From NCBI GenBank assembly GCA_022508525.1, contig JAFLVA010000001.1:26879-90878 (forward strand): a DNA stretch of 64,000 bases, read 5' to 3'. Positions 1-64,000 of the stretch are shown here, one piece after another. The stretch comes from Erysipelotrichales bacterium (lineage in GTDB: Bacteria; Bacillota_I; Bacilli_A; RFN20; CAG-826). The notes under the pieces were generated by a model that had not been told where the DNA came from, ran no database searches, and saw nothing but the letters and a program-made list of their open reading frames with translations. Positions within the stretch are counted from its first letter, which is position 1. The number at the start of each line of letters is the position of its first letter. The translations under genes were made by a program, and so were the position numbers.

Positions 1-537
1 GAACAAATTGGTATTGAAAGAAGCACCGCTGATTATATGGGAATGCTTGGCACAATTATTAATGCTCTAGCTTTACAAAGTGCCCTTGAACATGTTGGAC
101 TTGAATGCCGTGTTTGTAGCGCAATTGAAGTGCGTTCTGTTGCAGAATACTATATCAGAAGAAGAGCAATTAGACATTTGGAAAAAGGTCGTGTAGTTGT
201 ATTTGCAGGTGGAACAGGTAATCCATACTTTACAACTGATACATGTGCAACACTACGTGCAATGGAAATTGAAGCAGATGCAATTTTAATGGCTAAAAAT
301 GGTGTTGATGGTGTTTATTCCGCAGATCCTAGAACTGATAAATCGGCAGAGTTCATTAAGACTCTCACATTTAATGAAATGTTAAATAGGGATTTAAAAG
401 TTATGGATAATACTGCAGTTGCATTACTTAAAAATCAAGACATTGAAGTTCGTGTTTTCAACATGAATGATATAGATAATATTCGTAAGTTAGTTGATGG
501 TGAAGATGTAGGTACAACCATCAGAAAAGGAGAATAA
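1..537 (+). CDS. pyrH: UMP kinase (partial, 5' end outside window)
   Basis: The reading frame is open from base 1, so the true start lies upstream; the internal ATG at 37 is not the start. The remaining 178 residues cover the C-terminal two thirds of bacterial UMP kinase, which phosphorylates UMP to UDP in pyrimidine nucleotide synthesis. Visible family features are the glycine-rich [14 protein letters not shown] segment and the nucleotide-site stretch [18 protein letters not shown] typical of hexameric amino-acid-kinase-fold UMP kinases. It ends 3 nt before frr, the usual pyrH-frr order, so the pair is probably co-transcribed from upstream. Confidence 0.95.
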
Positions 538-540
538 AAA

Positions 541-1092
541 ATGGAACAAGATGAATTAATACTTGAATGTGCAGAAAAAATGGCTGCTGCACATGAAAAC
601 TTTGAAAAAGCACTCAGCACATTACGTGCTGGAAGAGTTTCCGCAGCAACAATTGCAGATGTTAAAGCAGATTATTATGGGGAAAAAACTCCAGTTACTT
701 ATATTGCATCTATTACAAATTTACAAGCTAATGTATTAGTTATTAAACCATTCGATCGTAATGATTTAAAAGCAATAATTACTGCAATTAACGAAGCAAA
801 TCTAGGTGTAAATCCAATTAATGATGGAGATTCTATTCGTTTAGTCTTCCCAACATTAACAGAAGATAGAAGACGTGATTTGGTTAAGACAGCAAAAAAA
901 TACGGCGAAGAAGCTAAAGTCGCAGTAAGAAATGTTCGTCGTGACTTTATGGATAAAGTTAAAAAGGATAAGGATTTGCCTGAAGATATTGCAAAATCTT
1001 TAGAAAATGATATTCAAAAAGAAACTGATGATGCAGTAAAAGCAATTGATGCATCAGTTGCAAAAAAAGAAAAAGAAATAATGGAAATTTAA
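541..1092 (+). CDS. frr: Ribosome recycling factor
   Basis: 183 residues, the usual length. RRF works with EF-G to split the post-termination ribosome. The N-terminal helix with ALSTLRAGR and the C-terminal part with RRDLVKTAKKYGEEAKVAVRNVRR and a final charged helix (KVKKDKDLPEDIAKSLENDIQ region) are characteristic. The upstream GGAG at the end of pyrH serves as ribosome binding site for the ATG at 541. An intrinsic terminator follows directly, so this gene ends the pyrH operon. Confidence 0.95.
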   Translation: MEQDELILECAEKMAAAHENFEKALSTLRAGRVSAATIADVKADYYGEKTPVTYIASITNLQANVLVIKPFDRNDLKAIITAINEANLGVNPINDGDSIRLVFPTLTEDRRRDLVKTAKKYGEEAKVAVRNVRRDFMDKVKKDKDLPEDIAKSLENDIQKETDDAVKAIDASVAKKEKEIMEI

Positions 1093-1095
1093 TTA

Positions 1096-1119
1096 AGTCA
1101 GCTTGACGCTGACTTTTTT
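1096..1119 (+). terminator. Intrinsic terminator after frr
   Basis: Perfect 7-bp stem AGTCAGC / GCTGACT with a 5-nt loop, followed by a T run. It starts 4 nt after the frr stop and closes the pyrH-frr unit. Confidence 0.85.
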
Positions 1120-1214
1120 AATTAATTACATGAATTAGATATGGTGAATTACGCCTGACATATTTATGAAACAAACTTTTAAATTTTTCACTATTTATAT
1201 TAGTACATAAAATG

Positions 1215-1220
1215 TATAAT
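1215..1220 (+). promoter_or_regulatory. Candidate -10 box upstream of uppS
   Basis: A perfect TATAAT lies about 26 nt upstream of the uppS start, after the frr terminator. No clear -35 box at 16-18 nt spacing is visible. It is the best candidate promoter for the uppS-cdsA-dxr-rseP-polC run. Confidence 0.4.
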
Positions 1221-1246
1221 ATAAATAAGTTAGGCTGGTGGCAAAT

Positions 1247-1978
1247 ATGAGAAAAGAAGAATTCAAATTAACAAAAAAATTAGATCATATTGCTTTTATT
1301 ATGGATGGTAATGGTAGATGGGCAAAAAAAAGACTTTTACCTCGCCATTTAGGACACAAAGAAGGATGCAAAAGAGTTATTGAAATTTTGCGTGCTTGCG
1401 ATGATTTAGGCATATATTGTATTAGCCTTTATGCTTTTTCTACAGAAAACTGGAAAAGGCCACAAGACGAGATTGATCACTTATTCAATTACCTTGATGA
1501 TTTTTTTAATGACAATATCGCTGAGATGATTGAACGTGGAACAAGAATTCATTTAATGGGTGATATAAATAAATTACCAAAACATACTCAAGATACAATT
1601 AGAAAATCAATGGATTTGACCGAACACCTAACTAAACACGTTTTTAATATTTGTCTTAATTATGGTGGTAAAGATGAAATTGTTCGTGCTGCTAAAAAGA
1701 TGGCAGAAGATGTAAAGGATAGCAAATTAGATTTAGATGTCATTGATGAATCTACTTTTGAAAGTTATATGATGTGCAATGGATTACCACCAGTGGATTT
1801 AATGGTTAGAACTTCTGGTGAACAAAGAATTTCTAATTATATGCTTTGGGAGTTGGCATATGCGGAAATGATATTCCCGCTTACTCCGTGGCCTAGTTTT
1901 ACAAAAAAAGAATTAATTAAATGCTTAGAGATTTATGAAGGACGTAATCGCAGATTCGGAGGATTAAAGAATGAATAA
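1247..1978 (+). CDS. uppS: Isoprenyl transferase (undecaprenyl diphosphate synthase)
   Basis: Cis-prenyltransferase making the C55 lipid carrier for cell-wall synthesis. The P-loop-like motif FIMDGNGRWAKKR near the N-terminus carries the catalytic Asp, and the distal RTSGEQRISNYMLWELAYAE motif is the diphosphate-binding region; total about 243 aa, normal for the family. The frame also opens at a GTG at 1238, but GGTGG at 1237-1241 is better placed as ribosome binding site for the ATG at 1247. The 3' end overlaps cdsA by 8 nt, indicating translational coupling. Confidence 0.93.
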   Translation: MRKEEFKLTKKLDHIAFIMDGNGRWAKKRLLPRHLGHKEGCKRVIEILRACDDLGIYCISLYAFSTENWKRPQDEIDHLFNYLDDFFNDNIAEMIERGTRIHLMGDINKLPKHTQDTIRKSMDLTEHLTKHVFNICLNYGGKDEIVRAAKKMAEDVKDSKLDLDVIDESTFESYMMCNGLPPVDLMVRTSGEQRISNYMLWELAYAEMIFPLTPWPSFTKKELIKCLEIYEGRNRRFGGLKNE

Positions 1979-2942
1979 ATTGAGTGATGATTCAAAAAAA
2001 TCTATGGTACAACGCATTATTACATCCGTAGTGTTACTTGTTTTATGCGTTCCGTGTTTACTTTTCGGTAATTGGTTTTTTGCGTCACTGTCTTTTGTGG
2101 CATCATTTTTTGCGTGTCATGAATTTATTAATGCTCCAAAAAATAAATCATATAACATTTTCTTGCATGTTTTCATCCATATAATGACATATTCGTTTAT
2201 TTATTGGGTTTTTATAAAAACAAATTTAAATACGTACGGATGGGACATAACTCAATGGTCGTTTGCTACGGGATTTAGCACATTAAATATTTCTATAATT
2301 GGTATAGCTGTGGGATTCTTAACATTGTTTTTTATGACATTGAATCATAATAAATTCAACATTTCTGATGCGACATATTTATGTACAATGATGGTGTTTA
2401 TAGGAATATCAATTCAATCAGCTTTGTTTTTAAGATTCTATCCGGCCCATTTGCACGGAATGAATCATGGAGTGCTTGATATATCCAATTCCACATTATT
2501 TATTTATGTTGTAATTGGTAGCTTTTTATCAGATATAGGTGCATATTTCTTTGGAATTCTTTTTGGAAGAAATAAAATGAACGCAAGAATTTCGCCAAAA
2601 AAGACCTGGGAAGGTTTTATTGGAGGAGTATTAGTATCTGCAATTATCAGTTTTGCGTTTGCATTTATTCTTGCTAAGGCCGATAAACCTTTGCTTAAAG
2701 GAATTTTGGACGTTGAACATTTCTATAACATTATTATTCTTTCACTAGCAATGCCAATAACTGCAAATTTAGGTGATTTTATATTTTCGTCAATTAAACG
2801 AAATTACGGAATAAAAGATTTTGGTACTATTCTAAAAGGACATGGAGGGGTATTAGATAGATTAGATTCTCTTTTCGTAACTTCTTTAATCGTTTCAATA
2901 ATCATAATATTTATGGGAAATAACTGGAGCCTTTTAGCATAG
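1971..2942 (+). CDS. cdsA: Phosphatidate cytidylyltransferase
   Basis: Makes CDP-diacylglycerol from phosphatidic acid and CTP, the branch point to phosphatidylglycerol and related lipids. It is a polytopic membrane protein of 323 aa. The C-terminal family signature is present: SDIGAYFFGILFGRNKM, SPKKTWEGFIGG, then DFGTILKGHGGVLDRLDS. It is somewhat longer than many CdsA proteins because of a longer N-terminal membrane half. It overlaps the end of uppS and is separated by 1 nt from dxr. Confidence 0.93.
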   Translation: MNKLSDDSKKSMVQRIITSVVLLVLCVPCLLFGNWFFASLSFVASFFACHEFINAPKNKSYNIFLHVFIHIMTYSFIYWVFIKTNLNTYGWDITQWSFATGFSTLNISIIGIAVGFLTLFFMTLNHNKFNISDATYLCTMMVFIGISIQSALFLRFYPAHLHGMNHGVLDISNSTLFIYVVIGSFLSDIGAYFFGILFGRNKMNARISPKKTWEGFIGGVLVSAIISFAFAFILAKADKPLLKGILDVEHFYNIIILSLAMPITANLGDFIFSSIKRNYGIKDFGTILKGHGGVLDRLDSLFVTSLIVSIIIIFMGNNWSLLA

Positions 2943-2943
2943 T

Positions 2944-4095
2944 ATGACACGTTTAATAGTACTTGGTATATCTGGATCTATAGGATCACAAACTCTTGAT
3001 ATAATTAGAAGACATAAGCGTAAATTTGTGCTATGTGGCTTTTCGGTTGGAGAAAGAATTAACTGTGTCGATGAGATTTTAAAAGAGTTTAAAACAATAT
3101 CGTTTGTTGTTGTAAAAAATAAAAGTGACAAAGAAAAATTAGAGAAAATATATCCACATATTAAATTTTCTTATGGTGATGATGGATTATTAGAATTAAT
3201 TAAACAAGTGGAATGTGATTTGGTTGTTAATGCACTTGTTGGATTTGTTGGATTTTTACCAACTATTTGTGCTTTAGAAAACGGGAGAGACTTAGCACTA
3301 GCAAATAAAGAATCTCTAGTTGTTGGTGGAAATTTAGTAAATCAATTACTAAAAAAGACAAATACTAAATTATACCCAATTGATAGTGAACATGTGGCAC
3401 TTGCAAAATGTTTAAAAGGTAATAAAAAAGCTAAAAAATTAGTTTTGACAGCTTCTGGTGGAAGCTTTAGAGATCTAAATCGTAATGAATTAGAAAATGT
3501 CACAGTCGAAGATGCTTTAAAACACCCATCATGGAATATGGGACAAAAAATAACTATTGATTGTGCAACAATGATGAATAAAGGATTTGAGATAATTGAA
3601 GCATATCATTTATTCAATTTTCCAATTGATAAGATTGATGTCTTGTTACATGACGAATCAAAAATTCATTCTCTAGTCGAATTTGAAGATGGTTCATTCT
3701 TGGCTGATATTGGTCCGGCTGATATGCGAATACCAATTAGCCATGCGTTATTTAGAAATAAAAGGGTAAAAAACACTTTTGCTAGTTTACCTCTTGACGA
3801 ATTTGGAACTTTCCATTTTAGAAAGTTTGATCCTAAGAGATATCCTTGTGTCGGTTATGCCAAAAAGGCTATAGCAATTGGTGGAACGATGCCAGCAGTA
3901 CTTAATGGCGCTAACGAAGAAGCAGTTTATGCATTTTTACGAAAAGAAATCAAATTTTTAAGTATTGAAAAGATAATTGAAGAAGTTATGGAGCGACATG
4001 AAATTGTTCAAAATCCTACTGTTCAAGATCTTGTAGATGCGGATAAGTGGGCAAGAGAAGAAGTTAGAAGATTAATAAAGGAGAATAATTTATGA
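2944..4095 (+). CDS. dxr: 1-deoxy-D-xylulose 5-phosphate reductoisomerase
   Basis: First committed enzyme of the MEP isoprenoid pathway (DXP to MEP, NADPH-dependent). The N-terminal Rossmann motif GISGSIGSQTLDII, the NKESLVVGG motif and PIDSEHVAL (metal and substrate ligands) are all visible; 383 aa is the normal length. Placement between cdsA and rseP is the common Firmicutes order. Together with uppS it shows that isoprenoids here come from the MEP pathway. It overlaps rseP by 4 nt. Confidence 0.95.
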   Translation: MTRLIVLGISGSIGSQTLDIIRRHKRKFVLCGFSVGERINCVDEILKEFKTISFVVVKNKSDKEKLEKIYPHIKFSYGDDGLLELIKQVECDLVVNALVGFVGFLPTICALENGRDLALANKESLVVGGNLVNQLLKKTNTKLYPIDSEHVALAKCLKGNKKAKKLVLTASGGSFRDLNRNELENVTVEDALKHPSWNMGQKITIDCATMMNKGFEIIEAYHLFNFPIDKIDVLLHDESKIHSLVEFEDGSFLADIGPADMRIPISHALFRNKRVKNTFASLPLDEFGTFHFRKFDPKRYPCVGYAKKAIAIGGTMPAVLNGANEEAVYAFLRKEIKFLSIEKIIEEVMERHEIVQNPTVQDLVDADKWAREEVRRLIKENNL

Positions 4096-5282
4096 TATTA
4101 GCATCATCAATCAGTATATGGTCAGTATTACTTTTTATTTTAAGCTTAGGCTTATTAATTACTATTCATGAACTTGGACATTTTTCAATGGCTAAGCTTT
4201 TTAATGTTTACGTAAATGAATTTGCAATTGGATTTGGTCCAAGACTTTTAAAATTCAAAAAAGGTGAAACCACATATGCGTTGCGCGCAATTCCACTAGG
4301 TGGATTCGTTTCAATGTATGGTGAAGGTGTGGAAATCACAGATGGATCAGTACCACCAGAAAGAAGCTTGCTAGGGATTAAGAAGTGGAAACGTGCGATT
4401 ATCATGGTTGCAGGTATAACCTTAAACTTTATTCTTGGATTCACTTTGTTTTTTGTAAATAATGCTTTCTTTCCTCAGGCTAATTACACTAATCAAGTAA
4501 CAATTATTGAGGGTGAAAAAATTACTAGTGAGGAATATAAATCATTTGATATTGAAACGGGAGATTATATCATTAGAATTGATAAAAAATGTACTATCAA
4601 CGGTGATTCAAATGCATGTTCATCAAAAAGTGGGGACATTAAAGATTTTAATGATCTATGGTATAGCGAATATGGTTTTTCATACACCGAAGATATTTTG
4701 CCAGTGACAGAAGATGACAAAATGGAAGTTACTATTCATTATGTCAAAGAGAATACAACTACTGACGAATCAAAGCAAATTACATTAACTTTATCTCCAG
4801 CAATGAAAGATGGAAAATTTGTCCTTGAAAGTGGTAGAAAAACTTGGGAAAAGATGGGGGTTGGACAATATGTTTATTATCGTCATTTGGGAAGCTTTGG
4901 TAAAGTAATAACAACTACTTTCTCAGATTTTGGAAATAACACTATTTTAATTGCTAAAACTTTAGGAGGATTATTTGTTGGTAAAAACTGGGATCAAATT
5001 GGAGGACCGGTGGCTATTTTATCGGCTTCAAGTGTAGTCCTAAAAAATGCTAATTTCGGTACGTATATATATTTATGGGGAACAATTTCTGTTAATTTAG
5101 CAATATTTAATCTTTTGCCTTTCCCTGGACTAGATGGTTGGCATTTATTAGTTGTGGCGATTGAAGCAATAACAAAGAAAGAAATACCAGAGAAGGTAAA
5201 AAATATCATCTCTGCTGTTGGTATGATTTTACTGTTTGGTTTAATGATATTTATTGTTGGTAGAGATATTTTTCGCATATAA
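4092..5282 (+). CDS. rseP: Site-2 protease family zinc metalloprotease RseP/RasP
   Basis: Intramembrane metalloprotease that cleaves anti-sigma factors and signal-peptide remnants within the membrane. The zinc motif HELGH lies in the first membrane segment (ITIHELGHFSMAKL) and the second active-site motif is LLPFPGLDGWHLL near the C-terminus (LDG provides the Asp ligand). Between them is a periplasm-side region of about 200 residues where a PDZ domain is expected; it is divergent and contains a local CTINGDSNAC cysteine pair. Co-transcribed with dxr (4-nt overlap). Confidence 0.9.
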   Translation: MILASSISIWSVLLFILSLGLLITIHELGHFSMAKLFNVYVNEFAIGFGPRLLKFKKGETTYALRAIPLGGFVSMYGEGVEITDGSVPPERSLLGIKKWKRAIIMVAGITLNFILGFTLFFVNNAFFPQANYTNQVTIIEGEKITSEEYKSFDIETGDYIIRIDKKCTINGDSNACSSKSGDIKDFNDLWYSEYGFSYTEDILPVTEDDKMEVTIHYVKENTTTDESKQITLTLSPAMKDGKFVLESGRKTWEKMGVGQYVYYRHLGSFGKVITTTFSDFGNNTILIAKTLGGLFVGKNWDQIGGPVAILSASSVVLKNANFGTYIYLWGTISVNLAIFNLLPFPGLDGWHLLVVAIEAITKKEIPEKVKNIISAVGMILLFGLMIFIVGRDIFRI

Positions 5283-5299
5283 GTTAGTTGGTGAAGTAA

Positions 5300-8200
5300 A
5301 TGGATCGAAGTGTTTTTGAAAGATTTTTGAAAAAGATAAATATCAAAAATGTCGAAGATTTCGATATGTCTTTTGATGTGTGCGAATGGGATCCTTTAAG
5401 ACGCCGTGAAAAAGTTTTATTAATGGAAATTAGAAAAGATATTCCTTGGACTTATCCATTGCTCATGACATTTTTATCCGCAATAAACACAATCAAGGAT
5501 TATCGTTATGAAATTCATTATCATTATAATATTTCTCCTAATGAAGAAGATGTTTATCGTCTATTAACAGAATGGTACTATGATAAAACTAACGTAGCGT
5601 TTTTGGAAGACTATCATTTTGAAAATAATAAAATTATTATCGACGCAGAAGATGAAAATAAAATAAAAAGCGAATTAGAAGGTTTTATTAATCTATTAAA
5701 AACAATAGATTATGATTTTGAAATTGTTGTTCAAAAAAAAGAAAAACAATATGTTTCTGAAGAGTTAGATTCTTTTGAAGTAGATGATGATTATGATGAA
5801 TACGACAATTTTGATGAAGAGGAATTTTTCCAACAAAGAAAAAACAAACAATACGAAGATGCAGAACAAGCAATTGAAGAATATGTTCCTTTTGAAGAAA
5901 AAAAGAACGACTTTAATAATGGTGCTTTTAAACTTATAAAAATTGGTGCAATTGACACTAATTCAGAAAATGTTGATTTTAATGGAAAAGTATTTAGTTG
6001 TTCAGAAACCACAACGAAAAAAGGGAAACTAATTGTAGTTTATGGAATTGCTGATGAAAGAGGAGATGCAATTCACGTCAAAGCCTTTGAAGGTGGAAAG
6101 TATTTTACATCCGACAAATTCCATAGCATTAAAATTGGTATGAACGTTAGAGTACGTGGATCTGCATCATATGATCAATATTCAAAAGAATTAGCTGTAA
6201 TGGCAAGATTCATTGATGTGTTACCACCTGACGAATTAAGGCTTGATAATGAAGAAAATAAACGCGTTGAATTGCATTTACACACCAAAATGTCTACTAT
6301 GGATGGCGTTACTAACATTGAAGATTATGTTCGTCTTGCTGCCCAAATGGGACACAAAGCAATAGCAGTGACTGATCATGGAGTAGTACAAGCATTCCCT
6401 GCTGCCCAAAAAGCTGGTAAGGATAATAATGTTAAAATTCTTTATGGTACAGAATTATATGTTATAGATGATGAAGTAAATGCGATTAGAAACCCATGCA
6501 ACCGTGAACTTTCAACTGCAGAATATGTAGTATTTGACTTTGAAACTACCGGTTTATCAACAAAGTATGATGATATTATTGAATTTGGTGCAGTTAAATT
6601 TTCGCAAGGTATGATTCGTGAGCGAATTGATTTATTTGTGGAAATAAATCGCCCGATACCAAAAAAGATTAAAAAAATTACGGGCATTACTGATGATATG
6701 CTAGTCGGTCAAAATTCTTTAGTTGAAGCAGTGCATAAAATGAGAAAATTTATTGGTGATGCTATATTAGTATCGCACAACGCAGATTTTGACTTTGGCT
6801 TTTTAAATGAAGCATGTCGTAAAGTGAATGAGGATATTTTTTCAAATCCTGTTATAGATACACTAGCACTTGCCCGTTATATTTTTCCTGAATCAAAAGG
6901 ACATAGATTAGGGGCACTTTGTAACAATATGGATGTTATATACGATGAGGATGCTGCTCACCGTGCGGATTATGATGCGGAAGTTTTAAATGAAGTTTGG
7001 CAAGCAATGATTGCGGTTTTAACAAAAGATAATCCACATTTGACTCATGCTGATTTAGGTGAGTTAAAACTAAAAGAAGAGCATTATAAACATTTAAGAC
7101 CATTTCATGTTGTAGCACTAGCTCAAGATAATGAAGGAATTAAAAATTTATTCAAATTAGTTTCTGAATCACATATTAAATATTTTGCAAATGTCCCAAA
7201 AGTACCACGGAGTTTATTAATTAAATTACGTGAACATCTACTATTAGGTAGTGCTTGCTTCAATGGTGAAGTTTTTGATGCTGCAAAAACACGCACTAAA
7301 GAAGTGCTGAAAAAAGTTGTTTCATTTTACGATTATATTGAAGTACAACCTGATTCTAATTATTCATATTTGATAAATATGGAAGAAGTAGAGAGCATTG
7401 ATGTTATTCATCAATTTATTAAAGATATTATTGAGGCAGCAGATGAAGAACAAAAACTTGTTGTTGCAACAGGCGATGTTCATTATTTAAATCCTTCAGA
7501 CAAAATATATCGTGATGTTTTTATTAGTGCAAAAGCGATTGGAAACGCAAACCATCCATTAATGCCATATTCAAGGGAAAAGATGGAGTATTTTGTAAAC
7601 CCTGATCAACACTATAGAACAACGAGAGAAATGCTTGATGCTTTTAACTATCTAGGTGAAGAACGTGCTTATGAAATTGTTGTTAAAAACACCAATTTAA
7701 TTGCAGATTCGCTTGAATCAGTAAAACCTTTAAAAGATAAGTTATATACACCAACTATTGAAAATTGTGAAAATTTATTGCGTGAATTATGCTACAATAC
7801 TGCACACGAAATGTATGGTGATAATTTACCACCAATTGTTGCAGAACGTTTAGAAAAAGAATTAGATGGTATTATTAATAACGGATATTCAGTTATTTAT
7901 TATATTGCTCATAAAATTATTAAAAAATCTAACGAAGATGGATACATGGTAGGATCACGTGGATCTGTTGGATCATCATTCGTTGCAACAATGGCAAAAA
8001 TTACAGAGGTTAATCCTTTGCCTCCACACTATGTTTGCCCACATTGTAAGCATAGCGAATTTGAAGATATACCTAAAGTGTCATCTGGTTTTGATTTACC
8101 AGAAAAAGATTGCCCAATCTGTGGAACAAGAATGAAACATGATGGACAAAACATTCCATTTGCGACATTCTTAGGTTTTAATGCGGATAAGGTTCCTGAT

Positions 8201-9658
8201 ATTGATCTTAACTTCCCTGGTGACTATCAAGGAAGAGCATTCCTTTATACTAAAGAATTGTTGGGACCGGATAATGTTTTTAAAGCTGGCACTATTGAAA
8301 CTGTTGCAGAAAAGAATGCCTATGGTTACGCTAGAGGATATTTTGAAAGAATCGGACCAAAAATTGGTAGAGATTTAGACAAAGTTAATAAGGCACAAAT
8401 TGAATATTTAGCAGCAGGGTGTACTGGCGTTAAAAGAACGACTGGCCAACATCCTGGTGGTATTGTTGTTATTCCGACAGGCTATGAAGTATATGATTTT
8501 ACGCCAATTCAATATCCTGCCGATAACAAAGAATCTGAGTGGAGAACAACACATTTTGATTTCCATGCAATTCACGATAATATCTTAAAACTGGATTTAT
8601 TAGGACATGTAGACCCTATGGCATTAAAAATGATGTCTGATAATACAGGAATTGATGTTAAAACAATTCCATTAAATGATCCTGAAACACTTTCTATCTT
8701 TTCAAGCCGTAATGCTTTAAATTGCCACTCTAATTATTTGAATGAGTCGACAGGTGCTTTGGGTATTCCAGAATTTGGAACAAATCTTGGTCGAGAAATG
8801 TTAAAAGAAACATCACCGAAATTATTTTCAGACTTACTAATTCTTTCTGGATTATCTCATGGTACAGGTGTTTGGGCTGGTAATGCACAAGAGCTAATTA
8901 GAAATGGTACCTGTACTTTAAGAGAAGTTATTGGATGTCGTGATGATATTATGACTTACCTAGCAGCACATGGCGTTGAACCATTGACAGCTTTTAAAAT
9001 TATGGAAGATGTTCGTAAAGGTAAAAAAGTTAAACCTGAATATGAACAAATAATGCACGATAATAATATTCCGCAATACTATATCGACTCATGTAATAAA
9101 ATTATGTACATGTTCCCAAAAGCACACGCAACAGCCTATGTTATGATGGCAATTCGTGTTGGTTGGTTTAAAGTACATAGACCTTTAGATTATTATGCAG
9201 TTTATTTGTCTGTTCGCTGTGAGCAATTTGAATTAGAAACGATGCTTAGCGGTGAAAAAGAAATTATTCGAAGATTAGAAGAGCTTAAAGCCAAAGGTTA
9301 TGATGCTTCAGCAAAAGAAACTGAAATAATTAAAACATTAACTATATGTCTTGAAATGGCAGAACGTGGCTATAAATTTGAAAAAATTGATCTTTATAAA
9401 TCTGATGCAACAAAATTTGTGGTCGATTATGAAAATAATTTATTAATACCACCATTTATTGCCATTGATGGATTAGGAGAAGCAGCAGGAGAATCTGTAA
9501 TTGAAGCAAGAAAAGATGGAAAATTCCTATCCAAAGAAGATCTTCTTGCAAGAAGTAGATTATCACAAACTCACGTTGCTAAATTACAAGAATTAGGTTC
9601 TTTAGATGGTTTAGCGGAAACTAACCAAATGGATTTATTTTCATTCTTTAATATTTAA
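5300..9658 (+). CDS. polC: DNA polymerase III alpha subunit, PolC type
   Basis: Gram-positive replicative polymerase, 1452 aa. Order of domains: acidic N-terminal region (residues about 1-210), OB-fold domain (about 215-315), PHP domain beginning VELHLHTKMSTMDG, interrupted by a 3'-5' proofreading exonuclease with VVFDFETTGL at about residue 410, then the PHP remainder, a zinc-binding segment CPHC...CPIC (about 910-945), and the polymerase core with PDIDLNFPG at about 965. The domain order and inserted exonuclease identify PolC rather than DnaE. It follows rseP by 17 nt and ends the operon. Confidence 0.97.
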   Translation: MDRSVFERFLKKINIKNVEDFDMSFDVCEWDPLRRREKVLLMEIRKDIPWTYPLLMTFLSAINTIKDYRYEIHYHYNISPNEEDVYRLLTEWYYDKTNVAFLEDYHFENNKIIIDAEDENKIKSELEGFINLLKTIDYDFEIVVQKKEKQYVSEELDSFEVDDDYDEYDNFDEEEFFQQRKNKQYEDAEQAIEEYVPFEEKKNDFNNGAFKLIKIGAIDTNSENVDFNGKVFSCSETTTKKGKLIVVYGIADERGDAIHVKAFEGGKYFTSDKFHSIKIGMNVRVRGSASYDQYSKELAVMARFIDVLPPDELRLDNEENKRVELHLHTKMSTMDGVTNIEDYVRLAAQMGHKAIAVTDHGVVQAFPAAQKAGKDNNVKILYGTELYVIDDEVNAIRNPCNRELSTAEYVVFDFETTGLSTKYDDIIEFGAVKFSQGMIRERIDLFVEINRPIPKKIKKITGITDDMLVGQNSLVEAVHKMRKFIGDAILVSHNADFDFGFLNEACRKVNEDIFSNPVIDTLALARYIFPESKGHRLGALCNNMDVIYDEDAAHRADYDAEVLNEVWQAMIAVLTKDNPHLTHADLGELKLKEEHYKHLRPFHVVALAQDNEGIKNLFKLVSESHIKYFANVPKVPRSLLIKLREHLLLGSACFNGEVFDAAKTRTKEVLKKVVSFYDYIEVQPDSNYSYLINMEEVESIDVIHQFIKDIIEAADEEQKLVVATGDVHYLNPSDKIYRDVFISAKAIGNANHPLMPYSREKMEYFVNPDQHYRTTREMLDAFNYLGEERAYEIVVKNTNLIADSLESVKPLKDKLYTPTIENCENLLRELCYNTAHEMYGDNLPPIVAERLEKELDGIINNGYSVIYYIAHKIIKKSNEDGYMVGSRGSVGSSFVATMAKITEVNPLPPHYVCPHCKHSEFEDIPKVSSGFDLPEKDCPICGTRMKHDGQNIPFATFLGFNADKVPDIDLNFPGDYQGRAFLYTKELLGPDNVFKAGTIETVAEKNAYGYARGYFERIGPKIGRDLDKVNKAQIEYLAAGCTGVKRTTGQHPGGIVVIPTGYEVYDFTPIQYPADNKESEWRTTHFDFHAIHDNILKLDLLGHVDPMALKMMSDNTGIDVKTIPLNDPETLSIFSSRNALNCHSNYLNESTGALGIPEFGTNLGREMLKETSPKLFSDLLILSGLSHGTGVWAGNAQELIRNGTCTLREVIGCRDDIMTYLAAHGVEPLTAFKIMEDVRKGKKVKPEYEQIMHDNNIPQYYIDSCNKIMYMFPKAHATAYVMMAIRVGWFKVHRPLDYYAVYLSVRCEQFELETMLSGEKEIIRRLEELKAKGYDASAKETEIIKTLTICLEMAERGYKFEKIDLYKSDATKFVVDYENNLLIPPFIAIDGLGEAAGESVIEARKDGKFLSKEDLLARSRLSQTHVAKLQELGSLDGLAETNQMDLFSFFNI

Positions 9659-9660
9659 TA

Positions 9661-9684
9661 AAAAAGGTCTATTTGACCTTTTTT
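9661..9684 (+). terminator. Intrinsic terminator after polC
   Basis: Perfect 9-bp stem AAAAAGGTC / GACCTTTTT with a 5-nt loop and a T run, 2 nt after the polC stop. The tRNA begins only 2 nt after the T run. Confidence 0.85.
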
Positions 9685-9686
9685 GT

Positions 9687-9762
9687 CGGGGCGTGGCACA
9701 GTTGGTAGCGCGCTTGCTTCGGGAGCAAGAGGTCGTGGGTTCAATTCCCGCCGCTCCGACCA
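9687..9762 (+). tRNA. tRNA-Pro (CGG)
   Basis: 76 nt with an encoded 3' CCA. Acceptor stem CGGGGCG pairs with CGCTCCG (one G-T). The anticodon stem is CTTGC / GCAAG around the loop TTCGGGA, giving anticodon CGG; the T arm contains GGTTCAATTCC. It sits between the polC terminator and its own terminator. There is no room for a promoter between polC and the tRNA, so it is either reached by read-through or transcribed from a promoter inside the 3' end of polC. Confidence 0.95.
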
Positions 9763-9778
9763 GTTCGCTTGAAAAATC

Positions 9779-9812
9779 AGCAGGCTATATAATACTATAG
9801 CTTGCTTTTTTT
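9779..9812 (+). terminator. Intrinsic terminator after tRNA-Pro
   Basis: 11-bp stem AGCAGGCTATA / TATAGCTTGCT (one G-T pair), 6-nt loop, followed by seven T. Confidence 0.85.
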
Positions 9813-9907
9813 ATAAATTTGTATTCATTCGTAATAGCAAATCTCTATAAAAGTGTATCAAAAGTTTTAATTAGTATAAAGACAAGCAGACAATTTATAG
9901 CACAATA

Positions 9908-9937
9908 TTTGTTTGCTTATTTAACATATGGTATAAT
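9908..9937 (+). promoter_or_regulatory. Extended -10 promoter for the acyltransferase gene
   Basis: Perfect extended -10 element TGGTATAAT at 9929-9937, with a weak -35 (TTTGTT, 9908-9913, 18-nt spacer). It lies 37 nt upstream of the start codon at 9974. Confidence 0.65.
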
Positions 9938-9973
9938 ACAAATGTTATACAAGCATAGAAGGATAAATGAAAA

Positions 9974-10705
9974 ATGAAAACAAAAAAATTCAAACAAAAA
10001 CGAAAAGCGTGGTATCGCGGATTAAAGCATATTTTAAAAATAAGATATAAAAAATCGCAATTTATATATTTGGGAGAAAAACCAACAAATAACGCTATTA
10101 TTTTAAGTAATCATGTTGGTACTGATGCACCTCTTACTCTAGAGATTTATGCTGACTTTCCAATTCGCTTTTGGGGCACAAATGAAATGAATTCTGGCTT
10201 AAAAAAGATGTATAAATATCAAGCAGATGTTTATTATCATCTCAAAAAAGGATGGAATTTGCATTTATCCCGTTTATTTTGCTTGCTCGCAAGTCCACTT
10301 ACAAATATTTTTTATAAAGGATTAAATTTGATTTCCACCTATCAAGATACTCGTTTTAGAAAAACTCTTGACGAATCTCTTGTAGCAATAAAAGATAACG
10401 GAGAAAATATTGTTATTTTTCCTGAAGATAGCACGGATGGTTATTGCGATGAACTTAAAGCATTTTATGCGGGATTTGTACTACTTGCCGAAAAATGTAT
10501 GAAAAATGGAATTGATGTATCAATTTATGCAACTTATTTTAAGAAGAAAGAACATCAATATATATTTGATGCTCCAGCTAAATATAGTGAACTTAAAGCT
10601 CAATTTGGTGATCGAGCTGCAATAGCTGAACACTTATGTATGCGTAGCAATATAATAGGTAAAATGGAATTTGAAAAAACCAAAGATAAAAAAAGAAAAA
10701 GATAA
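9974..10705 (+). CDS. Lysophospholipid (1-acylglycerol-3-phosphate) acyltransferase family protein
   Basis: 243 aa with acyltransferase-type motifs: SNHVGTDAPL near residue 42, which corresponds to the catalytic HxxxxD block (here His and Asp are three residues apart), and FPEDSTDGY around residue 155 in place of the common FPEGTR block. Such proteins transfer an acyl chain to lysophosphatidate at the inner membrane face. The N-terminus is strongly basic (KTKKFKQKRKAW), suiting membrane-surface association. It stands alone between its own promoter and terminator. Substrate is inferred from family only; the divergent motif spacing leaves room for another acyl acceptor. Confidence 0.75.
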   Translation: MKTKKFKQKRKAWYRGLKHILKIRYKKSQFIYLGEKPTNNAIILSNHVGTDAPLTLEIYADFPIRFWGTNEMNSGLKKMYKYQADVYYHLKKGWNLHLSRLFCLLASPLTNIFYKGLNLISTYQDTRFRKTLDESLVAIKDNGENIVIFPEDSTDGYCDELKAFYAGFVLLAEKCMKNGIDVSIYATYFKKKEHQYIFDAPAKYSELKAQFGDRAAIAEHLCMRSNIIGKMEFEKTKDKKRKR

Positions 10706-10733
10706 ATATTTTTTGAAAACTAATTAGCGCAAA

Positions 10734-10766
10734 AAAACGAACCAAGATATAAGAATGGTTCGTTTT
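10734..10766 (+). terminator. Terminator between convergent genes
   Basis: 11-bp perfect inverted repeat AAAACGAACCA / TGGTTCGTTTT with an 11-nt loop; A run on one side and T run on the other, so it may work in both directions. Confidence 0.75.
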
Positions 10767-10841
10767 AATTTTAAGTTTGTTTTGTTGATTTAACTTTTGT
10801 ATAAACTTTTAAAATAAGTAATTAATAATGTGTCGAAGTTA

Positions 10842-11201
10842 TTAAATAATCATTATAATTAAAATAACAATCATGACAATTATAAATGCAAAAAACAATG
10901 AAAATCCTGCTCTAAAATTATTCATCAAAAAGTTGTAATTAATTTTATTGCCTTTTTCGCATTGTACACTAGGACCAGCAAATTTGCCTTTATCGGTTAT
11001 TAAAATATAATCTCCATCTAGATCAATTATATTAATTCCATTGAGAACTGTACGTTGTATATTATTAAACGTCACTATTGTTCCTTGTGGAAGGCATGGA
11101 TATTCTTGTCCATCATAAAATGCGACAAAAGTGTTTGATTGTCTTTTTAAAGAAAATTCTTTGGTTTTGTTTGGTGTTTCTAATGTGAATTTTGTTTTCA
11201 T
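10842..11201 (-). CDS. Hypothetical protein with C-terminal membrane anchor
   Basis: 119 aa. The first 85 residues are a polar, beta-rich region with no recognised motif, followed by a single strongly hydrophobic segment (FSLFFAFIIVMIVILIIMII) that runs to the very end. This layout is that of a tail-anchored membrane protein. A good ribosome site (AGGAGGATAACT before the ATG) supports the start. It lies 10 nt downstream of the XRE regulator gene on the same strand, so the two are likely co-transcribed. Function unknown. Confidence 0.6.
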   Translation of the reverse strand: MKTKFTLETPNKTKEFSLKRQSNTFVAFYDGQEYPCLPQGTIVTFNNIQRTVLNGINIIDLDGDYILITDKGKFAGPSVQCEKGNKINYNFLMNNFRAGFSLFFAFIIVMIVILIIMII

Positions 11202-11211
11202 AGTTATCCTC

Positions 11212-11961
11212 CTAATATATTAAATTTTGTTCTGCTTTATGATAAAGGACATTGGCGATGCAGGCACCAATTCCTAAAAGCATATAAACGAATAAGAAAA
11301 CGGAATAATAAGCAATCATTCCTTGTAAATCTACAGTGTCCATGAATATTATAATAGCAATCATAAACCACATAGCAGCAACCAAGTTTACGGGAGCAAT
11401 TAGTTTTAACCATTTTGCATATGCTTCATGTTGAATAAGTACATGATGCTTTATTTTGATTATAGTTCTTATATAATTTACAGAACCTATTATATTAACA
11501 ATTGCTAAAATAATAACAACAATGATGGAAATTATATCTAATGGAACAATTAGTGTGATTAGTGATAAAAGACTTAAAATTGCACACACAAGATTATATA
11601 TTAAAAATGTCTTGGTTTGTTTGTCATCTCTTAAACGTGGAGCATGGTATCTAGCTCGTTGAGTTGTTTGTTTTGGCATTTCAATTTCGCTTTTATCATC
11701 CGCAGTATTTTTATTATTTTCCTTGTTATTTTCAGACTTTGATAAATATTCAATCTCTTGTGAAAGGAGTTCTTCAATAGTCACCTTAAAATATTCGGAT
11801 ATTTTCATTAATGTTTTAATATCTGGTAATGAACGTGCGGTTTCCCATTTAGACACTGCTTGAGATGTTACATTAAATATTGTCGCAATGTCATCTTGTT
11901 TTAATTGATGTAATTGACGTAAATATTTAAGATTTTTAGCAAAGCATTCTATATCTGTCAT
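11212..11961 (-). CDS. XRE-family regulator with C-terminal membrane domain
   Basis: An N-terminal HTH_3/XRE domain (residues about 6-65; NVTSQAVSKWETARSLPD is the recognition region) is followed by a polar linker and four predicted membrane segments, giving a membrane-bound regulator of about 249 aa. The frame opens at a GTG (11970) but that codon overlaps the Shine-Dalgarno GGAGGTG (11968-11974); the ATG at 11961 has correct spacing and is taken as the start. It forms a unit with the tail-anchored protein downstream, which suggests the two act together at the membrane. What it senses is unknown. Confidence 0.75.
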   Translation of the reverse strand: MTDIECFAKNLKYLRQLHQLKQDDIATIFNVTSQAVSKWETARSLPDIKTLMKISEYFKVTIEELLSQEIEYLSKSENNKENNKNTADDKSEIEMPKQTTQRARYHAPRLRDDKQTKTFLIYNLVCAILSLLSLITLIVPLDIISIIVVIILAIVNIIGSVNYIRTIIKIKHHVLIQHEAYAKWLKLIAPVNLVAAMWFMIAIIIFMDTVDLQGMIAYYSVFLFVYMLLGIGACIANVLYHKAEQNLIY

Positions 11962-11981
11962 TTGTTGCACCTCCTTATTTA

Positions 11982-12041
11982 ATCTTAAATAGAAGAGTTA
12001 AAAGAATCAACCAATAGTTGGTTGGTTTACCCAACTATTGG
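11982..12041 (-). promoter_or_regulatory. Promoter and inverted-repeat operator of the XRE gene
   Basis: On the minus strand TTGATT (12005-12010) and TAAGAT (11982-11987) form -35/-10 boxes with a 17-nt spacer. Directly upstream of the -35 lies an 11-bp perfect inverted repeat, CCAATAGTTGG (12011-12021) and CCAACTATTGG (12031-12041). The position suits an operator or activator site, possibly bound by the XRE protein itself. Confidence 0.55.
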
Positions 12042-12163
12042 TTGGTTTTGCGTAAAACACGCATATAAAGGGCTTTTTATCCTCGCAAACTTAGTATTAA
12101 TTTATGTGCTATAAAAAAAGTAATCTCTGATAGAAATTACTATTTTTATAATTATTTGAAATG

Positions 12164-13219
12164 TTATCTAGATTGTTTTAGACATTTTAATTTTTTTACT
12201 TCTTTAATAAACATAACAATAGTAGTAATTAAAACGCCTAAATTTATAATATGCATTAACAAACGATCAACTGGTAAAGCATCGAAGAAGTGCGAAATAC
12301 TATCTAAATCTACAAGCACTAATGTCATTGTAATAATAGAGTAAATAAACAAACCACTTGCTCCAACAAGCATAAGGATTTTGCTCCACAATTTGTCGCT
12401 ATAAGATAATACAAGACCACTTAAGAATATTATATACAAGACAAAACCATAGATAGTGGTGACACAAATTTCCGAAATGAGTACTAGCGTTAAAAATATA
12501 ACAAATCGAATTAATAAAGAAGTTTTTAAAGTATTTTTAACAATTAATGATTTATTCTCTTCATTAGTAGTGTCTTTGCTTTTCTTTATATAAGATAACA
12601 CTATTAAAGAAATAAATATTCCCATGTTAATAATCATTAAATAAAATGAAACTGCCAAAGTACTGGAATTTAAATTTGTTAAAAATAGACGCAAAACACC
12701 AAAAACTGAACCAGTAAAAATTATTGTCAAGGCTCCTAAACAAATATAACCAATCTTTTTAAAAATAGACTTATTTAAGAAAACTAAACTTGATCCACCA
12801 AATAAAATTAAAAGAAGCGGAATAACGAAATAAAGTTGCTTTGTTCCTAATGCAAATGATGATAATATCATATCAAATAAATAAGCATCATTATTGAAAT
12901 AAGTAGTTATATATTGATATTGTGGCACCGTTCTCCAAACAGGTACTAAATGGTTATAAGGAACATACCTGCATACATACACGGGCTGATATTGACCTAA
13001 AAACCATTGATATTGAAATCCACATTCTTGACGATATTCAAATCTCCACTCATAATCAAGTTGTTGTCTATACCAAACATTCATCGAAGTAATACTTTCT
13101 TTTACAAAAAGCATTGGGAAGATCATCGACACTATTGTAAATAGAAGACCCGCAAGTAATAGTATAAACATGATTTTGCTTAGTTTACTTTTAAATGTGT
13201 TTTTAAAAAATGCTCTCAT
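12164..13219 (-). CDS. Multipass membrane protein with aromatic-rich extracytoplasmic loop
   Basis: About 351 aa, not recognised. An N-terminal membrane segment is followed by an extracytoplasmic loop of about 85 residues unusually rich in Tyr, Gln and Trp (for example QLDYEWRFEYRQECGFQYQW) with two cysteines, then several further membrane segments. Two upstream in-frame starts exist (GTG 13228, ATG 13225), but AAAGGTG at the former positions serves as ribosome site for the ATG at 13219. It appears to be a single-gene unit downstream of a divergent region. Confidence 0.6.
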   Translation of the reverse strand: MRAFFKNTFKSKLSKIMFILLLAGLLFTIVSMIFPMLFVKESITSMNVWYRQQLDYEWRFEYRQECGFQYQWFLGQYQPVYVCRYVPYNHLVPVWRTVPQYQYITTYFNNDAYLFDMILSSFALGTKQLYFVIPLLLILFGGSSLVFLNKSIFKKIGYICLGALTIIFTGSVFGVLRLFLTNLNSSTLAVSFYLMIINMGIFISLIVLSYIKKSKDTTNEENKSLIVKNTLKTSLLIRFVIFLTLVLISEICVTTIYGFVLYIIFLSGLVLSYSDKLWSKILMLVGASGLFIYSIITMTLVLVDLDSISHFFDALPVDRLLMHIINLGVLITTIVMFIKEVKKLKCLKQSR

Positions 13220-13332
13220 TTTCATCACCTTTATATAAATTATAGTAAAATATCATTATAAAATAAAACACAATTATAAAAAGAATAACTATTTCAATTA
13301 GAAAGCCAATAGGATTATCATTTTTTATAAAT

Positions 13333-13372
13333 AAAAAAGTAGAATAGCATTACTTCAGTGATATTCTACTTT
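13333..13372 (-). terminator. Terminator for the GLUG-type surface protein gene
   Basis: 11-bp perfect inverted repeat AAAGTAGAATA / TATTCTACTTT; on the minus strand the second arm runs into six T (A run 13333-13338 on plus). Confidence 0.8.
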
Positions 13373-13402
13373 GTTTTATTGTATTTAATTAAAGATAATT
13401 AA

Positions 13403-14701
13403 TTACTCTGCTATTCTTTTTTTTGTAAAATAAGTGTAAGCGATAATGCTAGTTATAATAGATAAACCTAGAATAGAGAAGATAATTATTTCATTTTTAT
13501 GATTAGTAAATGGAAGCAATTTTGGACTAGAATTTGTAGATTCTAAGTGTTTGCTATCGTAAATAGTTTTAAGATACATTAGTCGATCATACATTCCACT
13601 TGATTTGAACAATTCTTTTTCGACATCGTTTAAGGATTCATATTCTTCTAATAATTCTGGTACACGTTCAATATCATCACAAATATTGAATGTAGAAGAA
13701 TAAAATTCTGTAACTCTTTCTGCCGCTTCCATTTCTGGAGTGCGATTGAGCGTACCATCTGCATTAAAGACATCACCGCCAAGTGATTCATTCATATCAT
13801 TGACTAAATCTTCCATACTGCTTTCTTCTTTATAGTTTGAAGAGTTATTAGTGCCACGTCCTTCAGATACTAAATTAGAATCATATGTATAACAATTTGA
13901 AACAGTACCACCATTTCCAGAGGTGACTAATCCGCCATTTCCAAGAGTGTTAGTAGGGCCATAAAATTTTACTTCAGTTTCTAAGAGAACACAATTTTCA
14001 ACTGTGGCATTTTTTGATGATAATGACTTTTGATACCCTGCTATACCACCAACAAATATTGATTGGTTGTTTGTGCCATAGATAGAACTATTCATAACTG
14101 TAATATTGGAAATTATACCTTCATTAAGTCCGGCAATGGCACCTACATATAAACCCGCATAACCTTTTGTAATAAAACCACTAGTATTATGCAAAACAGT
14201 GAATGAAATATTTGAAACAGCTAAATTGCAAATTGTGCCTTCGTTTGTGCCAACTAGTCCTACATAGTAAGAACCAAGATATGATTTATCTGCCATAAAA
14301 TAGTGATGTACATTAGATATATTGTGACCATTTCCGTTTAAAATTCCTGTAAATGTTTTAGATGTATCACCATATGCGATAAGTGGTGCAACAACACTGC
14401 TTGATTCAGTAATTGAAAAATCTAAATCTGTCATAAGTATATAATTCTTAGACCATGCGTCACTATTACTTGCAATATAGGCATATTCTGCTGCTGTAGT
14501 TATTGGAATATATTTATTTCCATCACTTAATGTAATTCCTTCTTCATCATAAATAGATGGCTTTGTAACTGTTGAACCATCCCAAATATCAGTTGTATTT
14601 TCAGCCTTGACCATTAATGGTTTAGTATTATTTTCTTGAAAAAGTGGATGTAATAAACATAATGCCAACACTGATAATGTAAATGTTGTTTTTATTTTCA
14701 T
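13403..14701 (-). CDS. Secreted/cell-surface protein with GLUG-like repeats and LPxT-like tail
   Basis: 432 aa. N-terminal signal peptide (MKIKTTFTLSVLALCLLHP), then a region resembling the GLUG adhesin-type repeats: FTGILNGNGHNISNV, YVGLVGTNEGTICNL, YVGAIAGLNEGIISNI, FVGGIAGYQ. The C-terminus has KLLPFTNH, a hydrophobic segment and KKRIAE, the layout of a sortase substrate but with Asn in place of Gly in the LPxTG position. The frame stays open upstream to 14833, but a strong promoter (14728-14755) and the AAAGGAGT site place the start at 14701. Likely a surface adhesin or matrix-binding protein. Confidence 0.7.
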   Translation of the reverse strand: MKIKTTFTLSVLALCLLHPLFQENNTKPLMVKAENTTDIWDGSTVTKPSIYDEEGITLSDGNKYIPITTAAEYAYIASNSDAWSKNYILMTDLDFSITESSSVVAPLIAYGDTSKTFTGILNGNGHNISNVHHYFMADKSYLGSYYVGLVGTNEGTICNLAVSNISFTVLHNTSGFITKGYAGLYVGAIAGLNEGIISNITVMNSSIYGTNNQSIFVGGIAGYQKSLSSKNATVENCVLLETEVKFYGPTNTLGNGGLVTSGNGGTVSNCYTYDSNLVSEGRGTNNSSNYKEESSMEDLVNDMNESLGGDVFNADGTLNRTPEMEAAERVTEFYSSTFNICDDIERVPELLEEYESLNDVEKELFKSSGMYDRLMYLKTIYDSKHLESTNSSPKLLPFTNHKNEIIIFSILGLSIITSIIAYTYFTKKRIAE

Positions 14702-14727
14702 TTTGATAATACTCCTTTGTCTTTGGT

Positions 14728-14755
14728 ATTCTAGCACACTTAAAATGTTTGTCAA
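14728..14755 (-). promoter_or_regulatory. Sigma-A-type promoter for the GLUG-type protein gene
   Basis: Minus-strand TTGACA (14750-14755), 16-nt spacer with TG one base before the -10, and TAGAAT (14728-14733). It lies just upstream of the chosen ATG, inside the longer open frame, and so argues for the shorter protein. Confidence 0.7.
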
Positions 14756-15015
14756 TAGAAGTAATATTTCAATCGTATATATTTGAATGATATATTTTTG
14801 ACTTTCTTTATAATTTTTATTTGAAATATTCATTTAGAAAATATAGATATAAATAAAGCAAAATTTAATTCAGTTATTATCAAAGGTATCAAGGTTATCA
14901 GCCAGTTGATATTCACGTATCATATATAAACATTATCGGATGATGGATAATATATTAAGAGCAATCTTTATTTGATAGTATTTTTGCGATATAATTATTA
15001 TCGAAGGTGAAATAT

Positions 15016-15891
15016 ATGAAAAAAATTAGTAAGATACTTGCTGTAGGACTGTTGACATTCACACTAACTTCATGCGGAAGCTCTGATAAAAAACGTCAAA
15101 AAGTAATGGATACATTTAATTCCCTTAAATATACAGATGCATATATCATTCAAACAAACGGATTATTATTTGTTGGTGAAAATATTATAAAAACATCAAA
15201 TATCAAATACGAAGACCAGAAATGTGAAATAATCACTCTAGAAAAAGATGGATTTTATTCCTATGCCTATAATGCAGAGGAAACTATGATTAACTTAGTT
15301 TATATGGATTATGACCTAAATAATGTAGAGTTAATTGATAGTATTGAAACTCCATATCGTATTAACCATGCTTTTAGAAATAATGATTGCTTTTACTTTA
15401 AAACAATACATTATGATTATGGTTATTCAAAGAGGTATTACATAACATATAACGCATCTACAAAAGAAAAAAGTTTTATTTACGACGAAGATTTGGGATT
15501 TGATGAATACGCAATAGATAACAATCGAATAAAAGATTATGAATACGAATTTCATGAAAATAGATCATTTGGAAAGGATAGCATTGACATAACTGATAAG
15601 AATACAAATATTACAAAAAAAGTGGATATGTCAGTGTTAAGCACATTTGAAGATGGGAAAAAAATCGAAAAGTGCGCCAAAATGAGCATATCTAGTAGAT
15701 TTGATATAGAAAACATATTCGAAAAAGATGGTGATTTTTACATCTTGAATCGCTATGTGTATGGTGGATTTCAATATACAGTATTTAATTATATATTAAA
15801 GTGGAATTTTGAAACGGAAAAGACAGAGGTGTATACTGCTATAGCATTCCCTGGATATCAAACTACGGCAAAGGATTTTTATATCTTATAA
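15016..15891 (+). CDS. Lipoprotein of unknown function
   Basis: 291 aa with a lipoprotein signal peptide: KKISKILAVGLLTFTLTSC, lipid-modified Cys about residue 20 followed by GSS. The remainder is soluble, rich in Tyr, Asp and Lys, with no motif recognised; the alternating pattern suggests a beta-rich fold. The frame opens at GTG 15007, but GAAGGTG there is the ribosome site for ATG 15016. The gene is alone between a divergent gene and its own terminator. Confidence 0.65.
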   Translation: MKKISKILAVGLLTFTLTSCGSSDKKRQKVMDTFNSLKYTDAYIIQTNGLLFVGENIIKTSNIKYEDQKCEIITLEKDGFYSYAYNAEETMINLVYMDYDLNNVELIDSIETPYRINHAFRNNDCFYFKTIHYDYGYSKRYYITYNASTKEKSFIYDEDLGFDEYAIDNNRIKDYEYEFHENRSFGKDSIDITDKNTNITKKVDMSVLSTFEDGKKIEKCAKMSISSRFDIENIFEKDGDFYILNRYVYGGFQYTVFNYILKWNFETEKTEVYTAIAFPGYQTTAKDFYIL

Positions 15892-15921
15892 AATATCTAT
15901 CAACGAAATTAAAAGTAAAAT

Positions 15922-15951
15922 AGTCGTCGTTTTGAAAAGCGACGGCTTTTT
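15922..15951 (+). terminator. Terminator after the lipoprotein gene
   Basis: 8-bp stem AGTCGTCG / CGACGGCT (one G-T), 10-nt loop and T run. Confidence 0.8.
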
Positions 15952-16024
15952 GTTTGTGTTGCATAGTTGCATTTTTAATTCAGTATAGCTTAATTTTTTC
16001 ATGCATGATTAAGTATGTGAAACA

Positions 16025-16053
16025 TTGAAAAAATGCTCGAAATTTGTCATAAT
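16025..16053 (+). promoter_or_regulatory. Promoter of the GNAT-DUF819 pair
   Basis: TTGAAA (16025-16030), 17-nt spacer, CATAAT (16048-16053) with an upstream TG in extended -10 position; 30 nt before the start codon. Confidence 0.6.
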
Positions 16054-16082
16054 ATCAAAAAATAAATGTAAAAGGAGTCATT

Positions 16083-17189
16083 ATGGAAGTAATCCGTTTA
16101 ACAACAAAAAAACAGTTAAAACAATTTATAAATATGGCGGATACTTTATACGCTGGTGATTCTTTTTATGTTCCATATATGAAAAATGATCTTTTAAAGA
16201 CACTAGAGAAACTTGTCATTAAAGATAAAACATATATTGCACTCTCTGTTGTTAGAGATGGATTATATATTGCACGTGTATTGTTTACAATTAGTTCTTC
16301 TAAACAACGAAAATTAGATCGTTGTGGTTTCTTTTCACATTTTGAATGCGTGAATGAGCAAGAAGTTGCAGATTTATTACTAAACGAAATGGCGAGAATA
16401 TTAAAAGAACAAGGTATCACTTACGTTGAAGGAACATATTTCCCTTTTGATCAAGACAATAGACGTGGTATTCAAGTGGCGGGTTTTGAAGATGAACCAA
16501 TGATTTTGACTTCTTATAACAAATCATATTATCAGACGCTTTTAGAAAAAAATGGTTTTCATAAAGACTTTGATACAATTTCATACAAAATGGAATATGA
16601 TAATTACGATTTAAAGAGAATAGAACCAACTGTGAATAAGGTAATGAAACGATTTGATTTATATATATCTTCGGCTGATTTTTCGTATCTTGATCGAGAA
16701 ATAGATGATGTACATACTGTAATTGAAAAAGCAACAAATGACATTATTTTTGATACTGCTCCAACAAGAGAAGATTTAGTAAGAATCGTTGCTGGCTGGA
16801 AAAGCTTCTTATGGCCGGATTTTATTTTTATTTGTCGAAGAAGAAAAGATAATCAACCTATTGGTGTATTGATGAGTGTTCCAAACTTTTATACTGTATT
16901 CCGAAAAATGAAAGGCAAAAGTAACATAATTGCTCTATTAAAGGCTCTATATTGGAAAAAACGTATCCGTTCAATTCGCACAATATTGCAATATGTTGTT
17001 CCTGAATATCAAAATCACGGTGTAAATTTTGCTTTGTATCATGCGTTTTATCTCGCATGTCAAAAGCGAGGTATTAATTATGTTGAAGCTGGAACGATTA
17101 TGGAAAATAATGTTGCGTCATGCTTTAATGTTGAAAAAGCTGGTGGAAAACGCAATAAAATATTCCGTATATATGGGAGGGAATTATGA
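16083..17189 (+). CDS. GNAT-fold acetyltransferase-like protein
   Basis: 368 aa. The sequence resembles large GNAT-like proteins of Firmicutes made of an N-terminal beta-rich module (residues about 1-150, with YVPYMKNDLLKTL and YVEGTYFPFDQDNRRG) and a C-terminal acetyltransferase module ending VNFALYHAFYLACQKRGINYVEAGTIMENN, where the family places its cofactor-site helices and the Asn that ends the fold. Substrate unknown. Good AAAAGGAG site. The stop overlaps the start of the DUF819 gene by 4 nt, so the two are coupled. Confidence 0.6.
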   Translation: MEVIRLTTKKQLKQFINMADTLYAGDSFYVPYMKNDLLKTLEKLVIKDKTYIALSVVRDGLYIARVLFTISSSKQRKLDRCGFFSHFECVNEQEVADLLLNEMARILKEQGITYVEGTYFPFDQDNRRGIQVAGFEDEPMILTSYNKSYYQTLLEKNGFHKDFDTISYKMEYDNYDLKRIEPTVNKVMKRFDLYISSADFSYLDREIDDVHTVIEKATNDIIFDTAPTREDLVRIVAGWKSFLWPDFIFICRRRKDNQPIGVLMSVPNFYTVFRKMKGKSNIIALLKALYWKKRIRSIRTILQYVVPEYQNHGVNFALYHAFYLACQKRGINYVEAGTIMENNVASCFNVEKAGGKRNKIFRIYGREL

Positions 17190-18370
17190 ACATTGTATTA
17201 AATATCCTTGCAATTCTATGCATTTTTGGTTTGCCATTTCCAATTGTGTATTTAACTAGACGTAATAAAATTATAGGTGCAATTGGTGCGATAGCGTGTT
17301 GTTATATTGTTGGTTTTATTTTCTCTACTATAGGTTTAACAGGCAAAACTTATGATAAGGACACCACAACAACTATTGCTTATGTCCTTGTTGCATTGTC
17401 AATACCTTTAATCTTATTTAGTATTGATCTTCGCTCTGTAAAACGACTTACTAAAGGAACAATTATTGGATACTCTCTTTGTATTGTTTCTGTTATTGCT
17501 GTATCGTGTGCAACATTTTTTATAACTAATAAATTTTTCCCAAATATTCCAGGTGCAAAGTTGTCAGCGATGATTGTTGGTCTTTATACTGGTGGTACAC
17601 CTAATATGAATGCAATTGGTGCCGCTATGAAAACGGACGGAGATATTCTTAGTGCTGCAAATGTAGCTGATACGGTTATTGGTGGCATTTATTTCTTATT
17701 GCTTATATCTATTGCACCCAAAGTATATCGCTTTATTTTAAATAGTCGACGTAAGAAACAAAATGTAGAAGTGTCTACTAAAGAAGAAATGTTAACTGAA
17801 GAAAAGAAAGATGATTATACATTTGGCTTTAAAGATAAGAAAAGCATTTTTAGTTTGATTGGATCTTTTGCTTTAGCAGTTGGATGTGTTGGGATTGGGG
17901 CATTACTTGAATTCATTGTGGAAGGCACTATCGGAAATAATTTATTATTTATCCTTCTTTCGGTATCAATACTCGGTGTGGTGTTTTCATTTATCAAACC
18001 AATTCGTCAAATCAAAGGTCAGTATACACTTGGTATGTATCTTATTTTAATGTTTTCACTGGCATTATCAATGAGTATAGATTGGTCGGTATTTATTTCA
18101 GACATTTTACCGATTTTTGCTTTCTTTGCTTGTGCTCAAGTTGGTGTTATTCTCTTACATATTCTACTTTGCAAAATATTTAGAGTTGATGGAGATACCG
18201 CAATTATTACATCTACCGCTGGAGTATATGGTCCACCATTTATTGCTCCTGTAGCTAAAGCTGCTAATCGTCAAGACCTTATCGCGCCAGGCGTTATATG
18301 TGGCGCACTAGGACTAGCTATAGGTACATTACTTGGAATTGGAATGGGACAAATATTTCTATTATTTTAA
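17186..18370 (+). CDS. DUF819 family integral membrane protein
   Basis: 394 aa, about ten hydrophobic segments. The family-like pattern GLYTGGTPNMNAIGAAM followed by DTVIGGIYFLLL in the first half, and TAGVYGPPFIAPVAKAANRQ in the second, gives the inverted-repeat look of a DUF819 (YjcL-type) carrier. A charged cytoplasmic loop of about 50 residues separates the halves. Members are poorly characterised transporters. Translationally coupled to the GNAT-like gene and followed by a terminator. Confidence 0.8.
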   Translation: MNIVLNILAILCIFGLPFPIVYLTRRNKIIGAIGAIACCYIVGFIFSTIGLTGKTYDKDTTTTIAYVLVALSIPLILFSIDLRSVKRLTKGTIIGYSLCIVSVIAVSCATFFITNKFFPNIPGAKLSAMIVGLYTGGTPNMNAIGAAMKTDGDILSAANVADTVIGGIYFLLLISIAPKVYRFILNSRRKKQNVEVSTKEEMLTEEKKDDYTFGFKDKKSIFSLIGSFALAVGCVGIGALLEFIVEGTIGNNLLFILLSVSILGVVFSFIKPIRQIKGQYTLGMYLILMFSLALSMSIDWSVFISDILPIFAFFACAQVGVILLHILLCKIFRVDGDTAIITSTAGVYGPPFIAPVAKAANRQDLIAPGVICGALGLAIGTLLGIGMGQIFLLF

Positions 18371-18435
18371 TTGATGATGACTAGTTATTAGTTATTTTTG
18401 TGTGAAATACTCTAAGCAATTAATAATATTTTTAT

Positions 18436-18462
18436 AAACTATACGCGAGTATAGTTTTTTTT
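18436..18462 (+). terminator. Terminator after the DUF819 gene
   Basis: Perfect 9-bp stem AAACTATAC / GTATAGTTT with a GCGA tetraloop and a T run. Confidence 0.85.
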
Positions 18463-18512
18463 ATAGTGATTTTTTTAACTTGCTAATGCGCAATAATATA
18501 AAGCACATAAAA

Positions 18513-18544
18513 TTGTTGACAAATCAACAAAACATATCTATTAT
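18513..18544 (+). promoter_or_regulatory. Promoter with overlapping operator for marR
   Basis: TTGACA (18516-18521), 17-nt spacer and TATTAT (18539-18544). A perfect inverted repeat TTGTTGA / TCAACAA (18513-18530, 4-nt centre) covers the -35 box. MarR-family proteins bind such short palindromes, so this is a good candidate for autorepression. Confidence 0.65.
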
Positions 18545-18562
18545 TTTATTGAGGTGTAGACT

Positions 18563-19021
18563 ATGGATACAAGATATGATGTATTTACAACATTAATTAG
18601 CAATATTGCTAAAAATTTACAAAAAATAAAAAAAATGGAAATGATTGAATTTGGTTTAAAAGGAAATCAAGTTCAGTGCCTATTTTACCTTGCAACTAAT
18701 ATAGAGGGAGTAAGCTCGACTAAACTTTGTAAATTATGTAATGAAGATAAAGGCGCTATGTCTAGAACGTTAAAAGAACTCGAATCAAAAAAACTAATTT
18801 TTATTGAAGAAAACGATTCAAAAAAGTACCGCAACCCTATTTGCTTGACAGAAGAAGGAAAAATGGTTTCTAGCAAAATTATAAATAAAATTGACACAAT
18901 GTTTAATGAAATTAGCAAAAATATTACTTTAGAACAAAGAGAGATATTTTATGATGTTTTAAATAAAATTGATTTTGAACTGGAGAATATTTGTAATAAA
19001 TATAGGAGTGAACATGATTAG
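18563..19021 (+). CDS. MarR-family transcriptional regulator
   Basis: 152 aa, normal for the family. Central winged helix: recognition region GVSSTKLCKLCNEDKGAMSRTLKELESKKLI, then the wing with YRNPICLTEEGK. N- and C-terminal helices would form the dimer interface. It overlaps the DegV gene by 8 nt, so it probably controls that gene. In Firmicutes a MarR protein (FabT type) beside fatty-acid genes often senses acyl chains; that role here is inference. Confidence 0.85.
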   Translation: MDTRYDVFTTLISNIAKNLQKIKKMEMIEFGLKGNQVQCLFYLATNIEGVSSTKLCKLCNEDKGAMSRTLKELESKKLIFIEENDSKKYRNPICLTEEGKMVSSKIINKIDTMFNEISKNITLEQREIFYDVLNKIDFELENICNKYRSEHD

Positions 19022-19862
19022 GATATTGATTGATTCTGCCTCCGATTTAGATTTAAAAGAGGCAGAAGATTTAGGTGTTACACTCATTTCGATGGAAATT
19101 ATGTTTAATGATGAAATATTTTTAGATGGTGTGAATTTATCAAAAGAACAGTTTTTTACAAAACTTGAAGAAACTAATGTATTGCCTAAAACAAGTCAAA
19201 TAAATGAATATCGATTTACTGAAGCATTTAAGCAACTGACAGCAAATGGTGATGAAGTTATTGCAATAACAATGCCTGCAAAATTATCTGGAACTTATAA
19301 TAACGCTGTATCAGCCGCAAAAAAATTTAATGGTAAAGTTCATGTTGTAGATAGTTTAAATGTTACAATTGGCGAGAGGGTTTTACTTTATCGTGCACTT
19401 TATTTGGTTAAAATGGGATTAACAGTTGAGGAAATTGTAGATGATTTAAATAAAAAGAAAAAACAAATAAAACTAATTGCTATTGTTGACACACTTGAAT
19501 ATCTAAAAAAAGGTGGAAGAGTAACTAGTGTTGCAGCGTTTGTAGGAGAAATGCTTAATATAAAACCTGCCATATTAGTGGAAAATGGAGACGTTCAGGT
19601 AATAGGAAAGGCACTTGGTACTAAAATGTCTTTTCATTTATTGAATAAATTAATAGATAAATATGGGCCAGTTGACTATGATCTCCCATATGCTTTTGCA
19701 TATTCTGGTGTTGATAATACTATGATAAAAAAATATTTAAAACTATATGGATTTAATAATAAAAACGACGATGTTGATAATCAGATTTATTTAATAGGAA
19801 GTACAATTGGAACACATGCTGGTCCGGGTGCTTATGCTATTGCATATTTTAAAAAAGAATAA
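19014..19862 (+). CDS. DegV/FakB-type fatty-acid-binding protein
   Basis: 282 aa from the ATG at 19014, preceded by TAGGAGTG; an upstream in-frame extension inside marR is not needed. DegV signatures: ILIDSASDLDL at the N-terminus, KTSQIN, then MPAKLSGTYNNAVSAA, and TLEYLKKGGRVTSVAAFVGEMLNIKP. In characterised members the protein binds a fatty acid and presents it to the kinase FakA for phosphorylation and entry into phospholipid synthesis. No fakA is in the window. It is the second gene of the marR unit. Confidence 0.88.
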   Translation: MIRILIDSASDLDLKEAEDLGVTLISMEIMFNDEIFLDGVNLSKEQFFTKLEETNVLPKTSQINEYRFTEAFKQLTANGDEVIAITMPAKLSGTYNNAVSAAKKFNGKVHVVDSLNVTIGERVLLYRALYLVKMGLTVEEIVDDLNKKKKQIKLIAIVDTLEYLKKGGRVTSVAAFVGEMLNIKPAILVENGDVQVIGKALGTKMSFHLLNKLIDKYGPVDYDLPYAFAYSGVDNTMIKKYLKLYGFNNKNDDVDNQIYLIGSTIGTHAGPGAYAIAYFKKE

Positions 19863-19916
19863 ATTGCTATAAAATTAATATATACAATATTTAAGTGGAT
19901 TATGAGGTAAAAAAAC

Positions 19917-20678
19917 ATGAATAAATATATAAATATTACTTCAGAGAATATTAAAGATGAACATGTATGTTGTGTTATAAGAACTAGGGTTCTTCATCCT
20001 GGAGTTGAAGCTAAAAAGAAGTGGTTGGCTCAAAGATTAAAAGAAGGACATGTTTTAAGAAAATTAGATGATAAAACAACAGTTTATATTGAATACGCTC
20101 CACTTGAAACTGCTTGGGTTCCAGTAGTAGGTGAAAATTACTATTACATATATTGTTTATGGGTTTTGAATCATAATCGAAGAAAAGGTTATGGAACTGA
20201 ACTGATGAAATATTGCATCGAAGATGCTAAAAGAAATGGAAAATCAGGTATTTGTATGTTAGGAGCTAAAACTCAAAAGTCGTGGTTCTCTGATCAAAAT
20301 TTTGCTAAAAAATTTGGATTTGAAGTAGTGGACACAACGAAAAATGACTATCAATTACTTGCTCTTTCGTTTGATGGTACTACTCCAAGATTTTCTGAAA
20401 CTGCTAAAAAAGAAGCAATTGACAGTAAAGATTTAACTATTTATTATGACATGCAATGCCCATTTATTTATGAGGCTATAGAAAAAATACGTGAATATTG
20501 TAAAGAAAGTAATGTGCCTGTAAATCTTATTGAAGTTGATACTTTAAATAAGGCAAAAAAATTACCATGTACATTTAATAATTGGGCATTATTTTATAAG
20601 GGCGAATTTAAAACTGTTAACATTTTAAATGTGTCTAGTGTGAAAAGAATGTTAGATAAAGAAAATTCTACTATTTAG
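19917..20678 (+). CDS. GNAT acetyltransferase with C-terminal YoaP-like domain
   Basis: 253 aa. The N-terminal GNAT half has the acetyl-CoA loop NRRKGYGTELMKYC (R/QxxGxG/A pattern). The C-terminal half (about 165-253), with DMQCPFIYEAIEKI and PCTFNNWALFYKGEF, resembles the YoaP-like thioredoxin-type domain that follows GNAT domains in a small Firmicutes family. Substrate unknown. It follows the DegV gene after 54 nt without an obvious terminator, so co-transcription is possible. Confidence 0.75.
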   Translation: MNKYINITSENIKDEHVCCVIRTRVLHPGVEAKKKWLAQRLKEGHVLRKLDDKTTVYIEYAPLETAWVPVVGENYYYIYCLWVLNHNRRKGYGTELMKYCIEDAKRNGKSGICMLGAKTQKSWFSDQNFAKKFGFEVVDTTKNDYQLLALSFDGTTPRFSETAKKEAIDSKDLTIYYDMQCPFIYEAIEKIREYCKESNVPVNLIEVDTLNKAKKLPCTFNNWALFYKGEFKTVNILNVSSVKRMLDKENSTI

Positions 20679-20767
20679 ATGCTAAAAATTGAGTCATTGA
20701 CATAAGTGCTTAATTATTGTAAGTTATGTGTAATAAGATATTATTGCACTGCATACCATTACAGTAC

Positions 20768-20876
20768 AAACTGATCAGGCCAAAGCATATGCTTGGAGCC
20801 GGGTTACCTAGTAACAGTGGATCTATTACCCACGGGACAGTAAGTTACAATTACTGGTTCTGTGGGTATTTTATTT
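20768..20876 (+). ncRNA. NiCo (czcD-type) riboswitch with terminator platform
   Basis: Conserved blocks of the NiCo class are recognisable in order: ACTG...CAGGC (20770-20780), a hairpin AAGCATATGCTT, GAGCCGGG (20796-20803), a hairpin GTTAC/GTAAC, then CGGGACAGT (20833-20841) closing the first stem with ACTG. The 3' part overlaps a long hairpin (ACCCAC 20828-20833 with GTGGGT 20862-20867 plus TAA/TTA inside) followed by a T-rich stretch, which would be the terminator alternative. The class binds Ni2+/Co2+ and the next gene is a metal efflux carrier. Assigned by eye from the consensus. Confidence 0.8.
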
Positions 20877-20926
20877 ATCTTAAATGCGTTAAACGTCATA
20901 TAAATACTTAAAGGATAGGTGATATT

Positions 20927-21859
20927 GTGAGGAGACATTTTAAAACTAGAAATAAATATTATGAGCATATTCCGCAGGAAAAATTTGAAGGCGTAGCCTT
21001 AAAAGTATCTTTAGTAAGTATTATTGGTAATTTTGTATTATCGCTTTTTAAAATGTTTGCAGGCATTTTTGCCCATTCTAGTGCAATGGTGAGTGATGCA
21101 ATTCATTCGATTTCTGATGTTTTTAGCAGCATTATTGTAATAATTGGTGTGAAAATTTCATCAAAAGCTTCTGATAAAGATCACCCGTATGGGCATGAGC
21201 GTTTTGAATGTGTGGCGGCAATTGTATTAGCAGTAATTTTATTAATTTCTGGTTTATTTATTGGATATAACGCTATTGATAAAATTATTTCTGGTGATTT
21301 TGAAACACTTAAAATTCCGGGAATTGTAGCTTTAATTGCTGCAATTGTATCAATTGTTGCTAAAGAGATAATGTACTGGTATACAAGATTTCATGCAAAG
21401 CGTTTAGACTCTGGTGCCCTAATGGCAGATGCTTGGCATCATCGAAGTGATGCTTTGTCATCAGTTGGAGCATTAATTGGTATTGTATTTGCAAGAATGG
21501 GATATCCAATCATAGATGTTATTGCAAGCTTTATAATTTGTTTGTTCATTATAAAAGCATCAGTTGATATTTTTAAAGATGCGATTAATAAAATGGTTGA
21601 TCGTTCGTGCAATATAGAAACTGAAAAGAGCATTATACAATGTGCTGAAAAACAACCGGGTGTAATTAGGGTTGATTTAATTAATACACGCATGTTTGGA
21701 AATAGAATTTATGTAGATATTGAAATATGTGCCCAACGTGATATTAGCCTTGCTGAAGGACATGATATTGCTAGTTCAGTTCATGATGCAATTGAAACAT
21801 CATTTCCAAAAGTGAAGCATGTTATGGTTCACGTTAATCCATCTGAAGAAAATAAATAG
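20927..21859 (+). CDS. Cation diffusion facilitator family transporter (CzcD-like)
   Basis: 310 aa metal/proton antiporter. Six membrane segments; the metal-site residues appear as SDAIHSISDV (HxxxD in helix 2) and DAWHHRSDALSS (HxxxD in helix 5), followed by the C-terminal cytoplasmic ferredoxin-like dimerisation domain (IRVDLINTRMFGNRIYVDIEI). The start is a GTG with GGTGAT upstream. The NiCo riboswitch directly upstream points to Ni2+/Co2+ (or Fe2+/Zn2+) export as its job. Metal specificity is inferred from that context. Confidence 0.92.
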   Translation: MRRHFKTRNKYYEHIPQEKFEGVALKVSLVSIIGNFVLSLFKMFAGIFAHSSAMVSDAIHSISDVFSSIIVIIGVKISSKASDKDHPYGHERFECVAAIVLAVILLISGLFIGYNAIDKIISGDFETLKIPGIVALIAAIVSIVAKEIMYWYTRFHAKRLDSGALMADAWHHRSDALSSVGALIGIVFARMGYPIIDVIASFIICLFIIKASVDIFKDAINKMVDRSCNIETEKSIIQCAEKQPGVIRVDLINTRMFGNRIYVDIEICAQRDISLAEGHDIASSVHDAIETSFPKVKHVMVHVNPSEENK

Positions 21860-21913
21860 TAAAATTAGTTTAAATCATTCCAGAAGTTGATGAATTTAAA
21901 ATTATAGACTAAA

Positions 21914-21942
21914 GGCTCATACATTCGTGTGAGTCTTTTTTT
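21914..21942 (+). terminator. Terminator after the CDF gene
   Basis: 9-bp stem GGCTCATAC / GTGTGAGTC (two G-T pairs), ATTC loop and seven T. Confidence 0.8.
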
Positions 21943-22126
21943 AAATATTTATGACATCAATAGATATACAATATATTTTTACTAAAAACATGTGCGATTA
22001 ATATAACTATTTTTCTGGCAAAATATCGAGAAATAAGCGTATTTACATTTGTTGCTAAAAAAAGGTTGCTATGATAAAATATAACAAAATCTAACAAGGA
22101 AAAAGTTCGCGATGTAAATAGATTAT

Positions 22127-22180
22127 ACCCGGAGAAAGAAAAATTATTATCTAATCAAAAACCGGGTGCGATTAGATAAT
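22127..22180 (+). promoter_or_regulatory. Pseudoknot-capable leader of unknown class
   Basis: In the 334-nt space between the CDF gene and the next ORF lies a perfect 11-bp inverted repeat, ATTATCTAATC (22146-22156) and GATTAGATAAT (22170-22180). Its 13-nt loop contains CCGGGT (22162-22167), which is exactly complementary to ACCCGG at 22127-22132 upstream. Hairpin plus loop pairing make an H-type pseudoknot ending 14 nt before the start codon and next to the ACGAGG ribosome site. The layout is that of a translational cis-regulatory RNA. I could not match it to a known riboswitch class. Confidence 0.5.
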
Positions 22181-22193
22181 ACGAGGCTTTATT

Positions 22194-22925
22194 ATGGAAT
22201 TTGATGTAAGAGATAACGGCAATGGAAGTTATACGGTTAGTAGCAAATATGATGCAGATGGAACAGGTGGAAAAGTATTTTTAATTATATGTAGCATTAT
22301 TGCGTATATTGCTACAATTATTGGGTTGCTTACGAGCACATTTGTAGTCAAAGATATTCCTTATGCATTAATTATCTTGATATTTTTAGATGTATTAGTA
22401 ATCTCACCAATTATAATTTATCCAATTGTTCGAAAAAATGGAAAAAGTTTTTCAAGTGTACTTTTATCCATTCTTAGATTTGTAGGACGATATGCTTATA
22501 TTCCATTTTCTATAATGTACATTGTATTATGGATTTTCTTTTTTAATAAGATTACTGGAACGGCCTTTATAACGCTATTCTTCTTTAGTATGTATGGTAT
22601 ATATTATTTTCCATATTATATGTTAAGAACAGCACGTAAACATAATTCAAGAATGATGTCAATTTTAACACTTGTGGCAATTTATTCTAGTATAACAGCA
22701 ATGGTAATAGTAGCAGCATATAATCAAATGGATGGATATTACGCTATGGTGCTTCCAACAACATTAGCTTTGTTTGCATTAATATCAGTTCCAATTAGTA
22801 ACGTTTATTATAAAAAACACAATTCAAGAAAAGGTGCATTAAAACTACGTACCATCTTTATAATATTTGGCATTTCATTATTTGTACTTGCATTTGCTTT
22901 AGCTGTTAGAATCAGTTTATCTTAA
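22194..22925 (+). CDS. Polytopic membrane protein of unknown function
   Basis: 243 aa. A short cytoplasmic N-terminus (MEFDVRDNGNGSYTVSSKYD) precedes about seven hydrophobic segments; no motif recognised. Basic loops (TARKHNSR, YYKKHNSRKG) mark the cytoplasmic side. It is a single-gene unit between a structured leader and a terminator. The leader suggests regulated expression, possibly by a small molecule, but nothing in the protein shows a substrate. Confidence 0.65.
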   Translation: MEFDVRDNGNGSYTVSSKYDADGTGGKVFLIICSIIAYIATIIGLLTSTFVVKDIPYALIILIFLDVLVISPIIIYPIVRKNGKSFSSVLLSILRFVGRYAYIPFSIMYIVLWIFFFNKITGTAFITLFFFSMYGIYYFPYYMLRTARKHNSRMMSILTLVAIYSSITAMVIVAAYNQMDGYYAMVLPTTLALFALISVPISNVYYKKHNSRKGALKLRTIFIIFGISLFVLAFALAVRISLS

Positions 22926-23064
22926 ATTATCAATTTTTGTTAAATAATTAAATATTTAAAGTTTAAGATAATAAAAATTGAATAATAAGTAAGTATTAAA
23001 AATAATCTTGTGAAAAATTATTGACTCTTTGAAATCCAGTAGGGTAAAAATAAAAGATTAAAAG

Positions 23065-23094
23065 ATCGGATGTGAGAAATCGCATCCGATTTTA
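23065..23094 (+). terminator. Terminator after the 22194 gene
   Basis: 10-bp stem ATCGGATGTG / CGCATCCGAT (one G-T), 6-nt loop, short T run. Confidence 0.7.
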
Positions 23095-23154
23095 ATATGG
23101 ACTATATTAATTAGGATTTAATAAGTGTTTTTTTCTTAACTAGTTCATTACTAA

Positions 23155-23451
23155 CTATTTTTCTTTTATTCTTTTATTAAATCTTTGAAGTCCTTGGTCA
23201 ACAAGTTGCTTTTGATAAGGTGCAAGATAGAAAAACATTCCTAAAAGTTCTCCAACATGAATTAACTCTCCATCTCTGATAAATTCCCATGTCTCTTTTG
23301 AAGCATCAATTGTAGTGCTATGAATATGATCATCATATTGAATGATTGCTTCTAGTTCTCCAATCAAATCTTTTCGTGCTTTTTGTAATGTTTCAAAATC
23401 CATTTCCTCATTTGTGATATATTGTTGACTATTTGAAGTGAAATTAAACAT
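23155..23451 (-). CDS. Small ferritin-like (rubrerythrin-type) protein
   Basis: 98 aa. Two helices carry diiron-type motifs: DLIGELEAIIQYDDHI (ExxH-like) and IRDGELIHVGELLGMFFYL (E..H). The length fits a half-ferritin that must pair with a second copy to build a four-helix diiron site, as in encapsulated-ferritin or rubrerythrin-like mini proteins. It could store or oxidise iron, or be spore-associated; neither is shown here. No encapsulin gene is in the window. Possible upstream site AGGG. Confidence 0.65.
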   Translation of the reverse strand: MFNFTSNSQQYITNEEMDFETLQKARKDLIGELEAIIQYDDHIHSTTIDASKETWEFIRDGELIHVGELLGMFFYLAPYQKQLVDQGLQRFNKRIKEK

Positions 23452-23511
23452 AATAAACCCTCTAAATCATATTCATAATATGCAAAAACTTAAATAATGT
23501 TATAGGAAAGC

Positions 23512-23541
23512 AAAAAAAAGCACACAACATTAGTTGTGTGC
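23512..23541 (-). terminator. Terminator of the M60 lipoprotein gene
   Basis: Perfect 9-bp stem GCACACAAC / GTTGTGTGC with a 4-nt loop; on the minus strand followed by eight T (A run 23512-23519). Confidence 0.88.
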
Positions 23542-23554
23542 ATAACAACAATAA

Positions 23555-26500
23555 CTATTTGCGATATGTGAAGCTATCAACTACCAAAATTCCACTTATA
23601 ACAGTAATCTTTATAGTGTGTTCACCATTTTCTAATAATTTAGAAATATACGCTAATTTTTTTGATGAAGAACAATCTAAATCTAATTCAATTGCCTCAC
23701 TACCATCAATTTCAATTTTTATACGACAATCGTTATTTTGGATGGTAAATAAACCAAATTGAGTTCCAGTGAAAGAGTACATTAAATAGCCGTCTCCTTC
23801 AATTACATGTCCATATGTGGAAAGCATGTCATAATTTAATTTGAAATTATAGTAAGTAGCAACATCTGGTGATTGTTCAATTCCTTTAAAATCTAGTCCC
23901 ATATTTATTTCGCTTAAAGCAACATAGCGATGTGTATCAGTATCAGTTACTACAAGACGATAATAACGAATTTTTGTTAAATCAAATCGAACCGTCATAT
24001 TACGATTTTCAAATGGATGATTAACATAATCACCTAGTAATTCCATATTATCAAGACTTGTGCCACCATATAATTTGAAAGTAATTGGCATATGTTTTTC
24101 TGCTCGGTCGTAACCTGTTATATATAATGTATTACAATCATAGTTATCACCTAAGTCTATTGTTAGAGTAAATGGCTCTGATGAAATTAACTTTCCATCT
24201 ACTGAGTGATAAGACGTACCATCATTGCCATCAATAATGTTCTCTATTTTGTAGTTATCACCCCAAGGAGCATAATTACAATCTATAATTGATTGTTTGG
24301 CTTTGTCTGCGAGAATAGAAGAAATTTCATATGTGCGCTCATACTTTTCATCATAAGTAAAGCCGTATTTTTCATAATTGTAGTTTTTATTCATTAAGTA
24401 TTTAGAAGGTATTGTTACGACATTTGGTGTCTTTCCTTCCTCGACTTTGCTCCAACCGAGTTCCATATAGGCATCTTGGCTACTAGAAGAAGTAATGTAT
24501 TCTTTAAAGTACAAATAATCTCCCTCGTTTAAATCATAATGGATAACATGTTGGTTTTCATCACTTCTAAATGTATTATTTCCTAAAGTAGTATCAATTG
24601 TTTCAGTTAAATCTTTAGTATTAATACCAGTATATAAAACGTGATTTCCTCTATCAGATCTAAAGCAAATTACATAGTGGCCATCAGATGGAATATAAAT
24701 CTTTCCTTCAATTACCCCAATCATTGTTGGAGCTATTCCATTCATAAATGTTGAATAATACTTATTTAATTCTACTTTTGATTCATAACCTTCAAAATTA
24801 TTAGCTATAGCATCATCAATAGTTGCGTATTTTTTGCTGCTATAAATGTATTTAACAGCATCAAGTCCTGCATATTCTTGCTTGAATTCTAGAGATAAAG
24901 TTATATCAGGCGTGTTAATAGTAGCGTGAGTTAGAGATACTCTAACTTTAATTTTTCCAGATGATTGATGTTCCACATCTGGAATATATTTGTAGACATT
25001 TGTGGATATTTTTTCTAAAGTGCCAAATTCTGGTTTGGATATTTCTTCAATTGTATAATTGAATCCAGTAGGAACGTGTAGGTGATTTTCTAAATCAACT
25101 ATAAATTCTTTACCATAATCAATTTGGAAAGGTTTAACAGTTTCAACAAATACTTCTTGATTGTTTTCTAGATAATTTCGACCTGTTTGATATAAAGATG
25201 CAATAGGAACAAAAATTGGAAGATTTCTAGATTGATATTCCATCTTAATATCTGTTGATACAGTTTGATGTAGCATTTCTTCAAAATAATAAGTCATATC
25301 ATATCCTGTGGCATCTGAAAGAGCGCGATACCAAGTATCTACACCGCCTTGACGATTTCCAAGTTGTGTAGCTTTAATGAATGTGTCTACTCCAAATGTG
25401 TGAATAATATCAGCGTATGCGCTTAGACTTGAGATTGGAGTTCCATCTTGACTCTTTTTGATTGTTTCACGAAGACTTCTAGATGGATCTGTATAAGCAT
25501 TCCAATCTGTTAAAGTACTATCGCTTTCACTACGTTTAGAAGAGATATTTGTATAATTGATATATGATAATAGGCTGATTGCGTTATTTGTCACTTCATC
25601 ACCTGGAGCAAAACCATATCTTTGGAAGTGGTGGTTATATTCATGAATCGTTCCCCACATACCATTTGAAGTAAACGTTTCGTAATCAAGCGAGGAAGAA
25701 ATCCAATCAGGTGGAAGATTGCACCAGTTTCTTCCGACAAAAGCAACTGCAGCACCGGCGGCAATAAATGGATCATAAAGGAAAGTAATGCCGATATTGC
25801 TATTTGATCCAGTAGGAGCTTGCTTGGATGTTTTGACAATATTCATCCATAATTTTGCTACATGCATTAAATTTTCATAATCAAAATTTACATATTTTTT
25901 TGATCCAGAATGACGAACAGCATTGTCCCAAATTTCAAAATCAAAGTATGGTGCGCTTAATCCTTTCATTGCTTCAAATTCTTCTTCAGTTGTATATCCA
26001 TAAATGAAATGAGGATATTCAACTGCACCAGATATTGTTACTTTGAATGGCTTGTTATTGTTGGTTTTAGGCGAAATATAAATTGGTCCACCTAGAGCGT
26101 AACCAACATAAGTAGTTGTAGATTTTACACTCATCTCATTTACAATATAAGGCATTCTGCAGAAGTCATTACGTGCTTTCCAGATATTGTTTTTCTCATT
26201 GTTTTGACTTGTTTGACCAATTAAGACAGATAAGCCACCAGTAGTTTTTAAATCATCTTCGCTAATCTCAATTTTAATAACTTCGCCAGCAGGAGCGTAT
26301 AGACCTGTAATATAGTTTCCTAAAGGGCGAGGATTTATTTCAATTTCTTTAATTACTGCAGGTTCATCATCAGAGACGGAGCCGTAATACATATTTTCAC
26401 TTGCAGTATGTTTATATAACTTTTCACCAGTTGCTATTGAATTTAGATAATAATTTCCATCCTTATCCATGCTATCATAAGTTGTTGATGATGCTCGAAT

Positions 26501-27070
26501 AAGTTGATCTTCATTTAAAATAGCATCTTTTTCACTATCAGTGATGTTAGGTAAACTTGTGCCATAAGTTGGGTAGCGTGTTAGACCTCCGTTTGAAACT
26601 TCTGGAATTGTTCGTTTCACATTACCAATGACTTTCATTGTTTGGCCAACATGAGTATTAGTTGGATTTTGAATTTGTAATTCTTCATAAAGTATCTCTG
26701 GCGGTAAATCTGGATTCGGAGTGCTAGATGATCCGATTTCTGAATTTGAAGTACCTGATGATCCAACATCTGGATTTATAGATGAAGAACTAGAATTTTC
26801 ACTAGTTGAATCAGGACCAATAGAATTACTGTTTGAAGGCAAAGTACTATTGGATGCGCTATTAGGTATACTGGTGTTAGTTGATGAATCGCTAGTGCTA
26901 TTATTATTTGAAGTACTTCCTGTTGTAGGTGAAGGCGGAGTAGGATTTGATGTTGATAAATCACCAGGTCCAGTTGATACTGAAGTGCTTGTGCGTGAGC
27001 GACTACATCCGCTTATTATCAAAGAAGTACAAATAGTAGTTAATACTAATAAAGTTTTTCTTTTGAGCAT
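23555..27070 (-). CDS. Secreted M60-type (mucin-targeting) metalloprotease lipoprotein
   Basis: 1171 aa. Lipoprotein signal TTICTSLIISGC (Cys about 22), then a Ser/Thr/Asn/Pro/Gly-rich linker to about residue 125. The M60 (enhancin-like) peptidase domain carries the zinc motif HEYNHHF at about 474 with the downstream ligand Glu in GDEVTNN. After it come a PA14-like segment (about 765-890, GKIYIPSDGHYVICFRSDRG), a discoidin/F5-8C carbohydrate-binding domain (about 920-1065, with TIDLGDNYDCNTLYITGY and YRLVVTDTDTHRYVALSEI), and a C-terminal beta-rich domain. M60 proteins of gut bacteria cleave O-glycosylated mucins. Strong AAAGGAG start site. Confidence 0.88.
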   Translation of the reverse strand: MLKRKTLLVLTTICTSLIISGCSRSRTSTSVSTGPGDLSTSNPTPPSPTTGSTSNNNSTSDSSTNTSIPNSASNSTLPSNSNSIGPDSTSENSSSSSINPDVGSSGTSNSEIGSSSTPNPDLPPEILYEELQIQNPTNTHVGQTMKVIGNVKRTIPEVSNGGLTRYPTYGTSLPNITDSEKDAILNEDQLIRASSTTYDSMDKDGNYYLNSIATGEKLYKHTASENMYYGSVSDDEPAVIKEIEINPRPLGNYITGLYAPAGEVIKIEISEDDLKTTGGLSVLIGQTSQNNEKNNIWKARNDFCRMPYIVNEMSVKSTTTYVGYALGGPIYISPKTNNNKPFKVTISGAVEYPHFIYGYTTEEEFEAMKGLSAPYFDFEIWDNAVRHSGSKKYVNFDYENLMHVAKLWMNIVKTSKQAPTGSNSNIGITFLYDPFIAAGAAVAFVGRNWCNLPPDWISSSLDYETFTSNGMWGTIHEYNHHFQRYGFAPGDEVTNNAISLLSYINYTNISSKRSESDSTLTDWNAYTDPSRSLRETIKKSQDGTPISSLSAYADIIHTFGVDTFIKATQLGNRQGGVDTWYRALSDATGYDMTYYFEEMLHQTVSTDIKMEYQSRNLPIFVPIASLYQTGRNYLENNQEVFVETVKPFQIDYGKEFIVDLENHLHVPTGFNYTIEEISKPEFGTLEKISTNVYKYIPDVEHQSSGKIKVRVSLTHATINTPDITLSLEFKQEYAGLDAVKYIYSSKKYATIDDAIANNFEGYESKVELNKYYSTFMNGIAPTMIGVIEGKIYIPSDGHYVICFRSDRGNHVLYTGINTKDLTETIDTTLGNNTFRSDENQHVIHYDLNEGDYLYFKEYITSSSSQDAYMELGWSKVEEGKTPNVVTIPSKYLMNKNYNYEKYGFTYDEKYERTYEISSILADKAKQSIIDCNYAPWGDNYKIENIIDGNDGTSYHSVDGKLISSEPFTLTIDLGDNYDCNTLYITGYDRAEKHMPITFKLYGGTSLDNMELLGDYVNHPFENRNMTVRFDLTKIRYYRLVVTDTDTHRYVALSEINMGLDFKGIEQSPDVATYYNFKLNYDMLSTYGHVIEGDGYLMYSFTGTQFGLFTIQNNDCRIKIEIDGSEAIELDLDCSSSKKLAYISKLLENGEHTIKITVISGILVVDSFTYRK

Positions 27071-27235
27071 AGAAAATACTCCTTTCTTTTTTTACAACTA
27101 TAATTATTCATAAAAAAAATTTTGTGTAAAGAAAAAAATAAATTATTTTTTTAAGTTTTTAAATTCATATTTTAAAAAAAGTAAAAGTATATTTTTTGTT
27201 TGTGTTTTATATATAAAAAGTTTAATTACTGAAAC

Positions 27236-27264
27236 TTGAAAACTGATAAATAGACTTTTATAAT
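27236..27264 (+). promoter_or_regulatory. Promoter of the thioesterase-ABC-F unit
   Basis: TTGAAA (27236-27241), 17-nt spacer, perfect TATAAT (27259-27264); 21 nt before the start codon and close to the AGAGGTG ribosome site. Confidence 0.7.
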
Positions 27265-27284
27265 TTCAATAAAGAGGTGTTAAT

Positions 27285-28007
27285 ATGGAACTGGTTTTTG
27301 AATGCAATTTTCGTTTAACTACGGGATCGTTTGATCACTATGATAAGATACGACCATATACTGTTTTAGATTTGTTTCAAGAAATTGCTGGAACGCATGC
27401 GGAAATGCTTAATATTGGATTTAAAGCATTATATGATCAAGATATTATCTGGGTTTTGGCTCGTAATAAATATATAGTAGAACAATCAATTTCAGTTTCC
27501 TCAAATATAAAAGTGAAAACTTGGCCTCATCCAAACGGTAGGTTTGATTTCATTAGAGATTATGAAATCTATGACGAAAAAGGTAATCTTTGCATCCGTG
27601 GAACATCTAAATGGTGTTTAGTTAACATAAAAACTATGCGAATTGTGCCAACTACTTATGCAAAAATTGAAGGAGATTTTTATCCTCACCATGCAATTCC
27701 TGGTCCAGTAGAAAAAATATCATATGAAAAAGATGAAAGTTTTTCTATCGTGGATACTCATATCGTTCAGGCCTCGGATTTAGATCATAATGGACATATG
27801 AATAATGCAAGGTATGCAGAGCTTCTTATTAACGTCTTAAATTTAAAAAAAGAAGAAGAGATTATTTCTGTTGAAATGGATTATTTACAACAGTTGTTTT
27901 TACATGACAAAGTTGATCTTTGTTTGAAAAAAGAAGAAAAAGAAGCGATTTTAATTGGAGAAAAAGATAATAAAGCATGTTTTGTAAGTCGCTGTAAATG
28001 GAAATAA
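27285..28007 (+). CDS. Acyl-ACP thioesterase
   Basis: 240 aa, double hot-dog fold of the FatA/acyl-ACP thioesterase family. First hot-dog: FRLTTGSFDHYDKIRPYTVLDLFQEIAG; the catalytic-type segment of the second is DLDHNGHMNNARYAELLIN (Asn-His motif). It releases free fatty acids from acyl carrier protein. It is 3 nt upstream of the ABC-F gene, forming an operon. Bacterial members set chain length of released fatty acids; physiological use here is unknown. Confidence 0.85.
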   Translation: MELVFECNFRLTTGSFDHYDKIRPYTVLDLFQEIAGTHAEMLNIGFKALYDQDIIWVLARNKYIVEQSISVSSNIKVKTWPHPNGRFDFIRDYEIYDEKGNLCIRGTSKWCLVNIKTMRIVPTTYAKIEGDFYPHHAIPGPVEKISYEKDESFSIVDTHIVQASDLDHNGHMNNARYAELLINVLNLKKEEEIISVEMDYLQQLFLHDKVDLCLKKEEKEAILIGEKDNKACFVSRCKWK

Positions 28008-28010
28008 TAT

Positions 28011-29870
28011 ATGGTTGTACTATCGGTAAGTAACATTAGAAAACAATTTGGCGTTGAAGAACTTTTCTCTAACGTTACTTTTAGTGTGAATGAAACAGAC
28101 CGAATGGCAATTGTCGGTGCAAACGGCACAGGAAAATCTACACTATTAAAAATGATTATACAAAAAGAGGATATTTCACCGAATTTATCTGACGGAACAA
28201 AGGGTGGGATTTACTTTGGGAAAAACGCAACGTATGGTTATTTGTCCCAAGATGTAATTGAATCTTTAGATAATACTCTTCGTGAAGAAGCACTTTTAGC
28301 ATTTCAAGATTTAATTGCAATGGAAAAAAAACTTGCAATCCTTGCTGAAGAGTATGCACTGAATCCAGAAGATGAAAGAAAAGGCGAACAATATGGACGT
28401 CTATTAAGTGAATTTGAACATCGTGGTGGATATGATTATAACTATCGCGTAACAATGATGCTATCAAAATTTGGTTTCTCTGATGATGTTATTAATCGCC
28501 CAATTCGAACTTTTTCTGGCGGCGAAAGAATGAAAATGGCTTTTGTAAAATTATTGCTACTTGAGCCAAATATTTTAATATTAGATGAACCTACAAATCA
28601 TTTAGATGTATCAACAATTGACTGGTTAGAAAATTATTTAAAAACTTATCATGGAGCAATTCTTTTTGTTTCGCATGACCGTTACTTTATAAATAATATT
28701 GCAAATAAAGTTCTAGAATTAGAGAATCAAATTATTACCCTTTATCAAGGTAATTTTGACGAATATGTACGTCAAAAGAAGGAACGCTATGAAATAATGC
28801 TTAGGGAGTATAATTTGCAACAAAAAGAAATTGAAAAATTAAAACGTTTTATTGCTTTTTATAAGCCAAAACCAAGATTTGTCTCACGTGCAAAAGATCG
28901 TGAGAAAAAGTTAGAACACATGAAAAAAATTGATCGTCCTAAAGATGAAACAAAGGCAATCAAATTTCACTTTGATGGCCAAGTAAGAAGTGATAAGAAA
29001 ATTATTTATTTTGATCAATGTGTGGTTGGATTTAATGAAGCATTTGTCACTCCTTTTTCATTTTATTTGTTCGGCAATGATAAACTAGCAATTATGGGTG
29101 ATAACGGAACTGGTAAGACGACTTTACTTCGTTCTATATTACAAGAAATATCTTTGTTCTCAGGTAGTGTTCAACGCTTAATGCCTTTAAATATTGGATA
29201 TATCAAGCAAAATGATTTTGATTTTGCTAGTGATGAATCACTCTTAGATTATTTTACAAACGAATTTCCTAATATGGGTGAAACAGCTGTACGTACTCAT
29301 CTTGGTAAATTTGCATTTACAAGTGATGATGTTTTTAAATCCATTAATGTATTATCGGGTGGAGAAAAAATGCGCGCCATTTTGGCACAAATTGTTTTAA
29401 AAAATTATGATGTGCTTTTGCTTGATGAGCCTACAAACCACTTGGATCTATTGACTAGAGAGGCGTTAATATCTGCAATGCAATCTTTTGAAGGTTGTTT
29501 AATTTTCGTTTCGCATGATCGTTATTTTATTGATTCTATTGCTAATAAAATACTTTATTTTTCTAATAGAAAATCATATTATCACGAAGGTAACTATGAA
29601 ACTTTTAAAGAAGTAATAAACGAATTAGATGTTCCAAAAGAAGAAGTTAAAGCTGCTAATAAAATTAAAGAAAAATCGCCTTCAAAAGTTAATCAAAAAG
29701 ATAAATTAGAAAAAAAATTAAAGCAAATAGAAGAAAAAATAGAATTTTTGAAGCAAGAAGAATGGAAAGAAGAAAACTATAATGACTATAAAAAGATGAA
29801 GGAATTAGAAAATCAAATTAAAGAATTAGAAATAGAATACGAAGATTTATTACTGCAATGCTATGACTAA
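28011..29870 (+). CDS. ABC-F family ATPase
   Basis: 619 aa, two ATP-binding cassettes and no membrane segments. First cassette: Walker A IVGANGTGKSTLLK, signature FSGGERMKMA, Walker B ILILDEPTNHLD. Second: GDNGTGKTTLLRS, LSGGEKMRAI, VLLLDEPTNHLD. A charged linker (about 245-310) lies between them and a basic coiled coil forms the C-terminus. ABC-F proteins bind the ribosomal E site; members act in translation quality control or antibiotic protection. The lack of a longer linker makes a housekeeping type (YdiF/Uup-like) more likely than a resistance protein. Confidence 0.88.
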   Translation: MVVLSVSNIRKQFGVEELFSNVTFSVNETDRMAIVGANGTGKSTLLKMIIQKEDISPNLSDGTKGGIYFGKNATYGYLSQDVIESLDNTLREEALLAFQDLIAMEKKLAILAEEYALNPEDERKGEQYGRLLSEFEHRGGYDYNYRVTMMLSKFGFSDDVINRPIRTFSGGERMKMAFVKLLLLEPNILILDEPTNHLDVSTIDWLENYLKTYHGAILFVSHDRYFINNIANKVLELENQIITLYQGNFDEYVRQKKERYEIMLREYNLQQKEIEKLKRFIAFYKPKPRFVSRAKDREKKLEHMKKIDRPKDETKAIKFHFDGQVRSDKKIIYFDQCVVGFNEAFVTPFSFYLFGNDKLAIMGDNGTGKTTLLRSILQEISLFSGSVQRLMPLNIGYIKQNDFDFASDESLLDYFTNEFPNMGETAVRTHLGKFAFTSDDVFKSINVLSGGEKMRAILAQIVLKNYDVLLLDEPTNHLDLLTREALISAMQSFEGCLIFVSHDRYFIDSIANKILYFSNRKSYYHEGNYETFKEVINELDVPKEEVKAANKIKEKSPSKVNQKDKLEKKLKQIEEKIEFLKQEEWKEENYNDYKKMKELENQIKELEIEYEDLLLQCYD

Positions 29871-29897
29871 AATTTATTTATGATAGGAGACATGTTT

Positions 29898-30602
29898 ATG
29901 GAATTTAAAGATAAAGTCGTAATAGTGACAGGTGGTGCACAGGGAATTGGAAAAGCCATAAAAGAAGCTTTTGAAAATGAAGGTGCAAGAGTGTATGTAA
30001 TTGACATTCAAAATGGCAATCACTTTGTTGGTGATGTATCTAAAAAGGAAGATTTGGAAAAATTTGTAAACTATCTTTTAGAAAATGAAAACCATGTTGA
30101 TTATATAATAAATAATGCTGTACCACTTTTTAAAGGAATTAATGATTGTTCGTATGATGAATTTGTATACGCATTAAATGTTGGAGCAACATCTGTATTT
30201 TATTTAACGAAATTACTTCGTTCAAACTTGGCTGAAAACTCTGTAATAATTAATATTACATCGACAAGAGATAATCAATCTATGTCACAAAGCGAATCTT
30301 ATGCAGCTGCAAAAGGCGCAATGAAGTCATTAACGCATGCTTTGGCTGTATCATTAGGACCTAAAACTCGAGTAAACGCAATTGCACCGGGGTGGATAGA
30401 AACAAAGAATAAAGCTTATTCTGGATCTGATGCAAATCAACAACCAGTAGGAAGAGTTGGTGTTCCAAAAGATATTTCTGAACTTGTATTATTTCTTTGT
30501 TCTAATAAAGCATCCTTTATTACTGGTCAAGAATTTGTAGTTGATGGCGGAATGTCAAAACTTATGATTTACCATGATGAACATGGCTGGAAGAAAGAAT
30601 GA
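29898..30602 (+). CDS. Short-chain dehydrogenase/reductase
   Basis: 234 aa. Cofactor motif VTGGAQGIGKAI at the N-terminus, NNAV in strand 4, catalytic Ser in NITSTRDNQ and YAAAKGAMKS (YxxxK), and the C-terminal FITGQEFVVDGGMS common to classical SDRs. The frame opens at 29880, but ATAGGAGA spaces correctly only to the ATG at 29898. Substrate unknown. It follows the ABC-F gene closely and runs convergently into the HD-hydrolase gene. Confidence 0.85.
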   Translation: MEFKDKVVIVTGGAQGIGKAIKEAFENEGARVYVIDIQNGNHFVGDVSKKEDLEKFVNYLLENENHVDYIINNAVPLFKGINDCSYDEFVYALNVGATSVFYLTKLLRSNLAENSVIINITSTRDNQSMSQSESYAAAKGAMKSLTHALAVSLGPKTRVNAIAPGWIETKNKAYSGSDANQQPVGRVGVPKDISELVLFLCSNKASFITGQEFVVDGGMSKLMIYHDEHGWKKE

Positions 30603-30604
30603 AT

Positions 30605-31216
30605 TTATAGCAAGTTAGTATTTAAATCAATGTTTGCTTCCTTACAAAATTGTTCATAGAATGTAACTAAAAATTGCGTGCGTTCTATGGACATTTCTTT
30701 TGCCTCAGGAGTATTTAATAAATTGTGTAAGCGAAATAATTTTTCGTGAAAATGGGCCAATGTATTTGGCCTTTTTTCATCTAAGCAATAAAAAGGATTA
30801 TTTTTAGAACCACCATATGCAAATGTACGAGCGACTCCAATAGCACCAATTGCATCCAAACGATCAGCATCTTGGGCGATTTTCGCTTCAATTGAAATTT
30901 TATTATTTATATTTGGATTTTTGCTAAATGATATTGTATCTATGTTTTTTAATATTTGTTTTATTATTTTCTCATCTAATTTAAGTGTTTTAAGAAAGTC
31001 TTTAACATTTGAATTTGTCGAAGTTTTAAGTTTTTTATCCTCAATATCATGTAGCAATACGGTCATTTGCAAAACAAACAAGTCACAATTTTGATAATTT
31101 TTAGCTATGGCATTAGCGTTATTTAAAACTCTTAAAACATGGTAAAAATCATGCGCCACATCATTTTGGCCCATTTTTTCTTTTACATATAATTGTGTTT
31201 TTTCTAAAGTGTTCAT
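30605..31216 (-). CDS. HD-domain phosphohydrolase
   Basis: 203 aa. HD metal motifs in order: HDFYHVLRV (first His), LLHDIEDKK (HD doublet), and the distal QDADRLDAIGAIGVARTFAYGG, which is typical of the YedJ-like HD group. Such enzymes hydrolyse nucleotides or phosphate esters; the substrate is unknown. It lies 18 nt downstream of the antiporter gene on the same strand, so it may be part of the fluoride-controlled unit. Its end is 2 nt from the convergent SDR gene. Confidence 0.85.
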   Translation of the reverse strand: MNTLEKTQLYVKEKMGQNDVAHDFYHVLRVLNNANAIAKNYQNCDLFVLQMTVLLHDIEDKKLKTSTNSNVKDFLKTLKLDEKIIKQILKNIDTISFSKNPNINNKISIEAKIAQDADRLDAIGAIGVARTFAYGGSKNNPFYCLDEKRPNTLAHFHEKLFRLHNLLNTPEAKEMSIERTQFLVTFYEQFCKEANIDLNTNLL

Positions 31217-31234
31217 ATGATAATCCTTCTTTCA

Positions 31235-32434
31235 TTATTCATTACTGTTTTCAAGTGAAACTCGATTAAGAAATTTTTTATATGTTAAATCAATTAAGAA
31301 TGCACCTAAAGGCGCAGTTATTAAAATTGCCATAACCGCAACAGTTAAAACGATGTTTCCACATTCTAGTCCTAACGATAATGGAATTCCGCCGATAGCA
31401 GCTTGAACAGTGGCTTTTGGAATGTAGGAAATCATACAAAATACTTTTTCTTTGAAAGTAAGTTTTGTGCATATCAAACATATAAATACGCCAATAATTC
31501 TAAAGCATAATACTAATAAAATTAACAATATTGCAGGTAAAGCAGTAGTTGAAACAAATTTAAGATCAATCGTCGCTCCCACTAGCACAAAAAGTATTAT
31601 TTCTGCACCTACCCAAAGTTTGTTAAATTTAAGTGATAATCTTGTAGATGCTTCTTTGTGATATTGTTGCATAGCTATTCCCATAAACATAATGGCAATT
31701 AAAGCTGAGAATGTTATAACTGTAGTTAATTTGTCTTCTATAGAGTTCAAGATAAAAGCAATAGAAAGAATTATTATAACTTTTACTGTATCGCGCATAT
31801 GGACTTTAGCGAAAAACTTAGCTAATAAAAAACCAATTAAAAAACCGATTAATATGCCGAGAACAATGGATATTGGAATGTTTACAAAACTAAGAATAGA
31901 AACTTCTTTACCTTGGCCTAAGCCTAAGAATGCTGTAAATAGAACAATTACAAAAACATCATCAACAGACGCACCAGCTAAGATTAGTTGAGGAATACTA
32001 TGGTCTTTACCATATCCTTCATCGATTAGTTTTATCATCTTTGGTACGATTACTGCAGGAGATACTGCAGCGACAACCGCACCGATTATTGCTGCCTCAA
32101 TAACTGATACATTAAGTATTAATGGTGCAAATATAATCATACCTACTATTTCAAAAGCCGCAGGAACGAAACACATTAATATTGCGGGTCTACCAACTTT
32201 TTTTAAATCCGACCATTTAAGTGTTAAACCAGCACGAGTTAATATTATAATTAACGCAATTCGTCTCAATTCTGATGATATATCTAGTATTGATGGGTCA
32301 ATCAGCTTTAAAACACTTGGTCCTAGTAGAATACCAGTTAATATCATACCTACTAAACTAGGTAATTTTATTTTTTTACATAACCATCCAAGTGACATAC
32401 CAATTATTAGAATTAAAGCTATACTTAATAACAT
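31235..32434 (-). CDS. Cation:proton antiporter (CPA family) under fluoride riboswitch
   Basis: 399 aa with about 12 membrane segments and no soluble regulatory domain. The N-terminal half has GWLCKKIKLPSLVGMILTGILLGP, a hallmark of Kef/NhaX-type CPA carriers, and the active-site region reads GASVDDVFVIVLFTAF (two Asp). Such carriers exchange Na+ or K+ for protons. The leader upstream is a fluoride riboswitch, so the carrier probably helps the cell tolerate fluoride or the acid load that comes with HF entry. A ribosome site AAAGGAGG precedes the ATG. Confidence 0.88.
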   Translation of the reverse strand: MLLSIALILIIGMSLGWLCKKIKLPSLVGMILTGILLGPSVLKLIDPSILDISSELRRIALIIILTRAGLTLKWSDLKKVGRPAILMCFVPAAFEIVGMIIFAPLILNVSVIEAAIIGAVVAAVSPAVIVPKMIKLIDEGYGKDHSIPQLILAGASVDDVFVIVLFTAFLGLGQGKEVSILSFVNIPISIVLGILIGFLIGFLLAKFFAKVHMRDTVKVIIILSIAFILNSIEDKLTTVITFSALIAIMFMGIAMQQYHKEASTRLSLKFNKLWVGAEIILFVLVGATIDLKFVSTTALPAILLILLVLCFRIIGVFICLICTKLTFKEKVFCMISYIPKATVQAAIGGIPLSLGLECGNIVLTVAVMAILITAPLGAFLIDLTYKKFLNRVSLENSNE

Positions 32435-32451
32435 AAAATTCCTCCTTTAAC

Positions 32452-32540
32452 AAAAAAGGCCGAGACTCCTGCCATAAAAGCAGAAGTCATCAGCTAATAA
32501 GCGGTTTTAGTAAAAATACTATGGGAGAACCTCATTCCCA
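32452..32540 (-). ncRNA. Fluoride riboswitch (crcB motif) with terminator
   Basis: Read on the minus strand from 32539: GGGAATGAGG, TTCT, CCC, a hairpin TAGTA/TACTA, AAACCGCT, TATT, AGCTGATGACTTCTGC. These match the fluoride-aptamer layout (GGG..ATGAGG..CCC..AAACCGC..GGCTGATG..CTTCTAC). The 3' strand then forms a terminator: GCTGA-T-GACTTCTGC pairs with GCAGGAGTC-TCGGC (one bulge), followed by six T (32452-32457 on plus). Fluoride binding would keep the 3' strand in the aptamer and allow transcription of the antiporter. Confidence 0.88.
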
Positions 32541-32545
32541 AAAAA

Positions 32546-32573
32546 ATTATAACATACAACAGTATTTTTGCAA
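32546..32573 (-). promoter_or_regulatory. Extended -10 promoter driving the fluoride leader
   Basis: Minus strand: TTGCAA (32568-32573), 16-nt spacer, and extended -10 TGTTATAAT (32546-32554). The start point would be near 32540, immediately before the aptamer. Confidence 0.7.
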
Positions 32574-32660
32574 TTAGATTATTTTTTCAAAAGGTGTATT
32601 TTTAAGTTTTATATTAAATACTAATTTAATATATGATAAAATATTTTTGAGGTGACAGAA

Positions 32661-34409
32661 GTGATTAATGCAGATGATTTATTGGAACCTAGAAAAACGT
32701 ATGCGCGAAAGTTAAAGGATTTGCATCACAAAAATTCTGAGGACTATTTTGATGAATTAGTAAAAAAATCGGGAATAAATGTTGAAGAAAACAAACAAAC
32801 TATAAAGAAATTAAATAGTGTAAACGAAGAAAGAAATAAATTGAAATCTCAGAAAAACAAATTTGCGTCTTTAAAAGTATTTTTAATTGTTTTAATTATT
32901 TTATTTTTCCTTGGTATCGTAATTGATGTTATTCATGCATTATATTCCGATACACTATGGCTAAATATTGTGGTTGGAATAATTATGCTTGGAGCAGCAA
33001 TCGGATTTATATTCTTATTATCAAAAAACATTTTAAAAAAACTTAAGTTATTCAACGCGGAGCTTGAAACCTTAGATAAAGAAGCGGCAAAACTTTTAGA
33101 ACAAGCCTATATGCAAATGAATCCACTTAACGCATTATATGGTTGGAATATTTGCACACAAATTTCAAATAAGTCTTGTCCACTAATTGAACTTGATCGA
33201 TATTTCAATCCACGTAGATATGAGTATTTGCATGAGTGTTTTGGTTTTAGTGAGGAAGAGGATGAAAATATTTCGACAGTTTTTGTCCAATCTGGTTCCA
33301 TTTTAGGAAATCCATTCTTATTTCAAAAACGATATATTCAAGAGATGGTAGATAAATCATATACAGGTTCAATTGTTATTACTTGGACAACTTCTCATTA
33401 TTCAAATGGTAAATGGGAAACTAGACATCATAGTCAAACTTTAACAGCGACAATATATCGACCAGCTCCAATATATTATTTAGATACATGGCTAATTTAC
33501 GGAAATGAAGCAGCTCCAAATCTATCATTTTCTCGTAAGCCATCAAATGCAAATTCTATGAATGAAAAAGCAATTAATAAGTATGTTAAAAGCCAGGATA
33601 AAGTATTAGACAAAATGGTTGAAAAAGATATTGATGATAAAGACGGTAATGGTTCTCAATTTACGCGCTTGGCCAACACTAAATTTGAGGCGTTGTTCCA
33701 TGCGCTTGATCGTAATAATGAAGTTGAGTTTAGATTACTATTTACACCATTGGCACAAAAAAACATGCTAGATTTAATTGAAAATAAAGAACCTTATGGA
33801 GATGATTTTTCCTTTATTAAAAAGAAGAAAATCAATTACATTAAAAGTGGACATATTCAACATTTTGATTTAACTGCTGATCCTAAAAAATTTGTTCACT
33901 ATGATTATGAGTTTGCAAGGAATAATTTCACTAAAATAAATGATGAATATTTTAAGAATATTTTCTTTGATTTTGCTCCATTAATTTCAATACCTTTATA
34001 TCAACAGCACAAACCAAAAGAATATATATATAAAGATAATTATCCATCAAATATTACAAAATTCGAACATGAAGTTTTGGCAAACGCATTTAATCATAAT
34101 CAACTTAAACATCCAGAATCAACAACAGATACAATTTTAAAGGCTAGAGCTGCTTATAAAGAAGGAGAAAGAGATATTGTGAATATTGATGCTCATTCGT
34201 TTAAGGCAATTCCGCGGGTTGAGTATGTATCAAAGATGGGCGGAGATGGTAGGATGCATATGGTGCCGGTAAATTATTATGAATATTTACCTTTAAAACA
34301 AACTACTTCAATGGTTGCACAATATGAAAGTGATAATTCACAAATTAATATTAATAATGATATAATAAAACAAAGAGGATTATTAGCTTATTTAAATAAA
34401 GCTCGATAA
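32661..34409 (+). CDS. Membrane protein of unknown function next to lemA
   Basis: 582 aa. Residues 1-70 are charged and helical (coiled-coil-like), followed by two hydrophobic segments (LKVFLIVLIILFFLGIVIDV and an adjacent one), another charged helix, then a soluble domain of more than 400 residues with no motif recognised. The GTG at 32661 is preceded by GAGGTG; the in-frame GTG at 32652 overlaps that site. The lemA gene starts 31 nt downstream, suggesting a two-gene membrane unit. The arrangement resembles LemA/DUF3137-type pairs, but similarity to DUF3137 could not be established by eye. Confidence 0.6.
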   Translation: MINADDLLEPRKTYARKLKDLHHKNSEDYFDELVKKSGINVEENKQTIKKLNSVNEERNKLKSQKNKFASLKVFLIVLIILFFLGIVIDVIHALYSDTLWLNIVVGIIMLGAAIGFIFLLSKNILKKLKLFNAELETLDKEAAKLLEQAYMQMNPLNALYGWNICTQISNKSCPLIELDRYFNPRRYEYLHECFGFSEEEDENISTVFVQSGSILGNPFLFQKRYIQEMVDKSYTGSIVITWTTSHYSNGKWETRHHSQTLTATIYRPAPIYYLDTWLIYGNEAAPNLSFSRKPSNANSMNEKAINKYVKSQDKVLDKMVEKDIDDKDGNGSQFTRLANTKFEALFHALDRNNEVEFRLLFTPLAQKNMLDLIENKEPYGDDFSFIKKKKINYIKSGHIQHFDLTADPKKFVHYDYEFARNNFTKINDEYFKNIFFDFAPLISIPLYQQHKPKEYIYKDNYPSNITKFEHEVLANAFNHNQLKHPESTTDTILKARAAYKEGERDIVNIDAHSFKAIPRVEYVSKMGGDGRMHMVPVNYYEYLPLKQTTSMVAQYESDNSQININNDIIKQRGLLAYLNKAR

Positions 34410-34440
34410 TCTAGAACTAGTACTAAAGGAGGAATTACAA

Positions 34441-35100
34441 ATGGCTAATGAATTAGATGAAATGACAGGACCAGTAAATCAAGAAGGAAGAGATGTTAAC
34501 GTAATCGAAAAACAAATTCCTGTAAAAGTAGGAGCAGGATCTGTTGTTTTTGAAGTACTTTTATGGGTTTTAGGAATTATTCCAGGAATTGTATTTTTAT
34601 TTAAGAAAAGAAGTGCAAAATCATATTTGGCAAAGTTACAACAAAAACTTCAACATGATGCTTCTCAAATTGATAATTACTTAGAACAAAGAGTAGTTAT
34701 ATTATCTAATGTTGCTAAATTGCTTGAAAAGGCAGTTGACTTAGATAAATCAACATTTACAGATATTGCTGCATTACGTTCTGGTAAATCAAATGGTGAT
34801 TTAAATGAAGTTGCTTCTGAAATTGATAAAGTAAACATGAAATTGAATGTTGCTGTAGAAAATTATCCAGAATTAAAAGCACACCAAGAGATTGCAGATG
34901 CAATGCAACAAAATTCTTATTTACAAAAAGAAATTACTGCCGCACGTGAAGTTTATAACGATACAGTAAGACAATGGAATACGGAAATATTTGCTTGGCC
35001 AACTAAGATGATTGTAGCAGCTAAACAAGGATACACTACAAGAATTCCATTCACTGCATCTTCAGAAACAAAGGCTCGCGCAAGAGAAACATTCTTCTAA
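34441..35100 (+). CDS. lemA: LemA family protein
   Basis: 219 aa. One membrane segment near the N-terminus (VVFEVLLWVLGIIPGIVFLF) followed by a helical domain with LAKLQQKLQHDASQIDNYLEQRVVILSNVAKLLEKAV and the C-terminal ARETFF tail common in Firmicutes relatives. The KEITAAREVYNDTVRQWNTEI segment is the typical LemA core. Role unknown; LemA proteins often sit with membrane proteins or proteases. Second gene after the 582-aa membrane protein, with a good AAAGGAGG site, followed by a terminator. Confidence 0.88.
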   Translation: MANELDEMTGPVNQEGRDVNVIEKQIPVKVGAGSVVFEVLLWVLGIIPGIVFLFKKRSAKSYLAKLQQKLQHDASQIDNYLEQRVVILSNVAKLLEKAVDLDKSTFTDIAALRSGKSNGDLNEVASEIDKVNMKLNVAVENYPELKAHQEIADAMQQNSYLQKEITAAREVYNDTVRQWNTEIFAWPTKMIVAAKQGYTTRIPFTASSETKARARETFF

Positions 35101-35113
35101 GAAAAAAACAATT

Positions 35114-35138
35114 AAGACCAACGTAGTTGGTCTTTTTT
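35114..35138 (+). terminator. Terminator after lemA
   Basis: Perfect 9-bp stem AAGACCAAC / GTTGGTCTT with a 3-nt loop and T run. Confidence 0.88.
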
Positions 35139-35179
35139 ATTGCACTTATTTGTGCTATTATGAATAAAAGGTGAGTAGA

Positions 35180-35710
35180 ATGAACAAGATTTTTAAAAAT
35201 GAAAATTCGTTTTTCGGAAAAATAGAGAAGTTTTTCTGGGCATTATATGAAAAAGAACCTTTCAGATTTTTAATTGCTGGTGGAATTAATACTGTTTTAG
35301 GTATTGTTGCTTCAATCTTGTTTAGATTACTTTTTAAAGCTGCTGGTTGGGATCCTAAAATTTCATTTGACTTTTTAGAAAAAATTGGACTTGTTGCACC
35401 TAATATGGATATTCCATATTTAATTGCATTTGTCTTGCTACTTCCTGTTGCTTATACTTTGCAAGCATTTATATCATTTAGAACAAAATGGAGCTTTATG
35501 AGATTCTTAATTTATCCAATAAGTTCTATTCCTAATTTTATTTGCCAAGAGTTGTTTATTTGGCTATTTGAAGTGGTGTTGAAATTACCATCAAGTGTAT
35601 CATATTTTTTATCACCAATATGTTCGTTACCAATAATGTTTTTTATAATACGTTTTTTGGTAAAGCCATTGAAAAAGAAAACTGAAAAAAAAGAAGAAAC
35701 AAATGAATAA
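35180..35710 (+). CDS. GtrA family membrane protein
   Basis: 176 aa with four hydrophobic segments. The N-terminus FRFLIAGGINTVLGIVASILF and the later VAYTLQAFISFRTKWSF match the GtrA pattern. GtrA proteins are thought to move polyprenyl-linked sugars across the membrane. The start ATG at 35180 uses AAAGGTG; an upstream GTG overlaps it. It is followed after 40 nt by a glycosyltransferase gene, consistent with a surface-sugar or glycolipid role. The C-terminal tail is Lys/Glu-rich. Confidence 0.8.
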   Translation: MNKIFKNENSFFGKIEKFFWALYEKEPFRFLIAGGINTVLGIVASILFRLLFKAAGWDPKISFDFLEKIGLVAPNMDIPYLIAFVLLLPVAYTLQAFISFRTKWSFMRFLIYPISSIPNFICQELFIWLFEVVLKLPSSVSYFLSPICSLPIMFFIIRFLVKPLKKKTEKKEETNE

Positions 35711-35750
35711 ATGTTATTTAAAAAAAAATTTAAAGGAGGCAGTTATTAAA

Positions 35751-36926
35751 ATGAATATTATAATTTTTACTGATACATATCCTCCAGAAATTAATGGTGT
35801 TGCAACATCTACAAATAACTTATATAAGATTTTAAAAGCAAATGGACACAATGCCTATGTAGTTTGCACAAATCCCTTTGGCAAAACTATTCAATTCGAA
35901 AATGATGTTTTAAGAATTCCTGGTATTGAATTAAAGAAATTATATTCATATCGCATATCTAATATTTATAATTCAAAAGCAATGAAAATTGTGACAAAAT
36001 TGAAGCCAGATATAGTTCATGTTAATACTGAAGAGGGGATTAGTATGTTTGGAAGGATTGTTTCTCGTAGATTACACATTCCTTTAGTTTACACGTATCA
36101 TACAATGTTTGAAGACTATACGTATTATGTCACAAAAAACAATATGATTTTTGATCGTTTTGCAAAAAAATTTGTAAGAACTGTTACAAAAATTCTAGCA
36201 AATAACGCTACTGAATTTATTGCACCCAGCGACAAAACTAAAGATGCCATTAGAACTTATGGTTACAAATCCTATGTTAATATTGTGCCAACGGGAATAG
36301 ATTTTTCTAAATACGAATATCAAAATATAGATATTGAAAAATTGAATTATTTAAAAAATAAATATGATCTAAATAATTGTTTCACAGTTTTATCTTTAGG
36401 AAGAGTTGCTAAAGAAAAATCGATTGATATTTGTTTAAGAGGATTTAAAAAATTTTTAAATAAATATAATGGTAAAACTAAAATGTTAATAGTTGGTGGT
36501 GGACCAGCTTTAATAGAATTACAAGAATTAGCAAAAGAATTAGCTATCCAAGACAAAGTGATTTTTACTGGGCCTGTTAGCCCTGATGAAGTGCCATATT
36601 ATTATCATCTTGGTAATGTGTTTGTTTCAGCATCGGTTACAGAAACGCAAGGTTTGACATTTATGGAAGCAATGGCGTCTAGAACATTTATTTTAGCTAG
36701 GTTTGATGAGAATTTAGCTGATGTTATTATAGATAACGAAACAGGCTTTTATTTTGAAAGTGAAGATGATTTTTGCGATGAACTTATCAAAGTCATTGAT
36801 TTAAATTCGCAAGCAAAAGATAAGATTTTAAATAATGCATACGAACTTGTAGGAAGATATTCACTAGATAATTTTTATAATAATATTATGGAGGTATATA
36901 AACGTGCATTTAGAAAGTACTGGTAA
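35751..36926 (+). CDS. GT4 glycosyltransferase, probable diacylglycerol glucosyltransferase
   Basis: 391 aa, GT-B fold. N-terminal acceptor site MNIIIFTDTYPPEINGVATS, then HTMFEDYTYYV; the C-terminal nucleotide-sugar site is VSASVTETQGLTFMEAMA (Ex7E). The pattern resembles 1,2-diacylglycerol 3-glucosyltransferases of Acholeplasma and related low-GC bacteria, which make membrane glucolipids; that substrate is a family-based guess. The start at 35751 follows AAAGGAGG. It overlaps recX by 23 nt. Confidence 0.8.
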   Translation: MNIIIFTDTYPPEINGVATSTNNLYKILKANGHNAYVVCTNPFGKTIQFENDVLRIPGIELKKLYSYRISNIYNSKAMKIVTKLKPDIVHVNTEEGISMFGRIVSRRLHIPLVYTYHTMFEDYTYYVTKNNMIFDRFAKKFVRTVTKILANNATEFIAPSDKTKDAIRTYGYKSYVNIVPTGIDFSKYEYQNIDIEKLNYLKNKYDLNNCFTVLSLGRVAKEKSIDICLRGFKKFLNKYNGKTKMLIVGGGPALIELQELAKELAIQDKVIFTGPVSPDEVPYYYHLGNVFVSASVTETQGLTFMEAMASRTFILARFDENLADVIIDNETGFYFESEDDFCDELIKVIDLNSQAKDKILNNAYELVGRYSLDNFYNNIMEVYKRAFRKYW

Positions 36927-37704
36927 AATAAGTGTCGTAGAATTATCTCATAAAAAAAACAAAGTAATAATGTTATTATCAAATGGTGAATCAATTAATA
37001 TAAATGAAGATATTATTTTAGATTATTATCTTTATTTGAATAAAGAATTAGATATGCCAACTATAAGAAAAATAAAAGAAAGTGCAGAGATGAACGAAAC
37101 TTTGCAAAAGGCTTATAGTTTACTAGCACATGGCTTATACACAAAAAAAGAATTAAAAGAGCGGCTTATAAGAAAAAAATGCAACACTACTACTATAGAA
37201 AAAGTTATAAAAAAACTAATTAGTCTAAACTATTTGAACGATGAAAGATATGTTGAAGAGTATTTGAATTATGCCAAAAATAAAGGATTTGGCCCGAAAA
37301 AAATCAAATCCGAGCTAATAAAAAAGGGTATTAATGATTATTTGATTTCTATGATAAATTTCGATAATCAGGAAGAAGAAATAGAGATACAAATAGAAAA
37401 ATCATTAAAAAAATATCGAAATTATAATTACCAAACCAAGATTCAAAAAGTGTATAATCATCTCATTTTATTAGGATATAATTCTGAATTGATAAAAGAT
37501 GTTTTAGAAAAGAAAATATCTATTGATGAAGATGTTGAAATTCAATTATTAAGAAAAGATTTTGATAAGGCTGTTAATAAGTTGAAAAAGAAATTTGCAC
37601 AAAAAGAATTAGAAAAAGCAGTAATATCATATTTAATGAAAAAAGGATATAAATATGATACAATTTATGAAGTTTTAAAGGAGTGCGATTATTATGAAGA
37701 TTAA
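36904..37704 (+). CDS. recX: Regulatory protein RecX
   Basis: 266 aa. An N-terminal extension of about 60 residues precedes repeated three-helix RecX modules: AYSLLAHGLYTKKELKERLI, YVEEYLNYAKNKGFGPKKIK, and later VYNHLILLGYNSELIK. RecX modulates RecA filaments. The start is a GTG (36904) with GGAGG upstream inside the glycosyltransferase gene; the 3' end overlaps yhaM by 11 nt. Placement with a glycosyltransferase is known in several Bacilli-like genomes and gives no functional link. Confidence 0.85.
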   Translation: MHLESTGKISVVELSHKKNKVIMLLSNGESININEDIILDYYLYLNKELDMPTIRKIKESAEMNETLQKAYSLLAHGLYTKKELKERLIRKKCNTTTIEKVIKKLISLNYLNDERYVEEYLNYAKNKGFGPKKIKSELIKKGINDYLISMINFDNQEEEIEIQIEKSLKKYRNYNYQTKIQKVYNHLILLGYNSELIKDVLEKKISIDEDVEIQLLRKDFDKAVNKLKKKFAQKELEKAVISYLMKKGYKYDTIYEVLKECDYYED

Positions 37705-38626
37705 GGAATTAATTGATGGTCAAAAAGTTGAATTTGACGCTCTTGTTGCAAATGTTACAAAAGGAGTTTCTGCAAATTCTGCTACGTACTTAAACATTAC
37801 TTTGCAAGATTCTACAGGAAGTATTGAAGCAAAAAAATGGGATGCAAGCGAGGATGATTTTAAATTTTACACCATTGGTAAAATTATTAGAGTTAAAGGT
37901 GATACAAATTTATATCGCAATGCTTTACAATTTAAAATAGCATCTGCTGAGCAAGTCGATGAATCCACAATTGATTATCAAGATTTTGTGCTTTCTGCTC
38001 CAATTAGTAGAGAAGTTTTAGAAGAGCAATTACATGAGTACATGAATATTGTTAAAGATCCAGACGTTAAATTACTTATGGATGCTTTGATAAACAAATT
38101 TTATACACCATTTTTAACACATCCTGCTGCGACTAGAAATCATCATGAATACTGCTCTGGTCTTTTACACCATTCAATCAGTGTTTGTAAATTGGCGTGT
38201 ATGTTTGCTGATTTTTATAGTGATATTGATAAAGATATTCTAATTGCAGGTGCATTATTACATGATTTAGGAAAAATAATTGAACTTACTGGACCTATCA
38301 TTCCATCATATACAATTGAGGGAAGATTGATTGGTCATATTTCACTAATGCAAGCCGAAATAAGAGAAATGGCTAATAAATTGAACATTAAAAGTGAAGT
38401 ACCAATGCTTCTTGAGCATATGATATTATCTCATCACGGAAAAAGAGAATTTGGCTCACCAATTCTTCCAATGACACGTGAAGCCTTATTATTGAGTTTT
38501 GCCGATGATTTAGATGCTAAAATGAATATCCTTGATAAAGCATATAGCCAAATACAAGAAGGCGAGTTTACTAATCGCATCTATCCTTTAGAAGAAAGAG
38601 CGTTTTATAAACCTAAGAAAAGATAA
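37694..38626 (+). CDS. yhaM: 3'-5' exoribonuclease YhaM-like
   Basis: 310 aa. N-terminal OB-fold nucleic-acid binding domain (about 10-95, VTKGVSANSATYLNITLQD) followed by an HD domain with HHSISVCKLA, ALLHDLGKIIE and the distal FADDLDAKM. This domain pair defines the YhaM group, which degrades RNA and single-stranded DNA from the 3' end. An AAAGGAG site inside the end of recX serves its start. Last gene of the unit before a bidirectional terminator. Confidence 0.9.
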   Translation: MKIKELIDGQKVEFDALVANVTKGVSANSATYLNITLQDSTGSIEAKKWDASEDDFKFYTIGKIIRVKGDTNLYRNALQFKIASAEQVDESTIDYQDFVLSAPISREVLEEQLHEYMNIVKDPDVKLLMDALINKFYTPFLTHPAATRNHHEYCSGLLHHSISVCKLACMFADFYSDIDKDILIAGALLHDLGKIIELTGPIIPSYTIEGRLIGHISLMQAEIREMANKLNIKSEVPMLLEHMILSHHGKREFGSPILPMTREALLLSFADDLDAKMNILDKAYSQIQEGEFTNRIYPLEERAFYKPKKR

Positions 38627-38640
38627 ATAATATGATATAA

Positions 38641-38674
38641 AAAAGAGTAGACAAATAATAATCTACTCTTTTAT
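38641..38674 (+). terminator. Bidirectional terminator between yhaM and the HIT gene
   Basis: Perfect 11-bp inverted repeat AAAAGAGTAGA / TCTACTCTTTT with a 10-nt loop; A and T runs on both sides suit the convergent genes. Confidence 0.85.
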
Positions 38675-38695
38675 ATTTGATTTATTGGATTCGAG

Positions 38696-39115
38696 TTATA
38701 AACTTTTTTTAATCGAATTTGCAATGCTTGGTAACGATATTTCACCAAGTAATTTGTTTTCTTTAAAGTCAATTACAAGACCATCATTATTTTCATAGCG
38801 AGGGATAACATGCACATGAAAGTGCATTACTGTTTGCCCAGCGGCTTGATAACAATTTGTTAGAATGTTTACTCCTTTTGCATGTAGATTTGTAATTTGT
38901 GATTGCCCAATGGTTTGAGCAATATTCATAACTTTATGCATAATGTCTTTTGGTGTCGCTAGAAAATTGTCATAATGTTTTTTTGAAATTACTAGAGTAT
39001 GTCCAACTGTAGTTTGCGAAATGTCTAGAAACGCTAAAACATCATCATCTTCATATATTTTGGCACATGGAATATCACCATTGACAATTTTACAAAAAAT
39101 ACAATTATTTTCCAT
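38696..39115 (-). CDS. HIT family protein
   Basis: 139 aa. N-terminal CIFCKIVNGDIP and C-terminal histidine triad MHFHVHVIPR (HxHxH) define the HIT nucleotide hydrolase/transferase family (Hit/HinT branch). It probably hydrolyses adenosine phosphoramidates or dinucleotides; exact substrate unknown. In Firmicutes hit is often next to prsA-type foldases, as here, where the two lipoprotein genes lie directly upstream on the same strand. Confidence 0.92.
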   Translation of the reverse strand: MENNCIFCKIVNGDIPCAKIYEDDDVLAFLDISQTTVGHTLVISKKHYDNFLATPKDIMHKVMNIAQTIGQSQITNLHAKGVNILTNCYQAAGQTVMHFHVHVIPRYENNDGLVIDFKENKLLGEISLPSIANSIKKSL

Positions 39116-39167
39116 ATATAATTCTCCTAGATAAAAAGGAGGAAATACATCCTCCTAATTTTAATTA

Positions 39168-40709
39168 TTAGTCTTCGCTATCCCATACATCTGGATATGT
39201 AGCTTTGAAATATTCATATACAGCTGTATCGTGGAATTCAATATTAGCGTTTTCTAAATAATGAACTAATGCTTTGTTCTTATAAGTTTCTCTTGAAGCA
39301 TATTTTTGAGCGATTTCATAAATTGCTTCATCATACATTTCATCTGTATAAGCAGTGCCTTCTTTATTAGAACCTAATTTTCTATTGTTAACTGCTTCAT
39401 CAACGATGACAATGTAGTAAGTTTTACTACTACTATCATAGATTACGCAATCCATGTTCTCTTCAGCATTACTTTCAATAGATTCAGGTTTTAAATAATA
39501 ATTTCCGTGAACATTCTTAACAAATTTATTATTATTGTCTGAAGCACTTTCTTTTAAATTGTTATTAACATTGTTTGCAACAACAACGTCAAACAATCTT
39601 GAAGTAATTGAAGATGGAAGACTTATTGAATCATTTGATTTAGCAAACCAACCATCATTGCTTAATTCGTTTTTACGTAATTCGTTTTCTTTGATTTCTA
39701 AACCTGTTTCTTTAGAATAAGATCCGGAACTTGTAAATTCTGATTCAGCAGCTTCATCAGTTAATAATTCATCATCATTAATTTTATTATATCTAGCTAA
39801 GATATCGCCATATAATGTGTAATCATAATCAGCAGTTTTGATTTTTGCATCTGCTAATAATGTTTCAGCTTCTTCTGTTAAATCAATACCTTTCCAAGCA
39901 TTTTCAAGAAGAGCTAAATCAATTTCTTTTCCTGCACTAATGTAATTGTTAACGTAAGTTTTAATTAAGCTTGATGCAGCTTCAGGGTGATTACCATTTT
40001 CTGCAATAGCAACATATCTGATTTTACGAGCGGCTGATTTACCGAATGAATCGATTTCTTCGCTCTTAATGTATTTCTCAACTAATAATTCACGATAGAC
40101 TTCTTGTAAATATGTATCTTCCATGTATCTTGTATAGTCACAATTTAATACGTATTTACCATCGTTTGGTTCGCGATTATCAGCAGTGTATTCAACACCA
40201 TCACGATCTTTACCACCAGCATATAAATGCTTATCGGAATCTTTTAAGAATACATAACCAGTAGAATAGTCAGAATTCTCAGGTAGTTCAATTTCATAAG
40301 TTAAATTTTGTTGAATAGTTTTAACAAATTTTTCTTCATCGAATTTGTTTCTGTAGTCATAGCTACCAGTTGAAACAGCAGCATATAACTTTTCATTCAT
40401 TCTACCTTGAATTTCAACAACTAAATCGTCATTAGCTGCTTTTAAGTCTTCATAAACTCCGATTTGTTCTTCGGCAAGAACAAAGATTACTTCATCTAAA
40501 ACAGCTGAATTGATTGAACCGTTTTCATATAATTTATCATATACTAAGCTACGTAAATTGTTTGTAATATCTTTGACTTTAGAGCCATCAGAAGCGGTTC
40601 CATCGATTAAATAATCATTTTCATATTTAGGTTTTGCTTCAACATCACAACCAGCAAGTAAGAACATTGCGGATGCTGCAAGAAGTACTTTATTGAATTT
40701 TCTCGACAT
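39168..40709 (-). CDS. PrsA/SurA-like lipoprotein without clear rotamase domain
   Basis: 513 aa. Lipoprotein signal NKVLLAASAMFLLAGC (Cys about 21). The body is helical and acidic, with an N-terminal segment (KDITNNLRSLVYDKLYENGS) and C-terminal segment (EAIYEIAQKYASRETYKNKALVHYLENANIEF) that resemble the SurA/PrsA chaperone arms, but no parvulin core is obvious. The frame opens at GTG 40721; AAAGGTGG there is the ribosome site for ATG 40709. It overlaps the end of the upstream PrsA gene by 20 nt, so they are translated together. Probably an extracytoplasmic chaperone partner. Confidence 0.65.
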   Translation of the reverse strand: MSRKFNKVLLAASAMFLLAGCDVEAKPKYENDYLIDGTASDGSKVKDITNNLRSLVYDKLYENGSINSAVLDEVIFVLAEEQIGVYEDLKAANDDLVVEIQGRMNEKLYAAVSTGSYDYRNKFDEEKFVKTIQQNLTYEIELPENSDYSTGYVFLKDSDKHLYAGGKDRDGVEYTADNREPNDGKYVLNCDYTRYMEDTYLQEVYRELLVEKYIKSEEIDSFGKSAARKIRYVAIAENGNHPEAASSLIKTYVNNYISAGKEIDLALLENAWKGIDLTEEAETLLADAKIKTADYDYTLYGDILARYNKINDDELLTDEAAESEFTSSGSYSKETGLEIKENELRKNELSNDGWFAKSNDSISLPSSITSRLFDVVVANNVNNNLKESASDNNNKFVKNVHGNYYLKPESIESNAEENMDCVIYDSSSKTYYIVIVDEAVNNRKLGSNKEGTAYTDEMYDEAIYEIAQKYASRETYKNKALVHYLENANIEFHDTAVYEYFKATYPDVWDSED

Positions 40710-42405
40710 AACATTCGCCACCTTTCTTGTATTCGTCTGCGTCTCTTGCTTCTTTGTATTTTACAGCACAGACTAATGGTTTTCTACGGGCTTCATTAGA
40801 TTCAATGTATTCTAATTTTTCAATGAATTCAGTCCATGTTTTTTCCATAGCGCTCTTATCTGTGTATTCATAATAAGCACGTGTGTTATGGATGTACATA
40901 TTGATAGCTTCTTCTAATGTTAAATCACCAAATTTGATTTCATTATTATATGTGAAGTTATCTTCTCCGAAATAATATTCGAATATTGATGTATCGAGTA
41001 ATCTGTCATAGCTTTCAACAGCTGTTTTGATTTTCTCTTTACGTTTGTTGTATTCAACATTTTCTTTTTCGTTGAATCCAACATATGTTGTACCGATTCT
41101 ATCTTTATCATTGTACCAATCAGCATTGTGTTTATAGTCATAGTAATTTGCTAATTCAACAGAATCTTCTGTTAAACCAGATTTTTCAATTACGATAAAG
41201 AAGATTCCTTGATAGCTATCACCAGAACCAGAACGTACAGCAAGGATTGGTTTTCCAGTTGTTGTACATAATACATATGTATCATCAGCAACAAGACCTT
41301 TTAATCCGTTTTCTTCAGATGGAGCGACAAATCCAGGTAAGTTTTGTGCTTCTTCTGCTGTAGCTGTGATTAATGCAATTCTACGTGAGTTGAATAAATG
41401 ATTGAAGTAAATATTACGTGGGTAAAAGTTAGGATCATCGTCATTTACTTTTAGACCATAACTATCTGTAACATCTACAAGAGAATCCATCTCCATAACT
41501 TGTTTGTATGGTATTTGGTCGATTTCAGCGTGATCTGCATAATAACCTTCAGCCTTGTCTGACATACCAATTCTAGAAACTCTCTTATCTTTTCCTTCAT
41601 AAGCATTTTCTTTATTTGCATTATAGATTCTATCAAAAGCATAGACACCTAATTTAAATTCATTTACATATGAAGTATCAAGGGTAACAATATCACCTTC
41701 ACCAAAGTTTTGAGCAGAACTTGTATCTCCAGATAAACTTTGTGCAACAGAACCAAAAGAATCTCCACGTGCTAAACGTTTGATAGCAGCGATTAAGTTT
41801 CTTGCTTCTTGTTCTGTGATTTGACCCTTATAACCAGCATCAGAATCTGAAGCTGATACATTGATAAGCATATGACTAATGTGATATGGAACTTTAGTGT
41901 TGATATAATCTTTTAATAGTTTATATCTTTCACTTTCTTCTGCTGTTTCATTATCATTTTCTGCAAAATAATTTTCTCTAGCTTTTGTCTTCAATTGTTC
42001 GTAGATGAATTTGTCTTTTAATTCGCTTAAATTTTCTACACCGTTTGATTCTAAAATAGCATCAAGTTCATCGCTATATTTTGTTCCGTTTGTTTCAGCA
42101 TTTGATTTAGCCTTATCTTTTTGTTGGTTAACACTACGTTCTGCTGAATTCTTAATTTCTTCTGTTACAGGAATAGAAGCACGAATTACAACTTCACAAA
42201 TAGCGTTATAGTAACTAGTAATACCATTTGACTTTGTGATATATCTATCGAAGATTTTATCAATGTCAATTTGTTTAGCATTTTCATTACCGTTGTTGAT
42301 TGTTAAAATTGCACCAGGTTTTTTGCTAACAGGATCACAACTGGTGAGGGTCATTCCACCAACCATGAGAGCAACTAAACCGATTGCAAGGTTACGTTTC
42401 TTCAT
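40690..42405 (-). CDS. prsA: PrsA-type foldase lipoprotein (parvulin peptidyl-prolyl isomerase)
   Basis: 571 aa. Lipoprotein signal LVALMVGGMTLTSC (Cys about 23). The helical N-terminal chaperone arm runs to about residue 175, then comes a parvulin-like domain: VPYHISHMLINVSA, ARNLIAAIKRLARGDSFGSV, FGEGDIVTLDTSYVNEF. The long C-terminal part has no familiar motif. PrsA helps secreted proteins fold at the outer membrane face; here the secreted M60 and TasA-like proteins could be clients. It is longer than usual PrsA (about 300 aa). Confidence 0.82.
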   Translation of the reverse strand: MKKRNLAIGLVALMVGGMTLTSCDPVSKKPGAILTINNGNENAKQIDIDKIFDRYITKSNGITSYYNAICEVVIRASIPVTEEIKNSAERSVNQQKDKAKSNAETNGTKYSDELDAILESNGVENLSELKDKFIYEQLKTKARENYFAENDNETAEESERYKLLKDYINTKVPYHISHMLINVSASDSDAGYKGQITEQEARNLIAAIKRLARGDSFGSVAQSLSGDTSSAQNFGEGDIVTLDTSYVNEFKLGVYAFDRIYNANKENAYEGKDKRVSRIGMSDKAEGYYADHAEIDQIPYKQVMEMDSLVDVTDSYGLKVNDDDPNFYPRNIYFNHLFNSRRIALITATAEEAQNLPGFVAPSEENGLKGLVADDTYVLCTTTGKPILAVRSGSGDSYQGIFFIVIEKSGLTEDSVELANYYDYKHNADWYNDKDRIGTTYVGFNEKENVEYNKRKEKIKTAVESYDRLLDTSIFEYYFGEDNFTYNNEIKFGDLTLEEAINMYIHNTRAYYEYTDKSAMEKTWTEFIEKLEYIESNEARRKPLVCAVKYKEARDADEYKKGGECYVEKIQ

Positions 42406-42437
42406 ACAGTTTATCCTCCTTATAAAACATAAGCGTA

Positions 42438-42469
42438 ATTATTGTATACAATAATACTTAACAATTCAA
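42438..42469 (-). promoter_or_regulatory. prsA promoter with palindromic operator
   Basis: Minus strand: TTGAAT (42464-42469), 17-nt spacer, TACAAT (42441-42446). An 18-bp perfect palindrome, ATTATTGTATACAATAAT (42438-42455), covers the -10 box and is well placed for a repressor. Confidence 0.6.
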
Positions 42470-42569
42470 GAACTTTTTGTATTAATTGACATTTATGGAA
42501 ACAATACTAGTCCAATTTGGGCTTTTTTTATTAAAAGTTTTAAAAATCGTGTCTAAAATAAATCTTTTG

Positions 42570-42578
42570 CATAGTATA
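42570..42578 (+). promoter_or_regulatory. Candidate mother-cell sigma -10 element before the YjcZ-like genes
   Basis: CATAGTATA fits the CATAnnnTA -10 pattern used by SigE/SigK-type sporulation factors, 26 nt before the first YjcZ-like start. No convincing matching -35 element was found. Confidence 0.35.
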
Positions 42579-42603
42579 ACGTGAAAAACAAAGGAGGAAT
42601 ATT

Positions 42604-42711
42604 ATGAATCCAAATATAGGATATCAAAACAACGGCTTCGGCTCCGCTTTTGCCTTCATTCTTGTTCTTTTCATTTTGATTGCTATTATTGGTTGCTTCG
42701 GCGGCTGCTAA
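42604..42711 (+). CDS. YjcZ-like sporulation peptide, copy 1
   Basis: 35 aa: a short Gly/Asn-rich start (MNPNIGYQNNGFGSAF), a hydrophobic helix with AFILVLFILIAIIG, and a C-terminal CFGGC. The helix core VLFILIxIIG is that of the YjcZ/SscA family of tiny membrane proteins linked to spore assembly. A very strong AAAGGAGG site precedes the ATG. It is followed at 32 nt by a second copy. The terminal CxxxC motif is unusual compared with the remembered Bacillus members. Confidence 0.75.
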   Translation: MNPNIGYQNNGFGSAFAFILVLFILIAIIGCFGGC

Positions 42712-42743
42712 TAAAGTAATTGTTTATTTTGGGAGGTGAATGT

Positions 42744-42839
42744 ATGAACAACAGTTATTTTGCAATAATCCTTGTATTATTTATCCTACTCGTCATTATC
42801 GGTTACGGTTGCTGGACTGGATGCGGATGTGGTTGCTAA
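42744..42839 (+). CDS. YjcZ-like sporulation peptide, copy 2
   Basis: 31 aa: NNSYFAIILVLFILLVIIG followed by YGCWTGCGCGC. It has the same hydrophobic core as copy 1 (IILVLFILL) but a tail with four cysteines in eleven residues. GGGAGGTG gives a strong ribosome site. The pair forms its own transcription unit closed by a terminator, upstream of sufC. Confidence 0.75.
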   Translation: MNNSYFAIILVLFILLVIIGYGCWTGCGCGC

Positions 42840-42842
42840 ATT

Positions 42843-42872
42843 AAAGGGGCAAAGGTGACTTTGCTCTTTTTT
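42843..42872 (+). terminator. Terminator after the YjcZ-like genes
   Basis: Stem AAAGGGGCAAAG / CTTTGCTCTTTT (G-T pairs), GTGA loop, T run. Confidence 0.8.
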
Positions 42873-42901
42873 ATTTTTTAAAAATATTTTTATCGCTTTT
42901 G

Positions 42902-42930
42902 TTGTAGATATGCTCTCTCTAGTGTAAAAT
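42902..42930 (+). promoter_or_regulatory. suf operon promoter
   Basis: TTGTAG (42902-42907), 17-nt spacer, TAAAAT (42925-42930), 28 nt before the sufC start. Confidence 0.55.
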
Positions 42931-42957
42931 AATTAAAGTTTTGGGAGCGTGAAACAA

Positions 42958-43785
42958 ATGGCTAAATTAGAAATTATTGATCTGCATGCTAGTGTAGATG
43001 GTAAAGAGATTTTAAAAGGTGTTAATCTTAGTGTTTCAACTAATGAAACAGTTGCGTTACTTGGTCCAAATGGTCATGGTAAATCTACTTTACTTGCTGT
43101 TATTATGGGCCATCCAAGATACACGGTTACAAGTGGTAAAATTTTACTAGATGGCAAAGATGTTTTAGCAATGACTATTGATGAAAGATCAAGGGCAGGA
43201 CTATTTTTAGGAATGCAATATCCTAGTGAAGTTCCAGGTGTAATTAATGCTGATTTCTTGAAAGCTGCTATAAATGCGCACAGAGAAAAACCAATCACGC
43301 TTTTTCAATTTTACCGTTCATTAGAAAAAAACTCTAAAGAAATGAAAATTTCTCTAGATATGGCTAATAGATCATTAAATGAAGGATTTTCAGGTGGGGA
43401 AAAGAAACGTAATGAAATACTTCAAATGCGTTTGCTAAATCCTGATTTTGCTATGCTAGATGAAATAGATTCTGGCTTAGATGTTGATGCTTTACAAACT
43501 GTTAGTGAAGCAATAAAAAAACAACAAGAAAGTGGAACTGGCTTTTTGGTAATTTCACATTATGCAAGACTATATTCTTTAATTGCGCCTACTAGAGTGG
43601 CTGTAATGGTTAATGGACGTATTGCAGTTGAAGGTGGAAAAGAAATTATTGATAAAATTGATACCACAGGTTTTGAATGGATCAATACAGAATTAGGTAT
43701 TAGTGTTGAAAAAGAGCAACCTAATATGCGTGATGTATCTATTGGAAGCTGTGCAACGAGAGAGGCAATTAACAGTGGAAAATAG
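42958..43785 (+). CDS. sufC: Fe-S cluster assembly ATPase SufC
   Basis: 275 aa ABC-type ATPase of the SUF scaffold complex SufBCD. Walker A LLGPNGHGKSTLL, signature FSGGEKKRNEI, Walker B DFAMLDEIDSGLDVDAL with the SufC-specific EIDSGLD, and H-loop VISHYAR. The chosen ATG at 42958 has GGGAG at good distance; the frame also opens at GTG 42949, too close to that site. First gene of sufCDSUB; its end overlaps the start of sufD. Confidence 0.95.
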   Translation: MAKLEIIDLHASVDGKEILKGVNLSVSTNETVALLGPNGHGKSTLLAVIMGHPRYTVTSGKILLDGKDVLAMTIDERSRAGLFLGMQYPSEVPGVINADFLKAAINAHREKPITLFQFYRSLEKNSKEMKISLDMANRSLNEGFSGGEKKRNEILQMRLLNPDFAMLDEIDSGLDVDALQTVSEAIKKQQESGTGFLVISHYARLYSLIAPTRVAVMVNGRIAVEGGKEIIDKIDTTGFEWINTELGISVEKEQPNMRDVSIGSCATREAINSGK

Positions 43786-44620
43786 TTTGTTAAATATGGA
43801 AGGTATAAGCCGTACTTTTTTGCAAAATACTCTAGTTATTTCAATTGGAAAATTAGCAAAATTTGACGAAAGGATTATATTACCTCTCGATAAAATTGAA
43901 GCAAACGATATTGAAATAATTTGTAAAGAAGATAGCAAGGTAAAACTTCTAATTAAAAACTATAAAAACAATGCAAACATTATTATTAAAATAGAAAAAA
44001 ACGCAGAATTTACATTGAATTTTATATCAATTGATGATGCTGCAAAAGGAAAATATCATTTTGTTTTAGAGAATAATTCTCGAGCAATGGTCGCAATGGC
44101 AGATTTGGCTAAAGGCGATATTAATATTGATGTTTTGTTTGATTTAATTGGTGACAATTCTAGTGCAGAATGGCATTTAGCATCTCTTGGAGCAAATAAT
44201 GATAATAAAATATTTAATATCAATTTTAATCATGTTGGCAAAGATACAAGCGGTATTATGGCAAATTATGGCGTTGTTGAAGATGAATCTTTCATGCATT
44301 TTAAAGGTGACTCTTACATTCAAAAAGGATCAATTAGATCAAAAGCTCATCAAAGTGCAAAGATTATGGTTTTTGATGAAAAGTGTCATGCAAAGGCAAA
44401 TCCAATATTGAAAATAGATGAAAATGATATTGAAGCTAGCCACGCTGCCGTTGTAGGTAAAGTAAATGAGGAACATATGTATTATTTATGTTCTCGTGGT
44501 ATAAGTGAAAATGATGCAAAACAATTAATTACATTTGGATATTTAAAGCCAATTGCTAATTATTTTACAGACAAAAACGATGTGGAATTTATCTTAAATG
44601 GTATAGAAAAGAGGCTATAA
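43775..44620 (+). CDS. sufD: SufD-like Fe-S scaffold protein (short form)
   Basis: About 281 aa from the GTG at 43775, which has GAGAGAGG 9 nt upstream and overlaps the sufC stop. Beta-helix core with GRAMV-like stretch NNSRAMVAMADL and C-terminal SHAAVVGKVNEEHMYYLCSRGISENDAKQLITFGYL, the SufB/SufD family tail. It is shorter than typical SufD (about 400 aa), lacking the N-terminal helical part. It should pair with SufB and SufC to build Fe-S clusters. An in-frame ATG at 43796 is an alternative start. Confidence 0.85.
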   Translation: MENSLLNMEGISRTFLQNTLVISIGKLAKFDERIILPLDKIEANDIEIICKEDSKVKLLIKNYKNNANIIIKIEKNAEFTLNFISIDDAAKGKYHFVLENNSRAMVAMADLAKGDINIDVLFDLIGDNSSAEWHLASLGANNDNKIFNINFNHVGKDTSGIMANYGVVEDESFMHFKGDSYIQKGSIRSKAHQSAKIMVFDEKCHAKANPILKIDENDIEASHAAVVGKVNEEHMYYLCSRGISENDAKQLITFGYLKPIANYFTDKNDVEFILNGIEKRL

Positions 44621-44622
44621 TT

Positions 44623-45849
44623 ATGAAAAAATATGAACAATTATTGCTTGATTTTCCTATTTTAAATAAGAAAATGCAAAATCATCGTCTAGTGTATTTA
44701 GATAATGCTGCTACAACATTTAAACCAAATGCTGTATTAGAAGCAATCGAAGATTATTATGAAAATTATTGCGCAAATACACATCGTGGTGATTATGATT
44801 TGGCGCACACTGCTGATGTAAAATATGATGAGGCACGTGAAATTGTCGCTAAATTTATTAATGCCGAAAAGAATGAAGTAGTATTTACTGCAGGAACAAG
44901 CATGTCGATTAATATGATTGCTTATGGATATGCAATGAAATTCCTTAAACCAGAAGATGAAATATTAATTACAGAGGCTGAACACGCTTCTAATGTTTTA
45001 CCATGGTTTAGTGTAGCAAAAGAAATTGGATGCACTATAAAGTATATACCTCTAACTAAAGAAGGTAGACTTACTCCTGAAAACGTTAAAAATGCGATGA
45101 ATGAGCACACAAAAATTGTTGCAATTGCTCAAGTAACTAATGTTTTAGGATATTATGTTGATATAAAGAACATTGCAAAAATTGTACATGAATTTGGTGC
45201 TTTAATTATTGTTGATGGTGCACAAAGTGTCCCACATTTTAAAGTTGACGTTAAAGATTTAGATTGTGATTTCTTGTCTTTCTCCGGACATAAGATGTGT
45301 GGACCAACAGGAATTGGGGTAATGTATGGCAAATATGCATTACTTAAACAAATGGATCCTTTAATGTCGGGTGGCGGAATGAATGCAAGATTTAATACTT
45401 GTGGTGAAGTAACTCTACTTCTTCCTCCTGCAAAATTTGAGGCAGGTACACAAAATATTGAAGGCGCTATTGGACTTGCGGCTTCCATTAAATACTTAGA
45501 ATCAATTGGCATGGAAAATATTGAAAAATATGAAACTGAATTGAGAAAATATGCAATTTCTGAGTTAAAAAAGCTTAATAATGTTATTCTATATAACGAG
45601 ACTGCAGAATCTGGCATTATTACTTTTAATGTAAAAGATGTATTTGCACAAGATGCTGCTACATATTTTAATTCAAAAGGTATATGTGTAAGATCTGGCC
45701 AACACTGTGCAAAAATTTTAATGGATTTTTTAGGTACAGTGGCTACAGTTCGAGCGAGTTTATACTTTTACAATACAAAAGAAGATATAGATGCATTTAT
45801 AGATGCATGTAAGAAAGCAGGTGACTTTTTAGATGCCTATTTCGATTAA
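44623..45849 (+). CDS. sufS: Cysteine desulfurase SufS
   Basis: 408 aa PLP enzyme that takes sulfur from cysteine. N-terminal YLDNAATTFKP, THRGDYDLAHTA; the PLP lysine lies in DFLSFSGHKMCGPTGIGVMYG; the catalytic cysteine is in RSGQHCAKILMDFLG. The form fits type-II desulfurases that hand sulfur to SufU. It overlaps sufU by 17 nt. An AGAGG site at the end of sufD supports the start. Confidence 0.95.
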   Translation: MKKYEQLLLDFPILNKKMQNHRLVYLDNAATTFKPNAVLEAIEDYYENYCANTHRGDYDLAHTADVKYDEAREIVAKFINAEKNEVVFTAGTSMSINMIAYGYAMKFLKPEDEILITEAEHASNVLPWFSVAKEIGCTIKYIPLTKEGRLTPENVKNAMNEHTKIVAIAQVTNVLGYYVDIKNIAKIVHEFGALIIVDGAQSVPHFKVDVKDLDCDFLSFSGHKMCGPTGIGVMYGKYALLKQMDPLMSGGGMNARFNTCGEVTLLLPPAKFEAGTQNIEGAIGLAASIKYLESIGMENIEKYETELRKYAISELKKLNNVILYNETAESGIITFNVKDVFAQDAATYFNSKGICVRSGQHCAKILMDFLGTVATVRASLYFYNTKEDIDAFIDACKKAGDFLDAYFD

Positions 45850-46282
45850 TCCTATGATGATGAGACAAATCATAATGGATCATTATGAACACCCTCATAA
45901 TAAAAGGACACCAGATAATGATAAATATTTAAAAATCAATATGAATTCTGAATCATGTATTGATAATATTGATGTCTATTTACTTGTTGAAGATGGAATT
46001 GTTAAAGATTGTTGCTTTGATGGAATTGGATGCACAATTTCCACTGCTTCTACTTCTATTATGACTGATTTAGTAATTGGTAAGACTATTGAAGAAGCTT
46101 ATAACATTATTGATAATTATCGAAAAATGATTCATGAAGACGAATTTGATGAAGAATTACTTGAGGAAGCAATTGTTTTTATTAACACTTCTAAACAAGC
46201 AAGTAGAATTAAATGTGCTACAATTGGTTGGAATGGATTAAATGAATTGTTAGATGAAAGTAAGGGTGATAAACATGAATAA
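45833..46282 (+). CDS. sufU: Sulfur-transfer protein SufU
   Basis: 149 aa zinc-dependent sulfur carrier, IscU-fold. The three cysteines expected are in [16 protein letters not shown] and [10 protein letters not shown], and the NxxCGD-type Asp is replaced by SCID here. N-terminal [13 protein letters not shown] is typical. It accepts sulfane from SufS in Gram-positive SUF systems. The ATG at 45833 lies within the end of sufS; a second ATG at 45854 is possible. Confidence 0.92.
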
Positions 46283-47672
46283 AGATGAATTACCTTTAGA
46301 TGAATATAAATATGGATTTAAAAACGAGGACATATCTATTACAAATACTGGCAAAGGTTTGAGTGAAGAAATTGTAAGAGAAATATCCAAACTAAAAAAT
46401 GAGCCGGAATGGATGTTAGAATTTCGTCTTAAAGCTTATGAATTGTTTAAAAAATTACCTCTTCCAAAATATGGACCGGATCTAAGTCAATTGGACTTTA
46501 ATTCTTTTACATATTTTATTAGACCATCAGAAAGAGTTGAAAGCTCATGGGACAAAGTTCCCGATAAAATTAAAGAAACTTTTGATAAATTAGGAATTCC
46601 TGAGGCTGAACAAAAATATTTAGCCGGTGTTTCAACTCAATATGAGTCGGAAGTTGTTTATCATAACATGCTTAAAGAAGTTCAAGATAAAGGTGTTATT
46701 TTCCTTGATACTGATTCTGCTTTAAAAGCATGCCCAGAATTGTTTAAAAAGTATTTTAATAGTGTTGTCCCAGTTGGCGATAATAAATTTTCTGCACTTA
46801 ATGGTGCGGTATGGTCAGGAGGATCATTTATTTATGTGCCTAAAGGTGTACATTTAGAGAAACCTTTACAATCATATTTCAGAATCAATAATGAAAAATC
46901 GGGACAATTTGAGCGTACTTTGATTATTGTTGATGAAGGTGCAGATGTTCATTATGTTGAAGGATGTACTGCTCCTACATACTCTAAAGAATCTTTGCAC
47001 GCTGCTGTTGTTGAAATTATTATTTTAAAAGGTGGAAGATGCCGCTATTCTACAGTTCAAAACTGGTCCAATAATATTGTTAATCTTGTAACTAAGCGTG
47101 CATTAGTTATGGAAGATGGTGCAATGGAATGGATTGATGGAAATATCGGAAGTCAAGTTAATATGAAGTATCCTGCTTGTATTTTAGCTGGTGAAAGAGC
47201 AAAAGGTACTTGCATTTCTATTGCGGTAGCAGGAAAAGGGCAATTCCAAGATGCTGGTGCAAGAATGATTCATATGGCGCCTAATACAGTATCTACAATT
47301 ATTTCTAAATCAATTGTTAGAAATGGTGGAGTTGCAAATTATCGTGGGACAGTTAGACATATGAAAAACGCAGTTAACTGTAGAAGCCACGTCGAATGTG
47401 ATACACTTATTTTAGATAATATTTCTCGTAGTGATACAATCCCTACAAATGAAGTATTAAATAATGAATCTTACATTGAACATGAAGCAACTGTTTCAAA
47501 AATCAGTGAAGAACAATTATTTTATCTAATGTCTCGTGGCATTAGCGAAAAAGATGCAACACAGATGATTATTATGGGATTTATTGAACCATTTTCCAAG
47601 GAATTACCAATGGAGTATGCAGTTGAGTTAAATCAATTGATTAAAATGGATATGGAAGGAAGCGTAGGTTAG
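46275..47672 (+). CDS. sufB: Fe-S scaffold protein SufB
   Basis: 465 aa from ATG 46275 (AGGGTG site at 46263-46268; the frame opens further upstream within sufU). Family motifs: [55 protein letters not shown], and the tail [33 protein letters not shown]. SufB receives sulfur and forms the nascent cluster with SufC and SufD. Its stop overlaps the GTG of mnmG by 1 nt, so the operon continues into tRNA modification. Confidence 0.95.
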
Positions 47673-49540
47673 TGCAGTACGATTACGACATCATTGTAGT
47701 AGGCGGTGGACATGCAGGTATGGAAGCTGCTTTTGCAAGCGCACATATGGGTGCGAATACTTTGTTATTGACTTTAAATATTAAAATGATGTCAAATATG
47801 CCATGCAATCCTTCAATTGGTGGATCTGCTAAAGGTATTGTTGTTCGTGAGGTAGATGCCCTTGGTGGTATGATGGGAAAAGGTGCAGATCATGAATATT
47901 TGCAAATGAAAATGCTTAATACTGGAAAAGGACCAGGTGTTCAATGTTTAAGAGCACAAGCTGATAAAAAATCTTATCCTAGATGGATGCAAGAACAAGC
48001 ACTTAATACAAAAAATTTAACTATTAAAGAAGGAATGGTGACATCTCTTCTTCATGATGAAGAAAAAGTATTTGGCGTTGCAATTGGTGAGGAAAAAATC
48101 ATTGCAAAAGCAGTTATTTTAACTACAGGTACTTATATGGAGTCTTGTATTTTACAAGGGCATACATCAAGAAGTGCAGGCCCAGATGGAGAAAAACCAT
48201 CTTTAGGTTTATCTCCATATCTTGCAACAATGGGGATTAATTTATTTAGATTAAAAACAGGAACTCCTCCTAGAATTCAAAAGGATTCTATAGATTACAC
48301 AAGAGCTGAACCACAATATGGAACAGAAGGGGAACTTGCTTTTTCTTATGAAACAAAGGAATTTAAACCTCTTGAAGAACAAATTCTTTGCTGGTTAATT
48401 TACACAACTCCAGAAACACATCAAATTATTAGAGACAATTTGCACGAATCTGCAATGTACAGTGGATTAGTTAAAGGAATAGGACCAAGATATTGTCCAA
48501 GTATAGAAGATAAAATTGTTCGTTTCGCAGATAAGCCAAGGCATCAATTGTTTTTGGAACCAGAATCTTTAGAAATGGATTCTATTTACTTACAAGGCTT
48601 TTCTACTTCAATGCCTCCAGAAATTCAAGAAAAAATGATAAGATCTTTACCTGGATTAGAAAATTGTAAAGTTCTTAAATATGCTTATGCAATCGAGTAT
48701 GATGCGATTGAACCAACACAATTTGACGCAACTTTACAAGTGAAAAGATGGCCTGGTTTATATTGTGCCGGACAAATTTGTGGCACATCAGGATATGAGG
48801 AAGCGGCTGGCTTAGGCATTATGGCTGGAATTAATGCCACATTAAAAATTAAAGGCAAAAAACCACTAATTTTAAGAAGGGATGAGTCTTATATTGGTGT
48901 CATGATAGATGATTTAGTGACTAAAGGTACTGAAGAGCCATATCGTCTTCTTTCTTCGCGCGCTGAATATCGCTTGCTTTTAAGACATGATAATGCTGAC
49001 TTAAGATTAACAGAATATGGTTATAACGTTGGATTAATTGGCGAAGAAAGATACAAAGAATTCTTAGCAAAAAAAGTACAAATTAATAAAGCAATAGAGT
49101 ATCTAGAACATACATTTGTGGGAATAAAAAGTGATATTAAAGAATATTTGAACGAATTGGGTTATGAACTTAATGGTGGAATTTCTTTAATTGATATATT
49201 AAGACGTCCAGACGTTTCTTTTAAAAGACTTCAAAAATATTATCCTGAACTTCAAGAATTAAATTTATCTAACACTGCTATTATGCAACTAGAAGTAATG
49301 GTTAAATATGAAGGGTATATTGAAAAGCAAAAGAAAGAAGCTGAACGTTTAGCAAAATTAGAAGAGATGAAATTATCTCCTAATATTGATTATCTACACA
49401 TGGATGGTCTTGCTTTAGAAGCACGTCAAAAATTAGATGAAATTAAGCCGTTATCAATTGGACAAGCCAGTAGAATTAGTGGAGTAAATCCTGCTGATAT
49501 TTCAATGCTTATTTTAAATATAAAGAAGGAGAATGCATAA
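47672..49540 (+). CDS. mnmG: tRNA uridine 5-carboxymethylaminomethyl modification enzyme MnmG
   Basis: 622 aa FAD enzyme; with MnmE it modifies U34 of several tRNAs. N-terminal dinucleotide motif IIVVGGGHAGMEAA, then MPCNPSIGGSAKGIVVREVDALGG and GTPPRIQKDSIDY, GPRYCPSIEDK, and CAGQICGTSGYEEAAGLG. The start is a GTG overlapping the sufB stop. mnmE is not in the window. mnmG-rsmG-parA-parB is the order seen near oriC in many Firmicutes, but the suf operon upstream is a different arrangement. Confidence 0.96.
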   Translation: MQYDYDIIVVGGGHAGMEAAFASAHMGANTLLLTLNIKMMSNMPCNPSIGGSAKGIVVREVDALGGMMGKGADHEYLQMKMLNTGKGPGVQCLRAQADKKSYPRWMQEQALNTKNLTIKEGMVTSLLHDEEKVFGVAIGEEKIIAKAVILTTGTYMESCILQGHTSRSAGPDGEKPSLGLSPYLATMGINLFRLKTGTPPRIQKDSIDYTRAEPQYGTEGELAFSYETKEFKPLEEQILCWLIYTTPETHQIIRDNLHESAMYSGLVKGIGPRYCPSIEDKIVRFADKPRHQLFLEPESLEMDSIYLQGFSTSMPPEIQEKMIRSLPGLENCKVLKYAYAIEYDAIEPTQFDATLQVKRWPGLYCAGQICGTSGYEEAAGLGIMAGINATLKIKGKKPLILRRDESYIGVMIDDLVTKGTEEPYRLLSSRAEYRLLLRHDNADLRLTEYGYNVGLIGEERYKEFLAKKVQINKAIEYLEHTFVGIKSDIKEYLNELGYELNGGISLIDILRRPDVSFKRLQKYYPELQELNLSNTAIMQLEVMVKYEGYIEKQKKEAERLAKLEEMKLSPNIDYLHMDGLALEARQKLDEIKPLSIGQASRISGVNPADISMLILNIKKENA

Positions 49541-49541
49541 T

Positions 49542-50249
49542 ATGAACTTTTCTTCTTTTAAGGTTGAACTAGAAAAACAAAATATTATAGTAAGTGACGA
49601 GCAAATCGAAAGTTTAAAACAATATATGACATTATTAAAAGAATGGAATAACGTTATGGATTTGACTGCGATTTGTGATGATGAAGGAATTATAGAAAAG
49701 CATTTTTATGATTCATTAGTTTCTAGTAATATTATTAAATATGATGACCAATTTTTATTAGATGTTGGAACGGGGGCGGGTTTTCCAGGCCTTGTTTTAA
49801 AAATAGTTTATCCAAACCTTAAGGTTACGCTTCTTGAACCGACATTAAAAAGGTGTAAATTTTTAGAGGCAGTCATTGATAAACTTAATATAAAAGATTG
49901 TATAGTGGTTAATAAACGCGCAGAAGACTTTATAAATGAAAATAGGCGTGAATATTATGATTTAGTTACTGCAAGAGCGGTATCTAGATTAAATGTACTT
50001 CTAGAATTAACGATTCCTTTTGTGAAAGTTAATGGATTATTTATTGCATTGAAAGGAAAAAATGCTAGAGATGAACTAAAAGACGCAGAAAACGCATTAA
50101 ATATTTTAGACACGAAACTTATAAATTCTTTCAAATTGACATTACCTAGTGAACAAGAGAGTCGAGAAGTATTATTATTTCAAAAATTATCTGTAACAAA
50201 TACAAAATACCCAAGAATTTACGGAACTATAAAAAAGAAACCTTTATAG
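49542..50249 (+). CDS. rsmG: 16S rRNA (guanine527-N7)-methyltransferase RsmG
   Basis: 235 aa. SAM-binding motif [19 protein letters not shown], post-I region [16 protein letters not shown], and [20 protein letters not shown]. The ATG at 49542 follows AAGGAG with correct spacing; the in-frame ATG at 49533 is only 2 nt from it. The last codons lie within the terminator stem. Confidence 0.95.
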
Positions 50250-50260
50250 TTCCTTTTTTT
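50223..50260 (+). terminator. Terminator of the suf-mnmG-rsmG operon
   Basis: Perfect 11-bp stem GGAACTATAAA / TTTATAGTTCC followed by seven T; the 5' arm is inside the rsmG coding end. Confidence 0.85.
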
Positions 50261-50293
50261 TATGTTAAATTAAATAAAATAGGAGGTACTAAT

Positions 50294-51064
50294 ATGACTA
50301 AGGTTATTGCTATTGCGAATCAAAAAGGTGGAGTTGGTAAAACAACTACTGCTATTTCTCTTTCTGCATCCTTAGCAAATTTTAATCGTAAAGTCCTTCT
50401 TTTAGATATGGATCCCCAAGGCAATTCTTCACGCGGATATAGTGTTGATATCACTTTAATTAATAAAAGTATGTATGATGTTTTAGTACACGATGTGGAT
50501 ATTAATAAAGTAGTGCGAAAAACTATGATGAAAAACGTAGACATTTTGCCTGCAAATCTAAAATTAGCATCCACTGATGCCGAAGTATCTAACAAAGTTG
50601 CGAATCCGTTCTTTTTGCTAAAAAATGCAATAAAAAAATTACATAAAGAATATGACTATATTATTATTGATTGTCCACCATCTTTAGGACTATTAAATAT
50701 TAATTCTCTTGTAGCTGCTAATAGCGTGATTATCCCTGTACAATGTGAATATTTTGCTATGGAAGCAGTGGCTCAAATTTTATCTTCAATTTCTCGTATT
50801 CAAACCTCTTATAACAATGATTTAGAAATTGAAGGCTTTTTGCTTACAATGTATGATCCAAGAACAAGACTTTGTGTTGAAGTTACAACACAAGTGCGTG
50901 GATTATTTAAAGAAAATACTTTCTTAACACAAATCCCTCGTAATATTTCTCTTCCTGAGAGTTCTGCTAGAGGATTGCCAATCACATTATATCGTCCAAC
51001 ATCTGCAGGAAGTTTAGCTTATTTAAATCTTGCAAAGGAAGTTATTGAGCATGAACAAAGATAA
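50294..51064 (+). CDS. parA: Chromosome partition ATPase ParA/Soj
   Basis: 256 aa deviant-Walker ATPase. [18 protein letters not shown] (deviant Walker A with signature Lys), [27 protein letters not shown]. No N-terminal HTH, so it is the short chromosomal Soj type. It moves origin regions with ParB. Upstream AGGAGGT and downstream overlap with parB (14 nt) support a two-gene unit. Confidence 0.93.
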
Positions 51065-51875
51065 TCAAATCTTAAAAAATAATCTTTCTTCACTTTTAAA
51101 AAAGTTTGCAAAAACCAACTTTATTGAAAAATTTGATGATGGTTATCAAACTACAAATACAGTCAACCTATTAACGGAAAATATTATCGATAATAGATTT
51201 TTTAAAAATGTTATTTTAGATGAAAAAATGCTGACAAAAATGGAAAAAGACATATCTTTTCATGGTCTTGTTAGTCCACTTTTAGTTCGTCCAATTGAAA
51301 ATGGAAAATATGAAATAGTTGCAGGTCGTAAGCGTTTGATTTGTGCAAGAAAATTAAATATTAGATCAGTTGTATGTATGGTACATAACTTCAGTGATGA
51401 GAATATGTTACTTTACATGCTTTTTAATGCGAAAAATGAAACAACTAAATCCGTCATTGAAATGGCCACTATTTGTCAGTTGCTATGTAAAAAATTTCAT
51501 TACACACAAGCCACAATTGCAGAATTATTAGATATGTCTCGATCGCAAATTACCAACCTAATGCGCATTTTACAACTTCCTAAACGAATCCAACGAGAGG
51601 TCAGTAAGGGGAGATTAAGTTACGGGCATGCTCGTGCAATTGCTGGATTAAGTGAAGATAAAATAGATGATGTAGTTAATCTAATTTACGAAAAGCGATT
51701 ATCAGTTCGTGACACAGAATATTTAGTAAACGAATTAAAAAATCGCCAAGGATATGATTATTTAATTAGTAATTTTGAAAAAAGAAATAATATCAGAGCA
51801 AAAATCAACGGCAAACAATTAATACTAAGTTTTAAAACAAAAAAGGAAATTAAAAAGTTTATTGTAAAAAAATAA
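51051..51875 (+). CDS. parB: ParB/Spo0J-family partition protein
   Basis: 274 aa. N-terminal ParB domain with [32 protein letters not shown]; where the family normally has GERR the sequence reads GRKR. Central [30 protein letters not shown] and [11 protein letters not shown]. It should bind parS and load SMC. The ATG at 51051 lies inside parA with AAGGAAG upstream; earlier in-frame starts are inside parA without a site. No parS palindrome was seen nearby. The Noc paralogue is an alternative identity. Confidence 0.88.
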
Positions 51876-51879
51876 AAGT

Positions 51880-51905
51880 TGTGAAAGATTAATTTTTCAC
51901 ATTTT
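51880..51905 (+). terminator. Weak terminator after parB
   Basis: 7-bp stem TGTGAAA / TTTCACA with an 8-nt loop and short T run, directly after the parB stop. Confidence 0.55.
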
Positions 51906-52093
51906 ATACAAAAAATGTATATTTTGCTAAACGTATACCATTTTTGTGTATTGGAATTATTTGGTAAATAAATTCAAAGTATTGCTAATAAATTGCAATA
52001 ATTAATGCGAAAAAACGATTTTGTCCAACATTTTGTTCTTGTTTTATCGTCTAAAATGGGTGAAAACAATGCAAATATGGATAGCCTATGTGT

Positions 52094-52122
52094 TTGACAA
52101 GATAGAAATAATATAATATAAT
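52094..52122 (+). promoter_or_regulatory. Perfect consensus sigma-A promoter of the TasA-like cluster
   Basis: TTGACA (52094-52099), 17-nt spacer, TATAAT (52117-52122): both boxes match consensus exactly. It is about 180 nt upstream of the first gene of the cluster. Confidence 0.8.
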
Positions 52123-52125
52123 ACA

Positions 52126-52152
52126 CTAAGCCTATAAGGGCTTAGTTATTTT
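52126..52152 (+). terminator. Leader hairpin/possible attenuator just after the promoter
   Basis: Perfect 7-bp stem CTAAGCC / GGCTTAG with a 6-nt loop, followed by TTATTTT. It begins at or next to the expected transcription start, so it is a 5' end stabiliser or early attenuator more than an ordinary terminator. Confidence 0.5.
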
Positions 52153-52303
52153 AGAATAGTGCAGCATACTTATTAAAGTGTATTATTTTCAAATTGTTAA
52201 AGTGTTTGATTAAATTATATTTTATGTAGTATTATAGATTGAATATTATACATAGTTATAGTCGTAAAAGGTTTAAAATATATAGTATGGGAGTGTGATT
52301 GTT

Positions 52304-54526
52304 ATGACGAAAAGATCAAAGATTACAATTGCTTATTTGCTATTTTTATTAGTTGCATTAATCATTCCAACCATTAATTTTACATTATGTAGATACAAAT
52401 CAAATCATGAATTCAGTATGGTTTTTAGAAATGATGCTTATGACTTGTTTTATGAAATTCGTGATGGTAGTAATTATCTTGATAGTAGTGGTAATTTAAA
52501 AGATGAAATTTTCAATGATAAAAGTACTATTAAAGTAACTAGTGATAAAACAATAAAAGACTACAAAACTGAATATGGTACTGAATATATTGGTTGGAAT
52601 AATAAAAGTTTTACTCTTAGTAGTGTGTTTGGTGCAGATAGAAAAACAATTGTTTATACGGAAGCTTTTGAATTCACTGCAACTATAGATGTTGGATATA
52701 AAGCTGAAGTATACTATTTAAAATCTCATAAACTTGATCGAAATGAAGATGGAGATATTGAATATGAAGCAAATGCTGATGGTGAATATATATACGACAC
52801 ATATCGCGCAACTAGTAAAGATTTTAATTTAACTGATAGACATGGTGTTCCATATAATCCTGCAAATGAAGGATATCCACTTGGAACTGAACCAACATAT
52901 GTGAAAACTAATGATACTGGTAGCGGAAATTATGATATAGAGGTTGATACTTCAATTGGTCCTAGCGCATGTAATTTAACTTATACTGGATATATGAGAG
53001 ATGTTTCTGAGGTTTGGAAAATTGTTGTAGTGTTAATAAAAAAACCTAAAAATCCTGAACCAATATTTGATGCTAGATTATGGACAAACACCGTATATGC
53101 TAATGGTAGATGTACTTGGGGAGAAGATTCCGATCCAAGCTATAAAAATTATCCAAATATTAATCCTGACAAAATAAATGGTGGTACTTGGCAATGGGGG
53201 AAACTCCAATCTACCACGCAACCATTAACAAAAAATGAAGATCCTAATTCAAGATATTATGGAACATATTCATATGATTTTGTTTTCCAAACTAATTCGG
53301 GCGACGATTTTATTTTAGATGCTTTGGAGATAAATAGTGTTCCACTAAATCTTCCATTTGTGCCAGAAAAAGATATATATAAGAGTGAGCATTTGGAAAA
53401 AGTTAAAAAGACTACGTATGGAGGCGATTTTGCCCCGACAGAAGAGGAAGGTTATGATAGGTGTTCGTTAGTTACCTATATTTCTGATGGTATAACCTCT
53501 AAGGGGATGAAAGTAACAGTTACATATCTTAGAGCTTTTACATGGAGTACTGAAAGGACTCAACGCGTGTATAGGGTTTTCATTGAAGGGGCGCGTACAG
53601 ACGTTGTAATTACTGGCGGAAACGTTCATACGTATCAGGGTGCACCAGAAATGATTGTATATAATCTTGCTGGTATTGCAGATGATGCAGTTATAATATT
53701 AGCTAATGGTAAAGAATTTAAAGAGATAAATTCATCTGTTGTTGTATTACAGAACGATTTAGCCGCAATTGAAAAAGTTAAATTTAAGTTGAAAGATTAC
53801 TATGAAAATCCATATGCCAAGCTTACTAGAAAAAATGGTACAACACCAATTGGAGATAAAATAGAATTGGATATTGAACTAGACGATGATGGATACTATG
53901 TAATTGATCTTCATAATGAAATGAATGCATTAAAGAGTCTCGGTGGTGGTCTTATAGGATTATTAAGTATTAAAGCGCTACCAGTAAAATTTGCTATTCA
54001 ATATGATTTAGATACGCCAGAAGTGCCACAAGAAAACGTTTACTTTTTACGTGCTGCTGACTGGTTTAAAAATTCGTATGATAATAACAATGGAAGATAT
54101 TATACGGTTGAAAACACTGATACCATGAAATTCCATGACTTTATACCGTATGATACATCAAACCATTATTTATTCAGTTATTGGCAAGCATCAAAGGGAG
54201 AAGTCGGCGATGACGATTATGAAGATTTTGAAATACATCGTTCTGAATCGTTTAGATTCAATAGACTTTTACATTTTGCTAAAAGATTTGATATAAATAA
54301 TGAAGAAGATCAAAGATATGATGAAGATGGAAATCCTATATATGAAGATGGTATTTATATAATTACTGTAACTGCTGTGTGGGAAGAACAATTTTCAGAG
54401 GGACATGATCACGATACTTTGGATGATGCCTATTCAGAACATTACATGGAGTGGGCATCTATGCCTTTTGAGGAATGGTATATAGAGTGTTGGGATCGAT
54501 GGTATTCGGAATATTGGAATGATTAA
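52304..54526 (+). CDS. Large secreted surface protein of the SipW/TasA-like cluster
   Basis: 740 aa from ATG 52304 (GGGAGTG site). An N-terminal hydrophobic segment (IAYLLFLLVALIIPTINFTLCRYKS) resembles the long signal peptides removed by SipW-type peptidase. The rest is polar and beta-rich. Around residues 600-700 a segment with FHDFIPYDTSNHYLFSYWQA and later YIITVTAVWEE resembles an InlB-type B-repeat. The C-terminal 45 residues are very rich in Trp, Tyr and Glu (MEWASMPFEEWYIECWDRWY). No catalytic motif is visible. It is first in a row with the TasA-like genes, 47 nt before the next. Likely matrix or fibre-associated. Confidence 0.65.
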   Translation: MTKRSKITIAYLLFLLVALIIPTINFTLCRYKSNHEFSMVFRNDAYDLFYEIRDGSNYLDSSGNLKDEIFNDKSTIKVTSDKTIKDYKTEYGTEYIGWNNKSFTLSSVFGADRKTIVYTEAFEFTATIDVGYKAEVYYLKSHKLDRNEDGDIEYEANADGEYIYDTYRATSKDFNLTDRHGVPYNPANEGYPLGTEPTYVKTNDTGSGNYDIEVDTSIGPSACNLTYTGYMRDVSEVWKIVVVLIKKPKNPEPIFDARLWTNTVYANGRCTWGEDSDPSYKNYPNINPDKINGGTWQWGKLQSTTQPLTKNEDPNSRYYGTYSYDFVFQTNSGDDFILDALEINSVPLNLPFVPEKDIYKSEHLEKVKKTTYGGDFAPTEEEGYDRCSLVTYISDGITSKGMKVTVTYLRAFTWSTERTQRVYRVFIEGARTDVVITGGNVHTYQGAPEMIVYNLAGIADDAVIILANGKEFKEINSSVVVLQNDLAAIEKVKFKLKDYYENPYAKLTRKNGTTPIGDKIELDIELDDDGYYVIDLHNEMNALKSLGGGLIGLLSIKALPVKFAIQYDLDTPEVPQENVYFLRAADWFKNSYDNNNGRYYTVENTDTMKFHDFIPYDTSNHYLFSYWQASKGEVGDDDYEDFEIHRSESFRFNRLLHFAKRFDINNEEDQRYDEDGNPIYEDGIYIITVTAVWEEQFSEGHDHDTLDDAYSEHYMEWASMPFEEWYIECWDRWYSEYWND

Positions 54527-54572
54527 TTTTGATAATTAACTTATAAATTTAAAATAAGGAGTGTGATAATAA

Positions 54573-55283
54573 ATGGTTATAAATAGCAAAAAAAGTAGAA
54601 CAATAAAAACTGTACTAACCTTTTTAGTTGTTGGACTTCTTACAGGCTTTGTAAGCTATACATATGCAAAGTTTTTTACTTCTATTTCTACACCTCAAGA
54701 TGGAGCGGGTTCGGCAAAATGGGGGACAATCGACATAAGAGAACATATTCTTATAGAAGAAATTCCTGATGAGGAAAGCGAAGAAAAAGTAAAATACCGT
54801 TTTAGTGAAGAAACATATCCAATTGAAAACAATAGCGAAACATTGTATACAAATTTGCGTACAGGTAAGAATATCCCTTTTTACCCATGCGTTTATTTAA
54901 AAGGAACTTTTGAAGTATCATTTTGGTTGTATTTAAAGATAGTGGAAACAAATTATAATGACTATAAACCAATTGAATTCCATATAGATGCAGAAAAGTG
55001 GGAAAAAGGACAATATAACAGAACTCCTAAAAATGGTGCGGCGCCGGAAGTTATAACGACAATATATAGATATAAAAACAAACTTCCTAATGAAGTTGAT
55101 TCTGACCATGATCATCCAGATATTCCAGGTGCAGGATCGACAATTGAAAAGGAAATTGAAATCAATATTCTCGAGCACAATGCCTTACATGTTACTAAAG
55201 AATTCGATATTGAGCATTATGATGGATATGATTTGAAGCTTTCTGCGTGGATTCAGCAAATTAATGATCCGAGCAAAAAATAG
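54573..55283 (+). CDS. TasA-like secreted protein 1
   Basis: 236 aa. Long hydrophobic signal TVLTFLVVGLLTGFVSYTYAKFF, followed after a few residues by GAGSAKWGTIDI, the AKWG block also seen in the second TasA-like protein of this cluster (VAKWGFTV). The mature part is acidic and beta-rich, consistent with a camelysin/TasA-type sandwich, with two long loops. AAGGAGTG supports the ATG. A terminator follows, so the TasA-like gene downstream has its own promoter. Probably a minor fibre subunit or anchor. Confidence 0.65.
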   Translation: MVINSKKSRTIKTVLTFLVVGLLTGFVSYTYAKFFTSISTPQDGAGSAKWGTIDIREHILIEEIPDEESEEKVKYRFSEETYPIENNSETLYTNLRTGKNIPFYPCVYLKGTFEVSFWLYLKIVETNYNDYKPIEFHIDAEKWEKGQYNRTPKNGAAPEVITTIYRYKNKLPNEVDSDHDHPDIPGAGSTIEKEIEINILEHNALHVTKEFDIEHYDGYDLKLSAWIQQINDPSKK

Positions 55284-55311
55284 TATAACTGTAGACTATA
55301 TAGTAATTTAT

Positions 55312-55336
55312 AAGTAGACCATTGGGTCTACTTTTT
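55312..55336 (+). terminator. Terminator after TasA-like gene 1
   Basis: Perfect 9-bp stem AAGTAGACC / GGTCTACTT with a 4-nt loop and T run. Confidence 0.85.
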
Positions 55337-55533
55337 GTTTATAATGAGCATATGTCGTCATATATTTATTGAGATTTAAAATCAATATTGTGTAATATGC
55401 TATATGATGAGGACATATAAATATAAAGGATGAATTGTATACGATTAAATTAATATAAGTGTCGTTATTATGTTTTTATTATTAAACAGTATTATAAAAC
55501 AATTAAAAAAAGCAGTAGTTAAAAAGTTGTTTA

Positions 55534-55562
55534 TTGACAAAAAAACCGAAATGCAATACATA
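55534..55562 (+). promoter_or_regulatory. Promoter-like pair upstream of a small ORF
   Basis: TTGACA (55534-55539), 17-nt spacer, TACATA (55557-55562). It could drive the 28-aa ORF or the whole TasA-like unit. Confidence 0.45.
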
Positions 55563-55645
55563 TCCAGAAAATGGCAAATTCTATATATTTAAAGTGTGAA
55601 TGTTTTAGATAAACTGAAAAATGTACAGAAAATAAGGTGGATTTT

Positions 55646-55732
55646 ATGTGCTTTGACAATAAATGGAATTCTAGTAATTCGTGCCCTCGTGTCGCTGAAC
55701 AGACATTAAAAAAATACTACTATTATTTATAA
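55646..55732 (+). CDS. Possible 28-aa peptide
   Basis: ATG at 55646 with AAGGTGG 5 nt upstream, encoding 28 residues with two cysteines and a tyrosine-rich end (MCFDNKWNSSNSCPRVAE..., ending KKYYYYL). It lies between a promoter-like pair and the palindrome before the TasA-like gene. The ribosome site is good, but a chance ORF cannot be excluded; nothing recognised. Confidence 0.3.
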   Translation: MCFDNKWNSSNSCPRVAEQTLKKYYYYL

Positions 55733-55737
55733 TAGTA
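55718..55737 (+). promoter_or_regulatory. Inverted repeat upstream of the TasA-like promoter
   Basis: Perfect 9-bp arms TACTATTAT / ATAATAGTA with a 2-nt centre, ending 7 nt before the -35 box at 55745. Candidate binding site for a dimeric regulator. Confidence 0.45.
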
Positions 55738-55744
55738 AAAAATA

Positions 55745-55773
55745 TTGACATTAATTTACATAAATGTTATATT
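55745..55773 (+). promoter_or_regulatory. Promoter of the main TasA-like gene
   Basis: TTGACA (55745-55750), 17-nt spacer, TATATT (55768-55773) with upstream TG in extended position. Confidence 0.7.
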
Positions 55774-55848
55774 AATGTAGCAATTTTATATATACATTAT
55801 GTATATATGAAAAGTTTATTTTTTAAAACTTATAGGAGGATAAAAGTT

Positions 55849-56622
55849 ATGAAAAAAGAAACTAAAAGAAAAGTCGTAGTAGTCGCAGGTGCTCTTGCAT
55901 TAATTGCAGCTGTTGGTACAACAGCAGGTACAACATTTGCAAAGTATGCTAATAGTGCATCAAAAGATGCTACATCAGCAACAGTTGCAAAGTGGGGATT
56001 CACAGTTTCAGCAACTGGTCAATTGTTTGGCAAAATGTATGGCACTGATACTAAAATTACCACAGTTGATGGCAGTGCAGTTATTGCTAGTGCTGGAGAT
56101 TATAATGTTGTCGCTCCTGGATCAAGTGGTTCTATAACTTTCACTATTAATGGTACAGCAGAAGTGAATGCAAGAATTAAAGTTGAAGTTGCGGCTGAAG
56201 ATGCAGATGATAACAAAGGCAAGTTCCAAGATATATCTTTAACAAAAGCTGAATCCGAACAAGGCGCAAAAGATAACTGGACTTATAATCCAATTAAATG
56301 GACAATGACCGCAAATGGTAGTACAGCAGCAGCTCCAGTTGCTAATAATTTAGTTGAAAGCAATCTTAGATCTTGGAATAATTCAATAGATTATAAAGCA
56401 AATGGCACTAGGGTTGATTTGACATATACACTTTCTTGGGAGTGGAAATTTGAAGATGGTAAAAATGACGCAGAAAAAGCTGAAATCAATGAAAAAGATA
56501 CAATCCTTGGTACAATGAGTCATAACAATAAGACAACAGACGGATTATATACTGCAGTTACTACACTTAAAATTCCACAAATTAAAGTTTCAGTTGAACA
56601 AATTAATACTGTTGTAGACTAA
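55849..56622 (+). CDS. TasA-like (camelysin family) major secreted protein
   Basis: 257 aa. SipW-type signal peptide: KVVVVAGALALIAAVGTTAGTTFAKYANSAS, followed by TSATVAKWGFTVSA, as in TasA/camelysin proteins. Mature part is Ala/Thr/Asn-rich with alternating beta pattern, VVAPGSSGSITFTINGTAEVNARIKVEVA being the typical sandwich strand pair; TYTLSWEWKFEDG near the end. No catalytic residues expected; TasA proteins polymerise to biofilm fibres. Strong AGGAGG site and own promoter suggest high expression. The upstream in-frame ATG at 55807 is not needed. Substrate of the SipW-like peptidase two genes downstream. Confidence 0.82.
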   Translation: MKKETKRKVVVVAGALALIAAVGTTAGTTFAKYANSASKDATSATVAKWGFTVSATGQLFGKMYGTDTKITTVDGSAVIASAGDYNVVAPGSSGSITFTINGTAEVNARIKVEVAAEDADDNKGKFQDISLTKAESEQGAKDNWTYNPIKWTMTANGSTAAAPVANNLVESNLRSWNNSIDYKANGTRVDLTYTLSWEWKFEDGKNDAEKAEINEKDTILGTMSHNNKTTDGLYTAVTTLKIPQIKVSVEQINTVVD

Positions 56623-56651
56623 ACAAATTAACAAAAACTAACACAGATTCT

Positions 56652-56668
56652 CTGCTTGTATAAAGCAG
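56652..56668 (+). terminator. Hairpin between tasA-like gene and the rest of the operon
   Basis: Stem CTGCTT / AAGCAG with a 5-nt loop, with T-rich DNA some nt later. It may cause partial termination or mRNA processing so that the fibre protein is made in excess of the anchor and peptidase; weak as a terminator. Confidence 0.35.
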
Positions 56669-56697
56669 GTGGAGTTTCTTGTTTTGGAGGTAAGATT

Positions 56698-57519
56698 ATG
56701 CCTGATTTTAAGGTTAGTAAAAAAGATTTGCTAGTTATAGATAGCGAAAATCAAGCAGTCTATGCCATTAGAAAAAACAAAGAAATATGTGACCTGGATG
56801 GTAATGTTGTAGCAAAGTTTGCATCAAAAGAAAAAAGAAAAAATGGAAATAAGAAAGAAAAAGTTACTGTTTATAATTCTGAAAATGGCACGTTTTCATG
56901 TACTAAAGACAAATTGTTTTTAAATGATAAATTAGTTGGAAATGTCAAAAAGAATCGTATTGGCAGTACTGGAAGTTCCAATTTGTCTATTGTGATGTTA
57001 TCTTTAGCTGCATTAGTTGGTACTTTTGTTTTTATCTCACTAATTAGTACGCCAATTTCTGGTGATGTAATTCCAGTATTTGATGTTGTAGATAATAATG
57101 GTGTTTGGGAAGAACAAGGTACGATTTCAGTCTTTGATTCTAAAATTTATCCAGGAAAAAGTGGTAAATATGATTTTGTAATGACAAATGAATCTGTTGG
57201 TAAACTTATATATGGATTCTCATTGACAGGGGAAACGTATTATGGCGATCTCGAATATAATTACTTTATGCAATATCGTTTGAAAATGAACAATAAATAC
57301 ATAAGTAATTATGAAAAAAGAGATCCTGAAGATTGGTTAAGAGCAGATGAGTTGATTTATGAAGATATAGTATTTCTCCCAGCGACACAACAATTAATGA
57401 CATTAGAATGGCAATGGCCATTTGAGTCCGGCAAAGATGAAAGCGATACACAATTCGGTGTTGAAGCTGGAAAGTATTCCATCGTCTTAAGTGTGAAAGC
57501 TGAGGTTTACTTAGAATAA
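56698..57519 (+). CDS. Membrane-anchored TasA-like protein with cytoplasmic head
   Basis: 273 aa from ATG 56698 (TTGGAGGT site). Residues 1-100 form a basic soluble domain with repeated short strands (VIDSENQAVYAIRKNKEICDLDGNVVAKF) and no signal peptide before it. One membrane segment follows (LSIVMLSLAALVGTFVFISLI), then an outside domain with TISVFDSKIYPGKSGKYDFVMTNESVGKLIYGFSL, which resembles the TasA-type beta-sandwich. It ends 1 nt into the sipW-like ATG. Plausible roles are fibre anchor or assembly nucleator, linking the cytoplasm with the fibre. Not recognised as a named family. Confidence 0.65.
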   Translation: MPDFKVSKKDLLVIDSENQAVYAIRKNKEICDLDGNVVAKFASKEKRKNGNKKEKVTVYNSENGTFSCTKDKLFLNDKLVGNVKKNRIGSTGSSNLSIVMLSLAALVGTFVFISLISTPISGDVIPVFDVVDNNGVWEEQGTISVFDSKIYPGKSGKYDFVMTNESVGKLIYGFSLTGETYYGDLEYNYFMQYRLKMNNKYISNYEKRDPEDWLRADELIYEDIVFLPATQQLMTLEWQWPFESGKDESDTQFGVEAGKYSIVLSVKAEVYLE

Positions 57520-58100
57520 TGGCACAAGAACAAGCAAAGAAAAAAAACATATTAAGAATAACCCTTTATAGCATATTTGGAGTTGTTCTATCGTTCTTCT
57601 TAGTAATGGAAGTTTGTTTGCTTTCGCAAAAATATATTATGAAATCCAAAGCTCCTAATTTTTTAGGATATGGTTCCGCAATTGTCGCTACAGGCAGTAT
57701 GTCTGGTACTATTAATAAAGGTGACATGGTCATATTCAAAAAGACAGATGTTTATAAACTAGGAGATATTGTAACATTTGATGATCCGTTCGTAAGTTAT
57801 CCAGTTACACATAGAATTGTTAACTATGGTTCTGAAAAAGGAACATTTGTTACAAAGGGTGACTGGAATACATCAACAGATTCTAGAACAATTACTAAGG
57901 AACAAATCTATGGTAAGGTAGTAAAAGTTATTCCTAGTGTTGGTTGGTTTACTAGTGATCCTGAAGTTGGTGAGAATGGATGGGTTTATTTCGCTGCTGT
58001 TATTGTGATTGCTGCTGGTATGATTTATTTATTAAAGATAAAACCAGATGATAAGAAAAAAATAGAAGACAAAAATGATAAGGAGGAACATTTAGTATGA
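57519..58100 (+). CDS. sipW: SipW-type signal peptidase I (S26B)
   Basis: 193 aa. An N-terminal membrane segment, then the catalytic Ser in ATGSMSGTINKGD, and a His in place of the usual Lys: YPVTHRIVNYG. The conserved TKGDWNTSTD follows, and a second membrane segment (VYFAAVIVIAAGMIYLL) lies near the C-terminus. The Ser/His dyad is that of ER/archaeal-type peptidases such as Bacillus SipW, which matures TasA and TapA. Its place directly after TasA-like genes supports the assignment. Confidence 0.9.
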   Translation: MAQEQAKKKNILRITLYSIFGVVLSFFLVMEVCLLSQKYIMKSKAPNFLGYGSAIVATGSMSGTINKGDMVIFKKTDVYKLGDIVTFDDPFVSYPVTHRIVNYGSEKGTFVTKGDWNTSTDSRTITKEQIYGKVVKVIPSVGWFTSDPEVGENGWVYFAAVIVIAAGMIYLLKIKPDDKKKIEDKNDKEEHLV

Positions 58101-59218
58101 TACCTTGGAATGAAGAAACAAAATTAATTCTTCTTATAATTGTGGCGGCTATTTTATTAATTGCTGTTTTCGCATTTATTATTGAATTAGTTAGAGGAAG
58201 AAACGCACATGCTGGAAATGTAAATATATATGTAAGACAAATTTCAGAAAAAGATGTGCCAAAGGAAGAACCTAAAGAAGAAGTTAAACAAGTACAAGAA
58301 CGCGTTCTCTTAGGATTATCAGTTAATACTGATAATATTAAAAAAGAATACACAGCCGGTGATGAATTCTGTGCTGATGGATTAGTTGTAACAGCACATT
58401 ACAATCTAGATCCTGTAACAGAAGAGGTTAAAAACTTTGAAATTGAACCGGTGAATATGAATCAAGTTGGTATGCCTATTGTGACTGTAAAATATGCTGA
58501 TAAGAGCGTTGGATTCCAAATTACAATTAATCCTGTTGTTGTTGAAGAACAACCAGAAGTAATTCATGTGAAAAAAGATCCAGTTGTTGTTACAGAAGAA
58601 TCATATGAAAGTGGAAAACTACGTTATGATAGAAGTTTTACAGCACGTTATATTCAATCTGATGATGAAATAAAACTTTGGTATACTGAAATAAAGAATA
58701 ATTTACTTTCATATAAAAAAGTTAAGGCACGTATGAGTTGGAAACGTGAATCATTCCGTTATGGCCGTGAGCAATTCGCAAAATTAAGCTATCGTGGAAA
58801 TACACTTTGTTTATTCTTGCCACTAAATGCTGCTGATTTTGAAGATACAAAATATAAAGTTGAAGATGTTTCTGACAATAACAATTATGCTGAAACTCCA
58901 TGTATGTATCGTATAAAGAATGCTCGTCGTGCAAAATATGCATTAGAGTTAATCGCAATTGCTTCAGAAAAATACGATATACCACTTGTAGCACATGAAG
59001 CTGAAGATTTCTATGTTCCTTATGAAGGTTTAGTAGAATTAATCAATAAAGGCTTAATTAAACGTAATATTAAGTCAAAAGAAGATGAAGCATTCTTTAA
59101 CGGAAATAATGTAGAAGAAGTTGAAGAGCAACCATCTGAAAAAGAAGTTGCACCTGGACTTATCGTTAAAACAGAAACTAAAAAAGGTAAGTCTAAGAAT
59201 CTTGTAACTACAAAATAA
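58097..59218 (+). CDS. Membrane protein with Ig-like domain and conserved C-terminal domain
   Basis: 373 aa. An N-terminal membrane segment (LILLIIVAAILLIAVFAFII) is followed by an Ig-like segment (about 75-150, LLGLSVNTDNIKKEYTAGDEF ending VKYADKSVGFQITI) of the group-3 bacterial Ig type. The main domain (about 175-315, SFTARYIQSDDEIKLWYTEI, KARMSWKRESFRYGREQFAKLSYRGNTL, LFLPLNAADFEDTKYKVEDV) resembles a domain I have seen repeated in Firmicutes proteins but cannot name. It overlaps sipW by 4 nt. A charged C-terminal tail ends KKGKSKNLVTTK. Orientation suggests the DUF may be cytoplasmic or outside; not resolved. Confidence 0.6.
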   Translation: MIPWNEETKLILLIIVAAILLIAVFAFIIELVRGRNAHAGNVNIYVRQISEKDVPKEEPKEEVKQVQERVLLGLSVNTDNIKKEYTAGDEFCADGLVVTAHYNLDPVTEEVKNFEIEPVNMNQVGMPIVTVKYADKSVGFQITINPVVVEEQPEVIHVKKDPVVVTEESYESGKLRYDRSFTARYIQSDDEIKLWYTEIKNNLLSYKKVKARMSWKRESFRYGREQFAKLSYRGNTLCLFLPLNAADFEDTKYKVEDVSDNNNYAETPCMYRIKNARRAKYALELIAIASEKYDIPLVAHEAEDFYVPYEGLVELINKGLIKRNIKSKEDEAFFNGNNVEEVEEQPSEKEVAPGLIVKTETKKGKSKNLVTTK

Positions 59219-59230
59219 AATATTATAAAT

Positions 59231-59282
59231 AAAGACTGTTTGACAATCTAAGTTAAATACTTGGCGAATAACAGTCTTTTTT
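59231..59282 (+). terminator. Terminator of the TasA-like cluster
   Basis: 10-bp arms AAAGACTGTT / AACAGTCTTT with a 29-nt internal region and a T run; closes the operon 12 nt after the last gene. Confidence 0.7.
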
Positions 59283-59348
59283 ATTGCACATTTTTTAAAA
59301 TTAATCATATTATATTATTTTGCCTATTAAATTTATATTGGTGATAAT

Positions 59349-60362
59349 ATGAAATTTTTATTAAAAATATTTTTTGTCTTGACATCACTTATTGGAATAA
59401 CATCTAAAACTGAGCAAGTAAATGATGGTATTTATGCAAGATCATATGTTGTGATGGAACAAAATAGTGGAAATCTATTAGAAAGTAAAGATTGTAATTT
59501 AAAAAGAAGTGTAGCAAGTGTATCTAAAATAATGACTGCAATTCTTGCAATTGAAAGTGACAATCTGTTTAATGCTGTTACGGTTGGTGAAGAAATAAAA
59601 ACGATTGTAGGAAGTTCCTTATATCTTGCGGAAGGCACAAATGTAAATATTATTGAATTAGTGTACGGACTTCTTCTTCGTAGTGGAAACGATGCTGCTG
59701 TTACTATTGCCAAAAACGTTGGTGGATCAATTGAAGATTTTGTGTCAATGATGAATAACAAAGCTCAAGAGATAGGCATGAAAAACACCGTTTTTTCTAA
59801 TCCTAGTGGCTTAGATATGTATGATGAGGGAAATGTATCTACTAGCTATGATTTAGCTTTATTGATGCGTTATTGCATGAATAATGGTACATTTAGAGAA
59901 ATCAATAGAACACAGACATTTAAATCATCTGTAAAAGGCACATGGTCTAATAAGCATAAGTTAATTCAAAATTATGAATACGCAATTGGTGGAAAGACAG
60001 GATATACCAAAAAGGCCAAAAGAACACTTATTACAAGTGCAAGAAAAGATGATCTAGAATTAATAGTAGTCACTCTTGATTGTGGCTCGGATTTTGCGTT
60101 TCATAAAGCTAAATTTGAGCGATACTTTGCAAGTCATACGTATCTTACTTTTTTGAATAAGGGCACTAATTATATTCTTAATTATGAAATTGTTGTAGAT
60201 AAAGAATATGGAATAATAATTGAAAATTTAAAGTTAAAAAATGTTACGAAACATTATCAAATAAATCCAAAAAATAATGAAGTTAAAATGTATCTTGTTT
60301 TTGATGATAATAGTTCAATTGAAGTTGGAAGAGCTAAAGTCATAACTTTTAAAATCAATTAG
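59349..60362 (+). CDS. D-alanyl-D-alanine carboxypeptidase (DacB/DacF-like)
   Basis: 337 aa penicillin-binding enzyme with signal peptide (FLLKIFFVLTSLIGITS). Catalytic motifs of the serine type: SVSKIM (SxxK), SGN in LLLRSGNDAAV, and KTG in GGKTGYTKKAKR. It trims D-Ala from peptidoglycan peptides. In Bacillus the spore-cortex enzyme DacB forms an operon with spmA and spmB; here spmA follows 10 nt later, supporting a sporulation role. The exact paralogue (DacB or DacF) is not certain. Confidence 0.88.
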   Translation: MKFLLKIFFVLTSLIGITSKTEQVNDGIYARSYVVMEQNSGNLLESKDCNLKRSVASVSKIMTAILAIESDNLFNAVTVGEEIKTIVGSSLYLAEGTNVNIIELVYGLLLRSGNDAAVTIAKNVGGSIEDFVSMMNNKAQEIGMKNTVFSNPSGLDMYDEGNVSTSYDLALLMRYCMNNGTFREINRTQTFKSSVKGTWSNKHKLIQNYEYAIGGKTGYTKKAKRTLITSARKDDLELIVVTLDCGSDFAFHKAKFERYFASHTYLTFLNKGTNYILNYEIVVDKEYGIIIENLKLKNVTKHYQINPKNNEVKMYLVFDDNSSIEVGRAKVITFKIN

Positions 60363-60372
60363 GAGACGCACG

Positions 60373-60705
60373 ATGAATAAAATTTGGATAGGAATAATAG
60401 TTTTATGTGTAGTGTATGGTTTAGTAACAGGAAGATTTGAAGCAATGACAAGTGGAATACTCGCTCTTCCAGAAGAAGGATTAGGATTAGTTTGTACTTT
60501 AGTATTTTCCGCATGCTTTTGGTCGGGCATTATGACTATTATGTATGACTCAGGATTTATTAACAAATTAGCAAAATTACTTAATCCATTTTTAAGAAAG
60601 ATTATGCCTAATTTAAATGACGATGAGGCTTATAAATATGTAGCAATGAATATTGCTGCAAATATATTTGGTTTAGGTTTTGCGGCAACTCCTGCAGGAG
60701 AGTAA
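60373..60705 (+). pseudogene. spmA: Spore maturation protein A, truncated by insertion
   Basis: Only 110 aa of an expected near 190-200. The N-terminal half is good: ILALPEEGLGLVCTLVFSACFW, then NDDEAYKYVAMNIAANIFGLGFAATPAG, which in SpmA proteins continues with LKAME. Here the codon after Gly is GAG followed by TAA (60703-60705), and the next 100 nt have no SpmA similarity in any frame. The break at about 60697-60700 therefore looks like an insertion. The other half and spmB are not in the window. AGGAG supports the ATG. Confidence 0.75.
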
Positions 60706-60814
60706 ATTGGGTATAAATTTTGATTAATGTTACATTTTTTTCAATCGAGTTGACTTTAAACAAATTGTTATGTTACTTTTATTTTGATATTTTATAAAGA
60801 GGTGCAAATATTGT

Positions 60815-61960
60815 ATGAAAGTAACAAAACAGGATTATATACTAAAATTATCACATTGCAAACTTATTATAGGCAATGGATTTGATTTGCATTGTGGATT
60901 AAAATCAAGCTATAGTGATTTTTTTGATGAGAATAAAAAAGAATATTTATCGATGTTAGAATTTCTTAAGTCTGTTTGGTTTGTAGGGAATTTTAGTAGT
61001 TTATTAGATCAATCAAATTCGTACTATGATGATTTTAAATCAAAAGTAGAAGTTTATGATATGTTTAATATTTGGGATTGTTTTTTTGCTCTGTCCTTTG
61101 AAAACAGACTTGATAAGTCGTTGTGGTGCAACATTGAGTATGAAATGAAAAAATCATTTGTTCAAAGGGACCAGTCATATCCTAATAGAAGTTTTTGGGA
61201 AGAGGTTTTTGAATTAGTAACAGAAGGATATGGTTCTATTAAATTTACACAAAAAAGTTTTTTATGTGCCGCATTTATTAATGCGAGAACGAAAAAAAGC
61301 ACCTTTAAAACAATAGATTTATTTTACAAGTATCTTTTAAAAGAGTTAAATGATTTTGAAGTGAGATTTGGCAAATTTATTGCAAAACAAATAGATGATA
61401 AATATAAATCTAAAGCAAATGCATTCATTAGGAAAATAGGAGCACAAGTTTATTCAATAGATTCATTTAATTACACATCTTTTTTGTACAATGGTTGTAT
61501 CGATTTTAAAAATATTAATGGTAATTTAGAAAAAATTGAAAAAGGAATCAGTAATATGATTTTTGGCATTGATTCTACTAAAATATCTCCAGAAGCTCCC
61601 GAATATATTTTTACAAAATCATTTAGAAGATTATCGCTTCAATCGTCTGATAATTTTATTATTGAAAATTATCATTTTAAAAATATAATAATTTTTGGGC
61701 ATTCGTTAAATGAGCAAGATTATAATTATTATTTTCCAATTTTCGAACAAATGAAATTATCTGATTTAACAGAAAATAGCACTATTGTCATACTATATAA
61801 GGTTTATGACGAAATTAAACGAGAAGAGATTGTTGAGGAACTATGGAAAAGCGTTAGCAAAATGTTATATGCTTATGATAGTTTCAAAAATATTAATAAT
61901 GGTAACAGATTAATGGAAATGCTTTCTTCAAATAATAGACTTATATTAAGAGAAATTTAG
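60815..61960 (+). CDS. AbiH-family abortive infection protein
   Basis: 381 aa. N-terminal LIIGNGFDLHCGLKSSYSDF (residues about 16-35) and C-terminal IIFGHSLNEQDYNYYFPIFEQ (about 293-313) are the two AbiH blocks. AbiH genes protect lactococci and others from phage; mechanism not settled, and the N-terminal glycine-rich motif suggests nucleotide binding. It is the first gene after the spmA break, 28 nt upstream of the HNH gene, suggesting a two-gene defence unit. Weak promoter upstream; AGAGGTG site. Confidence 0.85.
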   Translation: MKVTKQDYILKLSHCKLIIGNGFDLHCGLKSSYSDFFDENKKEYLSMLEFLKSVWFVGNFSSLLDQSNSYYDDFKSKVEVYDMFNIWDCFFALSFENRLDKSLWCNIEYEMKKSFVQRDQSYPNRSFWEEVFELVTEGYGSIKFTQKSFLCAAFINARTKKSTFKTIDLFYKYLLKELNDFEVRFGKFIAKQIDDKYKSKANAFIRKIGAQVYSIDSFNYTSFLYNGCIDFKNINGNLEKIEKGISNMIFGIDSTKISPEAPEYIFTKSFRRLSLQSSDNFIIENYHFKNIIIFGHSLNEQDYNYYFPIFEQMKLSDLTENSTIVILYKVYDEIKREEIVEELWKSVSKMLYAYDSFKNINNGNRLMEMLSSNNRLILREI

Positions 61961-61987
61961 TGATACTCATAGGAGAATTGATATTAT

Positions 61988-62851
61988 ATGGAATTTAAAT
62001 TGAAAGAAAATACAAGAAATTTAACGAATGACGAGTTATTACAAGACATTAGAGAAGTAGCTATAAAATTAAATAAAGATACGATAACCACCAGTGAATA
62101 TTCTAAATATGGGAAAGCAGATATTAGGACAATTTATAGAAGATTTGGTTCGTTTAAAAAGGCTCTTGAGTTATGTGGATTAAAGACAAAAGGACACAAT
62201 TTTAGAGTTGCTGAAAACGATTTTATTGAAGATGTGAAGATGGTTGCCAAGATTTTAAATAAAAGAAGTATAACTACAGGCGAGTATAAAATTTATGGAA
62301 AATATGATTGGACACATAAAGTAAAGAAATATAAATCTTGGAATAATATTTTGGCGTTGGCCGGCTTAGAAAAAACTAATAACAAAAGAAATACAACTGA
62401 TGAAATGTTACTTGAGGAAATATTAAAAATATGGATTTTGTTAGAACGACAACCAACAACTGCAGATATTAGAAATGGAGTGTCTATTTATAGTTTGAAT
62501 ACTTATGCTCGTCATTTTGGAAGTTGGTCCAATGCATTAAAAAAATTTGTGGAATGGATTAACGATGATAATGTTAAACATAGTTCTAATGTTGAACAAG
62601 AAGAAATAATACCTTCTGAGAGTTTAAAACATAAAACACCTAGAGAAATAAACTTAAGACTGCGTTATCTTGTATTAAAAAGAGATAATTTTAAATGCTG
62701 TATTTGTGGGTCTTCTCCTGCTAAAGATCCAAGTGTAGAGTTGCATATTGATCATATTGTTCCTTGGTCTAAGGGTGGAGAAACAATAATAGATAATTTG
62801 CAAACACTATGTAGTAAGTGCAATCTAGGGAAAAGTAACATTGATAGTTAA
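61988..62851 (+). CDS. HNH endonuclease with homing-associated repeats
   Basis: 287 aa. Three copies of a roughly 50-residue DNA-binding repeat (residues about 14-64, 76-128, 137-190), each with a TTSEYSKYGKADIRTIYRRFGSFKKAL-like core: GKADIRTIYRRFGS, GKYDWTHKVKKYKS, SIYSLNTYARHFGS. These look like the HNH/homing-endonuclease associated repeat. The C-terminal HNH nuclease has CCICGSSPAKDP, LHIDHIVPWSKGG, NLQTLCSKCNLGKSN (two CxxC and the HxH/N core). It could be a homing-type nuclease or the nuclease part of a defence pair with AbiH. Confidence 0.85.
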   Translation: MEFKLKENTRNLTNDELLQDIREVAIKLNKDTITTSEYSKYGKADIRTIYRRFGSFKKALELCGLKTKGHNFRVAENDFIEDVKMVAKILNKRSITTGEYKIYGKYDWTHKVKKYKSWNNILALAGLEKTNNKRNTTDEMLLEEILKIWILLERQPTTADIRNGVSIYSLNTYARHFGSWSNALKKFVEWINDDNVKHSSNVEQEEIIPSESLKHKTPREINLRLRYLVLKRDNFKCCICGSSPAKDPSVELHIDHIVPWSKGGETIIDNLQTLCSKCNLGKSNIDS

Positions 62852-62974
62852 CAAACTGATTTTTTGTTCCAACCTTGTTAATATCGCACATACAAAATTG
62901 AAATAACATTATAAAACAAGGATATTGCTTAAAGCGTTCATACGCAAGTAAAATTAGACTTTAAATAAACAAAA

Positions 62975-63042
62975 AACCATTTAGAAATGTCGAATGTGCA
63001 TGGGCTATCTCTAATAGCCCATGTCAGACGGACTAAATGGTT
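62975..63042 (-). repeat. Nested inverted repeat / likely terminator of the XRE gene
   Basis: Outer arms AACCATTTAG (62975-62984) and CTAAATGGTT (63033-63042); inner perfect hairpin CATGGGCTAT / ATAGCCCATG (62999-63023, 5-nt loop). On the minus strand the last arm runs into six T, as a terminator of the XRE gene would. The double structure is larger than a normal terminator. Confidence 0.6.
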
Positions 63043-63086
63043 ATTTTATTGTCGAATTTTTGCGATTTGCCGTGAATTATGTTGAA

Positions 63087-63464
63087 TTATAAAATGTCGT
63101 TTTTTAACTGAATTAAAGGTGCTTTTCCCTCTACTAAAGTTATATCATCTGATGAGTCAATATTTAACGTTCTGATATTATTTGGATATGAGATTTTACC
63201 AGCTTGTTTATATAGCAAGAATTTTTCTTTTGATAATGTGAATTTTTTACCTAACGCCTCAACAATAATACCTTCATTAGATCTACATAAAAAGTAATCA
63301 GTTGTGACTTGTAGTAAGTCACAAAGTAAACATAACTTTTCAGAATCGAATCCTGTGCGCTGCGACTGTATATTAATAATTATATTTCTTGATAAACCAA
63401 TAAGCTTTTCGTAATCTTTTTGTTTATAGCCAAATTCTTTTGACAACTCTTCCAAACGATTCAT
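63087..63464 (-). CDS. XRE/Cro-CI-type repressor-like protein
   Basis: 125 aa. N-terminal HTH region (LEELSKEFGYKQKDYEKLIGLSRNIIINIQSQ, LCDLLQVTTDYFLCRSNE) of the Cro/C1 type; the C-terminal half is short with no recognised domain. The frame opens at TTG 63473, and ATG 63464 is taken as the start. Divergent from the SymE-like gene across a region with three TGTGTTAA-type half sites, as in phage or plasmid switches. Confidence 0.7.
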   Translation of the reverse strand: MNRLEELSKEFGYKQKDYEKLIGLSRNIIINIQSQRTGFDSEKLCLLCDLLQVTTDYFLCRSNEGIIVEALGKKFTLSKEKFLLYKQAGKISYPNNIRTLNIDSSDDITLVEGKAPLIQLKNDIL

Positions 63465-63507
63465 AATTTTCAACTCACTTTATAGGTTAATTTTACATTA
63501 TTTTCTA

Positions 63508-63599
63508 TTAAATGTGTTAAAAATACGAAATTATTTTAAAAAAGTGTTGAATATGTGTTGATATAACATTATAATAATTAAAAAGTGTTAAATTAACAC
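63508..63599 (+). promoter_or_regulatory. Promoter and operators between XRE and SymE-like genes
   Basis: Forward promoter TTGAAT (63547-63552), 17-nt spacer, TATAAT (63570-63575). A perfect palindrome GTGTTAA-A-TTAACAC lies at 63585-63599 just after the start point; related sites are TGTTGATATAACA in the spacer (about 63556-63568) and TGTGTTAA near 63510. Repeated operators around divergent genes suit the XRE repressor. Confidence 0.65.
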
Positions 63600-63618
63600 A
63601 TTTGAAAAGGAGAAAACA

Positions 63619-63807
63619 ATGACACATTACGTAACTTTATGTAAGAGAATTACTAATTCATATCATGCGAAAGTATATCCATATCTTCTAATACAAGGAT
63701 TTTGGTTAAAAGATTTAGGATTTAATGTGGGAGACCGTGTGTCTATTGATTTGGTGGATGATGCATTAGTTATTAAAAAAGTAGGCACATGGATTGATAA
63801 AAAATAA
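63619..63807 (+). CDS. SymE-like / AbrB-like small protein
   Basis: 62 aa. YPYLLIQGFWLKDLGFNVGDRVSIDLVDDALVIKK matches the SymE-type pattern (ligand-like LxGxWLxxxGFxxGxxVxVxVxxGxLVI), an AbrB/MazE-related fold. SymE of E. coli acts as a toxin or nucleoid-associated protein; small SymE-like ORFs are frequent in mobile elements. AAAAGGAG gives a strong start. Controlled by the divergent XRE protein and its operators, by position. Confidence 0.7.
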   Translation: MTHYVTLCKRITNSYHAKVYPYLLIQGFWLKDLGFNVGDRVSIDLVDDALVIKKVGTWIDKK

Positions 63808-63899
63808 TTAGTAGATGTGCAAATAATGCACCATTTTGTCACTCATAATCAAGTATGAAGTAAGACTTTTAATTCATATATTGATGTGAGGGGATATAA

Positions 63900-64000
63900 A
63901 TGAGGGCACAGGAATTAAAAATAAATAAAATTAATTATAAAATTGAATTTTCTTTTTCTGATAATTCTATATCGCTTTTTGAATTTATTATGAATCGCAT
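63900..64000 (+). CDS. Start of an unidentified gene (3' end outside window)
   Basis: ATG at 63900 after GAGGGGAT, open to the window end (33 codons, beginning MRAQELKINKINYKIEFSF). Too short to identify. It follows the SymE-like gene by 92 nt on the same strand and may be the next gene of the inserted element. Confidence 0.5.
   Translation, partial: MRAQELKINKINYKIEFSFSDNSISLFEFIMNR

Follow-up and report, generated by a model that had tools for sequence, protein, structure and literature searches.

A promoter, a fluoride riboswitch aptamer, an intrinsic terminator, a predicted cation/proton antiporter gene, and a putative HD hydrolase gene follow one another, in this order, on the minus strand at 32573-30605 of the 64,000-nt stretch of an Erysipelotrichales bacterium genome analyzed here (hereafter, the window). 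The crcB-motif aptamer proposed in the initial annotation was recovered with the Rfam covariance model RF01734 as a match of full model length on the minus strand (32548-32474; 47.4 bits, gathering cut-off 34 bits; E 4.9e-10), and a whole-genome scan showed it to be the sole RF01734 match in the genome. The extended -10 promoter ahead of the aptamer and the terminator sharing the aptamer 3′ strand were also present as that annotation had described them. The promoter is of the sigma-70 type (32573-32546, minus strand; TTGCAA-16-TGnTATAAT) and has 10 of 12 consensus matches, a result that a motif scan by itself does not raise above chance; its support comes from spacing, because the end of the -10 box at 32546 puts the expected transcription start at about 32539, the first base of aptamer P1. 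The terminator, which forms the expression platform (32494-32452, minus strand), comprises 14 bp with one bulged U (arms GCUGA.GACUUCUGC and GCAGGAGUC.UCGGC) and then U6, and its 5′ end lies within the aptamer 3′ strand. The pseudoknot of the aptamer pairs GAGGU with ACUUC, both strands deviating from the Rfam consensus with pairing kept, and the ACUUC strand is common to the pseudoknot and the terminator. Since the terminator hairpin uses the 3′ strand of the aptamer, the leader is of the transcriptional ON type. By sequence reading, a Shine-Dalgarno motif of the antiporter gene, AGGAGGA, lies at 32440-32446 (minus strand).

Covariation was analyzed in an alignment of 26 riboswitches, consisting of the window riboswitch and 25 found ahead of related antiporters. 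Paired cells made up 92.4% of the alignment, compared with 84.3% in shuffles, and two-sided changes occurred at 9 pairs, compared with 4.1 in shuffles, a level reached by 0 of 500 shuffles. The signal was lost in a control in which pairing partners were slid. The pseudoknot helix was 96.9% paired, with two-sided changes in three of its five pairs. A terminator overlapping the aptamer is common, not universal, among fluoride riboswitches; a terminator-like hairpin was detected in 81 of the 86 class loci scanned and began inside the aptamer 3′ strand in 79 of the 86. Two loci of the order retain good riboswitches (~50 bits; L172 in G035 and L173 in G047) with the antiporter broken or gone, as would be expected if the riboswitch were a decayed remnant and the antiporter were expressed whatever the fluoride level. 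For the window, however, that explanation is highly improbable, given that the match is full length and that the pseudoknot, terminator, promoter, and open reading frame (ORF) are all intact. The riboswitch in the window is genuine: the architecture of its leader can be read directly from the DNA, and fluoride binding is what membership of the riboswitch family would predict.

The first gene behind the leader (31235-32434, minus strand) encodes a 399-aa protein belonging to PF00999, not to PF00654 or PF02537, in keeping with the CPA-type antiporter named in the initial annotation. NCBIfam models gave K+/H+ antiporter matches only, all of them below threshold. The best solved structures by sequence were those of NHA2 (E 5.4e-37), compared with about 6e-5 for NapA. 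An AlphaFold model of the protein (pLDDT 87.5) also had NHA2 as its top fold matches (E 1.4e-16), with NhaP-type structures ranking so closely behind that fold alone does not separate the two types. NHA2 binds its ion through two aspartates; an Arg431-Glu214 pair takes the place of the lysine of the electrogenic NapA and NhaA, and at the helix break Lys459 and Thr461 occupy the positions of the usual charged pair. NHA2 exchange is electroneutral, a property associated with R431 and E214, and only NHA2 members have E214 (PMC8850199). This ion-site set (DD motif, Glu214-Arg431, Lys459, and Thr461; bison numbering) is present in the window protein as D158 D159, E95-R312, K340, and T342, and these residues are invariant in the 111 sequences of the antiporter alignment. 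Three further CPA antiporters from the order are NapA-like and keep the DD motif but have a residue other than Glu at position 95, K at 312, and Q at 340. Because these control antiporters lack E95, R312, and K340, the riboswitch goes with the NHA2-like branch. The window protein is thus closest to NHA2/SLC9B2 in sequence, modeled fold, and ion-site residues. It aligns from about NHA2 residue 125-140 and lacks the additional N-terminal helix found in mammalian NHA2 (14 TM), and for that reason we label it NHA2-like rather than NHA2.

Na+/H+ antiporters are the next-most common genes associated with fluoride riboswitches after exporters (Nat Commun review, PMC11139923), K+ and Cl- transport genes were named by the original motif paper (PMC2864571), and a fluoride riboswitch with a Na+/H+ antiporter gene is attributed to Baker 2012 in PMC11139923. 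Among 395 genomes sampled from the class of the host, 98 had a riboswitch match. The first gene was a relative of the window antiporter in 89 of 98 loci read (full length in 83), and a frameshifted copy of the same antiporter led one more. CLC was the first gene in two loci, and CrcB, a NifU-like gene, and an HD protein gene in one each; the remaining loci were two probably false matches and one without a gene nearby. Riboswitch matches at L035 and L170, which precede EngA-like GTPase genes, are weak (25.7 bits) and probably false. A riboswitch lies directly ahead of the antiporter in all eight order genomes that encode a close antiporter, and ahead of 19 of 24 antiporter loci picked by protein similarity alone; four of the five similar antiporters with no riboswitch in front sit closely behind unrelated genes. 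The antiporter is therefore not the exceptional target that the initial annotation had implied, but the dominant one in the host's class, with about 90 of 98 loci, and the published associations are in agreement (PMC11139923, PMC11477304). Two loci in the sample have unusual arrangements. At L158 (G181:C6:22553-22622 and 22780-22849), two riboswitch matches of equal score stand about 230 nt apart before one antiporter, possibly a tandem switch or a duplication. At L143 (G238, about 300-2230), a 41-bit fluoride riboswitch precedes two genes, the first NifU-like and the second with a GGGTGRT motif, and three riboswitch matches are found in that genome.

A family search of the host genome detected neither CrcB/Fluc (PF02537) nor CLC (PF00654), in an assembly that is 92% complete, so that an exporter could be missing from it. 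Six other riboswitch-antiporter genomes of the order are likewise without CrcB/Fluc and CLC. Among order genomes with the antiporter, CLC was found in one of eight (G014) and CrcB in none; among those without it, CLC was found in 12 of 50 and CrcB above the cut-off in 0 of 50. In 24 wider genomes, CrcB was found in none and CLC of some type (CLC-F or other) in 16. Scarcity of exporters is thus a trait of the order, and since it is common there even without the antiporter, we dropped exporter absence as proof that the antiporter substitutes for them. With no Fluc and no CLC seen, the antiporter does appear to be the only riboswitch-controlled fluoride response of this genome. Where CrcB and CLC are lacking, no other gene was found under riboswitch control, and most riboswitches of the class stand ahead of this antiporter; this could mean that the protein itself exports fluoride, by F-/H+ exchange or by moving F- with a cation, replacing Fluc and CLC-F. 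We consider this improbable: the invariance of all NHA2 cation/proton residues points to ordinary cation exchange, many relatives without any exporter are also without the antiporter gene, and we know of no CPA-family member that carries halides.

The second gene (30605-31216, minus strand) encodes a putative YpgQ/YedJ-like HD-domain phosphohydrolase (PF01966). It follows the antiporter gene, as the initial annotation stated, although the range given there (31235-32573) took in the antiporter and leader and left the HD gene outside. The gap between the two genes is only 18 nt, which makes cotranscription likely, and no terminator was found within it. The HD signature H...HD...D is present on sequence reading (H26, H56-D57, and DADRLD), and the protein matches Bacillus subtilis YpgQ (PDB 5dqv; E 3.4e-29), an HD-domain protein of comparable size that hydrolyses NTPs and dNTPs (PMC8177086); it is probably a nucleotide pyrophosphohydrolase. 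The order of antiporter followed by HD gene was found only in the window species and one sister species (L006/G003; 76% identity), and of the other riboswitch or antiporter loci read, over 100 in number, none had the HD gene. A search for a shared operon partner found this HD gene confined to the genus and second genes differing from genome to genome. The HD gene is thus a genus-level addition, and because the gene order is limited to two sister species, the link of the HD enzyme to fluoride suggested earlier is weak and is not supported beyond one genus. In G156, a different, unrelated HD-domain gene (L166, 2804-3334, minus strand) lies directly after a fluoride riboswitch that scores below threshold (32.5 bits); in the sister genome G444 (L145), that other HD gene lies ~290 nt or more past the end of an antiporter gene, as if the antiporter of the G156 locus had been lost. 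The G156 arrangement, the 18-nt gap, and the conserved order in the sister species would suit a dedicated two-gene fluoride module in which the HD protein removes a product of fluoride inhibition, whether nucleotide- or pyrophosphate-linked. Such a module is nevertheless unlikely, as other antiporter loci have variable partners without the HD gene, and HD homologs elsewhere in the order are not beside the antiporter; G021, for example, has both genes, far apart.

In a tree built with a quick method, the antiporters of the window and sister species group within a clade of gut Clostridia of the Lachnospiraceae type, and by the same method the antiporters of the host family require at least six changes on well-supported branches. 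Four genus members were searched, and two of them lack the antiporter gene. The cassette has probably moved horizontally. On the plus strand at 32652-35100, the window encodes a divergent MAG1210-family protein and then a LemA-family protein, and the cassette of the sister species (L006) has flanking ORFs of the same sizes. Elsewhere in the window, a NiCo riboswitch (RF02683; 20761-20842, plus strand; 63.7 bits) lies ahead of an ORF (20927-21859, plus strand) with a product resembling a CDF-type cation efflux protein.

Fluoride acidifies cells: HF enters through the membrane and frees H+ inside, and F- is trapped and builds up in proportion to the pH gradient (PMC11139923). We think it likely that the locus answers this acid load through a fluoride-ON switch that controls electroneutral exchange by the NHA2-like antiporter. 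Transcription from the promoter would begin at the aptamer; with Mg-bound fluoride in the aptamer, the pseudoknot would hold the ACUUC 3′ strand, the terminator would be blocked, and the antiporter gene would be transcribed, probably along with the HD gene. Without fluoride, the terminator would form and halt the polymerase. Because the NHA2 ion-site residues are invariant, the antiporter is predicted to exchange Na+ (or Li+ or K+) for H+ electroneutrally. As HF releases H+ in the cytoplasm, the induced exchange could reset cytoplasmic pH. In one direction, H+ export driven by the Na+ gradient would relieve the acid load; in the other, H+ import with cation expulsion would diminish the pH gradient responsible for trapping F-, and with it cell fluoride. 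The ion and pH homeostasis response envisaged in the initial annotation fits this predicted exchange.

More speculatively, and in our judgment with a low probability, a horizontally moving, riboswitch-controlled NHA2-like antiporter may suffice alone as a fluoride defence where Fluc and CLC-F are absent, through collapse of the pH gradient that traps F- or through transport of fluoride itself; fluoride resistance would then have a third route. The exporter-less genomes offer a clean setting for asking whether antiport alone protects, and the NHA2-like identity supplies a template structure, predicts an electroneutral stoichiometry, and pinpoints residues for mutation. The finding also places bacterial relatives of human NHA2, an exchanger linked to hypertension and diabetes, in a physiological context. 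A literature search for fluoride together with NhaP, NapA, or SLC9B found no link to NHA2, and in the literature searched there was no report of a riboswitch-associated Na+/H+ antiporter tested in fluoride defence. The pairing of riboswitch and antiporter was already known; the useful points added here are that the antiporter is NHA2-like, that it dominates the class, and that no exporter was detected in its genome.

Compared with the antiporter riboswitches of Baker 2012, as cited in PMC11139923, the window locus is alike in its aptamer, pseudoknot, terminator overlap, and antiporter target, whereas its antiporter stands by itself, neither Fluc nor CLC having been detected in the genome, and can now be placed in an NHA2-like subfamily. 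In Clostridium difficile CD0656-CD0657, a fluoride riboswitch precedes a CLC-type exporter gene and then a gene annotated as an NhaP-type antiporter (PMC11477304); a fluoride riboswitch upstream of an antiporter is common to both loci, but in the window the antiporter, not CLC, is the first gene. NapA and other CPA2 antiporters have a similar fold and the DD motif, with lysine at the R312 position in electrogenic members. Mammalian NHA2/SLC9B2 (PDB 7b4l and 7p1i) is the best match by both sequence and fold and has in common with the window protein the DD motif, the Glu-Arg salt-bridge pair, and Lys and Thr at the helix break; the window protein differs in being without the extra N-terminal helix, in having Tyr for Trp456, and in being bacterial and riboswitch-controlled.

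Follow-up and report, generated by a model that had tools for sequence, protein, structure and literature searches.

An interrupted spmA gene and its neighbourhood

The window, the whole 64,000-nucleotide stretch analysed here, corresponds to bases 26879-90878 of contig C1 of an Erysipelotrichales genome (G000), a 1.47-Mb draft in 52 contigs that is probably metagenome-derived. The dacB-spmA-spmB operon begins near the end of the window with a dacB-like gene, followed by an ORF of 110 codons (60373-60705) that encodes the N-terminal part of SpmA and matches the Gate domain in part (Table 1). Homology to the spmA of congeners stops at the last base of codon 109 (GGA, window position 60699), and residue E110 and the stop codon are supplied by inserted DNA. 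This bears out an earlier note on the window, which had placed a cut at 110 residues within the conserved ATPAG block. Its statement that the window holds no remainder of spmA is likewise correct: an insertion of 6,184 bp splits the gene after codon 109, and the remainder lies on the same contig, 6.2 kb downstream of the break and 2.9 kb past the window end. Where the note had anticipated an LKAME-like start and then spmB, the 3' half (LKAIKRMKELSKEDDK...) opens with LKAIK and is followed by spmB. Both halves of spmA are thus retained, and the 3' half is open.

Table 1. Features of the spmA locus and of split genes in related genomes. Window-equivalent (w.e.) coordinates are locus L002 positions plus 59121 and lie beyond the window on the same contig.
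Feature	Position	Strand	Basis
dacB-like D-Ala-D-Ala carboxypeptidase, first gene of dacB-spmA-spmB operon	59349..60362	+	PF00768 3.3e-56
spmA 5' half, codons 1-109	60373..60699	+	Gate domain; DNA identity with uninterrupted spmA in three congeners as far as 60699
Left attachment-site repeat GCAACTCCTGCAGGA (attL)	60685..60699	+	Junction comparison
In-window part of 6,184-bp element (element end w.e. 66876)	60693..64000	.	Collinearity with G003
AbiH-family gene (cargo)	60815..61960	+	PF14253 3.1e-16; PADLOC AbiH 1.2e-6
Three homing-endonuclease-associated repeats and HNH nuclease domain (cargo)	61988..62851	+	PF18780 1.5e-32; PF01844 6.6e-14
HTH regulator, divergent from recombinase genes	63087..63473	-	PF12844 1.9e-5; PHROG transcriptional regulator 4.3e-12
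SymE/AbrB-like small protein	63619..63807	+	PF08845 1.2e-7; counterpart in G042:C3
53-aa ORF, overlaps recombinase start	63900 to ~64061	+	Sequence
Large serine recombinase (LSR)	w.e. 64036-65697	+	Resolvase, Recombinase, zinc-ribbon domains
FRG-domain gene	w.e. 65706-66782	-	PADLOC candidate defence family PDC-S15
Right repeat GCGACACCAGCAGGA	w.e. 66869-66883		
spmA 3' half	w.e. 66884-67150	+	
spmB	w.e. 67140-67664	+	
spoVD-splitting elements	L092/L067 (G042:C1), L068 (G050:C2), L094/L066 (G040:C22/C14)		
mraY parts	L070 10771-10962 and L098 13319-14119 (G082:C17)		

The junctions carry an imperfect direct repeat in which 12 of 15 bp are equal (GCAACTCCTGCAGGA on the left, GCGACACCAGCAGGA on the right), in line with the short repeat that had been expected around CCTGCAGGA. 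We infer a crossover after ACTCC, at 60692; the element size of 6,184 bp rests on this placement at ACxCC. The inserted element is free of Ns, and G+C content is 26.8% in the element versus 31.0% in the flanks. Joined in silico, the flanks yield a 197-codon spmA identical to the intact gene of three congeners at 193, 188 and 175 of 197 residues (98, 95 and 89%), the first value being that of the closest congener, G003. In G003, spmA is a single uninterrupted gene of 197 codons, collinear on both sides and without the element. Specifically, BLAST aligned positions 167-1578 and 7748-8537 of L002 with positions 9842-11253 and 11239-12028 of G003 locus L089, so that the flanking alignments meet at the break with an overlap of 15 bp, which is the junction repeat. 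A chance break is excluded by the uninterrupted, collinear gene in G003 together with the meeting of these alignments and their overlap.

The element is present in one of four congeners, counting G000, and a search at E <= 1e-20 turned up its recombinase in none of the other three. The earlier note had named two patterns that would refute its reading, namely close relatives with an intact short spmA and the same downstream genes, or a genome devoid of the 3' half; in close relatives spmA is instead full-length and these genes are missing, and G000 does carry the 3' half. A dyad test of the reconstructed attachment sites was weak, with about 10% (attP) and 1.5% (attB) of shuffles equally good. 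Synonymous and nonsynonymous changes polarised to the G000 branch numbered 13 and 2 in the 5' half and 12 and 1 in the 3' half, a mostly synonymous pattern in both halves that would fit either regular restoration or a young insertion.

Gene content of the inserted element

The AbiH gene, HNH nuclease and phage-like switch that had been read from the window all have matches, the last as the HTH and SymE-like genes, and a recombinase predicted past position 64000 was found as well. This LSR has a Resolvase catalytic domain, a Recombinase domain and a zinc ribbon, all above Pfam cut-offs; its ORF spans 565 aa, and the ATG at window-equivalent 64036 is the better start, giving 553 aa. By inspection, a protein resembling the HTH regulator adjoins a related recombinase in G042:C3, and small ORFs comparable to the 53-aa ORF precede related recombinases. 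The 53-aa ORF had no family match in profile searches, including PADLOC and PHROG, and no recognised directionality factor was seen among the element genes; this ORF is perhaps a candidate recombination directionality factor.

The cargo likely includes anti-phage genes. No phage structural or replication genes were found in the element, its PHROG matches being to regulator, HNH, integrase/invertase and unknown-function families. One low-scoring PHROG match to a terminase small subunit sits on the HNH domain. A promoter scan 5' of the recombinase returned one CATATATT box, about the chance expectation in such AT-rich DNA, and no match to the stricter sigma-E/K -35/-10 pattern. Elsewhere, a CATATTA box 5' of dacB (window 59240-59348) is common to G000 and two congeners, with a shorter CATAT in the third, and CATAA 5' of spoIVA (L002 18338-18447) recurs among the congeners compared; these CATA boxes are suggestive of sigma-E type promoters.

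Related breaks and sporulation genes in other genomes

Across about 100 genomes of the class with an spmA gene, a break in it was seen in two, G000 and G082 (same order), both at codon ~109. In G082, a first spmA copy matches a complete second copy without a difference for 300 bp and departs from it right after ACTCC, the same point as the G000 break; foreign small ORFs take up the next 1.8 kb. This is suggestive of a second break at this site, which may have come about by duplication plus insertion. The G082 locus (C21, L088 6600-11060) is rearranged, with a 5' copy that has a stop at codon 3 and then the full copy; a third, small C-terminal spmA fragment lies beyond a DUF4143 ATPase gene.

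In a tree, the G000 recombinase groups with those of elements in G040, G042 and G050 (support 99/96). Elements of this recombinase clade split spoVD at the KTG motif in the same three genomes, in which no unsplit spoVD copy was seen. On the intact G045 protein, the boundary between the left and right parts maps to residues 497-502; this reference protein matches the TIGR02214 spoVD model at 4.5e-195, just under the cut-off. The two known element sizes are ~11 and ~37 kb, and tandem serine recombinases are carried. Near-identity of the first recombinase between G040 and G042, which belong to different families, points to recent transfer. In addition, a different LSR-bearing element of ~13.7 kb splits mraY in G082 near the TPTMGG motif. 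A truncated NMT1-like transporter gene is found near the fifth recombinase of this clade (G042:C3), so the clade may have targets other than sporulation genes. There (L069 2649-12167), a similar module of HTH, SymE-like, small ORF and recombinase genes is accompanied by an AAA ATPase, an RNase III-like gene and other cargo.

Viral contigs yielded neither close relatives of the recombinase nor SpmA fragments. SpmA residues 1-102 do occur in a 'Bacteriophage sp.' record, where the gene simply runs off the end of the contig, and recombinase relatives at 33-37% in Clostridia contigs are apparently ordinary mobile-element recombinases that do not adjoin spmA.

G000 carries spo0A, spoIVA (TIGR02836, above cut-off) and spmA/B, a statement of gene content that does not extend to the whole sporulation set. 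Across 58 genomes of relatives, Spo0A, SpoIVA and SpmA occur in 15, 15 and 14, largely the same ones and G000 among them, and most relatives without SpmA are missing both Spo0A and SpoIVA. An MraY-family gene (PF00953) is present in 11 of the 58, all SpmA carriers, and was not found in those without SpmA, several of which are rated complete. Given this confinement to SpmA genomes, peptidoglycan precursor synthesis seems to accompany sporulation in this order; vegetative cells may have no peptidoglycan wall, with the pathway reserved for the spore. The G000 draft had no PF00953 match, perhaps owing to an incomplete draft or a split gene.

Explanations and comparison with known systems

Taken as a whole, an LSR element in spmA with skin-like excision is the best explanation, and we consider it moderately probable. 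An integrative element of 6,184 bp, not of phage type and mobilised by the LSR that it encodes, would have entered the conserved ATPAG block of spmA. The same enzyme plus a directionality factor, perhaps the 53-aa ORF product, would run the reaction backwards and make the dacB-spmA-spmB operon whole again. Excision would occur in sporulating mother cells, or some of them, where spmA is needed and the loss of DNA is not inherited; the germ line would thereby retain the element and its defence cargo at low cost. The parts of this explanation differ in strength. LSR-mediated, site-specific insertion almost certainly produced the break, since both halves, the recombinase, the repeat and spmB stand on one contig without Ns, and the element can probably still excise. 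A tie between excision and sporulation, proposed by analogy with skin, SP-beta, vfbin, gin and yin, is evenly balanced. It is favoured by the sporulation genes of the host, by the splitting of spoVD by the same clade and of mraY as well, and by the status of spmA and spoVD in Bacillus subtilis, where dacB-spmAB and spoVD are sigma-E controlled and needed for cortex formation (PMC517825).

An assembly or binning artefact, in which an unrelated contig was joined into spmA, might be suspected in a fragmented, probably metagenome-derived draft of 52 contigs. It is nevertheless very improbable: both flanks are collinear with the congener as far as a shared 15 bp, synteny continues along the contig on both sides without Ns, and the insert brings a recombinase of its own and a junction repeat. 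Equally hard to credit is a functional short SpmA of 110 aa, with no role for the 3' piece. The ORF does end cleanly with one extra residue, but full-length SpmA frames measure ~185-220 residues in nearly all sampled carriers, many invariant residues lie past codon 110, and the 3' half is open and conserved.

A plain integrative defence island, seated at a conserved site in a growth-dispensable gene, has an appreciable probability, if one short of even. Here spmA would be disabled, carriers would lose the element or make poorer spores, and excision would be sporadic or stress-induced and unlinked to sporulation. The cargo of AbiH, HNH and FRG/PDC-S15 genes is consistent with such an island, as are the lack of a clear sporulation promoter and the restriction of the element to one of the four congeners. 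Given this distribution, the element may be too young for a permanent loss of spmA to have left visible decay. The related spoVD and mraY elements, moreover, look mobile or conjugative, and two were recently transferred across families. Against it, the targets in this order are repeatedly sporulation or cortex-type genes, and both halves of spmA are open, as expected, though not proven, with restoration when needed. A wider proposal, which we put forward tentatively and regard as rather doubtful, is that in this small-genome order of Bacilli this LSR-element clade specialises in splitting sporulation-only genes (spmA, spoVD), the peptidoglycan and cortex genes being kept only in sporulating lineages, and that the germ line retains the defence cargo, with excision confined to the mother cell. 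As a natural experiment, the lineage would help to tell whether tolerance of such elements reflects the silence of sporulation genes during growth or the timely excision of the elements.

TnpX/Tn4451-type LSR elements and ICEs of Firmicutes have a small ORF just 5' of the recombinase gene (tnpW-tnpX). The spmA element resembles the TnpX/Tn4451-type elements in its recombinase architecture and in the small ORF before the recombinase; the 53-aa ORF had no TnpW match in family and PHROG profile searches, and membership of the same family is not implied. Judged by its anatomy, the spmA element is a sporulation-gene intervening element. The sporulation-time excisions known from Bacillus, Geobacillus and clostridial species mostly involve phage-derived DNA. 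If this explanation is true, spmA would be a new target, and its element, small, with defence genes and free of phage genes, would be new as well, as would a lineage of small genomes where serine-recombinase elements interrupt each of spmA, spoVD and mraY. Reported targets are sigK, spsM, spoVFB, spoVR, gerE and yabG (PMC4191935, PMC5595907, PMC10747680). In the open-access papers searched, spmA is not among them and spoVD is not linked with a serine recombinase, earlier mention elsewhere being possible.

Like skin in sigK of B. subtilis and Clostridioides difficile (PMC5025042, PMC4191935), the spmA element has a serine recombinase within an element that interrupts a mother-cell gene, and excision would restore the frame. 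Skin is prophage-like and its excision from sigK is under sporulation control, whereas the spmA element is without phage genes and its excision is predicted from sequence. SP-beta in spsM, an active prophage, vfbin in spoVFB and vrin in spoVR carry phage-related genes and have other targets (PMC4191935). The yin element in yabG of Clostridium botulinum V73 likewise has an LSR with Recombinase and zinc-ribbon domains and occurs in a single strain, the site in relatives being intact; yin is, however, a prophage with a 14-bp repeat in a gene other than spmA, and its excised and circular forms were shown (PMC10747680). The gin element in gerE of Bacillus cereus ATCC10987 is, like the G000 element, of non-phage type, bears recombinase genes and splits a mother-cell sporulation gene at a precise junction (PMC5595907). 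At 28.6 kb and with three recombinases, gin has a demonstrated sporulation-specific rearrangement (PMC5595907), whereas the spmA element, known from sequence alone, is 6.2 kb long with one recombinase and defence-type cargo.
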